This document shows, piece after piece, positions 1-42,798 of a stretch of 42,798 nucleotides of DNA (positions within the stretch are counted from its first letter, which is position 1; the number at the start of each line of letters is the position of its first letter). Source of the DNA: Armatimonadota bacterium (GTDB lineage Bacteria; Armatimonadota; Fimbriimonadia; Fimbriimonadales; GBS-DC); the NCBI GenBank assembly GCA_023511915.1, contig JAIMAN010000019.1:1-42798 (forward strand), written 5' to 3'. Under the pieces are notes generated by a model. The model had not been told where the DNA came from, searched no databases, and worked only from the letters and a program-made list of their open reading frames with translations. The position numbers were made by a program, and so were the translations under genes.

Positions 1-123
1 GCATACCAACACCGTAGTGTGCCCATCCGCGTTGTCTCCTTTCGGAAGCGCGTGCGCCCTTCCGTCTGTAAATACGCAGCGCGGGGCGCGGAATCCTTCT
101 CGTGCGTCATAGGAATTGAACGC

Positions 124-1275
124 CTAATTTCCCAGCGGCTCCTCGAACAGTCGCAGGTACGGTTCGAATCGGAAGCGTCGGTTGCGGGCGTAGCCTGTGA
201 TTTCGCGCAGGACGCCTAACTTGACCAAGCGATTGACCAGTTGGTTCGCGCCTGCAGGGGTGATGTTGAGCCATTCGCGCACGGTTGCGACAGTAATGAT
301 TGGCTGTTGGAATAGCCGATCCAAGATTCGATGTCCGTTGGCGGCAGCGCGACCAAGCGTCTCCGTAATGCGGGATCGGTAGTCTTCACGCATGCGCAAT
401 ATCGCCGCTGCGGTCTGGCTGGCTTCCGTAGCGACCGCTGCAACGCCGCGCAAGAAGAACGCAAGCCAACCTTCCCAGTCGCCTTCGTCGCGCACGGCTT
501 GAAGCCGCTCGTAATACTCAGAGCGATACCGCTTGAAGTAGTGCGACAGGTAAAGCACAGGATGCGCCAGCAGCTTGCGTTCTGTAAGCAGGAAGGTGAT
601 TAGCAATCGCCCAAGCCGCCCGTTGCCGTCCAAGAACGGGTGTATCGTCTCGAACTGCGCGTGCGCCAGACCCACCTGAATCAGCACAGGGAGCGTCGTG
701 TCGGTGTGCAGGAAGCGTTCGAGGTCTGCGAGCGCGCGGGGCACTTCGTGAGGCGGGGGCGGCACGCAAATCGCCTCGCGCAGCGTGCAGCCCGCAGGAC
801 CAATCCAGTTCTGGGAGGTGCGCAGTTCGCCTGGTCGGAGCTGCCCGCCGCGCACGCCCTGCATCAGTTCGGCGTGAATCTCGCGGATGAGCCGCACAGA
901 GACGGGGAGTTCCTTCAACCGCGCCAGACCGTAGTTCATCGCCCGAACATAGTTGACGACTTCGGCGACATCCGCAGGCGCATCGGGGTCAAGCAGTTGG
1001 GCTTCTGCAGCAAGAAGGTTCTGCAGCGAGCTTTGCGTCCCTTCAATCTGGCTGGAAAGCACCGCCTCTTTCCGCACATACATGTAGACGAAGAGGTCGG
1101 GGTTAGGCAGCGTGAGAATAGCGCCGTCCAGCCGCCCCAGCGCGTAATCTGCCTCTGAAAGCAGCGACTGCAAAGAACCGCTCACCTCCACAGGCGGGTC
1201 AGGCGGCAAAGGCGCTGGAATAAAGGCGCGGTAGCCCTCTGGCTGCATCACATAGTGACCTGCGCGTCCCCTCAT
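124..1275 (-). CDS. Fic/DOC family protein (probable AMPylase) with C-terminal winged-helix-like region
   Basis: Canonical Fic motif HPFLDGNGRLGRLL; N-terminal SSQIEG fits the (S/T)xxxE(G/N) inhibitory motif; C-terminal VREWLNITPAGANQLVNRLVKLGVLREITGYARNRRF looks like a wHTH; promoter TATAAT and SD upstream. Confidence 0.93.
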   Translation of the reverse strand: MRGRAGHYVMQPEGYRAFIPAPLPPDPPVEVSGSLQSLLSEADYALGRLDGAILTLPNPDLFVYMYVRKEAVLSSQIEGTQSSLQNLLAAEAQLLDPDAPADVAEVVNYVRAMNYGLARLKELPVSVRLIREIHAELMQGVRGGQLRPGELRTSQNWIGPAGCTLREAICVPPPPHEVPRALADLERFLHTDTTLPVLIQVGLAHAQFETIHPFLDGNGRLGRLLITFLLTERKLLAHPVLYLSHYFKRYRSEYYERLQAVRDEGDWEGWLAFFLRGVAAVATEASQTAAAILRMREDYRSRITETLGRAAANGHRILDRLFQQPIITVATVREWLNITPAGANQLVNRLVKLGVLREITGYARNRRFRFEPYLRLFEEPLGN

Positions 1276-1287
1276 CCTCTCACCTGC

Positions 1288-1374
1288 GTTGATTATAGCC
1301 GACGCCGCGTCCCATAATCAACAGTGCGTTTATTATACTGCGCCGCCGCGCCCATAGACAACGCAGTGTTGATT
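1288..1374. promoter_or_regulatory. Upstream region of fic with three GTTGATT/AATCAAC half-sites (candidate operator)
   Basis: GTTGATTAT (1288-1296), ATAATCAAC (1314-1322), CGCAGTGTTGATT (1362-1374, 12/13 match to the reverse complement of 1316-1328 AATCAACAGTGCG); the first overlaps the fic -10 TATAAT. Confidence 0.45.
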
Positions 1375-1406
1375 AAGCCGATTCGTCGTGCCGTGCGCCA
1401 GCAGCG

Positions 1407-2279
1407 CTACCCCTTGCTCCCCAACAAATGCGCTGTGAACAGATATTGATGCGCCCAGCCCGCCCACTCGCCGAAGCGGTCGTGGAACCACTCCACCACT
1501 TGCCGATAGGTCTTGTCGGTGAGGCTCTTGTTGGCGAGGTCAGGCATCAGCCACTTGCCGACCGCCTGCCACATGTGGGTGTCGATCGGTACGGCGAGCA
1601 TGTGGTTCAACCCAAACAGTAGCACGCAGTCGGCGACCTTCGCGCCGACGCCGGGCAACTGCATCAGCTCCGCTTTGGCGTCCCAGTAGGGCAGCTCGCG
1701 CAGGCTCTCCAGCCAGCCGTCGCCGCGCTCGGTGAGGGCTTGCGCGGCGGCAATCAGCGTCTTGGCGCGGTAGCCGAAGCCCAGTGCGCGCAGGGTCGCC
1801 TCGTCCGCCTGCGCCAGTCGCTCGGCGGTTGGGAAGGCATAATGCGCCGTGTCGCCGTCGCGGTGAATCGGCTCGCCGTACCGCTCGCACAGCCGCTCGA
1901 TCATGCCCGTGATGCGCGGGATGTTGTTCGCGGGCGTACACAGGAACGAAAACAGGCACTCTTCCGCGCTCAGCCAGTGCATCAGGCGCAGTCCCGGCAG
2001 CGCGTCCACCCACTCTGCCCAGCGTGGGTCGCGGCGGGTCAACTCGTGCTGAACCGCCTTCAGGTCGGTCTCCAAGCGGAACAGGCGGAAAAACAGCGCG
2101 GCGGGCTGCTCGGCAGTGGGCGACTCGATGCGCCAGCGGTTGCCCAACGGTTGCACGATCAGCAAGTGCGCATCGGCGTAGCCCAGCCATCGCCCTCCTT
2201 CCTGCCGCCATCGGAACACCTGCCCGCTTTGCACGCACAGCGGCAAATCCAGTTCCCAAGCTGGAATCGAAACGCGCAT
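1407..2279 (-). CDS. 8-oxoguanine DNA glycosylase / DNA-3-methyladenine glycosylase family (OGG-type HhH-GPD)
   Basis: LPGVGAKVADCVLLFGLNHMLAVPIDTHMWQ helix-hairpin-helix + GPD loop with catalytic K/D; N-terminal OGG-like domain. Confidence 0.9.
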   Translation of the reverse strand: MRVSIPAWELDLPLCVQSGQVFRWRQEGGRWLGYADAHLLIVQPLGNRWRIESPTAEQPAALFFRLFRLETDLKAVQHELTRRDPRWAEWVDALPGLRLMHWLSAEECLFSFLCTPANNIPRITGMIERLCERYGEPIHRDGDTAHYAFPTAERLAQADEATLRALGFGYRAKTLIAAAQALTERGDGWLESLRELPYWDAKAELMQLPGVGAKVADCVLLFGLNHMLAVPIDTHMWQAVGKWLMPDLANKSLTDKTYRQVVEWFHDRFGEWAGWAHQYLFTAHLLGSKG

Positions 2280-2285
2280 GGCGGG

Positions 2286-3251
2286 CTAAAGTGTACCTGA
2301 GCGGTCGCGCGCGGCTTGCGCTTGTGCAATCAGCGTGCGCGGCGGGATGAACTCCACATCCTCGTCCAGCACCTTCAGCGTCTCGACGGTCGCATTCGGG
2401 GCGAGGCTCAGCAGCCTGCCGACAATCGCTTCGGTGGAGCGTTCGGGAGTGGACGCGCCGCTGGTGACGCCAATCACCCGCGCCTGCTGCACCCATTCGG
2501 GGCGCACCTCGTCGGGTTCCAACAACAGGTAAGCAGGCGCGCCGTGCGCTTCGGCGACCTCACGCAGGCGGTTCGAGTTGCTGCTGGTCGTACTGCCGAC
2601 CACCAGCACCAAGTCGCTCTGCTTGGCGAGCGCTTTGACGGCGGTCTGGCGGTTCGTGGTGGCGTAGCAGATGTCCTCCTTTTTGGGCGTCTCAAGGTGT
2701 GGGAAGCGTCGGCGCAGCACGCTGAGGATTTGGTTCACCTCGTCCACGCTGAGGGTGGTCTGCGTGGCGACGGCGAGCGGGACGCCTTCGGGCGGCTGCA
2801 CCTGCTCGGCTTCTTCGAGGTTGTCCACAAGCGTGATTTGGTCGGGCGCGTGCCCCGTGCTGCCCTGCGCCTCCACATGCCCGCGATGCCCGATATACAG
2901 GATGTGATAGCCCTGCCGCGCGAAGCGGGTGATCTCACGATGCACCTTGCTCACCAGCGGGCAGGTCGCATCGACGACATTCAGCCCGCGTTCCTGCGCC
3001 TGCTGACGCACGGCGGGCGAGACTCCATGCGCGCTGAACACCACATTCGAGCCAGGCGGCACATCGTCCAAGTCTTCCACGAAGATCACGCCGCGCTGTT
3101 CGAACGCGCGCACGACATGTTCGTTATGCACAATCGCGTGGCGCACATACAGCGGCGCGCCGAACGCCTCCAGCGCGAGGTCGACCACCTCGATGGCGTA
3201 GGCAACGCCTGCGCAGAACCCGCGCGGCGCCGCCAGCAGCACTTTCTCCAT
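2286..3251 (-). CDS. ispH: 4-hydroxy-3-methylbut-2-enyl diphosphate reductase
   Basis: LytB/IspH signatures (LLAAPRGFCAGV, DATCPLVSKVH, TSGASTPE). Start placed at ATG 3251 because a -10-like TACACT (3265-3260) lies within the longer ORF. Confidence 0.95.
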   Translation of the reverse strand: MEKVLLAAPRGFCAGVAYAIEVVDLALEAFGAPLYVRHAIVHNEHVVRAFEQRGVIFVEDLDDVPPGSNVVFSAHGVSPAVRQQAQERGLNVVDATCPLVSKVHREITRFARQGYHILYIGHRGHVEAQGSTGHAPDQITLVDNLEEAEQVQPPEGVPLAVATQTTLSVDEVNQILSVLRRRFPHLETPKKEDICYATTNRQTAVKALAKQSDLVLVVGSTTSSNSNRLREVAEAHGAPAYLLLEPDEVRPEWVQQARVIGVTSGASTPERSTEAIVGRLLSLAPNATVETLKVLDEDVEFIPPRTLIAQAQAARDRSGTL

Positions 3252-3318
3252 CGCCCCGAAGTGTACCTGATTCGGGGTCTGCACGGGGCAGTGCGACCCG
3301 ATTGGCGCAAAAATGGTG

Positions 3319-3324
3319 TATAAT
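3319..3324 (+). promoter_or_regulatory. -10 TATAAT upstream of the beta-propeller/dockerin gene
   Basis: TATAAT followed by GGAAAGGAG SD and ATG 3347. Confidence 0.6.
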
Positions 3325-3346
3325 ACACAGGGAAAGGAGCCCGCCT

Positions 3347-4903
3347 ATGAAACGCATCGGGATAGCAGGGGCGACCCTGTGCTTGGGATTGCTGAGCGCG
3401 CCGAGTTGGGCGCAGTTGCAGCCGAACGCGCCGTGGCCGGCGTTTGGCAAGGACTACCAAAACTCGCGCCGCACGACGCTGGGCGCGCCGACCAACGGTA
3501 GTATCCGCTGGATTTACAGCGCGGGCAGCTTCACCTTCAGTTCGCCGATTGTGGCGGCGGACGGCACGATATACTTTGGGGCGACGGGCGGGGTGTACGC
3601 CGTGCGCCCGAACGGGACGCTCCGCTGGCGCTGGAACGCAGGCTACTCCGCGGCGACCTCCACGCCCGCGATTGACGCCAACGGCGTCGTGTACGCGCTG
3701 GTCAACCCGTCGGACGCAATCTTGGTCGCGCTCAACGGCAGCACGGGCGCGCTACTCTGGAGCCTGTATCTGGGCGGGTCGAATGTGCTCTCTTCCCCTG
3801 CTATCGGTCCCGACGGGCGCATCTATGTGACCAACGGCGAGGTTCCCGGGGGCTACCTCTACTGCATCAACACGGACGGCACGATTGCGTGGCGGCTGTA
3901 TCTGGGGATGGAAGCCAACAGCACGCCCTGCTTCGGCAGCGACGGCGCGATTTATGTCGGCTCGGCGCGCCACTTGAACGCCGTCAACCCCGACGGCACT
4001 TTCCGCTGGCGATTCCCCGTCTTCTACCCCGTGCAGGGGTCGATCGGTATTTCGGGCAGTCGCGTCTTTTTCGGCGCGTGGGACAACGCGTTCCGCGTGG
4101 TGAACCTGTCGGGCGTGCAGCAGTGGCTGGCGCCGTTGAACTCGCCGATGGAGAGCGGCGTCGCGTTCACGGCTGACCGTGTCTACTTCACTTTCAACCT
4201 CAACGAGCTGCGCGCCTATAGCCATACAGGCGCGCTGCAATGGCGTCACAGCGGCGCCTACCGCGCCAGCACGCCTGCTGTGGGCGCAGACGGCGTGGTC
4301 TACGCTGTGGGCAACCGCGGCAGTACGATGTATGCCCTCAACCCTGCCAACGGGCTGGTGCGCTGGGCAACGGGTATTGGTACGGCGAACTGGTACGGCT
4401 CGCCCGCAATCGGCGGCGACGGCACGGTCTATGTGGTCAACGGCGATGGGCGGCTTTACGCCTTCGGTCCGCTGGGCGGCTTTTTGTGGGCGGGCGGCGA
4501 TGTGGACGGCTGGGACGGCGACTACACAGGCACAACCGCCGTCGTGCAGTTCTATCAAGGCGACGAACTCAAATACGAGATGGTCGCGCCCGTGAACCCC
4601 GACGGAACCGTCGAACTGAACGACACGCCTGTCGGCGTCCACGACATCAAGGTGCGCATCCACAACTCGCTCTTTGGGCGCGCGCCCAGCGTCGCGCTGG
4701 AAGTTGACCGACCCGCCGCCATCCAAGTGCGCCTGCTCAACGGCGATGTGAACGCCGACAATATCGTGGACGACGCCGACCTGCTGTATATCCTGATGCA
4801 CTACGGGCAGCACGCGCCCGACTATGACCTCAACGGCGACGCCCTGATTGACGACGCCGACCTGATGATTGTGCTGTTCAACTTCGGCGCAATCGGCGAA
4901 TAG
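3347..4903 (+). CDS. Secreted PQQ-like beta-propeller repeat protein with C-terminal dockerin type I-like repeats
   Basis: Signal peptide MKRIGIAGATLCLGLLSAPSWAQ; repeated xxGTIYFG/DGTVYVV blades; C-terminal GDVNADNIVDDADLLYILMHYG...DLNGDALIDDADLMIVLFNFG. Confidence 0.85.
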   Translation: MKRIGIAGATLCLGLLSAPSWAQLQPNAPWPAFGKDYQNSRRTTLGAPTNGSIRWIYSAGSFTFSSPIVAADGTIYFGATGGVYAVRPNGTLRWRWNAGYSAATSTPAIDANGVVYALVNPSDAILVALNGSTGALLWSLYLGGSNVLSSPAIGPDGRIYVTNGEVPGGYLYCINTDGTIAWRLYLGMEANSTPCFGSDGAIYVGSARHLNAVNPDGTFRWRFPVFYPVQGSIGISGSRVFFGAWDNAFRVVNLSGVQQWLAPLNSPMESGVAFTADRVYFTFNLNELRAYSHTGALQWRHSGAYRASTPAVGADGVVYAVGNRGSTMYALNPANGLVRWATGIGTANWYGSPAIGGDGTVYVVNGDGRLYAFGPLGGFLWAGGDVDGWDGDYTGTTAVVQFYQGDELKYEMVAPVNPDGTVELNDTPVGVHDIKVRIHNSLFGRAPSVALEVDRPAAIQVRLLNGDVNADNIVDDADLLYILMHYGQHAPDYDLNGDALIDDADLMIVLFNFGAIGE

Positions 4904-4932
4904 GGCAAATTCCGCGCCGAAAGTAGCAGGAG

Positions 4933-4970
4933 CCTCCAGCGCAGGGTAGAATAGATGCTCGCTGGAGGCC
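4933..4970 (+). promoter_or_regulatory. Stem-loop (GCCTCCAGCG...CGCTGGAGGC) whose 3' arm contains the GGAGG of the next gene
   Basis: 10-bp perfect stem, 18-nt loop; GGAGG at 4965-4969 upstream of ATG 4978. Confidence 0.6.
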
Positions 4971-4977
4971 TTTTGGT

Positions 4978-5949
4978 ATGCCCATACGGATTGGCTTCGT
5001 CGGGATTGGCTGGATTGCGGGCACGCACATGGATGCGCTCAGCCAACTGGAAGACGCGCAGCCTATCGCGTTTTGCGACCTCGATTCGGAGCGCGCCGAA
5101 CGCGCTGCCGCGCGCTTTGGCGGACGCGCCTACACCGACTGGCGCACCATGCTGAACGCCGAACCGCTGGACGCGCTCTACATCTGCCTACCGCCGCATG
5201 CGCACGACGGGGTAGAAATCGCCGCCGCCGAGCGTGGGATTCACCTGTTTGTGGAAAAGCCCGTCGCACGCGACTTGGACTACGCCCGTCGCGTCGAGGA
5301 AGCCATCCAAAAGGCGGGCGTCATCTGCTCGGTTGGCTACCACTTCCGCTACTACGGCGCAACGGAGCGGGCGAAAGAGCGATTGCAGGGACTGCCCGTG
5401 CTGATGGTCAAAGGCGCGTGGGACGGCGGGATGCCCACAGGCACCCTCTGGTGGCGCAAGCACGCCCTCTCCGGCGGGCAACAGGTCGAGCAGACCACGC
5501 ACATCTTCGACCTCGCACGCTACTTGGTGGGCGAAATCGTAGAGGTGTTCACCTTCAGCCAGAATAACCCCGCCTTACTGCACCATCCCGACGGCGATGT
5601 GAATGTGGCGGATGTGGTCTGCCTCAAGTTCGCAAACGGCGCGGTCGGCGTCATCACCGATACCAACGGACTGCACGCCCCTGGCGAGGTCGGACTGAAG
5701 GTCTACACACCAGAGCGCGTCGTTGAGGTATCATGGGGGCGCATGGTGGAAACGGAGGCGAACCGCAAGGAAGAGTATCACTCGCGCGACAACCCGTATT
5801 TGCGCGAGTCGGAGGCGTTTCTGACGGCGATCCGCACGGGCGATCGGAGCCAGATTCGCTGCGATTACAGCGATGCTATGCGCACGCTTGCCGTGACCTT
5901 GGCGGCGGACGAGTCGGGAAGAAAGGGCAGTTTGCTAACGATTGGCTGA
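4978..5949 (+). CDS. Gfo/Idh/MocA family oxidoreductase
   Basis: N-terminal Rossmann IGFVGIGWIAGTHMDAL; EKPVA motif (LFVEKPVARDLD). Confidence 0.92.
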   Translation: MPIRIGFVGIGWIAGTHMDALSQLEDAQPIAFCDLDSERAERAAARFGGRAYTDWRTMLNAEPLDALYICLPPHAHDGVEIAAAERGIHLFVEKPVARDLDYARRVEEAIQKAGVICSVGYHFRYYGATERAKERLQGLPVLMVKGAWDGGMPTGTLWWRKHALSGGQQVEQTTHIFDLARYLVGEIVEVFTFSQNNPALLHHPDGDVNVADVVCLKFANGAVGVITDTNGLHAPGEVGLKVYTPERVVEVSWGRMVETEANRKEEYHSRDNPYLRESEAFLTAIRTGDRSQIRCDYSDAMRTLAVTLAADESGRKGSLLTIG

Positions 5950-5950
5950 A

Positions 5951-7288
5951 ATGCGCGCCCTTCGAAGAGTGTTTCAACAGGTGATTCACTCTGACTCACT
6001 CTTGCGTCGTCGGCTGATACGCGCCATACGCTGGTCAGTTTTAGGGGCGGGCGCTGCGCAAGCGGCCTACTTACTGGCGTCTATCCTGATTGCACGGTTA
6101 TTGGGCAACGAGGACTTCGGACGACTGGGCTTGATGCAGCTTACGCTCAACACGCTCGTGACGCTCATTTCACCAAGTGTCGGGTGGTCGATTATGCGCG
6201 CCGCCGCGATGATGCACGCGCAGGAACGCGAAGCATTAGCCCCTCTGCTCAACTCGTTGATGATGGTCGGTACCCTTACCAGTGGTTGTCTGAGTGTGGG
6301 CTTGCTGCTGCTTACACCGATGATTTGTACCTATTGGTTTGCAGACCCCAGGTCGATAGCCGCGTTTCAGATCGGCGCGCTCTCGGTGTTTGCGAACAGC
6401 TACTTCTCGTTGGTTGTGAGCCTGTTTGCGGGGCTGGAGGCGTTTCGCGGCGTGGCGCTACTCAATACTGTGCGTGGCTTCCTGCTCGGCGCGCTGATGC
6501 TTACGGGCGCGTACTGGGGCGGCTTGAACGGCGCGGCAGTAGGTTTCACAGTAGCCAGCGCGTTGGGCGCGGCAATTGCGTGGTATGTTATGCGGCGCGT
6601 GCTGCACCACTACCACCTCAGCCTACACGCGCACAACTGGCAAAGAGCATACCAACTGCTTGCTCAGATCTCGCTGCCTTCGTTTCTCTCGACGGTTGTC
6701 GGCTCGTTCACCTTGTGGGCAGGCGGCGTGTTCTTAGTGCGACATCCCGACGGATTGCACCAAGTCGCTGTGTTTAACGCCTCAAATCAGTGGAAATCGG
6801 TGTTGTTGTTTCTACCGACCCAGATTAGCCAAGCCAGTGCGCCGATTATGGCAAACCTTTGGGGGCAGGGCGATCTCAGCCGTCTCCAAGCGGTTATTCG
6901 TTCCAACCTGCTTTTGGTGCTGCTTACCTACGGGCTGCCATGTGCGGCGGTTCTGGTGTTCAGCTCGTATCTGCTGCATCTCTACCTACTTGCAGGCGCC
7001 CAAGAGACACACGCGCTACGACTGCTTACGCTCTCAGGTCTAATGTCCGCTTTGTGTAGCGTGATGGGGTACACGATGATTGCGATGGGCAAAGGCTGGC
7101 AAGCGGTGTCGGTCAACCTGCTTTGGATGGCGATTTTCCTGACACTTACTGCGTTGTGGCTTGCGCAGGGCGCACTCGGGCTCTCCAAAAGCTATCTGAT
7201 CTCTTACTCCGTTCTGTTTATCGTTGCTCTAAGCTATGTGAGCTATGTTTTAGTGAGGCAGAGGGAGGTGATTCTGCGATGTTCCTGA
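5951..7288 (+). CDS. Oligosaccharide flippase family protein (Wzx-like)
   Basis: Multi-pass hydrophobic protein starting AAYLLASILIARLLGNEDFGRLGLMQL; position within glycan cluster. Confidence 0.85.
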   Translation: MRALRRVFQQVIHSDSLLRRRLIRAIRWSVLGAGAAQAAYLLASILIARLLGNEDFGRLGLMQLTLNTLVTLISPSVGWSIMRAAAMMHAQEREALAPLLNSLMMVGTLTSGCLSVGLLLLTPMICTYWFADPRSIAAFQIGALSVFANSYFSLVVSLFAGLEAFRGVALLNTVRGFLLGALMLTGAYWGGLNGAAVGFTVASALGAAIAWYVMRRVLHHYHLSLHAHNWQRAYQLLAQISLPSFLSTVVGSFTLWAGGVFLVRHPDGLHQVAVFNASNQWKSVLLFLPTQISQASAPIMANLWGQGDLSRLQAVIRSNLLLVLLTYGLPCAAVLVFSSYLLHLYLLAGAQETHALRLLTLSGLMSALCSVMGYTMIAMGKGWQAVSVNLLWMAIFLTLTALWLAQGALGLSKSYLISYSVLFIVALSYVSYVLVRQREVILRCS

Positions 7289-8169
7289 CCCTTGCACGAA
7301 AAGTAATCCATTCGCAGCGCGCCAAGCGCATCGAGGCAATGCACGGGCAACCCCAGTGGCGCAAAGTGCCCGCAGGATTCTGGATGTATATCGACCCCAA
7401 CGAGTGGTTTGGCAAAACGGTGTTGATGGGATACTACGAGTCACACTTGGTCTACTTGATTCATCAGGTGTGCCGCTACGGGGATGTGTGCGTTGATATT
7501 GGCGCGAATCAGGGGTACTTCGCGCTTCACATGGCGCGAAAGGTTGGCGTGGCGGGGTGTGTAATCGCTATCGAGCCGATTGAACCGACATACGCACGCT
7601 TAGTGGCGAACATACAGCGTAATCGCGTGCCGCAGATACACTGCGTTCCGCGCGCGGCTGGCGCGTGCGTGCAGTCTCTCGAGATGTGGTATGACCCTGC
7701 AGAAAGCGGTTATGCCTCGGTCTATAATCGCCCCTCAGAGCAAGCCACGCGCATCACCATTCAAGTGGAGCCAGTCGATACTATTCTCGAACAACATCTG
7801 ACCCCCCAGCAGCTGGACAAACTCATTTTCGCCAAAATCGATGTGGAAGGCTTTGAACCAGCAGTGCTGGAAGGGTTTCGGCGTACGCTTCAACGGAGCC
7901 AGCCGCTGCTCTGGATCGAGAAGAACCCGAACTGCCTCCAGAAAGGGGGATACACTGTTTCGGACATCACACGCCCGCTATGCGAGCTGGGCTATCATAT
8001 CTATGAACCGTCGTTCCATCGAAACTTTCTCGGGATTGCCAGTCTCACCTTGACCCCCGCAGATATTCACAGCGAGCGTTTTAATACCGAGTTCGATGAT
8101 ATTATTGCGGTCGTTCCGCGCTCTATCGGTTGGGAACGACTACAGCGCCGTCGAATCCATATTCGCTAA
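7279..8169 (+). CDS. FkbM family methyltransferase
   Basis: DVCVDIGANQGYFALHMARKVG...VIAIEPIEPTYARLVANI...FAKIDVEGFEPAVLEG. Confidence 0.9.
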   Translation: MFLTLARKVIHSQRAKRIEAMHGQPQWRKVPAGFWMYIDPNEWFGKTVLMGYYESHLVYLIHQVCRYGDVCVDIGANQGYFALHMARKVGVAGCVIAIEPIEPTYARLVANIQRNRVPQIHCVPRAAGACVQSLEMWYDPAESGYASVYNRPSEQATRITIQVEPVDTILEQHLTPQQLDKLIFAKIDVEGFEPAVLEGFRRTLQRSQPLLWIEKNPNCLQKGGYTVSDITRPLCELGYHIYEPSFHRNFLGIASLTLTPADIHSERFNTEFDDIIAVVPRSIGWERLQRRRIHIR

Positions 8170-8178
8170 GGAGACGCC

Positions 8179-9114
8179 ATGACAACGGTTCTGATTACTG
8201 GTGGCGCGGGCTTTATCGGACGCTGGTTAGTGCGCCATGCCCTAAACGCAGGCGCAGCTGTCGTGGTCTATGATGACCTGCGTGTCGGCTCGTTGGAGAA
8301 CCTGATGGAGATGGAAGGTAACTTCGCCTTCTATCAGGGTGACATCCGCGATCAGTCGCAACTCGTCCATGTGCTGCGCAAGCACTCTGTAGGGCGCGTC
8401 TTTCATCTGGCGGCGCTCCACTACATTCCCTACTGCGAGAGCCACCCACAGGAAACCTTCGAGGTCAACTTAGTGGGCACACTCGCAGTGCTGGAAGCGA
8501 TGCGCGCTGCATCTGTCCCGCGTTTGGTATTTGCCTCCACAGGCGCGCTCTATCCGCCCTTAGACATTCCCTTGACTGAAGAGACGCCTCTGGAGCCGCA
8601 AGACATCTACGGACTGACCAAACTGCACTGCGAACAGGCGATTCAGTATTACCAAAAGCGGTACGGCATCGAGGCGACCCTCGTGAGACTTTTCAACACC
8701 TATGGCGCCTACGAGACCAACCCGCACCTGCTCCCACACATCATCCAGACGCTCAAACAGGGCGTTCGGGAAATCCCGCTGGGCAACCTCAAGCCGAAGC
8801 GCGACTATGTGTATGTGGAAGATGTTGCGGAAGGGTTTTGGCGACTGGGCGCGTCGACCACGACAGTGGGTGTTTACAATTTAGGCACGGGCGTGGAACA
8901 CTCGGTGGAAGAGGTCGTCGCGACGCTTGCTGCGTTGTTGCAAACGCCCATCCAGATTGTTCAAGACCCCTCGCGGGTGCGCCCTGTGGACAAACTGCAC
9001 CAGCGTGCAGACTTGGAGCGACTGCGCAGCGCGCTGCAGTGGGCGCCCAGCACCTCGCTCGTGGACGGGCTCCGACGCTGGCTGACGATGGAGGGACTGC
9101 TGGAACAGCGATGA
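8179..9114 (+). CDS. NAD-dependent epimerase/dehydratase (SDR, UDP-glucose 4-epimerase-like)
   Basis: ITGGAGFIGRWLVRHAL; FHLAA; YGLTKLHCE. Confidence 0.92.
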   Translation: MTTVLITGGAGFIGRWLVRHALNAGAAVVVYDDLRVGSLENLMEMEGNFAFYQGDIRDQSQLVHVLRKHSVGRVFHLAALHYIPYCESHPQETFEVNLVGTLAVLEAMRAASVPRLVFASTGALYPPLDIPLTEETPLEPQDIYGLTKLHCEQAIQYYQKRYGIEATLVRLFNTYGAYETNPHLLPHIIQTLKQGVREIPLGNLKPKRDYVYVEDVAEGFWRLGASTTTVGVYNLGTGVEHSVEEVVATLAALLQTPIQIVQDPSRVRPVDKLHQRADLERLRSALQWAPSTSLVDGLRRWLTMEGLLEQR

Positions 9115-10343
9115 AGATTGCGGTCGTTGGCGGCGCGCCGCCTAACCGTGAGGGCGAGGCGCACTATACGGCGTGTGTGTTTCGAGCGCTGGCGTCGGAA
9201 TTTCCCGATGCACGGGTTTGGCATCTGGCGCATCGGCAACGCGACTGCCCCGACGCGGAGTACCCCCTGCCGAACTACACCGTCTTCCGAGTGACGGAAG
9301 GCTACCACCCCCGCCGACGGCATCTGGCGCCGCTGCAGGTCATACGCGCGCTACGCGCCTACGCACCCGAAGTTGTTCACTTCCAAGCCCCTCACAAAGC
9401 CCTATATGGCGGCGTCTATGGGGAACCCATGCTGTGGGTATTCCGCTGGCTCCAATGGCGGGGCGTCCCGACGGTGGTCACACTCCACTCGCTATGGCTG
9501 GAAGACGACTTTCTCGAGATGGCGCAGGAGCGCCGTCTTAGCGCGGCGAAGCTGAACCTGCTGCGAGTCCTCTATCGACGCTATCACCTGCGGCTGTTCA
9601 CGCTCGCCTCGCAGATCAACGCGCTGGTTGCAGGCGATGCGAATCCCCTCATCGGCGAGTTTCAGGCGCTTTGGCGATTGGAACGGTTTGCCCTTGTGAA
9701 CGAAGCGCATCCGTGCGAGCCGCGGCGGTACTCTGTGGAACACCAGCGCCAAGCCAAAACCGCACTGGGGTTGGGCGATAAGCGGCTGGTGCTTGCGTTC
9801 GGATTCGTGCGTCCCGACAAGGGGTTCCATTACTTGATGGACGCCGTGCATGCGCTGCTGCCAACACTACCCGACCTTCAGCTTATCATTGCTGGGGAGC
9901 CGCGCGGCGCACAGGGGGAAGCTTACGCCCAACAGCTACGGGCGCGCTATATGCACATGGGCTGCCCTGCGCCAATCACGCTGGATCTGAACTACCTGCC
10001 CGACGCACGGCTGGAACAGTTGCTGACAGCAGCCGATGTGCTGGTCGTGCCCTACACGCGCGTGATGGGCGCGAGCGGTCCTGTGCATCACGCGCTGAGC
10101 TTCGGCAAACCAGTGGTCGCGACCGCCCTCGGACAGAATCGGGGCTTGGCAGAGGTGTGCTGGCTCGTGCCGCCCCAGAACCCTGACGCGCTCGCGCAGG
10201 CAATTCAGCAACTGCTGACCGATGACACCGCTTGGGGCGACTATCATCGGCGCGCCCACAGCTACGCCGCGACTCACACATGGAGCCATCTGGCTGCCCA
10301 CTACTATCGGGATTATCAACGGTTGCTGGAGCGCGTGCCATGA
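9111..10343 (+). CDS. Glycosyltransferase (GT4-like)
   Basis: ATG overlaps upstream stop; LAFGFVRPDKGFHYLMDA, IAGEPRG, VPYTRVMGASGPVHHALSFGKPVVAT. Confidence 0.88.
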   Translation: MKIAVVGGAPPNREGEAHYTACVFRALASEFPDARVWHLAHRQRDCPDAEYPLPNYTVFRVTEGYHPRRRHLAPLQVIRALRAYAPEVVHFQAPHKALYGGVYGEPMLWVFRWLQWRGVPTVVTLHSLWLEDDFLEMAQERRLSAAKLNLLRVLYRRYHLRLFTLASQINALVAGDANPLIGEFQALWRLERFALVNEAHPCEPRRYSVEHQRQAKTALGLGDKRLVLAFGFVRPDKGFHYLMDAVHALLPTLPDLQLIIAGEPRGAQGEAYAQQLRARYMHMGCPAPITLDLNYLPDARLEQLLTAADVLVVPYTRVMGASGPVHHALSFGKPVVATALGQNRGLAEVCWLVPPQNPDALAQAIQQLLTDDTAWGDYHRRAHSYAATHTWSHLAAHYYRDYQRLLERVP

Positions 10344-11605
10344 GGGTGTTGTTTATCAGCCTGAGCTTGCCGCCGTTCGCCGAATCGCAGACCATCCGCT
10401 CGGCGTATCTCATCCGCGCGCTGGCGCAGTACGGAGTGAAATTTGACCTCATCACCGCGCACACCGTCCCCTCGATGACCGACCCCTCGCTGGAGGCGTT
10501 GCTGCCCGAGTCGTGTCGGGTCTGGCGCACCGAAGTGCCGACCTACGATCGTACGGTCGAGCGATTGAAGCGGGCAGGGCGTCGACGACTGCTGTACCTG
10601 TATAGCAACCTTGCCTACCGCCTGTTTGCGCCCGATGTGCGACGCGGGTGGAACCTGCAGGCGGTCGCCTTAGCACAGCAAGTCGCCGAACGCTTCCCGC
10701 CCGACCTGCTGATGTCCGCTTCGGGCAGCGCAACCGCGCATCTGGCGGCGGCGCAGCTCAAGCACACGCTACAGCGTGCTTGGGTCGCCGACTTGGGCGA
10801 CCCGTGGAGCTGGGTAGACTGGCAGCACCCCGACACCTGGCTCAAAGCCATCCCGAATCGCTGGCTGGAGCGACGCACGCTGCCCCAAACCGACTTGCTG
10901 CTCTGGACGACAGAAGCCACCCAACGCGCCTACCAGCAGTGGTATCGTCGTAGTATCCCTCCCAGCATTGTCATCCCCTATGGCTATCGTCAAGAGGACT
11001 TTCCCATCGCGCCACAGCCTACCACAGTGCCGATCCGATTTGCGTATGTGGGCGCCGCCAGCCGTCGCGCGCGCAACCTTATTCCGCTTCTGGAGGCGCT
11101 CGCGCATACTCGAAATGCCACGCCTTTCGCGCTCCAAATCGTGGGTGACGCCAGCCACCACTTCCAACGCGCCGCCCATGCGCTGAACCTGCCACAGGTA
11201 CACTTCACGGGGCGCGTCTCCTACACCGACTCGCTGCATTACATTCGCGAAGCAGGCGTGCTTGTGTTGGTCGGCAACAAAAGCCCCTATCAAGTGCCTG
11301 GCAAAACCTTCCTCTACTTAGCGTCTGGCAGACCCATCCTCTACCTATCCCAGATGCCTCATGCAGACGACCCGACCTATCAGCTCTTGAGCGCGTTCGA
11401 GGGCGTCGCAGTGGTTCCCAACCAAGCGCAAGCAATACGAGAGTGGTTGGAGTTCCTCAACGAGGCACGGTTCCGCGCATGGGAAGCGGAGGCGCGTATG
11501 CGTCATGCGGCGCCGAGCCTCGAACCCTACGAGGTACACTCATTAGGGCGACAACTGTACGATTCGTTGAAGCACATCGTGGAGAGGACGGGATGCTCGG
11601 ATTAG
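10340..11605 (+). CDS. Glycosyltransferase family protein
   Basis: MRVLFISLSLPPFAESQTIRSAYLIRAL; FAYVGAASRRARNLIPLLEAL; ATGA-type overlap with upstream gene. Confidence 0.8.
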   Translation: MRVLFISLSLPPFAESQTIRSAYLIRALAQYGVKFDLITAHTVPSMTDPSLEALLPESCRVWRTEVPTYDRTVERLKRAGRRRLLYLYSNLAYRLFAPDVRRGWNLQAVALAQQVAERFPPDLLMSASGSATAHLAAAQLKHTLQRAWVADLGDPWSWVDWQHPDTWLKAIPNRWLERRTLPQTDLLLWTTEATQRAYQQWYRRSIPPSIVIPYGYRQEDFPIAPQPTTVPIRFAYVGAASRRARNLIPLLEALAHTRNATPFALQIVGDASHHFQRAAHALNLPQVHFTGRVSYTDSLHYIREAGVLVLVGNKSPYQVPGKTFLYLASGRPILYLSQMPHADDPTYQLLSAFEGVAVVPNQAQAIREWLEFLNEARFRAWEAEARMRHAAPSLEPYEVHSLGRQLYDSLKHIVERTGCSD

Positions 11606-12885
11606 GCGTGATGCTGATGGTGATTGCGCACCAGGTGTGGCTGCAGGCGCGCGGCTGGCGGTTTAATGCCATGAGCCCCTACTTCCTCGTCGACTTCCTC
11701 ACCTTCACGCTGATCGGGTTAGGCTCGCTGGTGGAACCCCTCCCGCATCGCTCCCTGCACGAAGAGATACTCTTCAGCGTCTTCGTGCTCTCTGGCTTAG
11801 CAGCATACTATCTGGGACTGCATTTTCCGTATGCTGCTGTTCACAAGCGGTGGCTTGTGCCCGCAGCAGCGCGAATCCCTCTCTTACGACTGTTTAGCCT
11901 GTTCAGCATCCAGACACTTTTATTGTTGTTATCAATCACTGGCGTCGTGGCATTCCTACTTGTACAACGGATGTCTGCCCTTGGACTGAGCTTTGCAGAT
12001 ATGCTGAGCCTAAGTGTTCTTCAAATTCACGCGCAAGTCGCAACTGAGGGGTTGGGCGCGCTGCCTGTGATTATCGTCTACATAATCACAGTAATGGTAT
12101 TGATTCATCTTTATCGATTGCTCCAGATGCATCATTATGCGGTCGCCTTCGGCTTTTATGTGGTTCTGACGGTGTCTTACTTGTTGATTGCCTCCACACG
12201 GATTCCTGTACTGCTTTGCTTGTCCGCGCCACTCGCATACTATCACTACACGATCCGACGCATCAACAGATTGCTGCTGGTTGCGCTGTTGGTGGGCGCG
12301 CCTGTGGCAATCACTTTGCTACAGGGGCTGCGCAGCAACGCGCTGTTTGCGTGGACCGTGTCCGACAGGCTGGTTGCGGAAATTATCGTCATGAAGAGTT
12401 TCCACACGCTCTGGCAACGATATGTTGATGGCTCGGTGCACTTGGAGTGGGGCGCGAACTACTACTACTACTCGCCGCTCACCTTTGTGCCGAAAGCTCT
12501 GTGGGCAGAGAAACCGCAGACCTCCTTCGAGACACGCTGGACGATGAATCTCTTCGGCAGTCTATTGGACGAAGACGGGCAAATCTCTGTGCATACCTTC
12601 ACACCGTGGGGCGAAGGCTTGGTTCAGTTTGGCTGGCTGGGTGGCGTAGTGAACTTGTTCCTATACGGATTAATTCTCAGCTATGCGATACGCTTTTTGG
12701 GGAATCGTCCGCATGCCTGTATGGTCTACTACTTTTATGCGGTGCTTGCTGCGACCTTCGTGCGCACCAGCGTGCAAGCGCTCGCGTTCACGACCCTACT
12801 CTACTTGGTCGCTGTATGGCTGTACGAGGCGATATTCATGAAGCGTCCATCTTCAGAGGAGGTGATTGCCCAATGCGCGTCGTGA
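11593..12885 (+). CDS. O-antigen/oligosaccharide repeat-unit polymerase-like membrane protein (Wzy-like)
   Basis: About 10 hydrophobic segments; WGANYYYYSPLTFVPKALWAEKP resembles Wzy periplasmic loops; cluster context. Confidence 0.72.
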   Translation: MLGLGVMLMVIAHQVWLQARGWRFNAMSPYFLVDFLTFTLIGLGSLVEPLPHRSLHEEILFSVFVLSGLAAYYLGLHFPYAAVHKRWLVPAAARIPLLRLFSLFSIQTLLLLLSITGVVAFLLVQRMSALGLSFADMLSLSVLQIHAQVATEGLGALPVIIVYIITVMVLIHLYRLLQMHHYAVAFGFYVVLTVSYLLIASTRIPVLLCLSAPLAYYHYTIRRINRLLLVALLVGAPVAITLLQGLRSNALFAWTVSDRLVAEIIVMKSFHTLWQRYVDGSVHLEWGANYYYYSPLTFVPKALWAEKPQTSFETRWTMNLFGSLLDEDGQISVHTFTPWGEGLVQFGWLGGVVNLFLYGLILSYAIRFLGNRPHACMVYYFYAVLAATFVRTSVQALAFTTLLYLVAVWLYEAIFMKRPSSEEVIAQCAS

Positions 12886-13943
12886 TTGCTGCGCCTGCTG
12901 TGCGAGCAGCGATGGGATATCATCTCTGCTGCATGATAAACCATATGCAGGAGCCTATGGCTCGACTCTTCGTCCCGGAACAGTTCCAGTGCGAGGGCTA
13001 TACGGGTCGGATTGTGCGCTACGCGCTACCTCAGTCGGGCGTGCGCAAAGGGTTCGCGTATTGTAATCTTATCTGGGCTCGGCGACAATTCCGAACAATT
13101 GCCGAATTGCGCCCCGACCTACTTCATTTATTCAATAGCGAGGGCTACCCCAGTTCCTATTGGTGGGTGCGGTGGGCGCGCACACAGTTGGGCATCCCGA
13201 CGGTCGTAAGTGTGCATGATCCTCAACCGCATCCGGGCAATCTGCTGGCGGCGATGCTCTACCGATGGGGACAGAAGACCATTCGCTCCAGCTCGCATGT
13301 GCAGGTTTTCTCGGAGTGCTTCAGGGCGCTCTGCGCGCAGTGGGGATTCAGCACCGAACGAACTTTCGTGATTCCGCTCTGCACGGATGTCTCGAACTTC
13401 ACGCAGTACCGCTTTCCTGAGGTCTCTAGGGAAAACCTTGCCCTCTTTTTCGGACGTCTGGAGGCATACAAGGGTATTCCCGTGTTGCTGGACGCCGCGC
13501 GGTATGTGCGTGGCAAGCTGCGCGTTGCGATTGCGGGTCCTGGCAAGTTGCCACAGCCAATAGTGCGGCGCATTCTCGCCGAGCCTGACCTCTTTGAGCT
13601 CCACAATCGTTTCCTCCACGAGTCGGAGGTCTCGCGGCTGTTCCATCGCGCCGCTGTGTGTGTGATGCCGTATGTGCAGGCGACGCAGTCGTCAGTGCCG
13701 TGGATTGCCGCGGCGTTTGGCGTGCCCGTCGTGGCGACTGCGACAGGCGGGCTCGCAGCGCAGGTACAGCAGATGAACGGCGTGCTTGTACCGCCGAACG
13801 ACCCGAAAGCGCTGGCGGAGGGCATGCTTCACGCTGTCGGAAGACCCGTGATTTTCCCTGAGGAATGGAACCCTTGCCTAATTGCCCAACAGTATATACA
13901 GATGTATCGGCAAATCCTGTGCGTCCAGGAGGGATCCCTGTGA
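12873..13943 (+). CDS. Glycosyltransferase family 4 protein
   Basis: ALFFGRLEAYKGIPVLLDAARYV...VAIAGPGKL...VMPYVQATQSSVPWIAAAFGVPVVATATGGL. Confidence 0.88.
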   Translation: MRVVIAAPAVRAAMGYHLCCMINHMQEPMARLFVPEQFQCEGYTGRIVRYALPQSGVRKGFAYCNLIWARRQFRTIAELRPDLLHLFNSEGYPSSYWWVRWARTQLGIPTVVSVHDPQPHPGNLLAAMLYRWGQKTIRSSSHVQVFSECFRALCAQWGFSTERTFVIPLCTDVSNFTQYRFPEVSRENLALFFGRLEAYKGIPVLLDAARYVRGKLRVAIAGPGKLPQPIVRRILAEPDLFELHNRFLHESEVSRLFHRAAVCVMPYVQATQSSVPWIAAAFGVPVVATATGGLAAQVQQMNGVLVPPNDPKALAEGMLHAVGRPVIFPEEWNPCLIAQQYIQMYRQILCVQEGSL

Positions 13944-15109
13944 GCGCGCGTGTGTTGCACATCGTCGGCGACTCTAAATACGGCGGCGGCTCGTATGTCA
14001 TCTTACGCCTGGCGCAGATGGCGCGCGCCGTTGGGTGGGAGCCGTGGGTGCTCACCACAGACCCCGTGTTCCAGCAGGTGCTGGCAGAAAACGCCCTTCC
14101 TTACACGAACTGTGCGCTTATCGCGCGCGAGATTCATCCCTACAAAGACCTCCGCGCGTTGCGGCAGCTCACGGCATACCTACGCGCTAATCACTTCGAT
14201 ATTGTGCATACGCATACCTCTAAAGGCGGTTTCATCGGGCGACGCGCGGCTTGGAGCGCGGGGGTTCCCGCGATTATTCATACCGTGCACGGGTTCGCTT
14301 TCCACGAGCAGAGCCACCCCCTGCAGGTGCGCCTGTACGCCGCCATAGAACGCCTGGCGGCGCGCTGGTGCCACAAGCTCGTCACCGTGAGCTGCTACCA
14401 TCGTGAGTGGGCGCTGCAACTGAAGATTGCCACGCCTGCAAAAATCGCCGCCATCCCCAACGGGATAGACCCTGCACGCGTCGAGCCAACGCAGCCCCTG
14501 AGCAACATCCGCGAGGCGCTCGGCATCCACGCTGGGGCGCCAATCATCCTTTCCACGGGGCGACTGGCAGCCCAGAAGGGGTTTGAGTATCTGATTGAGG
14601 CAGTTGCTATGCTTAAACAGCGTAGCCCCCAACCCTTTCGTGTAATTATTGCAGGCGAGGGACCGCTAAGGGACGCGCTCCAAAGGCAAATTCAGCGGCT
14701 GGGCGTCGCCGAAAGCGTGCGCCTAATCGGCTTCTATAAGACCATCGGCGACCTGTACGCGCTGGCAGACCTTGTCGTGCTACCCAGCTTGTGGGAAGGG
14801 CTTTCCATCGCGCTGCTGGAGGCGATGGCGGCGGGGAAGCCGATTATCACCACGACCATCGGCAGCAATCTTGAAGCGACAGACAATGGGCGTGTGGCGC
14901 AGTTAGTGCCGCCGAAGGATGCGCACGCGCTGGCGAATGCGATCCAGCAGATGCTGGGCGACCCGCAGCAGGCAGCCCACTACGCCCACCGCGCACGCGA
15001 CCACTTCATGCAACACTACACCGAAACACGCATGCTGGAACAGTATCGCCAGCTCTACTGTGAGGCTCTCGATGCCGCCCATTCCGATACGCGCCGTTCA
15101 AGCAAATGA
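13940..15109 (+). CDS. Glycosyltransferase family 4 protein
   Basis: GTG start overlapping upstream TGA; SARVLHIVGDSKYGGGSYV; LSTGRLAAQKGFEYLIEAV; VLPSLWEGLSIALLEAMAAGKPIITT. Confidence 0.92.
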   Translation: MSARVLHIVGDSKYGGGSYVILRLAQMARAVGWEPWVLTTDPVFQQVLAENALPYTNCALIAREIHPYKDLRALRQLTAYLRANHFDIVHTHTSKGGFIGRRAAWSAGVPAIIHTVHGFAFHEQSHPLQVRLYAAIERLAARWCHKLVTVSCYHREWALQLKIATPAKIAAIPNGIDPARVEPTQPLSNIREALGIHAGAPIILSTGRLAAQKGFEYLIEAVAMLKQRSPQPFRVIIAGEGPLRDALQRQIQRLGVAESVRLIGFYKTIGDLYALADLVVLPSLWEGLSIALLEAMAAGKPIITTTIGSNLEATDNGRVAQLVPPKDAHALANAIQQMLGDPQQAAHYAHRARDHFMQHYTETRMLEQYRQLYCEALDAAHSDTRRSSK

Positions 15110-15722
15110 CCTCCCGCAAGTGGTCGCTATCCACCAGCAGGCATTCAAAGGGTTCCACATGACCCTGCTGGGATCGCGATTCTTGGCAGGCTACTACCAA
15201 ACCGTGCTGGACTATCCCGACTCGATTTTTCTGGCAGCGGTGGACGGCGCGCGGATGCTGGGGTTCGTGGCGGGGTTTGTGAACCCACCGCAGTTTTATG
15301 CCATGTTGCGAGCGCGGAAGCGTGCGCTGGCGCTGGCGGCGGCGACACACTTAGTCCTGCGTCCCCACCTGTGGCGGCGCACTCTAAGTAGTCTCCGGCG
15401 GGCGCAGTCGCTTGCAGACACAGGCGACCAGCCCCACCTTGCGGAGTTGGCGTCTATCGGCGTCAGCCCCGCTGCGCAGGGACGCGGCGTCGGTAACGCG
15501 CTCACGCTCGCGTTTCTGGACGCGACGCGACAGAGGCAGGCAACGGAAGTTATGCTCACAACCGACGCGCACAACAACGACGCCGTGAACCGCTTCTACC
15601 AGAATCTGGGCTTCCAGTGCATACGCCAATTCTGGCATACGCCCGACCGCCTGATGAACGAGTATCGAATCACGCTTTCGCAGGTACAATTGGTAGGCGA
15701 GGGAACGCCAAATGACACATAG
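15072..15722 (+). CDS. GNAT family N-acetyltransferase
   Basis: LAELASIGVSPAAQGRGVGNALTLAFLDATRQ...VNRFYQNLGF (acetyl-CoA binding motif RGVGNAL). Confidence 0.88.
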   Translation: MPPIPIRAVQANDLPQVVAIHQQAFKGFHMTLLGSRFLAGYYQTVLDYPDSIFLAAVDGARMLGFVAGFVNPPQFYAMLRARKRALALAAATHLVLRPHLWRRTLSSLRRAQSLADTGDQPHLAELASIGVSPAAQGRGVGNALTLAFLDATRQRQATEVMLTTDAHNNDAVNRFYQNLGFQCIRQFWHTPDRLMNEYRITLSQVQLVGEGTPNDT

Positions 15723-16878
15723 CGATTTTCTCCCCTACGCGCTGCCTGCACTGGACGAGCAGGAAGCGCAGGCGGTGCTGGAGGTGCTGCGCAGCGGCTG
15801 GCTGACCACGGGACCGAAGACAAAGCAGTTCGAGGAGGCGTTCGCCCGCTACACGGGCGCGGCACATGCCGTCGCGGTCAACTCCTGCACAGCAGCGATG
15901 CACCTCGTGCTGGCGGCGTGGGGCATCACGCACGGCGACGAAGTAATCACCACACCGCTGACCTTCTGCGCCACAATCGAAGCCATCGAGTATGTCGGTG
16001 CGCGCCCCGTGTTGGTCGATATCGACCCTGCCACAGGCAACATCGACCCCAACGGTATCGAGCAGGCGATTACGCCGCGCACGCGCGTGCTGCTACCCGT
16101 GCATTATGGCGGACTGCCCTGCGAGATGGACGCGATTATGGACATCGCCGCACGCCACAGCCTGCGCGTGCTGGAGGACGCTGCACACGCAGCAGGCGCA
16201 GCCTACAAGGGACGCAAAATCGGCGCCATCGGACATGCCACCGCCTTCTCCTTCTACGCCAACAAAAACATGACCACAGGCGAAGGCGGGATGATTACTA
16301 CCAACAATCCTGAGCTTGCCGACCGCTGCCGCATCTTGAGCCTGCACGGCATCAGCCGCGACGCTTGGAAACGCTATACGGCGGCAGGCTCGTGGTACTA
16401 CGAGGTCACCGAACTCGGCTACAAATACAACATGCCCGATGTGCTGGCGGCAATTGGGCTGTGCCAGTTGCATAAACTGGACGCGCTGAACGCACGACGG
16501 CAAGCGATTGCCGAGCAGTACCACCGCGCCTTCGGCGAGATGGATTTCCTTGAACCGTTCCCACCTGCCGTGCCTGACTACAGCACCCATGTGTGGCACT
16601 TGTACACCATCCTGCTTCGACTGGAGACGCTGCGCATTGGGCGCGACCAGTTTATCGACGAACTCAAAGCGCGTGGGATTGGCGTGAGCGTCCACTACAT
16701 CCCGATTCACTTCCACCCGCACTATCAAGGCTATGGCTGGCGCAGGGGCGACTTCCCGCACACCGAAGCCTACTATGCCCGCACGATTTCCCTGCCCCTG
16801 TACCCCAGCATGACCGACGCCGATGTGTCGCGCGTGATGGAGACCGTGTACGAGGTGGGTACGCAGTGGCGACGATAA
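15712..16878 (+). CDS. DegT/DnrJ/EryC1/StrS family aminotransferase
   Basis: LEVLRSGWLTTGPKTKQFEEAFARYTGAAHAVAVNSCTAAMHLVL; EDAAHAAGAAYKGRKIGAIGHATAFSFYANKNMTTGEGGM. Confidence 0.95.
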   Translation: MTHSDFLPYALPALDEQEAQAVLEVLRSGWLTTGPKTKQFEEAFARYTGAAHAVAVNSCTAAMHLVLAAWGITHGDEVITTPLTFCATIEAIEYVGARPVLVDIDPATGNIDPNGIEQAITPRTRVLLPVHYGGLPCEMDAIMDIAARHSLRVLEDAAHAAGAAYKGRKIGAIGHATAFSFYANKNMTTGEGGMITTNNPELADRCRILSLHGISRDAWKRYTAAGSWYYEVTELGYKYNMPDVLAAIGLCQLHKLDALNARRQAIAEQYHRAFGEMDFLEPFPPAVPDYSTHVWHLYTILLRLETLRIGRDQFIDELKARGIGVSVHYIPIHFHPHYQGYGWRRGDFPHTEAYYARTISLPLYPSMTDADVSRVMETVYEVGTQWRR

Positions 16879-17537
16879 TTCGCTATTTGGACGAAGCCGC
16901 AAAGCGTGTGGTGGACATCCTCGCAGCAAGCGCGGGGCTACTCGTGCTTGCGCCGCTGATGGGGCTGATTGCGCTTGCTATAAAGCTCGACTCGCCTGGA
17001 GGCGTGTTTTTCGCGCATCGGCGCGTCGGGCGCTACGGACGCCCCTTCAAGGTGCTGAAGTTCCGCACAATGGTACAAGACGCGCCCAAGCGCGGTGGCG
17101 CGATTACCGCAGGGCACGACCCACGCATCACGCGCGTGGGCAGGATTCTGCGCAAAACCAAGCTCGACGAGTTGCCCCAGCTGTGGAATGTGCTAAAGGG
17201 CGAGATGAGCCTCGTCGGACCGCGCCCAGAAGTGGAACCGTATGTCGCGCTGTGGGAGCCGACGCTCCGCGAAAAAGTTCTCAGCGTGCGTCCAGGCATC
17301 ACTGGCTTGACCCAAATCCGCTACCGCCACGAGGAGACGCTACTCGCCCAGCAGCCCGACCCAGAGACCTACTACCGCGAGGTGCTGCTCCCGCTCAAGC
17401 TGCAATCCGACGCCGAGTATGTGGACAGGCGCACGCTTCTGTACGACCTGTCCCTCATCCTGCGTACACTGCTTGCCCTGTTCGAGCGACCGTCCGACAA
17501 GCGCGCGAGCCTATCCCATACCCAGACGCAGGAGTGA
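16866..17537 (+). CDS. Sugar transferase (initiating bacterial polyprenyl-P sugar-phosphate transferase family)
   Basis: [83 protein letters not shown]. Confidence 0.95.
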
Positions 17538-17542
17538 GAACG

Positions 17543-18439
17543 ATGGGGCGACTGGACGAAGTGCATCACCCCGAGTGGCACAACTGCCTGCGCCTTGTCA
17601 GCGACGCCTACGAGCTGCTCGTCCCCACGCAGTTCGGCATCCGAATCCTGCACTTCGGGTGGGCGGGCGGCGAGAACCTGTTTTGGACGGAGCCGTCGCC
17701 AACCGAATCCGCAGACGCTTGGCGCGTCTACGGCGGGCATCGGCTCTGGCACGCGCCCGAACATCCCATCCGCACCTACTGCCCCGACAACGACCCCATC
17801 GAGTGGCACTGGGACGGGTACCAGCTCCTACTGCGTCAGCCCACCGAACCGCGCACGGGCATCCAAAAGGAGGCGGCGATTACGCCGCACACCGACTCGG
17901 TGCAGGTGCGCCATCGGCTAGTGAACCGCAATCTGTGGGAGGTGCGGCTGGCAGCGTGGGCGCTGAGCGTGATGCGCCCCAGTGGTGTCGCGCTCATCCC
18001 CCAAGAGCCGTACCACCCGCACCCCGACGCGCTGCTGCCCGTGCGCCGCGTCGCGCTGTGGGCATACACCGATATGAGCGACCCGCGCCTGCGCTGGGGC
18101 AAGCGGCTGATTCAAGTGCGCCAAGACCCGCGCGCCGACGCGCCGCTCAAAATCGGCGTCAGCAACACGCTGGGCTGGATGGCGTACTGGCTGGGCGAGA
18201 CGCTGTTCGTCAAGCGGTACGCCTACGACCCGTCCGCGGAGTACCCCGACCTCGGCTGCAACACGGAGGTGTTCACGAACGCCGCGATGCTGGAGCTGGA
18301 GACGCTTTCGCCCCTGACAACGCTGCCCCCCGACGGCGCGCTGGAGCATATCGAGCGGTGGTCGCTGCATCGGGTGGGGGCGTATCTGGACGACGAAGAC
18401 GCGCTGCTGGAGACGCTCGCCTACGCCTTGCGCGATTGA
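17543..18439 (+). CDS. Uncharacterised protein, possible sugar/aldose-epimerase-like beta-sandwich (DUF4380-like)
   Basis: LLVPTQFGIRILHFGWAGGENLFWTEP...VYGGHRLWHAPEHPIRTYCPDNDPIEW; last gene of the glycan cluster. Family assignment is by resemblance only. Confidence 0.5.
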   Translation: MGRLDEVHHPEWHNCLRLVSDAYELLVPTQFGIRILHFGWAGGENLFWTEPSPTESADAWRVYGGHRLWHAPEHPIRTYCPDNDPIEWHWDGYQLLLRQPTEPRTGIQKEAAITPHTDSVQVRHRLVNRNLWEVRLAAWALSVMRPSGVALIPQEPYHPHPDALLPVRRVALWAYTDMSDPRLRWGKRLIQVRQDPRADAPLKIGVSNTLGWMAYWLGETLFVKRYAYDPSAEYPDLGCNTEVFTNAAMLELETLSPLTTLPPDGALEHIERWSLHRVGAYLDDEDALLETLAYALRD

Positions 18440-19473
18440 GGCGGCGCCGCGCTCTCGCGCACAATCAGTTCGCCTTCCATCAGGCAGTTGCCTTGCAGGG
18501 GCGCGCCCGTCTCTATCTGCTGCAGGAGCGCGTCGGCGGCGGCGTAGCCGATGTCGTGAATCGGGTTGCGAATCGTGGTTAGCGGCGGTTTCGCCAGCGC
18601 CGCCATCGGTATATCGTCGAAGCCGACCACCGACACATCGCGCGGCACGCGCACGCCGTGCTGGGCGCAGGCGTCCAACGCGCCGAGCGCGAGTAGGTCG
18701 TTCGAGCCGACGATTGCCGTTAGGCGCGGACGCACCTGCAACAGTTGCGTCGCCTCCGCGAAGCCGCCCGAATACTCGTAGTTGCTGGGCGCAATCCAGT
18801 CGGGTGGCGCCTCGATGCCCCAGTCTGCCATCGTCTCGATGTACGCCTTAAGCCGTTGATGCGCGCTCCACTGGTTGTCGGGTCCCTTGATGAAGCCAAT
18901 CCGCCGATGCCCCTGCTCCAGCAGCCAGTTGACCAGTAGGCGCATCATCGGCTCGTTCGCGCTGTCGACGCAGTAAAAGCCCAGCGATTTGGGCAGCGTG
19001 CTGCCGACCACTACGCAGGGCAGGTGCGTGTGTTGGTGGTACTCCAGTAGGGGGCTGCCCATCAGCGGCACAATCAGCAGCAGCCCGTCCACTGTGCCGT
19101 CGTCCAGCTGCGTCCAGAGCGTGCGCGGGTCTAAGTCGTTCAGCGTGATGATTTTCAGGTGGTAGTTGCGCGGGGCAAGCGCCTCCACAACGCCGTCCAG
19201 CACGGCGGTCGCGTAGTGGTTGCGCGTGAAGATAGCGTGCTGCGGCTCCATCACGATGCCGATGGTGTGCGTGCGCCGTGCGGCGAGGCTGCGCGCCACA
19301 CGGTTCGGGCGGTAGCCCAGCCGATGCGCCGCTGTCAGCACGCGCTCGACCGTCTCGGGGCTGTGCAGCCCGCTCTTGTTGTTCAAGATGTTCGACGCTG
19401 TGCCGATCGAGACGCCTGCCGCCTCCGCCAGTTGCTTCAAAGTGGGGCGTTTCACACGCCGCGCCGTCTTCAC
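18421..19473 (-). CDS. LacI family transcriptional regulator
   Basis: N-terminal HTH TLKQLAEAAGVSIGTASNILNNKSGLHSPETVERVLTAAHRLGYRPN plus periplasmic-binding-like core; GTG start; -10 TATAAT at 19485-19480. Confidence 0.95.
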   Translation of the reverse strand: MKTARRVKRPTLKQLAEAAGVSIGTASNILNNKSGLHSPETVERVLTAAHRLGYRPNRVARSLAARRTHTIGIVMEPQHAIFTRNHYATAVLDGVVEALAPRNYHLKIITLNDLDPRTLWTQLDDGTVDGLLLIVPLMGSPLLEYHQHTHLPCVVVGSTLPKSLGFYCVDSANEPMMRLLVNWLLEQGHRRIGFIKGPDNQWSAHQRLKAYIETMADWGIEAPPDWIAPSNYEYSGGFAEATQLLQVRPRLTAIVGSNDLLALGALDACAQHGVRVPRDVSVVGFDDIPMAALAKPPLTTIRNPIHDIGYAAADALLQQIETGAPLQGNCLMEGELIVRESAAPPQSRKA

Positions 19474-19512
19474 GCCCTAATTATACACTACTCCCGACCG
19501 CTGAGGGAACGC

Positions 19513-19752
19513 CTACCGCACCTTCCCACCACCCCAAGGGGTAAATAATGAGGGTGTAGGTGTCGGTGTTTGGGGGATGTCTTCCTCTTCGTCGTCGTAG
19601 AGCGCGACGGCGTTGTCTGTCCACTCGTTGGGAGCGAAGGGGCGGGGGGCGTATAAGCGACGCAAGAGCGGGAATTCGTCCTCGAAAGGTACGCCTTCCA
19701 CACCCTCGACAAGCCCTGTCTCTTTCGCGATTGTGTAAGTATGGTATCGCAT
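19513..19752 (-). CDS. Small hypothetical protein (79 aa), acidic with TPTPTP tail
   Basis: ORF with protein-like composition MRYHTYTIAKETGLVEGVEGVPFEDEFPLLRRLYAPRPFAPNEWTDNAVALYDDEEEDIP; no homology check possible. Confidence 0.4.
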   Translation of the reverse strand: MRYHTYTIAKETGLVEGVEGVPFEDEFPLLRRLYAPRPFAPNEWTDNAVALYDDEEEDIPQTPTPTPSLFTPWGGGKVR

Positions 19753-19877
19753 CGGTTGTTCGTTCCCATACGGTAGGATACCCTACATTTTCACGCAGGT
19801 CTGTCTCGTAGGGTTTCCGCGTGATGGTCTCCATAGCAGATAGGATGCCCGATAGTCAACAATTGCTCGACGGTCTC

Positions 19878-21281
19878 TTAGGTGTGTGTGTCCGCCTGCG
19901 CATAGACGCGGGTCTCCTTCAGTAATAAAATGAGGCGTTCCAATTCTACCCCCAGCCGTTGGGCGCCCCACGCGATTAGCCCGACATCAAACAGCGTCTT
20001 GCCCAGCTGGGGCAGGTACATGTAGTGTTCGAAAAAGTGCAGGAACGCCATCGGCAGAAACGCCAGCGCGTGCCACAGCCATGCGCCGCCCAACAACCCC
20101 CGCCACCGCCACACCGCCGCCAGCACGCCCAGATAGAGCAGCGTGCCCACCAGGTGATCCCACCCCGTCTTGTCCACCAGCAACACTTCAAGCTGTGCGC
20201 CAATCGCCCGCCAGTATTGCCACTGCCCCACAGGAGGCAGCAGTTCGGTCAGGTAGGTAGAGACAGGTCCCGACAGGCTGCTGCGCAGTTGCTGGCGCTG
20301 GTAGGCAGTCGGCTCGGCGGGCAGCAGGGCGAAGCGCAGCGCGAAGACCAGCACGGCGCATGCCGCCCCCACAGCAAACGCCCGCGCGCCCCAACCGCCC
20401 CAGTCGCGCCGCCGCCAGAATGCCAGCGCGCCCACCAACGCAACCAGCATAATCGGCTGCTCGTAGCTGCCCAGCGCAAGCAGGTACAGCACGCCCCCCA
20501 ACGCCAGCCAGCCCCATCGTCGCTCCGTTGCCCCCCGCAGCAGCGCGTACATCGCCCACACGCCGAACATCGCCCCCAGCAACGCCGTGCGCGAGGGAAC
20601 CCATGTAATCAGGCGCGTGTATTCGGTCGCCAGCAGGCGGTCGAAGCCCCAAAACAGCGCGCCTATCGCAAGGATTATTTGACCCCCCTCCTTTAGGTTC
20701 CCCCTGCCCGCAGGGGGAACCGTCCCCAGCTGGTTCCCCTCGCGAGGCGGGGGGAACCTGAAGGAGCGGGACAATACTTTTCTGCTTGCCACGATGCCCA
20801 CCACTGCCCCCACAAACCACCACGCCGACCACTTCGACACGATACTTGTCAGCCCAATCTGCTGCAGGCTCAGCGCGACGCCCACCCCCAGCGCGAGCCA
20901 TTCAGCGTGGGGACTGCCCACGAGACGCGCGTAGGCGCGCACGAGCGCCCACGCCCCCAGCGCCGTCAGAATCATCAGCAGCCAGTTCGTCAGGCGGAAG
21001 CCCCAGCCCGACTCGCCATAGAGCGCGTAGTCCAGTGCGATGGAGACGCTGCTGATCGGGCGGTAGAAGCCGTTTTCCAGCAGCCAGTCGCCCACGAGCC
21101 ATCGCAGCGCGCCGTGCTGCTGCACGGCATCCAACATCACCGCCGTGTCGCTGTCGGCGCGGATGGGGGAGTCGTGAAACGCTTGGGGCAGCGCGAGCAG
21201 GTGCAGTCCTACGATAACCGCCAGCGCCGCCCAGAGCCAGCCGTCACTTCTTCTGCTTGAAGAAGAGCGCGTTCTTCTCAA
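19878..21281 (-). CDS. Multi-pass membrane protein, possible glycosyltransferase (GT39/mannosyltransferase-like)
   Basis: Repeated hydrophobic segments; N-terminal [52 protein letters not shown] resembles membrane GT first loop; TTG start overlapping ferredoxin 3' end. Confidence 0.65.
20688..20766. repeat. Double-hairpin palindromic repeat inserted in frame in the membrane-protein CDS
   Basis: Outer arms CTCCTTTAGGTTCCCC / GGGGAACCTGAAGGAG (1 mismatch); inner perfect hairpin GGTTCCCCCTG-CCCG-CAGGGGGAACC; encodes [27 protein letters not shown] on the minus strand. Confidence 0.85.
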
Positions 21282-21486
21282 TATAGTTTCGCCATTCGGG
21301 GGGCACTTCGGTGTCAGCGTAGATGGCGTTCACAGGGCACTCGGGCTCGCACAGCCCGCAGTCGATGCACTCGTCGGGGTGAATGTAGAGCTGGTCGTCG
21401 CCCTCGTAGATGCAGTCCACGGGGCAGACCGCCACGCACGATTTGTCCTTCACGCCAATACACGGTTCCGTGATAACATACGGCAT
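21244..21486 (-). CDS. Ferredoxin family protein (two Fe-S motifs, 7Fe-type)
   Basis: [54 protein letters not shown]. Confidence 0.95.
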
Positions 21487-21519
21487 AAGGATAGCCTCCT
21501 GCGCTATAGGATACCCGAT

Positions 21520-22173
21520 TCAGTTCTCCAAGTGGGGTTCGTCGCGGTAGCGTTCGAGGACGCGCTTGGCGACATCGCGTAGCAGGTCGGGCAGTTCCTT
21601 GCCTCGAATCGGCTCAGTCGGTTTCTGGTAGAGGGGTGCGCCCGCGCCGACCCAGCCGCCCTGCGCGAGGTACTGAAGCGCGCGGTAGGCGGGGTGGTTG
21701 CGTTCCAGACGAATCGTGGGCTGCGTGCGGAATCGGGTGACGCCGCGCGGCGCGCCGAGTTGCTCGCGCATGCGGGCGTCCAGTCGCTGCGCGTATTGCG
21801 CCAGCATCTGCCCGACCTGATAGCGCGGCATCGGTTTGCCTGCACTGAAGCGCGGCGGGATTGCCCCGCGCGCCTTGAGTTCCTTGAGCGCGGGCTGCGC
21901 CCACGCAGGATGCCTGCCCTCCAGCGATACCGCGCCTGCCGACGCGAGGCTAATCGGCTTTTGGAACGCTTCCGTCAGTCCCCGCTCCAAGTTCACCACG
22001 AACTCGGCGGTCAGCATGGCGACCTCGTAGCCCGTGAGCGGCTCGTCGTAGGCGGAAGTGGGTTTCGGGGGCGGCGCGTGGAAGTTCGGCTGCCGCTGCG
22101 CGCCCTGCGACCAAAGTAGCCCGACAAGCAGTAGGTTCAGCCCCGCCGCCTGCGCCATCGATAAACGGTTCAT
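21520..22173 (-). CDS. Secreted protein with SLH-like segments
   Basis: Signal-like N-terminus MNRLSMAQAAGLNLLLVGLLWSQGAQ; PLTGYEVAMLTAEFVV and HPAWAQPALKELKARGAI...PMPRYQVGQMLAQYAQRL resemble SLH spacing. Confidence 0.6.
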   Translation of the reverse strand: MNRLSMAQAAGLNLLLVGLLWSQGAQRQPNFHAPPPKPTSAYDEPLTGYEVAMLTAEFVVNLERGLTEAFQKPISLASAGAVSLEGRHPAWAQPALKELKARGAIPPRFSAGKPMPRYQVGQMLAQYAQRLDARMREQLGAPRGVTRFRTQPTIRLERNHPAYRALQYLAQGGWVGAGAPLYQKPTEPIRGKELPDLLRDVAKRVLERYRDEPHLEN

Positions 22174-22210
22174 ACCCTTAATTATGGCAGATTCGGCGCA
22201 ACGGGCGCAC

Positions 22211-22555
22211 TTAGCCCGGCGGCCAGCCCATTTGCCGCCCGCCCAGCAGGTGGAAGTGCAGGTGGTACACCGACTGCCCCGCCGCGCGGTTCGTGTTCAG
22301 CACCACGCGGTAGCCCTCCGCCTCGATGCCCTCCTGACGGGCAAGCTCGGCGCACACCCACAGCAGATGCCCCATCAGCCCCTCGTGGTCGGTTTGCATC
22401 GCCGCGAGGTTTTCGATGTGCAGGCGCGGGATGACCAAGATATGCGTCGGCGCCTGCGGGTTGATGTCGCGGAACGCCAGCGCGTGTTCGTCTTCGTAGA
22501 CCACCTGCGTCGGGATTTCGCGGCTCACGAACTTGCAGAACAGGCACGCGCTCAT
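22211..22555 (-). CDS. HIT (histidine triad) family protein
   Basis: CLFCKFVSREIPTQVVYEDEHALAFRDINPQAPTHILVIPRLH...QSVYHLHFHLLGGRQM. Confidence 0.95.
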   Translation of the reverse strand: MSACLFCKFVSREIPTQVVYEDEHALAFRDINPQAPTHILVIPRLHIENLAAMQTDHEGLMGHLLWVCAELARQEGIEAEGYRVVLNTNRAAGQSVYHLHFHLLGGRQMGWPPG

Positions 22556-23280
22556 GCCGACCTCCCTGCGGCGTGTTCGCGCCGCCGCTCGCGCAGAATC
22601 TCGCGAATCTTGCGGATAGACTCCTGCGCCATTTGTTGCACCTCGTGGGGCTTCAGTCCCAGTTTTTCCGCCGCCTGCTCCAGCGTGTGCGCCTGCTCGC
22701 CCTGCAGCCCGTACAGCAGGCGCACGACCTCCCGCTCGGCGGGCAGCAGATCGTCCATCACGCGCTCAATCTGTTTGGGGTGCAACGGCTGCGCAAGGTC
22801 ATACACGATTTGCATCAGCACCGTCTTCTCGTCTTTGGCGCGGTGCTGCCACATCTTGAGCGTCTGCTCGATTTGGGCGTGTCCCAGCGTCTCGGCGAAG
22901 TAGCCTTCCGCCCAGAAGTTGCGCTTGCCGATTTCCTGCTCCAAGCGGGGGATGCCCTCGAACAGCCGATGCGCCGTGCTGCGCTTGATATTGCTGATTA
23001 CATCGGCGACGGCATCGGTCGGTTTGATGCCCAGCACCAGATGCACCTGGTTCGGCATCACGCGGTAGGCGATGAGTTCGTACTCGTAGCTTTGGCACAC
23101 TTCGGGGAGCGCATGGGCAAAGAGCGCAGTGACCTCCGCATCAAAAAGGGGTTTCTTCGCGCGGGCGTAGAAGGCGACCAGCACAAACAGGCGGTACGCA
23201 CTGGAGCCTGTCGTGCGCAACTTCTCGAAAGGCGACCGCGCCTTACGCTGCTGCGACCCCTCGGTTGGTTTCTTCGCCAT
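22552..23280 (-). CDS. IS200/Y1 (HUH) transposase-like domain fused to a sigma-70 region 4-like HTH; probably catalytically degenerate
   Basis: N-terminus: YRLFVLVAFYARAKKPLFDAEV...LIAYRVMPNQVHLVLGI...SNIKRSTAHRLFEGIPRLEQEIGKRNFWAEGYFAETLG aligns by eye to IS200 TnpA. C-terminus: LLPAEREVVRLLYGLQGEQAHTLEQAAEKLGLKPHEVQQMAQESIRKIREIL aligns to sigma region 4. Confidence 0.85.
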   Translation of the reverse strand: MAKKPTEGSQQRKARSPFEKLRTTGSSAYRLFVLVAFYARAKKPLFDAEVTALFAHALPEVCQSYEYELIAYRVMPNQVHLVLGIKPTDAVADVISNIKRSTAHRLFEGIPRLEQEIGKRNFWAEGYFAETLGHAQIEQTLKMWQHRAKDEKTVLMQIVYDLAQPLHPKQIERVMDDLLPAEREVVRLLYGLQGEQAHTLEQAAEKLGLKPHEVQQMAQESIRKIREILRERRREHAAGRSA

Positions 23281-23313
23281 GCGTGCCCTCCAGCATCAAG
23301 CGACACCATCGGA

Positions 23314-23329
23314 AGTATACCCCATGTGG
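23314..23329 (-). promoter_or_regulatory. Promoter-associated motif CCACATGGGGTATACT upstream of the Y1-sigma4 fusion gene
   Basis: Contains GGGTATACT (extended -10-like); shared with 26874-26889. Confidence 0.5.
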
Positions 23330-23350
23330 GGGCGTTTTTTCCTGCCTGAA

Positions 23351-25444
23351 TCAGGGCGAATCCGTATACGGGCGCAGCCAATCCGCCAGCGCGGGGAGCG
23401 CGTCGAATATGCGCACGCCTTGAGGCAGGTTGTTCAAGATTTCGCGCCCGTAGGCTTTCGTGCGCGTGCGCGGGTCTAAGATTGCGGCGATCCCCCAGTC
23501 GTCGGCGCGGCGGATGAGCCTGCCGAACCCCTGACGCATCTGCTGCTTGACCATCGGCAGCGTCCACGCGCGGAAGGGGTCTAACGCCTGCGCCTCGAAC
23601 CACGCCTGACGCGCCCGCTGCAGGGGCGTGGTCGGCACTTCGAACGGGATGCGCGTCAGGATCAGGTTCACCAGCGTCTCGCCGGGGGCGTCGAATCCCG
23701 TCCAGAACGAGCGCACCCCGAACAGCACCGAATGCACCTCTTCGCGGAACTGCCGCGCGAGGTCTGCCACCGAGCCGTCGCCCTGCATCAGGATGCGCAC
23801 TCCGTCCAGTTGGATGCGCTCGCGCACGGCGCGCATCTCGGCGACGGAGGCGAACAGCACCAGCGCGCGTCCGTGCGTGAGGCGGATCAGCGCGCCGATT
23901 TCGTCGGCGAGGCGCTGATAGTAGGCGTCTGCGCCAGGCGCGCGGGCATGCGGCGGGGGCGGCGGGATCGCGCCCACGCGCGGCAAGTAGAGCGCGCACT
24001 GGCGACGGTAATCGAACACATAGGGCAGTTGAAGCGTCGCGTGCGCTTCGAACCCCAGTTGCCCCGCGAAAAAGTCGAACCGCCCGTCGATAGTCAGCGT
24101 CGCGCTCATCAGCAGCGCGGGGCGGTCGCTCCACAGGCGCGTGTGCAGCCACTCGCCCAGCGCGAGCGGCTCGTAGCACGCCTTCCAGCGCGGCGCGTCA
24201 GGCTCCACCCAACTTACGCCCTCCGCTGGCTCCGCCAGCCGCCCCAAGTGCTCATACGCCATCACGAACTCGCCGCGGAACTGCAGCAGCAGCTCGCGCA
24301 CGGCGTCGTGCTGCGCGTCGGTGAGTTGCCCCTTGAAGTCCTTCAGCGTCTGGCTCAGTTCCCGATAGAGGTCGCCAATCTCCTTGCGTATCGCCGCTGC
24401 CGTGTGGCTGACCTGTTCGTGCAGGTCGGGTCGGAACGCGCCGTGCAGCGGGCGCATCTGCGCCAGCGTTTCGGGCGCGACGCGCGTAGCGACCCCCTCC
24501 TTCGGTAGGTCGCCGGGGAACGCCATCTGCTCATAGGCGTCGCGCACGCGCCCCGCAAAGCCCGCCACCAACTGCTGCACGGACTGTATCAGCCCCAGTG
24601 GCGGGTTCTCGCCCGTAAGCACGTCGCCAACCTGGTTGCTCAAGTTCACGGCGTGCGCAATCAGCCGTTCGATAAACTTGCTGTCCAGGTCGAACTCCAG
24701 CGCGCTGGCGGCGGCGTCCAGAAAGTCGTGCGCCTCGTCGAGGATCAGGTAGTCGTAGTCGTCCAGCAGCGAGGCTGCGCCGTCGGTCGCTTGGCGCACC
24801 ATCGCGTCTGCCAGCACGAAGGCGTGATTGGTGATAACAATCCCCGCTCGGCGCGCCCGCTCCCGCGCTTGGTAGTAAAAGCAGGTGGGGTAGTAGGGGC
24901 ACAGGCGCGCCCGACACGCGCTCGGCACAGCGATATGCTCCCACAGCCCGCGCATAAACCGCTCGGGCACGCCCCTGCGCCGTAGAAACTCGTGCAGTTC
25001 CGACTCCACGCCCTCCTGCGCGACGCTGACCCACTGCTGGAGGGAATTCGCGAGTTCGGGACGCACGCGCGACGCCTTGTTGCCCCGAATGATGTCGGCG
25101 CAGGCGTAGCGGCTGCGTCCCATCGCCAAGGCGACTTCGGGCGCGGTCGGGAACAGGCTCAGCGCGAGCGGCAGGTCTTTGCGCCAATACTGCTCCGCCA
25201 GCATCGCCGTGTAGGTGCTAATCACGACGCGCTTGCGGTGCTGCAGGCTGTAGGCAATCGCGGGCAGCAGCGCGGCGAGGCTTTTGCCCACCCCCGTCGG
25301 CGCTTCCACCATCGCCGACTGCCCGCGCTCCAGTTGCTCGCACACGAACTGCGCCATCTGGCGTTGCACGGGGCGCGGCTCGAAATCGGGGCGCGACTCC
25401 AGACGCTGGAACGCGGCGTCTACTGCCTCCCACAGGCTGCTCAT
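23351..25444 (-). CDS. ATP-dependent DNA helicase, DinG/XPD-like
   Basis: Walker A VEAPTGVGKSLAALLPAI; DEAH box YLILDEAHDFLDA; Cys-rich insertion ACRARLCPYYPTCFYYQARERARRAGIVITNHAF; GFGRLIRRADDWG. Confidence 0.93.
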   Translation of the reverse strand: MSSLWEAVDAAFQRLESRPDFEPRPVQRQMAQFVCEQLERGQSAMVEAPTGVGKSLAALLPAIAYSLQHRKRVVISTYTAMLAEQYWRKDLPLALSLFPTAPEVALAMGRSRYACADIIRGNKASRVRPELANSLQQWVSVAQEGVESELHEFLRRRGVPERFMRGLWEHIAVPSACRARLCPYYPTCFYYQARERARRAGIVITNHAFVLADAMVRQATDGAASLLDDYDYLILDEAHDFLDAAASALEFDLDSKFIERLIAHAVNLSNQVGDVLTGENPPLGLIQSVQQLVAGFAGRVRDAYEQMAFPGDLPKEGVATRVAPETLAQMRPLHGAFRPDLHEQVSHTAAAIRKEIGDLYRELSQTLKDFKGQLTDAQHDAVRELLLQFRGEFVMAYEHLGRLAEPAEGVSWVEPDAPRWKACYEPLALGEWLHTRLWSDRPALLMSATLTIDGRFDFFAGQLGFEAHATLQLPYVFDYRRQCALYLPRVGAIPPPPPHARAPGADAYYQRLADEIGALIRLTHGRALVLFASVAEMRAVRERIQLDGVRILMQGDGSVADLARQFREEVHSVLFGVRSFWTGFDAPGETLVNLILTRIPFEVPTTPLQRARQAWFEAQALDPFRAWTLPMVKQQMRQGFGRLIRRADDWGIAAILDPRTRTKAYGREILNNLPQGVRIFDALPALADWLRPYTDSP

Positions 25445-25460
25445 GCCAGCGGAGATTATA

Positions 25461-26186
25461 CTACAACGGGGTGGCTTTCAGCAGGCGCAGAGTCTCAGCA
25501 AACAGGCGTGCGATTGTTTCCGTCGCGCCGTGCATCACTTCGGTGACCTCCTCGTGCGTGAGCGGCTGCCCGCTCAGCCCCGCGCCCAGATTCGTGACGA
25601 TAGCGACGGCGGCGTAGTGGATGCCCGCCTCGCGACACAGAATCGCCTCCGGCGCGACCGTCATCCCAATCACATCGCCGCCCAGCAAGCGAAACATCCG
25701 AATCTCGGCGGGCGTCTCATAGCGCGGTCCAGGCGCACACACATAGACCCCCTCTCGCTGCACAGGTATCCCCAGCCTATCCGCCGCTTTGAGCAGCGCG
25801 TCGCGCAGTAGCGGCGAGAACGGCTCGGTGAAATCGGTATGCACTACCGTATCGTGGTACAGCGTGTTGACCTCGCGCATGAAGTCCAGAAAATCGCTCA
25901 GGATGACCAGCGTGCCAGGCGTCCAGTCCGTGCGCAGCGCGCCGACAGCGGCGGTCGCCAGCACGCTTTGCACGCCATGCTCTTTCAGTAGGCGCACATG
26001 GCGTGCGTGCGGGATGCGATGGGGCGGAACCTTGTGCCCCTTCGAGTGGCGGGGGAGGAGGAGTGCAGGCTCCCCGTGCAGGCTCCCTTCGTACAGAAAC
26101 ACGCCGTCGTTATCGGTATGCTCTGCCTGAAGCGTCCAGCCCGGCAGGCTCTGCACTCCTGTCCCACCGATAATCGCTGTCTTCAT
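25461..26186 (-). CDS. S-methyl-5'-thioadenosine phosphorylase / MTAP-like purine phosphorylase
   Basis: AIIGGTGVQSL; LLPRHSKGHKVPPHRIPH; GPRYETPAEIRMFRLLGGDVIGMTVAPEAILCREAGIHYAAVAIVTN. Confidence 0.9.
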   Translation of the reverse strand: MKTAIIGGTGVQSLPGWTLQAEHTDNDGVFLYEGSLHGEPALLLPRHSKGHKVPPHRIPHARHVRLLKEHGVQSVLATAAVGALRTDWTPGTLVILSDFLDFMREVNTLYHDTVVHTDFTEPFSPLLRDALLKAADRLGIPVQREGVYVCAPGPRYETPAEIRMFRLLGGDVIGMTVAPEAILCREAGIHYAAVAIVTNLGAGLSGQPLTHEEVTEVMHGATETIARLFAETLRLLKATPL

Positions 26187-26192
26187 GCAAAT

Positions 26193-26864
26193 TCAGCGAT
26201 TGCGCGCCCGCGTTTTGCCTTTGGCGGCGGCGGGCTGTGCTTCACCATCGTTGTGCTCGTGGTATGCCTTCTGGAGGCTCAGGCGCACCATATCGGAGAC
26301 GCGATTGATCTCCGTGATGTTCGCTTGACGCGCCGCTTCGGGGTTGACAATCAGCACCGCCCAGTTGGACAGCACGAATTGATGCACCTCCGTCGGCGTC
26401 GGATAGGGTCCTTGCTGGGCTTGGGGCGTCGGCACATAGACGGCGGCTTTTTCCGCCACCAACGCTTGCGCCGCCTCGCCCATCTGCTTGGCAATGGTCG
26501 TCTCCGACCGCTGCTCCAGAACCGAGTTGATGAGCTGCTCTAACTGCTCATCGGTCTTGCCTTCCATCATCCGACGCACGGCGCGCAGCGGAATATACTG
26601 CGCCTGCAGAGTCTTGAGCGTCACCAACTGCAACAGGTGGTGATAGTCGTAGATGACGCGGTTCCCACGCCGACGCGACGGCGGGTCAATCAGCCGATGC
26701 GCCGTGTAGAAACGAACCGTGCGCACATCTGGGAAGGGCACCACCTTGTAGCGCGGTTGAATCGGCGCCCACTGCTCCAGCAGACTGTTCGCAACAGCCA
26801 CAAGCTCCTCGATGGTGAAACCCTCTTGCTCCCGATACTGCATCAACGCTTCGATGGGTTTCAT
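26193..26864 (-). CDS. MerR-type HTH transcriptional regulator
   Basis: VRTVRFYTAHRLIDPPSRRRGNRVIYDYHHLLQLVTLKTLQAQYIPLRAVRRMMEG; start placed at ATG 26864 because a -10-like TACACT lies 9 nt upstream. Confidence 0.82.
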   Translation of the reverse strand: MKPIEALMQYREQEGFTIEELVAVANSLLEQWAPIQPRYKVVPFPDVRTVRFYTAHRLIDPPSRRRGNRVIYDYHHLLQLVTLKTLQAQYIPLRAVRRMMEGKTDEQLEQLINSVLEQRSETTIAKQMGEAAQALVAEKAAVYVPTPQAQQGPYPTPTEVHQFVLSNWAVLIVNPEAARQANITEINRVSDMVRLSLQKAYHEHNDGEAQPAAAKGKTRARNR

Positions 26865-26873
26865 AGTGTCCAG

Positions 26874-26889
26874 AGTGTACCCCATGTGG
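26874..26889 (-). promoter_or_regulatory. Promoter-associated motif CCACATGGGGTACACT upstream of the MerR regulator gene
   Basis: 15/16 identical to the motif at 23314-23329; TACACT at 26879-26874 as -10. Confidence 0.5.
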
Positions 26890-26990
26890 ATACAAAATTG
26901 CAAGTGCTATGGATTAATGTTAAATCGCGTAGTTTATGATGCGCTAAGGTTTAGATGGATTGCCTGAGTGAATCGGTCATAATTCATGCC

Positions 26991-27371
26991 ATGACACACC
27001 CACCGATCACAGAGTTCATCGCGTTTCTGCCTGCGCCGAACTGGGAGGCGACGCGCCAGTTCTACGAGCAGACGCTGGGCTTGCCCTGTGTGCTGGAGCA
27101 GGTGGACTGCTGCATCTACCGCGTGGCGGGGGCGGGCTATCTGGGCTTTTGCCGCCGCGCGGAGACGCCCCAGCCCGCCGAGCGCGTGATCCTGACGCTG
27201 GTCACGCCCGCCGTCGACGAATGGCACGCACACCTGCAGGCGCACGGCGTCGAAATCACTAAGCCGCCCGCCTACAACGAGCGGTACCACATCTACCACC
27301 TGTTCGCCCGCGACCCGAACGGCTACCTGATCGAGATTCAGCGGTTCGACGACCCGCGCTGGAGCGACTAA
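26991..27371 (+). CDS. VOC family (glyoxalase/bleomycin resistance-like) protein
   Basis: FIAFLPAPNWEATRQFYEQTLGLPCVLEQ...YHIYHLFARDPNGYLIEIQRF. Confidence 0.9.
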   Translation: MTHPPITEFIAFLPAPNWEATRQFYEQTLGLPCVLEQVDCCIYRVAGAGYLGFCRRAETPQPAERVILTLVTPAVDEWHAHLQAHGVEITKPPAYNERYHIYHLFARDPNGYLIEIQRFDDPRWSD

Positions 27372-28252
27372 GACGCCATCTCTGGGGCAGCCTCGCGCGC
27401 CCGACGCCCGAAGTAGTAGACCATAAACGCGCCTGTGGCGAACATAATCAGGCTGTAGACCGCCGCAGGGATGGACATCGCAGGCTGCTTCAGAATCGTG
27501 CTGGCAATCAGAATCGCGAGCGTGCCGTTCTGGATGCCGCCCTCGATGGCAATCGCTATCGCCTGCTTGAGCGGCAGGCGGAACAGGCGCGCCACATTAT
27601 AGCCCATCCACAGCGTCAGCACATTCAGCGCGAGCATCGAAAGCCCCGCCTGCCGAAAGTGCGACGGCAGGTTCTCCACATCCTGCAGCACCGCGCCCAG
27701 CACCGCAATCACGATAAACACCATCGACAGATACCGCACGGGACGCTCCGCCGCAAACGCCAACTTGGGCTTGCGCGCGCGAATGAGCATGCCGATTGAG
27801 ACGGGAATCAGGATAATTGCGCCGACCTGAACAATCGTGCGCAGCACGGGCAGCCGAATCTCTTGCGTCTCGCCCAGAAAGTGCGCCAACGACAGGTTAA
27901 TCAGGATCGGCGTCGTGACGATGATGATGATGCTGTTGAACGCGGTCAGGGTGATGCCCAGCGCGACATCGCCCCGCGCGAGGTAGGTAATCAGGTTCGC
28001 CGTCGCGCCCGCAGGACACAGCGCGAGGATCATCACCCCGACCGCCAACTGCGGCTCCATCGGGAACAGTTTCGCAATTATGAACCCCGCCAGCGGCAGC
28101 AGCACCATCTGGCAGGTCAGCCCAATCACGAACGCCTTCGGGAAAATCACCACGCGCAAAAAGTCGTAGCGCGTGAGCGTCAGCCCCAAGCCCAGCATAA
28201 TCACCGCCAGCGCAACGGGCAGCACGACATTCGTAAAGATGTTCGCTTCCAT
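27368..28252 (-). CDS. Bile acid:sodium symporter (BASS) family protein
   Basis: ALAVIMLGLGLTLTRYDFLRVV...MILALCPAGATANLITYLARGDVALGITLTAFNSI. Confidence 0.92.
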   Translation of the reverse strand: MEANIFTNVVLPVALAVIMLGLGLTLTRYDFLRVVIFPKAFVIGLTCQMVLLPLAGFIIAKLFPMEPQLAVGVMILALCPAGATANLITYLARGDVALGITLTAFNSIIIIVTTPILINLSLAHFLGETQEIRLPVLRTIVQVGAIILIPVSIGMLIRARKPKLAFAAERPVRYLSMVFIVIAVLGAVLQDVENLPSHFRQAGLSMLALNVLTLWMGYNVARLFRLPLKQAIAIAIEGGIQNGTLAILIASTILKQPAMSIPAAVYSLIMFATGAFMVYYFGRRAREAAPEMAS

Positions 28253-28292
28253 AGCGGGCTATATAACACATCGAAGCGAATTTTCCTGTCGC

Positions 28293-29450
28293 TTACAGCC
28301 CGTACCCAAGCGGGTTCACAGGCTCGCCGTTGACGCGCACTTCGAAGTGCAGGTGCGGTCCTGTGGAGTAGCCTGTGCTGCCGACGCGGGCGATGGTCTG
28401 CCCCCGCTTGACCTCCTGCCCGACGGCGACGAGGATAGCGGAGCAGTGCGCGTACAGGGTCGCCACGCCACCGCCGTGATCGATAATCACCGTGTAGCCG
28501 TAGCCGCGTAGGTAGCCCGCTTCGACCACCACGCCTGCATCGGCGGCGCGGATGGGCGTTCCCGTCGGCGCGGCGATGTCGATGCCTGTGTGCATCTTGC
28601 GCACCTTGAAGATGGGATGCACGCGCATGCCATAGCCCGAAGTGATGCGCCCTTCCACAGGGCGGATGAAGCGTCCCGACCAGGGTCGGTCGGCGCGGGC
28701 GCGTCCTTTGGGCGTCTCCATCAAGGCGCGCAGGCGGCGGGCGATGGCTTGCGACTCGGCTTCCAGCTCCGCCAGTTGCTTTTCGTAGAGCGCGCGCTCG
28801 CGGGCGATGTCTTTCAGCAGGGCTTGCTTCTCGTCCTGCGCCTCCGTGAGTTCCGTCTGCTGTGTGCGCAGGTCAGCCTCCAGCCCCGCGATACGGCGCA
28901 CGAGCGCGTCCATCTGCGCCTTCGCTTGGGCGACCTCCTGCTGGTCGGCGCGCACCTGCTCCAGCAGCGCGCGGTCGGTCTTCACGATTTGGCGCAGCAC
29001 ATAGCTGCGGCTGTTGAGCTCGCTAAGGTTACGGGCGTTGGTAAGCAGGCTAAGGTACGACACGCTGCGGTATTTGTAGGCGGCGCGGAGCCGTTGCGCC
29101 AGCAGGCTCTCGCGGCGGCGCAGGCGTTGGGTGAGCATCTCGAGGCGTTTGGCAAGTTCCGCCTGCTCCTTGCGGGCGCGGGCGAGGCGGTCGCGCGTCT
29201 CACGCAGGCGCGCCGACACGCGCGTGATCTGCTGATCCAGCTCGGCGAGATCGCGCCGCACCTTGCGCTCCTCGCGCCGCTTCTGGTCAATCGCGCCACG
29301 CAGTTTGCCAATCTCCCCTTGTAGCGACTGCAGCTCGCGTTGCAACTGCTGGCGTTGCTGCGCTTTGTCCTGCTGCGCCCCCAACGGCAGGCACAGCAAC
29401 AGCGCAATCAGCAGCGCCGCAAGCCAACCTCCCTGTCGCACTGCGCCCAT
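28293..29450 (-). CDS. EnvC-like murein hydrolase activator / M23 family peptidase
   Basis: Signal peptide, long coiled coil, C-terminal HPIFKVRKMHTGIDIAAPTGTPIRAADAGVVVEAGYLRGYGYTVIIDHGGGVATLYAH...GSTGYSTGPHLHFEVRVNGEPVNP. Confidence 0.93.
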   Translation of the reverse strand: MGAVRQGGWLAALLIALLLCLPLGAQQDKAQQRQQLQRELQSLQGEIGKLRGAIDQKRREERKVRRDLAELDQQITRVSARLRETRDRLARARKEQAELAKRLEMLTQRLRRRESLLAQRLRAAYKYRSVSYLSLLTNARNLSELNSRSYVLRQIVKTDRALLEQVRADQQEVAQAKAQMDALVRRIAGLEADLRTQQTELTEAQDEKQALLKDIARERALYEKQLAELEAESQAIARRLRALMETPKGRARADRPWSGRFIRPVEGRITSGYGMRVHPIFKVRKMHTGIDIAAPTGTPIRAADAGVVVEAGYLRGYGYTVIIDHGGGVATLYAHCSAILVAVGQEVKRGQTIARVGSTGYSTGPHLHFEVRVNGEPVNPLGYGL

Positions 29451-29487
29451 CGCGTGCAGTATACCTCACGCCGTCATGAATTCGGGG

Positions 29488-29493
29488 TATAAT
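29488..29493 (+). promoter_or_regulatory. -10 TATAAT upstream of the dockerin-tailed secreted protein
   Basis: GGGTATAATG followed by GAAAGGAGG SD and ATG 29529. Confidence 0.6.
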
Positions 29494-29528
29494 GTTTATG
29501 CAGGCTTGCCCTGCGAAAGGAGGAATCG

Positions 29529-30443
29529 ATGAGGATACGATGTGCAGTATTGGCTCTTACGGCGCTCGTGGGCATGAGCGGCGCATTCGCTCAGTGCCTG
29601 ATTACTGGCTTCGAGAACTTCCAAGTCGGTCTCAACGGCGCAGTGCTGTTCCGCCAACCCAGTTTTTCGGGATCGACCACTAGCTTTCTGGCGTTTACTG
29701 GAGTCTGCAACATTCCCAACGGCGTCTACAACTGCGCTCTGATTTCCGATGAGCAGGCGTTTAGTGGAACCCAGTCGCTCAAGGTGGTGTGGCAGTTCCG
29801 CCTGAACCCGGATACAGGTCAGCCGTACCCCAACGCTTGGCTCCGCCTGACGACCTTCAATACCCCGAATATACCCAACCCCGCGATTAACTTCGACCAC
29901 CGCGTGCGCGTGCGCCTCTATGTGCCCAGCGATACGCCCGACTTCTATCTGACGCTGGGTGTGCGCGAGACAGGAACCACGGCAGCGTGCGCAGGCAACG
30001 GGGGCGCTTCAGGCGGCATCGAGTGGATTGGCGCGACTTCGGCGCAGGCGGGTCCCAGCGCGCCCGTCGGCCAACTGGTGAACCAGAAAGACCAGTGGGT
30101 GACAGTGAAGTTCGACATCCGTCGCGACCCGATTCTTGGGTTTGCGGGTAGCACAGCGAATGGTACGATTGATGGCAATACAGGCACAATCGAACAGTTG
30201 GCCTTCACGCCTACCGACCCTGCGAACCTTGGTCCGTACATCGTCTATATCGACGATGTGGAGACCTATGTGCCTACACCAGGCGATGTGGACGACAACG
30301 GCTGCGTGGACGACGCCGACCTGCTGCAGGTGCTGTTTGCCTTCGGCTCGACAGGTCAAAACGACGCGGATGTGAACGGCGACCAGATTGTCGACGACGC
30401 GGACTTGCTGATTGTGCTATTCAACTTCGGCACGGGGTGCTAA
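29529..30443 (+). CDS. Secreted protein with C-terminal dockerin type I-like repeats
   Basis: Signal peptide MRIRCAVLALTALVGMSGAFAQ; GDVDDNGCVDDADLLQVLFAFGSTGQNDADVNGDQIVDDADLLIVLFNFGTGC. Confidence 0.82.
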   Translation: MRIRCAVLALTALVGMSGAFAQCLITGFENFQVGLNGAVLFRQPSFSGSTTSFLAFTGVCNIPNGVYNCALISDEQAFSGTQSLKVVWQFRLNPDTGQPYPNAWLRLTTFNTPNIPNPAINFDHRVRVRLYVPSDTPDFYLTLGVRETGTTAACAGNGGASGGIEWIGATSAQAGPSAPVGQLVNQKDQWVTVKFDIRRDPILGFAGSTANGTIDGNTGTIEQLAFTPTDPANLGPYIVYIDDVETYVPTPGDVDDNGCVDDADLLQVLFAFGSTGQNDADVNGDQIVDDADLLIVLFNFGTGC

Positions 30444-30455
30444 GCCCCTCCTAAC

Positions 30456-30483
30456 CTCCCTCCCCGCGTGCGGGGAGGGAGGA
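30456..30483. terminator. Hairpin between convergent genes (repeat-like CCTCCCTCCCCGC-GT-GCGGGGAGGGAGG)
   Basis: 13-bp perfect stem between the stop at 30443 and the rpmA stop at 30490; no U-tract; also resembles a dispersed repeat (encodes SLPACGEGG). Confidence 0.6.
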
Positions 30484-30489
30484 GATGCT

Positions 30490-30747
30490 TCACGCCTGCA
30501 CAGGGTTCACGCTTACACGGCGGCGCTGGCGCGGACCCTCGAACTGCACATAGCCGTCCACCAGCGCAAACAGCGTGTCGTCGCTGCCGCGCCCGACATT
30601 GCGCCCCGGATGGAACTTCGTGCCGCGCTGACGCACAATCACATTGCCCGCGCGCACGAACTCGCCGCCGTAAGCCTTAACGCCCAGAAACTTCGGGTTG
30701 CTGTCCCGACCGTTCCGCGTACTGCCGACGCCTTTTTTACTTGCCAT
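30490..30747 (-). CDS. rpmA: 50S ribosomal protein L27
   Basis: [67 protein letters not shown]. Confidence 0.97.
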
Positions 30748-30771
30748 ATCGCTCGCCTCCTCATACAGGTA

Positions 30772-30807
30772 GGCGGGGATGGTCTGCCCCGCCCACGCGG
30801 GATTATA
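30772..30807 (-). promoter_or_regulatory. rpmA promoter (-10 TATAAT 30807-30802) and leader hairpin (GGCGGGG/CCCCGCC)
   Basis: GGGTATAAT extended -10; 7-bp stem with 8-nt loop immediately downstream (30772-30793). Confidence 0.55.
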
Positions 30808-30809
30808 CC

Positions 30810-30923
30810 CTATTCGACGGTCTGATTGTTCCCGCCGAAGAGGATGCGATAGTAGCAATAAACAATCAGCACGGTGAAGAAGGTCCACGCGCTCAGCATA
30901 AAGATCCACCCTTGCAGGCTCAT
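30810..30923 (-). CDS. MetS-like small subunit of an NSS transporter (37 aa), not in the supplied ORF track
   Basis: Reverse-strand translation [37 protein letters not shown]; single TM helix; start overlaps the stop of the upstream NSS transporter (ATGA). Confidence 0.8.
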
Positions 30924-32587
30924 TCGATCACCTCCGCGCGTTGCATGCTCTTGCGCACATTCCAAGCGTACCAGATGGCGGCAATCTGTAGCAGGAACAC
31001 CAGCAGGATGAACCCGCGAATCATCCAGATATGCCAGCCGACCTGCAAGCCTGCGGCTTCGATCGGGCGCGTCGCCAACTCGCCCGCCAGCAGCGGCGCA
31101 ATCACATTATCGCGCGCCCAGAACGCCAGAATCACAGCGAGGATAATCGGCGTGATATACTTGGCGCAAAAGTAGAAGAAGCGCGGCACGCGCAGCAGCG
31201 CGCCCTCGTGCATGTCGCGCCAAATCTTGTCGCCGCCGAAAATCCACATCAGGATAATCACTTCAATTAGCGCCATCAGTGGCGGCCCGAAAGTGCCCGA
31301 CCAGAAGTCGTACACATCGACGCCGCCCTTGAACCAAATCGCGAACTGCACGCCAATCAGCCAGAAAATCCCCAGCGCGGCGACCGCGCGCGGGCGCGTC
31401 ATGCCGAACTCGTCCTCCAAAAAGGCGATAATCGGCTGACACATCGCCACCACAGAGGTCATCGCCGCGAAGAACAGCAGCAGGAACCACAGGAAGCCCA
31501 GAATGTTGCCCGCAGGCAGGAAACTGAACACGGCGGGCATCGAGACGAAGCCCAAGTAGAAGCTGCCCTTGGAGGCAATCACCTGCGCCGCCGCCACGCC
31601 GAAAAACGCCGACGCCGCAGGCAGCGCAATCGACGCGCCCAGCACCACCTCCGCGAAGCTGTTGGACGCCGTCGTCGACAGACCCGTCAGCGTCACATCG
31701 TCCTTGCGCCGCAGATACGACGCATAGCACTGAATCGCGCCCATGCCCAAGCTCAGCGAGAAGAAGACCTGTCCCGCCGCCGCCAGCCAAGTCTTGGGAT
31801 CCAGCAGCACGAACACCTGCTGCCCGTCGCGCTCGACATACCACTTCGGCTCCCACAGGAACGCGATGCCGTCCATCACGCCGTACTCTTGCGAGACGGG
31901 ATTGCCCAGCGTAAAGACGCGCACCATCAGCACAATCGCCAGCAAAAACAGCAGCGGCATCGCGATTTTCGCCAGCAGCTCAATCCCGCCCGACACCCCG
32001 CGCACCATCAGCCACAGCGTCAGGAAGTAGACCACGGCGAAGACGCCCAGCGCGAACGCATCGGGCTGCAGAAAGACGCTATCGCCCGTGCTGCCCGAAT
32101 ATTGATCCAGAAACTGCGCGTAGGGCGCCAGCACGGTCTGGGAGACCTCGTCGGCGGTCATGCCTGCGCGCAGCTGCGCCTGCTCCACATGCGGCGTCTG
32201 CCCCAGTAGCGTCTTGATGCTGTAGCCCAGCGTCCACGACCCCAGATACGAGTAGTAGAACAAGATCAGCGTCGGGATGAACAGCCCCAGCACGCCGAGA
32301 TACTTGGCGATGGGGTGTCGCCACATCAGTTGGAACATCGCGGGGGTCGTGCCGTGCCCGCGCACGCCGCCGTAGCGTCCCTGCGCCCACTCCAGCCACA
32401 TCAGCGGGATCGCCATCAGCAGCAGGCAGATAAAGTACGGGATGAGGAACGCCCCGCCGCCGTTCGCCGCCGCCTGCCCCGGAAAACGCAAAAAGTTGCC
32501 CAAGCCGATGGCGTTGCCCGCCATCGCCAGCACGAGTCCAATCCGTGTACCCCAATGCTCGCGTCCGCCGTTGCCTTGATTCGCCAT
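30920..32587 (-). CDS. Sodium-dependent transporter, NSS/SNF family (MetP-like)
   Basis: [65 protein letters not shown]; start at MANQGNGG (32587). Confidence 0.95.
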
Positions 32588-32702
32588 AATTCCGCTATGC
32601 ACCTCCGTGTAGAGTTGCGCCCATAAGCGGGCTTGGAGGACTATTCGCCAAGAGTGCGGGAGTTCCTGCAAAAAATTCCCTGTCAGGTATCCTATAGCCG
32701 CT

Positions 32703-33728
32703 ATGCGCACGCGCTGGGCGGTTGGATGGCGGTTTTGGGCGATATTCAGTGAGCTGTTGCTGATTGCAGACTGCAGGAATCGAGTGCTTTTTTGCCCTCA
32801 CCCCCAGCCCCTCTCCCACATCGTGGGCGAGGGGAGCCGCGCGTTCCCCCTCGCCAATTGGCGTCTACTGCCCTGCGTGCTGGCTGCTTGCTTGCTAACA
32901 GTCGTCCTCACTGCTTGCCAACCCAACAATGCCAGCCCCTCGCCTGCCGCGACGAACCCGACTACGCCACCACCTGCCGACCAACCACCCCCAGAGCCTG
33001 ACATCCCCACCTTCCGCTACAAAATCGTCAACACCTACCCGCACGACCCGCAAGCGTTCACGCAAGGACTGGAGTTCCACGACGGCGACCTCTATGAGGG
33101 CACAGGGCTGAAGGGCAAGTCGTCGCTGAGGCGGGTGGAGCTGCGCACAGGGCGCATTCTGCAAATCCACCGCCTGCCCAGCGAATACTTCGGCGAGGGC
33201 ATCACGATTCTGGGCGACAAACTCTACCAGCTCACATGGCAAAACGGCGTCTGCTTCGTGTACGACAGGCGCGCGTTTCGCCAAATCACCCAGTTCCGCT
33301 ACGACGGCGAGGGCTGGGGACTGACCAACGACGGCAAGCACCTCATCATGAGCGACGGCTCCGAGGTTATCACCTTCCGCGACCCCGACACCTTCGCCGA
33401 AGTGCGCCGAATCACCGTCCGCGCGCAAGGCAAGCCCGTCAAAAACCTCAACGAGCTGGAATACATCGAGGGCGAAATCTGGGCGAACATCTGGTACAGC
33501 GACATCATTGCGCGAATCGACCCCAGCACGGGCATCGTGAAGGCGTGGGTGGATCTGGAGGGGCTACCCGTGCCGAATCGCGACATCGAGGCGGTACTGA
33601 ACGGCATTGCCTACGACCGCCAGAACAAGCGCATCTTCGTGACGGGCAAAAACTGGAGCAAGCTGTTCGAAATCGAGCTGGTTCCGCCGCGAAACGCCGC
33701 CCCTACCCAAGACGATGCGACGCGCTGA
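32703..33728 (+). CDS. Glutaminyl-peptide cyclotransferase (glutamine cyclotransferase), putative lipoprotein
   Basis: NTYPHDPQAFTQGLEFHDGDLYEGTGLKGKSSLRRVEL...LNELEYIEGEIWANIWYSDIIARIDPSTG; lipobox-like VVLTAC. Confidence 0.9.
   Translation: MRTRWAVGWRFWAIFSELLLIADCRNRVLFCPHPQPLSHIVGEGSRAFPLANWRLLPCVLAACLLTVVLTACQPNNASPSPAATNPTTPPPADQPPPEPDIPTFRYKIVNTYPHDPQAFTQGLEFHDGDLYEGTGLKGKSSLRRVELRTGRILQIHRLPSEYFGEGITILGDKLYQLTWQNGVCFVYDRRAFRQITQFRYDGEGWGLTNDGKHLIMSDGSEVITFRDPDTFAEVRRITVRAQGKPVKNLNELEYIEGEIWANIWYSDIIARIDPSTGIVKAWVDLEGLPVPNRDIEAVLNGIAYDRQNKRIFVTGKNWSKLFEIELVPPRNAAPTQDDATR
32795..32836. repeat. Dispersed palindromic repeat (CCCTCACCCCCAGCCCCTCTCCCACATCGTGGGCGAGGGGAG) in the 5' part of the cyclotransferase ORF
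   Basis: Palindrome CCCCTCtCCCAC..GTGGGcGAGGGG; encodes CPHPQPLSHIVGEG, a peptide pattern typical of dispersed GC-rich bacterial repeats. Confidence 0.75.
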
Positions 33729-34203
33729 GAGCAAGATTCTGTCGTGGGACGCGCTTGAGCAACTCGCTGCGCAGTGGCGCGAGGCGGGCGTGCAAGTCGT
33801 GCTGACCAACGGCTGCTTCGACCTACTGCATGTGGGACACCTGCGCTATCTGCAGGCGGCGCGGGAACTCGGCGACCTGCTGGTGGTGGGCGTCAACAGC
33901 GACGAGTCGGTGCGCCAACTCAAGGGCGCGCCGCGTCCCTACCGCCCCGAAGCCGAACGCGCCGAACTCGTCGCAGGGCTGGAGTGCGTCGACTATGTGG
34001 TCATCTTCCCGCAGACCACCGCCGTCGAGTTGGTCAAGCGCGTGCAGCCGACCTACTACGCCAAAGGCGGCGACTACACCGAGCAAGACCTGCCCGAATC
34101 GGAAGCCGTCGTCGAGCAAGGTGGCTTCGTGGTGATTCTGCCGCTGGAAGCAGAACAGTCCACCACCCAACTCGTCGAAAAGATAAAATCTGTGGAGTGC
34201 TGA
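33715..34203 (+). CDS. rfaE2: D-glycero-beta-D-manno-heptose 1-phosphate adenylyltransferase-like nucleotidyltransferase
   Basis: VVLTNGCFDLLHVGHLRYLQAARELGDLLVVGVNSDESVRQLKGAPRPYRPEAERAELVAGLECVDYVVIF...YYAKGGDYTEQDLPE. Confidence 0.92.
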   Translation: MRRAESKILSWDALEQLAAQWREAGVQVVLTNGCFDLLHVGHLRYLQAARELGDLLVVGVNSDESVRQLKGAPRPYRPEAERAELVAGLECVDYVVIFPQTTAVELVKRVQPTYYAKGGDYTEQDLPESEAVVEQGGFVVILPLEAEQSTTQLVEKIKSVEC

Positions 34204-34326
34204 AGCGTCAGCTTCAGCGAGGCTACTTTGGAGTGCTGAAGCGCAGCTTCAGCGAGGCTACTTTGGAGTGCTGAAGCGTCAGCTTCAGCGAGGCTACTTT
34301 GGAGTGCTGAAGCGCAGCTTCAGCCA
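34194..34326 (+). repeat. Left REP-like array: four units GGAGTGCTGAAGCG(T)CAGCTTCAGC[GAGGCTACTTT], alternating 36/35 bp
   Basis: Units 34194-34229, 34230-34264, 34265-34300, 34301-34326 (truncated); each is an 8-bp perfect hairpin GCTGAAGC/GCTTCAGC with 4- or 3-nt loop. Confidence 0.95.
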
Positions 34327-34347
34327 AACAGTGGAGGGGCATGGACG

Positions 34348-34896
34348 ATGGATGTGATACAGGTAAGCAGGTGGCATCACGCGCCGAAGCACTACTTTGT
34401 GCCGAACACACTCTACATGGTGACGGCTGCCACCCTTTACAAACAGCGCCTGTTCGACAGCTACGAAAAACTCAAAATTTTGGAGGCAGAGTTGTTCGCC
34501 ACTACGCAAATGTATGGTTGGGAACTGCATGCTTGGGCACTGTTCCCCAATCACTACCATGTCATCCTACGCTCGCCTGAAGACGGCGCTTCTCTGAAAC
34601 GGTTGATACAGCGCCTGCATTCTCGAACCGCTTTTGAAATCAACACACTTGACGATACGCCTACTCGCAGAGTGTGGTACGAATACTGGGATACTTGCCT
34701 AACCTATGAGAGGAGCTACCTTGCGCGGTTGAATTATGTGAACAACAACCCAGTACGACACGGATTGGTTTCTCAAGCAGAAGACTACTCTTTCTGCTCT
34801 GCAGCATGGTTCAAGGCATATGCGCCTGCTGAGCTTCAGCGTAAGCTGGCTTGTATCCCTTATAATCGGGTTAAAGTTCCAGAAGTTAATTTGTGA
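34348..34896 (+). CDS. REP-associated tyrosine transposase (RAYT)
   Basis: HUH motif FPNHYHVIL; WYEYWDTCLTYERSYLARLNYVNNNPVRHGLV, typical RAYT C-terminal catalytic region. Confidence 0.92.
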   Translation: MDVIQVSRWHHAPKHYFVPNTLYMVTAATLYKQRLFDSYEKLKILEAELFATTQMYGWELHAWALFPNHYHVILRSPEDGASLKRLIQRLHSRTAFEINTLDDTPTRRVWYEYWDTCLTYERSYLARLNYVNNNPVRHGLVSQAEDYSFCSAAWFKAYAPAELQRKLACIPYNRVKVPEVNL

Positions 34897-34944
34897 TGGT
34901 CAAAGTGCGCAAGAGGTGCGCGCAGGCGGTATAGTATCGGTGTT

Positions 34945-35118
34945 GGGCGGAAGCTTCGCTTCCGCACTCCATAGCTTTTGAGTTGTTGAGTTGGGCGGAA
35001 GCTTCGCTTCCGCACTCCATAGCTTTTGAGTTGTTGAGTTGGGCGGAAGCTTCGCTTCCGCATTCCATAGCTTTTGAGTTGTTGAGTTAGGCGGAAGCTT
35101 CGCTTCCGCACTCCATAG
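34945..35118 (-). repeat. Right REP-like array: four units of a 48-bp repeat with hairpin GCGGAAGC-TTC-GCTTCCGC, inverted relative to the left array
   Basis: Units start at 34945, 34993, 35041, 35089; reverse complement reads GGAGTGCGGAAGCGAAGCTTCCGC; identical spacers ATAGCTTTTGAGTTGTTGAGTT. Confidence 0.95.
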
Positions 35119-35133
35119 TGAGGTTGGTTGGAT

Positions 35134-36405
35134 ATGAAGATAGGAACGATGCTACTGAGCCTGATTCTGTGGGCAGGCGCACAGGCGGACTTGGCAAGCT
35201 ATGTGCGCGCCCCGTCGCCGTTCGAATGGACGAAGAGCCTGGAGTCGAAAATCGGCAACAGCCAGTTCGTGGAGCTGACCGTCGTCTCGCAGAAGTGGCG
35301 CGAGTTCACTTGGCGGCACCGCGTGCGCATCATCAAGCCGAACGAACTGAAGCACACGGAGACCGCGATTCTGTATATCACGGGCAGCGGCGACGGGCGC
35401 AGCGAGCTGCAAATCATCGCCCGCGCGGTGGAGCGCATCGGCGCGATTGGCGTCGTGCTGCACGATGTGCCCAATCAGCCGCTGATACGCCCCGACCTCG
35501 TGGAAGACAACCTCATCGCGCACACTTATGTGCAGTTCTGGGAGACGGGCGACCCGACATGGCCGCTGCTGTTCCCAATGACCAAATCGGCGGTGCGTGC
35601 GATGGACGCCGTGCAAGCGTTCGCCAAGCAGGAGTGGCGACTGGACATCAAGGACTTCGTGGTCACAGGCGCGTCCAAGCGCGGCTGGACAACTTGGCTG
35701 ACCGCCGCCGTCGATAACCGCGTGCGCGCGATTGCCCCGATGGTGTTCGACAACCTTAACTTCTTCAAGCAGATGCCGCACCAGCTCGAACTGTGGGGAC
35801 GCTACAGCGAGCAGATTGCGGAATACTACACGCGCGGGCTGATGGAGAAGATGCTGACCGAGCGCGGCAGGCAACTGGTGAGCTGGGTAGACCCCTACTC
35901 GTATCGCGCACGCTACACGATGCCGATTCTGATCATCAACGGCGCGAACGACCCGTACTGGGCGACGGACGCCGCGCGGTTCTACTTCGACGACCTGCCG
36001 AGCAAGCGCAAGTACGCGCTGTATGTGCCCAACGGGGGGCACGGGCTGGGCGACTTTGACCGCGTGGTGAACAGCCTGTGCGCGTTCTACCTGATGAGCG
36101 TCGGCAAAATGGAGTTCCCGACGCGCATGGACGCAACGCATAGCATCGCAGGCGACGAGGTAGTCTTCCGCGTGCGCACCGACGCCGCGCCTGAGATCGT
36201 GGAGGTGTGGGTCGCCCGCCGCGCCAACGACAAGGACTTCCGCCCCGCACGCTGGGAGCCTGTGCGCGCCCGCAAAGAGGGCGATGCGTGGGTCGCCCGC
36301 ATCCCGCGTCGCGGCGACAACCTCGCCCTGTTCGCCGAAGTCACCCTCCGCGCCGAGACGGGCAACTTCTCGCTCTGCACCGTGCCTATGATTGTGGCGA
36401 AGTGA
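35134..36405 (+). CDS. PhoPQ-activated pathogenicity-related (PqaA-type) alpha/beta-hydrolase-like protein
   Basis: KDFVVTGASKRGWTTWLTAAVDNRVRAIAPMVFDNLN...MPILIINGANDPYWATDAARFYFDDLPSKRKYALYVPNGGHGL; signal peptide. Confidence 0.88.
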   Translation: MKIGTMLLSLILWAGAQADLASYVRAPSPFEWTKSLESKIGNSQFVELTVVSQKWREFTWRHRVRIIKPNELKHTETAILYITGSGDGRSELQIIARAVERIGAIGVVLHDVPNQPLIRPDLVEDNLIAHTYVQFWETGDPTWPLLFPMTKSAVRAMDAVQAFAKQEWRLDIKDFVVTGASKRGWTTWLTAAVDNRVRAIAPMVFDNLNFFKQMPHQLELWGRYSEQIAEYYTRGLMEKMLTERGRQLVSWVDPYSYRARYTMPILIINGANDPYWATDAARFYFDDLPSKRKYALYVPNGGHGLGDFDRVVNSLCAFYLMSVGKMEFPTRMDATHSIAGDEVVFRVRTDAAPEIVEVWVARRANDKDFRPARWEPVRARKEGDAWVARIPRRGDNLALFAEVTLRAETGNFSLCTVPMIVAK

Positions 36406-36447
36406 GGGCGACAACCCCGCGATTCTACCAGTTTTTAACCGTCGGGG

Positions 36448-36477
36448 TTGGCATTTCGGCGCAAAATGTGCTATAAT
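36448..36477 (+). promoter_or_regulatory. Sigma-70-type promoter: TTGGCA - 18 nt - TATAAT
   Basis: -35 36448-36453, -10 36472-36477, upstream of PEP-CTERM gene. Confidence 0.7.
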
Positions 36478-36530
36478 AGGGGCGAGGATCACTTTGCCGC
36501 TGAATCTATACTTTCGCCCTGTTGTACCGA

Positions 36531-36596
36531 GCCCCCTTCTGGGGGCATAAGGCGAGAATACGATTTCTCGCCGCGTTTGGGGCGGGTTGTCCCGCC
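36531..36596 (+). promoter_or_regulatory. Leader with three consecutive perfect hairpins
   Basis: GCCCCC-TTCT-GGGGGC (36531-36546), GGCGAGAA-TACGAT-TTCTCGCC (36551-36572), GGCGGG-TTGT-CCCGCC (36581-36596). Confidence 0.7.
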
Positions 36597-36629
36597 CTTC
36601 TAAACACTCTATGGAGGAGGTCTGCAACG

Positions 36630-37562
36630 ATGCGCATGATGAAATGGAATCTACTGGGCGCGACTGCGCTGCTGACCAGCGTTGCGTTGGCGCAGCCGAC
36701 TATCGACGGCACGCGCGATGTCGAGTACGGCGCGCCTATCGTGGTACAAAATACCCCCACAGGCTTTGGCGACAGCAGTCTTGGGCAAGTGGACTATGCA
36801 AATGGCTCCGAACTCGACGCCGCCTATGCGTATGTCGATATGATGAACTCCACCCTGTACCTGATGCTCACGGGCAACCTGGAATCGAACTTCAACAAGC
36901 TGGAAATCTTCTTCGACACGGGTGCAGGCGGACAGAATCGCTTGCGCGGGGACAACTCTGGCGTCGACTTCGGTGGATTGAACCGCATGGGAGACGACGG
37001 CTCAGGCAATGGGTTGACCTTCGATGCAGGCTTTGAAGCAGACTACTGGATCGGCATCACGGGTGGCGGCGGACCTTACGCACTGTATGCGAACTGGGCG
37101 CAGCTGGCGACCTTTGGCGGAGGTCCAGGCGACTACTTGGGCACGACAGGAGCTGCCTCGAACGGAATTCTGTCTGGGGGCAATAACCCCTTTGGTGTCC
37201 GTGTCACTATCAACAACAGCAACACAGGCGGTGTGACGAACAGCGTGGCTGATCCCGCAGCGGCGACAGTGGTCACCACAGGCGTCGAGCTTGCCATTCC
37301 CTTCGCCGCGATTGGCATCACCCCGAACACCACGATTAAGATCGCGGCGTTTGTCAATGGCGGTGGGCATGACTTCGTGTCCAACCAAGTGCTTGGGGGT
37401 ATCGGCGGAGGCGGCAATCTGGGTGAGCCGCGTAATGTGAACTTCGCGAACATCGCAGGCGACCAATACTTCACCGTGTTTGTCCCCGAGCCTGCGAGCC
37501 TGCTGGCGCTGGGCGCGGGGCTGGCGGGTCTGATGGGGCTGCGCCGACGCCGCACGGCTTAA
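36630..37562 (+). CDS. PEP-CTERM sorting domain-containing secreted protein
   Basis: Signal peptide MRMMKWNLLGATALLTSVALAQ; C-terminal VPEPASLLALGAGLAGLMGLRRRRTA. Confidence 0.92.
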   Translation: MRMMKWNLLGATALLTSVALAQPTIDGTRDVEYGAPIVVQNTPTGFGDSSLGQVDYANGSELDAAYAYVDMMNSTLYLMLTGNLESNFNKLEIFFDTGAGGQNRLRGDNSGVDFGGLNRMGDDGSGNGLTFDAGFEADYWIGITGGGGPYALYANWAQLATFGGGPGDYLGTTGAASNGILSGGNNPFGVRVTINNSNTGGVTNSVADPAAATVVTTGVELAIPFAAIGITPNTTIKIAAFVNGGGHDFVSNQVLGGIGGGGNLGEPRNVNFANIAGDQYFTVFVPEPASLLALGAGLAGLMGLRRRRTA

Positions 37563-37585
37563 TCCTCCCCTCACCTCCCACCACG

Positions 37586-37623
37586 AAGCGCCCCCCTGAT
37601 AGCCGAGCCTCAGGGGGGCGCTT
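37586..37623. terminator. Bidirectional terminator hairpin
   Basis: Perfect 14-bp stem AAGCGCCCCCCTGA / TCAGGGGGGCGCTT between convergent genes. Confidence 0.85.
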
Positions 37624-37625
37624 GT

Positions 37626-38546
37626 CTATCCGCACAGCCGCTGCAGCGCCTCACGATACCGCGCGGCGGTCTGGGCAACGATGTTGTCGGGCAGCGCGGG
37701 CGCAGGCGGACGCTTGTCCCAGCCGATAGACTCCAGATAGTCGCGCACGAACTGCTTGTCGAAGCTGGGCTGCGGCTTGCCTGGCTGATACTGCGCGGCG
37801 TCCCAGAAGCGCGACGAATCGGGCGTGAGCGCCTCGTCAATCAGAATCACCTGCCCCGTCGCGTCGTAGCCGAACTCGAACTTCGTGTCGGCGAGAATAA
37901 TCCCGCGCGTGCGGGCGTACTCGTGCGCCTCACGGTACAGGCGCAGCGTGTAGTCGCGCAGCAGAGTCGTCGTCTCGCGTCCCACCAACGCGCACGCCTG
38001 CTCGAAGCTGATGTTCTCGTCGTGCCCTGTGTGCGCTTTGGTCGCGGGGGTGAACAGCGGTTCGGGCAGCGGCGACGACTCGTGCAAATCGGACGGCAGG
38101 GTCAGCCCGTGCAGCACGACGGCGTCTCCGTGCGACTGCTCCCGCGCTGCGCGATACTCCTTCCAGAGCGACCCCGCGATATAGCCCCGCGCGACGCACT
38201 CGATGGGGATCGGCGTTGCTCGCTTGACCAGCATCGTGCGTCCGTCCAGCGTCTCGCGATACTCGTCGGGGTTCAGCCCCGCCTGCCGCAGCGCGTCGGC
38301 GATGTCTGCCCACTCCGCGCTGATCAGGTGGTGTGGCATCCACGACTCGAACCTGCGGAACCAGAAGACGCTGAGCTGCGTCAAGATGCGCCCCTTGTCG
38401 GGGATGGGCGTCGGCAGCACGACATCGAACGCCGACAGGCGGTCGGTCGCAATCATCAGCAGCGCGTCGCCGAGCGCGTAGGTGTCGCGCACCTTGCCCC
38501 GCGCGTGCAACGGCAGCGGCAGATGCGTCTCGTACACGGGCGTCAT
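37626..38546 (-). CDS. purC: Phosphoribosylaminoimidazolesuccinocarboxamide synthase
   Basis: GKVRDTYALGDALLMIATDRLSAFDVVLPTPIPDKGRILTQLSVFWF; IECVARGYIAGSLWKEY; LADTKFEFG. Confidence 0.96.
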   Translation of the reverse strand: MTPVYETHLPLPLHARGKVRDTYALGDALLMIATDRLSAFDVVLPTPIPDKGRILTQLSVFWFRRFESWMPHHLISAEWADIADALRQAGLNPDEYRETLDGRTMLVKRATPIPIECVARGYIAGSLWKEYRAAREQSHGDAVVLHGLTLPSDLHESSPLPEPLFTPATKAHTGHDENISFEQACALVGRETTTLLRDYTLRLYREAHEYARTRGIILADTKFEFGYDATGQVILIDEALTPDSSRFWDAAQYQPGKPQPSFDKQFVRDYLESIGWDKRPPAPALPDNIVAQTAARYREALQRLCG

Positions 38547-38591
38547 CGCCTATCGGTTCGCGGGGCGGGGCAAACTTCCTGCGAGAGGGGA

Positions 38592-39488
38592 TTACACTTG
38601 GGGCATAAACGGCGTCGCGCCCGCCTCCAGGATCTGGCGGTTGCCAGGCAGGTGGTCTAACCGTTGGGTCATCACATAGACGGTGCGCCCGTGCTGGAGC
38701 AGTTCGCGGCACAGTTGCACGATGTAGCCGTCGGGGCGCGCCTCGATTACGATGACCGCGCCTGCGAGGTAGCCGATGAGCGCGTCGCGGTACTTGCCGC
38801 TTGAGGCGAGCCAGCCGTCGCGGGGGCGGAACGGGCTGATTGCCAGCGCGTGTGCAGGGTCAAATTCCGCTTGCCAGATGCGCGCCTGCTTGAGCGGCTC
38901 CTTGCGCAAATCGTCGCCGAACGCGCTCAGCAGTCCCCTGTCCAGCGCCAGCACATACGGCGCGCCACGACGCACGGCGCAGAGCAGCGCGCGCTGATAG
39001 GCGGGCTGCGTCGCGCTCACAAGCAGGGTTAGCCCCTGCGCGATGAGGCTCTCGGCGAGCCGCTCCAGCTCGTGCAGCCCCTCCGCCGAGATGGCGTGCG
39101 ACCCCAGCAGGGCGACGGTCAGCCCGTCCAGCAGCGCGTGGTTGCCGTACAGGAACAGCACGGCGGGCGGTTCGGGCATCGCCTCCAGCGCGGCGGGGTA
39201 GGCAGAGTCTTGGAAGCTGAGCCAGCGCACGCCGCAGCGGGTCAAGTGCGCGTCCAGCCGTGCGGTCTCCTCAAGGCGGGCGGCGCGTTCCTCGCGCATG
39301 GCGCGCAGGGCGCGCGGGGGCAGGCGGTACTCTTCACGCAGCGTCTCGTCGGGCAGGCACAGGATCTCGGCGGGCGTCTCGCGGCGCACTTGCTGACGCT
39401 CCAGCACATGGCGCAGCGTCTTGCGCCCCACATCGGGCAACAAACTCAGAAACAGCAGCCACTGACGATCGGTTAGAGGGGAAGCCAT
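38592..39488 (-). CDS. DprA/Smf-like DNA-processing protein, divergent
   Basis: HhH-like N-terminus and Rossmann-like DprA core (YPAALEAMPEPPAVLFLYGN...VALLGSHAISAEGLHELERLAESLIAQGLTLLVSATQPAYQRALLCAVRRGAPYVLALDRGL) with altered GSR/SGGARGID motifs. Confidence 0.75.
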   Translation of the reverse strand: MASPLTDRQWLLFLSLLPDVGRKTLRHVLERQQVRRETPAEILCLPDETLREEYRLPPRALRAMREERAARLEETARLDAHLTRCGVRWLSFQDSAYPAALEAMPEPPAVLFLYGNHALLDGLTVALLGSHAISAEGLHELERLAESLIAQGLTLLVSATQPAYQRALLCAVRRGAPYVLALDRGLLSAFGDDLRKEPLKQARIWQAEFDPAHALAISPFRPRDGWLASSGKYRDALIGYLAGAVIVIEARPDGYIVQLCRELLQHGRTVYVMTQRLDHLPGNRQILEAGATPFMPQV

Positions 39489-39838
39489 CAGACTTCGTTC
39501 GATGCGATCCGCTCCCGCAACCTCTGGCGAAGTGCTTGCGTTGCGGGGTCTGACTCCCACAGCATACGGTTCCGCTCGCCAATTCGCGCTAACTCGGCAA
39601 GGTAGGCGTCTATGACCGCCCGATTACGCAGGTAATAAGCAATCACGGCGTAGACATCCTCAAGCGCGAGCACGGGGAAGTCTTGCGCAATCTCTTCGGG
39701 TGTTGCGCCCTGTTGGAAATAGATGAGGACGGAATCCAGCCCCACGCGGGTATTCCCGACACGCGCCACGCCGTGAGCGTCTACCCGCACAGGAAATTCG
39801 GGCGCGACGAGTTGCTCCAGCATCGTCTTCGCGTCCAT
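39488..39838 (-). CDS. DUF433 domain-containing protein (VapB/antitoxin-like)
   Basis: HGVARVGNTRVGLDSVLIYFQQGATPEEIAQDFPVLALEDVYAVIAYYLRNRAVIDAYL; start at second ATG because -10 TATAGT sits 8 nt upstream. Confidence 0.85.
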   Translation of the reverse strand: MDAKTMLEQLVAPEFPVRVDAHGVARVGNTRVGLDSVLIYFQQGATPEEIAQDFPVLALEDVYAVIAYYLRNRAVIDAYLAELARIGERNRMLWESDPATQALRQRLRERIASNEV

Positions 39839-39901
39839 ATGCATAGACTATACCCCACTCAATTGCAGGAATCGGCGGGCAGGGGGCGTAATTGTGGGCT
39901 G

Positions 39902-42118
39902 ATGGCAGTGTCGGGGGTACGGGACACGGAGCAGGAACGCCTGTCTGTGTGGGACGGGCTGATGTTTTGGGGGGTGCAGTATCGTCGTCTGTCGCTGGCG
40001 GCGCTGCTGCGCGGGGTGTGGTTTTTCGCGCTGTGGGCGGGTCTGTCGGCGGCGTTGCTCGCGCCTGTGTTGGCGCAGGTCAAAGGCGGCGCGGGTCTGT
40101 ACCTACTGCTGGGCTGGGTCGCGGCGTTGCACCTGCTGGGACGCGGCTGGCTGGAGCGGCGACTGCCCGACCCGTCGTTCGCGCAGGATGTGCGCACGGG
40201 CAACTTCGAGCAATTGCGAATCGTCCCGCTGACGGCGCACGGGCTGCTTGTGCAGCGCGGCTTGCCTGATATGCTTTTCCGCGCGGCGACGCAGAGCGTG
40301 TGGCTGCCCGTGTACGCGATTGTCGTCGGCGCGCTCGGTGCAAGCCTTGCGGACGCCTGCGCCCTGTGGCTGCTGTTCAGCTTCGCGAACTACTTCGTGC
40401 TGGGGCTGGTCTCGCTAATCCTGCTGATCCCGTCAGAGGAGATTCACTGGATTCTGCTCTGCGGGCTGTTGGCGTATGCGCTGCTGCTGGACGGTGGGCG
40501 TGTGCGCACGGCGGTGTCCAGCAGCAGCCTGTTCAGCGTGATGCTTGCGCTACCGATTGTCGGGCGGGTATTGCTGCCGATTCAGGCGATGGCGACGCTG
40601 CCGAACCTGTTGCCGTTTGTGCTGGTGTGGCTGCTGGTGGAGTGGCTGCGGTTCGAGCGGCTGGCGCGCTGGGTGAACGCGCCGTCGGGGTTGGGGCGTT
40701 GGGCGTACCTGCTGCCCAGCGCGGCGCTGATGGCAGCGGCAGGCGCGCTGTTTGGGCAGTGGTGTGAGCAGACCCTCTCGGCGGCGGGCGCGGCACGCAC
40801 CCAGTTGGGCGTCAGCGCGCTGTTCGCTGCGGTCGGCTACCTCAGCCTGCTGCTGCTGACCCTGCGCCGCCAAGCGGAGCCGATTGTGCAGCCGCTGCGG
40901 GCACACCTGCTGGAGACGGGACTGTTGCGCCTGATGAGCGTGCTGTTGGCGGTCGGAGCGGTCGCGGTTGGGGGCTTGCCGATGGGGTCGGCAGCGTTCT
41001 GGGGGGTGCTGGTGTGGCTGACGGTTGTGGAGTGGCTGGCTGGCGCGCTGGCGCGCTGGCAGTTGCAGCGGGCGCACAGCCGCACGCGCGCGGGGGCGTA
41101 CCTCGCGCTGCTGCTGGGCGTCGCGCCTGCAGTCGTGTTCTGGATTGAGCCGTTCTCGTTTATCATCGGCGCGCTTAGCCCCGTCTACGCGCTGGTGTTG
41201 GCGTCCAGTGCGTGGGCAAGTACGGGCGTTGCTGGGCAGCCGCCGCTGTGGGCGTGCTTCGCGCTGCCTGTGGCGCGCTACGCGCTGGTGCTGGGCGTTT
41301 TGGCGCTGATTACGCTCACCGCGCGGGCGACCCAGCCGACGAAGCGACTGCACCCCGCGTGGGGCTGGCTCGCGCTGCCCCTGTTGTACCCCCTGCTGGA
41401 TTGGCTCGTGCAGCGCAACGCGACGAACCCTATCACGCGCCTGACGATTGCTGAACGCTGCCCGCCATTCGCGCCCGTAATCGGTCTCGCGGTTTTCGCG
41501 CTCGCCTTGCCGCTGGGCAACATAGGGTGGACATCAGGGTGGCTGGTGGCTGTCGTGCTGGGGCTGTTTCTCTGGCTGTGGGGATACTATGCGACGGCGA
41601 AGCGCGTGCGCCGCTGGCTCGATTCAGGCGAGTTGACCAGCGCGTTCCTCGCAGGGCTGACGCCAAACCAGATTTTTTGGGGCTGGGTGTACGGCGCGTG
41701 GTATCAGCAGTTGCGCGTGCTGCTGGCGGCGTTTGGGGGATGGCTGTGGGGCGTGTCGCTGTTTCTATGGCTGAACGCAGGCAGGGGCGGTTGGAACCCC
41801 GTGCAGTGGTTGACCCTCTGGCTCAGCGTCGGGTTGGCGTTCTATCTGGTCTATCTGGCGCTGTGGTCGTGTGCGTGGCTGATTGCCGCGCCTGCCGCCA
41901 TACGCGACCAGTTGACCCATACAGGGGGCGGCGCGCCTGTGCTGACCCCACGCGCGACGCTGCAGGCGAGCGTCTACAGCCTGCTGGCGTGCTGTGCGCC
42001 GCTCGCGCCTTTCTTGCTGATTGGGCTGCCGATTTACGCCTCGCAAAGCACGCTCGCGCTGCACCGCATGGCGCGTGCGCCTGGGGAACTCTCGCGCCGA
42101 TATGGAATATCTAATTAA
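39902..42118 (+). CDS. Large multi-pass membrane protein, unknown function (ABC-2 permease-like)
   Basis: About 739 aa of Trp/Leu-rich TM segments; no diagnostic motif seen. Confidence 0.65.
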   Translation: MAVSGVRDTEQERLSVWDGLMFWGVQYRRLSLAALLRGVWFFALWAGLSAALLAPVLAQVKGGAGLYLLLGWVAALHLLGRGWLERRLPDPSFAQDVRTGNFEQLRIVPLTAHGLLVQRGLPDMLFRAATQSVWLPVYAIVVGALGASLADACALWLLFSFANYFVLGLVSLILLIPSEEIHWILLCGLLAYALLLDGGRVRTAVSSSSLFSVMLALPIVGRVLLPIQAMATLPNLLPFVLVWLLVEWLRFERLARWVNAPSGLGRWAYLLPSAALMAAAGALFGQWCEQTLSAAGAARTQLGVSALFAAVGYLSLLLLTLRRQAEPIVQPLRAHLLETGLLRLMSVLLAVGAVAVGGLPMGSAAFWGVLVWLTVVEWLAGALARWQLQRAHSRTRAGAYLALLLGVAPAVVFWIEPFSFIIGALSPVYALVLASSAWASTGVAGQPPLWACFALPVARYALVLGVLALITLTARATQPTKRLHPAWGWLALPLLYPLLDWLVQRNATNPITRLTIAERCPPFAPVIGLAVFALALPLGNIGWTSGWLVAVVLGLFLWLWGYYATAKRVRRWLDSGELTSAFLAGLTPNQIFWGWVYGAWYQQLRVLLAAFGGWLWGVSLFLWLNAGRGGWNPVQWLTLWLSVGLAFYLVYLALWSCAWLIAAPAAIRDQLTHTGGGAPVLTPRATLQASVYSLLACCAPLAPFLLIGLPIYASQSTLALHRMARAPGELSRRYGISN

Positions 42119-42132
42119 GAGGTGGCTTGGCG

Positions 42133-42684
42133 ATGCTACGGCGAGACCTATCGTTGCAGGAACTGTTTGGGGAACTGGTAGAGCGAGCGTTCGCACTGTC
42201 GTTGCGCTGGGATGATCGGCAGGTGATGCGCTACCTCACGCGCCTGCTGACCGAGTTCGCGCACATCGATAGCCTCTACCGCCTGCGCGACCTGAACGGT
42301 CGCCCGCTGCAGGAGGTCGCCGAGATGCTCTACTATGCCGATGTGCGGCTGGGCGCGCAGTCGTTCTATCAGGAGCGCGAGGTGCATCGGCACATCGGCG
42401 ACTTCACGCTGTTTTGGACGGGCGTCTACCCCGAAGCGCTGCCCAAACTGCGCGCCTCGCTGCGCAAGGATCACCTGATCGACTATGTGCAGCAGGGCAA
42501 GCAGTCCTATCGGCTGGTGTCGCTGTTTGACATCGGCGAGTGGCGCGAGGAAGCCCCGATGTTCCGCCGCCTGTCCGAGAACTTCGAGGTCGCCATGCAA
42601 GGCTTGCACGCCGTGCGCCAAATGTGGGAACAGATGGCGCAGGAGAGTTTCACGCAGTTCCGCAGGCAAGTAGAGGGGTGGTAA
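42133..42684 (+). CDS. Hypothetical protein
   Basis: Long ORF in frame following membrane protein; MLRRDLSLQELFGELVERAFALSLRWDDRQVMRYLTRLL; no family recognised. Confidence 0.65.
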   Translation: MLRRDLSLQELFGELVERAFALSLRWDDRQVMRYLTRLLTEFAHIDSLYRLRDLNGRPLQEVAEMLYYADVRLGAQSFYQEREVHRHIGDFTLFWTGVYPEALPKLRASLRKDHLIDYVQQGKQSYRLVSLFDIGEWREEAPMFRRLSENFEVAMQGLHAVRQMWEQMAQESFTQFRRQVEGW

Positions 42685-42737
42685 AAAAATAAGCGACGCT
42701 GTCGAAAGGAGGATCAAAGCCCAGCGCCGCTGACATC

Positions 42738-42798
42738 TATTCAATTCGCCCTGTGGAACGCCCTTTCAGAGCATTCCACCCTATTAAGACTCGAAACC
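42738..42798. other. Candidate CRISPR leader/first repeat or palindromic repeat truncated by the window edge
   Basis: CTTTCAGAGCATTCCACCCTATTAAGACTCGAAACC ends in a GAAAC-type terminus typical of type I/III repeats; only one copy visible. Confidence 0.25.

Follow-up and report, generated by a model that had tools for sequence, protein, structure and literature searches.

A Y1 transposase domain without its catalytic residues, fused to a sigma region 4-like domain and conserved in one family of Fimbriimonadales

What can a protein do that carries the fold of an IS200-type (Y1) transposase and region 4 of a sigma factor on one chain, when neither half appears to have kept the residues for the activity it is known for? 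Such a protein is encoded in the window analyzed here (the whole stretch of 42,798 nucleotides of contig JAIMAN010000019.1 from the Armatimonadota bacterium assembly GCA_023511915.1). The open reading frame lies exactly where a previous sequence-only reading of this DNA had located it, on the minus strand, which that reading had left unstated. Coordinates of the gene, its parts, and its neighbors are collected in Table 1.

Table 1. Features of the fusion gene and its surroundings (positions in the window).
Feature	Position	Strand	Remarks
Y1 (IS200-type)/sigma region 4 fusion gene	22552..23280	(-)	242 aa
Residues 16-27 (SPFEKLRTTGSS) preceding the Y1 fold	23200..23235	(-)	strongly conserved (family alignment), poor predicted order (pLDDT)
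Residues 28-150, Y1/HUH transposase fold whose sequence indicates loss of catalysis	22831..23199	(-)	Pfam, NCBIfam, PDB profile search, Foldseek
Residues 77-80 (NQVH), in place of the DHVH (HUH) motif	23041..23052	(-)	Q78 in 18/18; H80 replaced in 5/18
Residue M143, in place of the catalytic tyrosine	22852..22854	(-)	Tyr in 0/18 members and 15/16 free-standing TnpAs
Residues 168-231, sigma-70 region-4-like domain	22588..22779	(-)	Pfam 18/18; SigA PDB match; 8cwr_B rmsd 2.2, 58 columns
Residues 209-226, equivalent of the recognition helix, without -35-reading arginines	22603..22656	(-)	sigma alignment
-10-like promoter element GGTATACTT of the fusion gene	23313..23321	(-)	general promoter element in the host genome
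HIT-family gene, overlapping the stop codon of the fusion (ATGA)	22211..22555	(-)	overlap kept in 15/17 genomes
DinG/XPD-like helicase, upstream of the fusion	23351..25444	(-)	neighbor within the genus only

Both halves scored above the curated Pfam cut-offs, Y1_Tnp at residues 34-140 (72.4 bits versus a cut-off of 23; E 4.5e-20) and Sigma70_r4 at residues 175-227 (25.9 bits versus 24.1; E 7e-6). Because the latter score barely exceeded its cut-off, the relatives were probed with the same model; like Y1_Tnp, it matched all 18 family members (best match 2e-9). The proposed combination of Y1 and sigma region 4 is thus a true fusion. Matches to BicD, DAXX, and Death were under the Pfam cut-off and were discarded. 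No match to sigma-70 region 2, which recognizes the -10 element and binds the clamp, was obtained within the fusion, where that part is Y1. Searched against the PDB, the family profile retrieved ISDra2-type TnpA chains (2fyx, 2xo6, and 2xm3; 2e-17 to 4e-16) and SigA chains (2e-10). The structure predicted by AlphaFold2 from the family alignment (18 sequences only) had a mean pLDDT of 84.7 and a pTM of 0.73, with a Y1-like order of strands and helices followed by four helices. From this model, Foldseek clearly recovered the Y1 fold (ISDra2 TnpA, 1.5e-8; the RAYT structure 4er8, 1e-4) and, more weakly, that of sigma region 4 (sigma factors at E of about 0.002 to 0.007), including a chimera of sigma region 4 and the beta-flap (8cwr_B; Table 1); this structural check had been suggested by the sequence-only reading. 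A fold search of BFVD with the fusion gave no useful match. The residues directly preceding the Y1 fold (Table 1) are possibly a binding motif.

Full-length orthologs, sharing 37-87% identity, were found in all 18 genomes of the host's family within the Fimbriimonadales, always one per genome and across six genera (from a protein search covering 291 Armatimonadota genomes); one of these genomes is a single contig. In the 273 other Armatimonadota genomes, sequence and profile searches returned no full-length fusion, only single-domain matches; the 18 orthologs scored between 297 and 450 bits in the profile search, and the best remaining match reached at most 61 bits, on the Y1 part only. The fusion was not found in the IMG/VR, plasmid, or phage collections either. 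Scanning the contigs of 85,462 species with short patterns from one protein, which reaches close relatives only and thus does not cover other phyla, yielded six matches, all from Armatimonadota, with Fimbriimonadales as the named relatives. Each half formed one clade, one against free-standing TnpAs and the other against sigma factors (98/95 and 99/99), which makes a single fusion event the simplest history. Median dN/dS within the genus was about 0.09 for the Y1 half and 0.07 for the sigma half (Nei-Gojobori method, own script; exact values are rough, with dS near saturation for many pairs). Purifying selection on the fusion is clear and, together with the single-clade halves, argues that the protein is neither an artifact nor decaying. 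The suspected stable retention was thereby borne out by a single copy in every family genome, and the comparison of homologs that had been called for found both the fusion and the catalytic loss conserved in 18 of 18, with the same junction in 18 genomes ruling out a chimeric assembly. Signs of mobility, such as several copies or variable sites, were absent: there is one copy per genome, and the HIT neighbor was kept in 15 of 17.

As the sequence-only reading had noted, the fusion's stop codon (TGA) and the start codon (ATG) of the HIT-family gene overlap in a 4-nt ATGA. In 15 of the 17 genomes that could be judged, the two genes overlap by 4 or 8 nt, which substantiates their coupling; this arrangement is missing from two distant genera, and the eighteenth genome has the gene cut off by a contig end. 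Across 15 genomes, distances between fusion proteins correlate with those between HIT proteins (r 0.88, Mantel p 1e-4). There is no wider conserved operon: outside the genus, the HIT gene is the sole neighbor retained, and the helicase is a neighbor only within it. Upstream of the fusion, no conserved hairpin was seen by eye (160 nt, alignment of 13 genus members). The GTATAC preceding the gene was considered as its own operator and rejected: the genome contains 49 copies of GGGTATACTT versus one of the reversed control, and it is found upstream of ordinary genes (one with an RpoB-looking product, for example), so that it is a general -10 element. It often lies within 15-50 nt of a start codon (e.g., 23313-23321 (-)), with no evident -35 motif in 30 examples. 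Canonical TTGACA promoters also exist in this genome (60 versus 15).

Whether the Y1 half could still act as a transposase was assessed by comparing the catalytic positions of the 18 family members with those of 16 free-standing TnpAs. The first histidine of the HUH motif, present in 16/16 TnpAs, is glutamine (Q78) in every family member, so that the observation of QVH instead of HVH was correct; the invariance of this exchange dates its fixation to before the diversification of the family. The second histidine (16/16 TnpAs) is kept in 13 of 18. Profile alignment to 2xm3 put the catalytic tyrosine at M143, as had been judged by eye; that tyrosine (15/16 TnpAs) is lost throughout, as is the metal-ligand glutamine four residues further on (16/16 TnpAs), with Q147 exchanged for arginine or glycine in 18/18. 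Lacking the nucleophilic tyrosine, a complete HUH motif, and the metal-ligand glutamine, the Y1 half should not cut or rejoin single-stranded DNA, in agreement with the suggested domesticated transposase devoid of catalysis. Five other positions conserved in TnpA (K99, W123, G126, Y127, and P87) are kept in all 18. A histidine in beta1 (position 34), invariant in TnpA, has been lost from the family, and hairpin binding by the Y1 half is therefore not assured.

For the sigma half, 17 complete family members were aligned with 14 sigma factors and with E. coli sigma70 and sigma32 (from NC_000913), gap-free versus sigma70 across the core. Of the sigma70 residues that we take to be DNA-face positions of region 4, R554 is replaced by alanine in 13/17 and never basic, R562 is leucine in 17/17, R586 is glutamate or aspartate in 17/17, and K593 is glutamate, aspartate, or alanine in 17/17. 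The residues that read the bases of the -35 element are R584, E585, and R588 (PMC2613000); R584 is proline in 14/17, R588 is mostly glutamine or histidine (arginine in two members, another residue in 15), and the equivalent of E585 is still acidic in 14/17. The net charge of the recognition helix falls from about +5 to about 0 in the family. The fusion thus has the fold of sigma-70 region 4 (Pfam in 18/18, PDB profile, and Foldseek) but not its -35 contact residues, and the notion of sequence-specific binding to -35-like DNA does not hold, five of six basic DNA-face positions being nonbasic in all or nearly all 17 members. In two sigma-70 factors of the genome itself (L002, G000:C40:13618-13866; L003, G000:C66:66555-66740), the recognition helix does carry its basic residues.

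The flap-facing positions of the domain fared differently. In sigma32, the residues reported to touch the tip helix of the beta-flap of RNA polymerase are A221, L225, W244, L245, L278, and E283 (PMC10216364), which correspond to H167, I171, Y190, L192, I225, and R230 of the fusion. L192 is kept in 17/17, I171 and I225 are hydrophobic in 17/17, and position 190 is tyrosine or histidine; hence, four of the six positions are hydrophobic or aromatic/His in the family. The equivalent of A221 (position 167) is not kept, and that of E283 is arginine in the family, as in most sigma70-type sigmas. As core and interface overlap at some of these positions, their retention may reflect folding only. With the DNA face stripped and the flap face mostly kept, the domain would be DNA-blind and maybe still able to dock on RNA polymerase. 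Of the earlier suggestion that the protein contacts either RNA polymerase or -35-like DNA, only the former part thus survives, as a prediction from the retained positions.

These data are consistent with the following history. A single capture event in the ancestral lineage of the Fimbriimonadales family would have brought in the Y1 domain of an IS200/IS605-type TnpA, which became linked to a copy of region 4 from a sigma factor, the source likely being a sigma-70 factor of the L002/L003 type. Both halves would then have lost their textbook activities, that is, cutting of single-stranded DNA by Y1 and reading and gripping of the -35 element by region 4, while the latter kept most of the hydrophobic side that sigmas press onto the tip helix of the beta-flap. 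The gp33 protein of phage T4 binds this flap tip and has been termed a sigma region 4 mimic; the pore through which RNA exits lies beneath the overhanging flap (PMC2988020, PMC7892883). Similarly, the C-terminal domain of the fusion may dock on the beta-flap as a DNA-blind mimic and keep the inactive Y1 domain next to emerging RNA at the exit channel or to upstream DNA, where it could bind a hairpin or single strand and thereby modulate transcription. Relatives of Y1 do bind DNA hairpins, as solved complexes among the Foldseek matches illustrate. We give about even credence to the picture drawn by analogy to gp33, in which a Y1 domain, domesticated and devoid of catalysis, is carried by a DNA-blind sigma region 4 mimic that would dock on RNA polymerase; hairpin binding is held with lower confidence than this overall picture. 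The more specific version, a lineage-specific factor associated with core RNA polymerase, in which a Y1 pseudo-enzyme capable of binding hairpins would be anchored by the DNA-blind domain at the beta-flap and the RNA exit channel, is put forward only tentatively.

Retained core and lost DNA face would fit equally well if the sigma half were a decoy, binding not the flap but a partner of sigma, such as an anti-sigma factor or an activator that grips region 4. Regulators do often target this region, e.g., WhiB and AsiA (PMC10245118, PMC6755090). However, no candidate partner was found. The family has also lost its counterparts of K593 and R596, residues used by some activators, and we regard the decoy as unlikely. 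It is also rather improbable that the protein is a conventional DNA-binding regulator, with Y1 as a dimerization scaffold and the helix-turn-helix of region 4 reading a new sequence other than -35. The retained helix-turn-helix fold, the purifying selection, the glutamine equivalent to Q589 (Q216, kept in 15/17), and the helix-turn-helix domains appended to other Y1 proteins (PMC6006769) speak for it, but a recognition helix with a net charge of about 0, the acidic residues in place of R586 and K593 (E/D and E/D/A, 17/17), and the missing arginines at R554 and R562 are difficult to reconcile with DNA reading.

A role against transposition, in which the dead Y1 domain would occupy the end hairpins of IS200/IS605 elements or poison TnpA dimers and region 4 would only stabilize or localize the protein, appears improbable to a still greater degree. 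Full-length TnpA of the active type is rare in the family (one clear case, in genome G174), and several genomes of the sister family carry many Y1 matches, which speaks for such a factor; yet, an identity to TnpA of about 25% makes mixed dimers unlikely, no element co-occurs, and the low IS load can be explained otherwise. The idea that the gene is a transposase fossil in decay or was created by misassembly, to which the loss of catalytic residues might lend itself, can practically be dismissed: it is refuted by retention in 18/18 genomes of six genera at 37-87% identity, a dN/dS of about 0.09, and a junction shared by 18 genomes.

TnpA of IS200/IS605 subclass 1.1 (ISDra2, IS608; NF033573) has the Y1 fold and family-level sequence in common with the fusion, and ISDra2 TnpA provides the closest solved structures. 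The fusion even surpasses the cut-off of the NCBI equivalog model for IS200 transposases (NF033573; 75.5 versus 55 bits), so automated annotation would name it as such. Unlike these transposases, it lacks a complete HUH motif, the tyrosine, and the glutamine, is joined to sigma region 4, occurs in single copy, and is vertically inherited. Domesticated transposases of the TnpA-REP (RAYT) type are, like the fusion, low-copy chromosomal Y1 proteins that do not behave as insertion sequences, but they keep the HUH and Y---NP motifs, both absent here, and against the RAYT model NF047646, the fusion scored only 41.6 bits (cut-off 80). TnpAY1 proteins of subclass 2.1 also combine Y1 with a C-terminal helix-turn-helix (DnaA_C, HTH_23, or HTH_28; PMC6006769); however, their class 2 core has the HuH and Y motifs, and their helix-turn-helix is not sigma region 4, whereas the C-terminal match of the fusion was Sigma70_r4 in 18/18 and none of those three. 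TldR proteins, nuclease-dead TnpB repressors (PMC13418256), are likewise IS200/IS605-type proteins whose catalysis has been lost and whose domestication went toward gene regulation, but they derive from TnpB, are RNA-guided, and have no sigma domain. With T4 gp33 (PMC2988020, PMC7892883), the fusion would share a working principle, in which a sigma region 4-like body sits on the beta-flap and brings along a second binding function. The sequence of gp33 does not discernibly resemble sigma, whereas the domain of the fusion is a true homolog of region 4 and its cargo is Y1.

RAYTs, Y1 proteins with other helix-turn-helix domains (PMC6006769), TldR (PMC13418256), and sigma region 4 mimics (gp33) are thus already known; a catalytically dead Y1 domain joined to sigma region 4 was not found reported in the open-access literature. 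The main Y1 superfamily survey retained only proteins that have HuH and Y motifs (PMC6006769), and this filter, together with the naming as IS200, may have hidden such domesticated pseudo-enzymes. If the more specific version holds, the fusion would be a structure-sensing regulator of elongation, termination, or competition with sigma region 4 that has no known counterpart. A transposase HUH domain would then have been captured for transcription rather than for DNA cutting, and Y1 plus a sigma fragment that does not read DNA would be a new build of RNA polymerase accessory factor.

Further Y1 proteins were encountered. In genome G163, a PF01797 match lies about 16 kb from the fusion. Genome G005 encodes a 320-aa protein (L027:1327-2289 (+)) with two tandem Y1 domains, the first apparently without the HUH motif. 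A second Y1 protein is also encoded in the window itself (34348-34896 (+), 182 aa); with HYH, a Y---NP-type motif, and 100.7 bits against NF047646 (cut-off 80), it is a typical RAYT.
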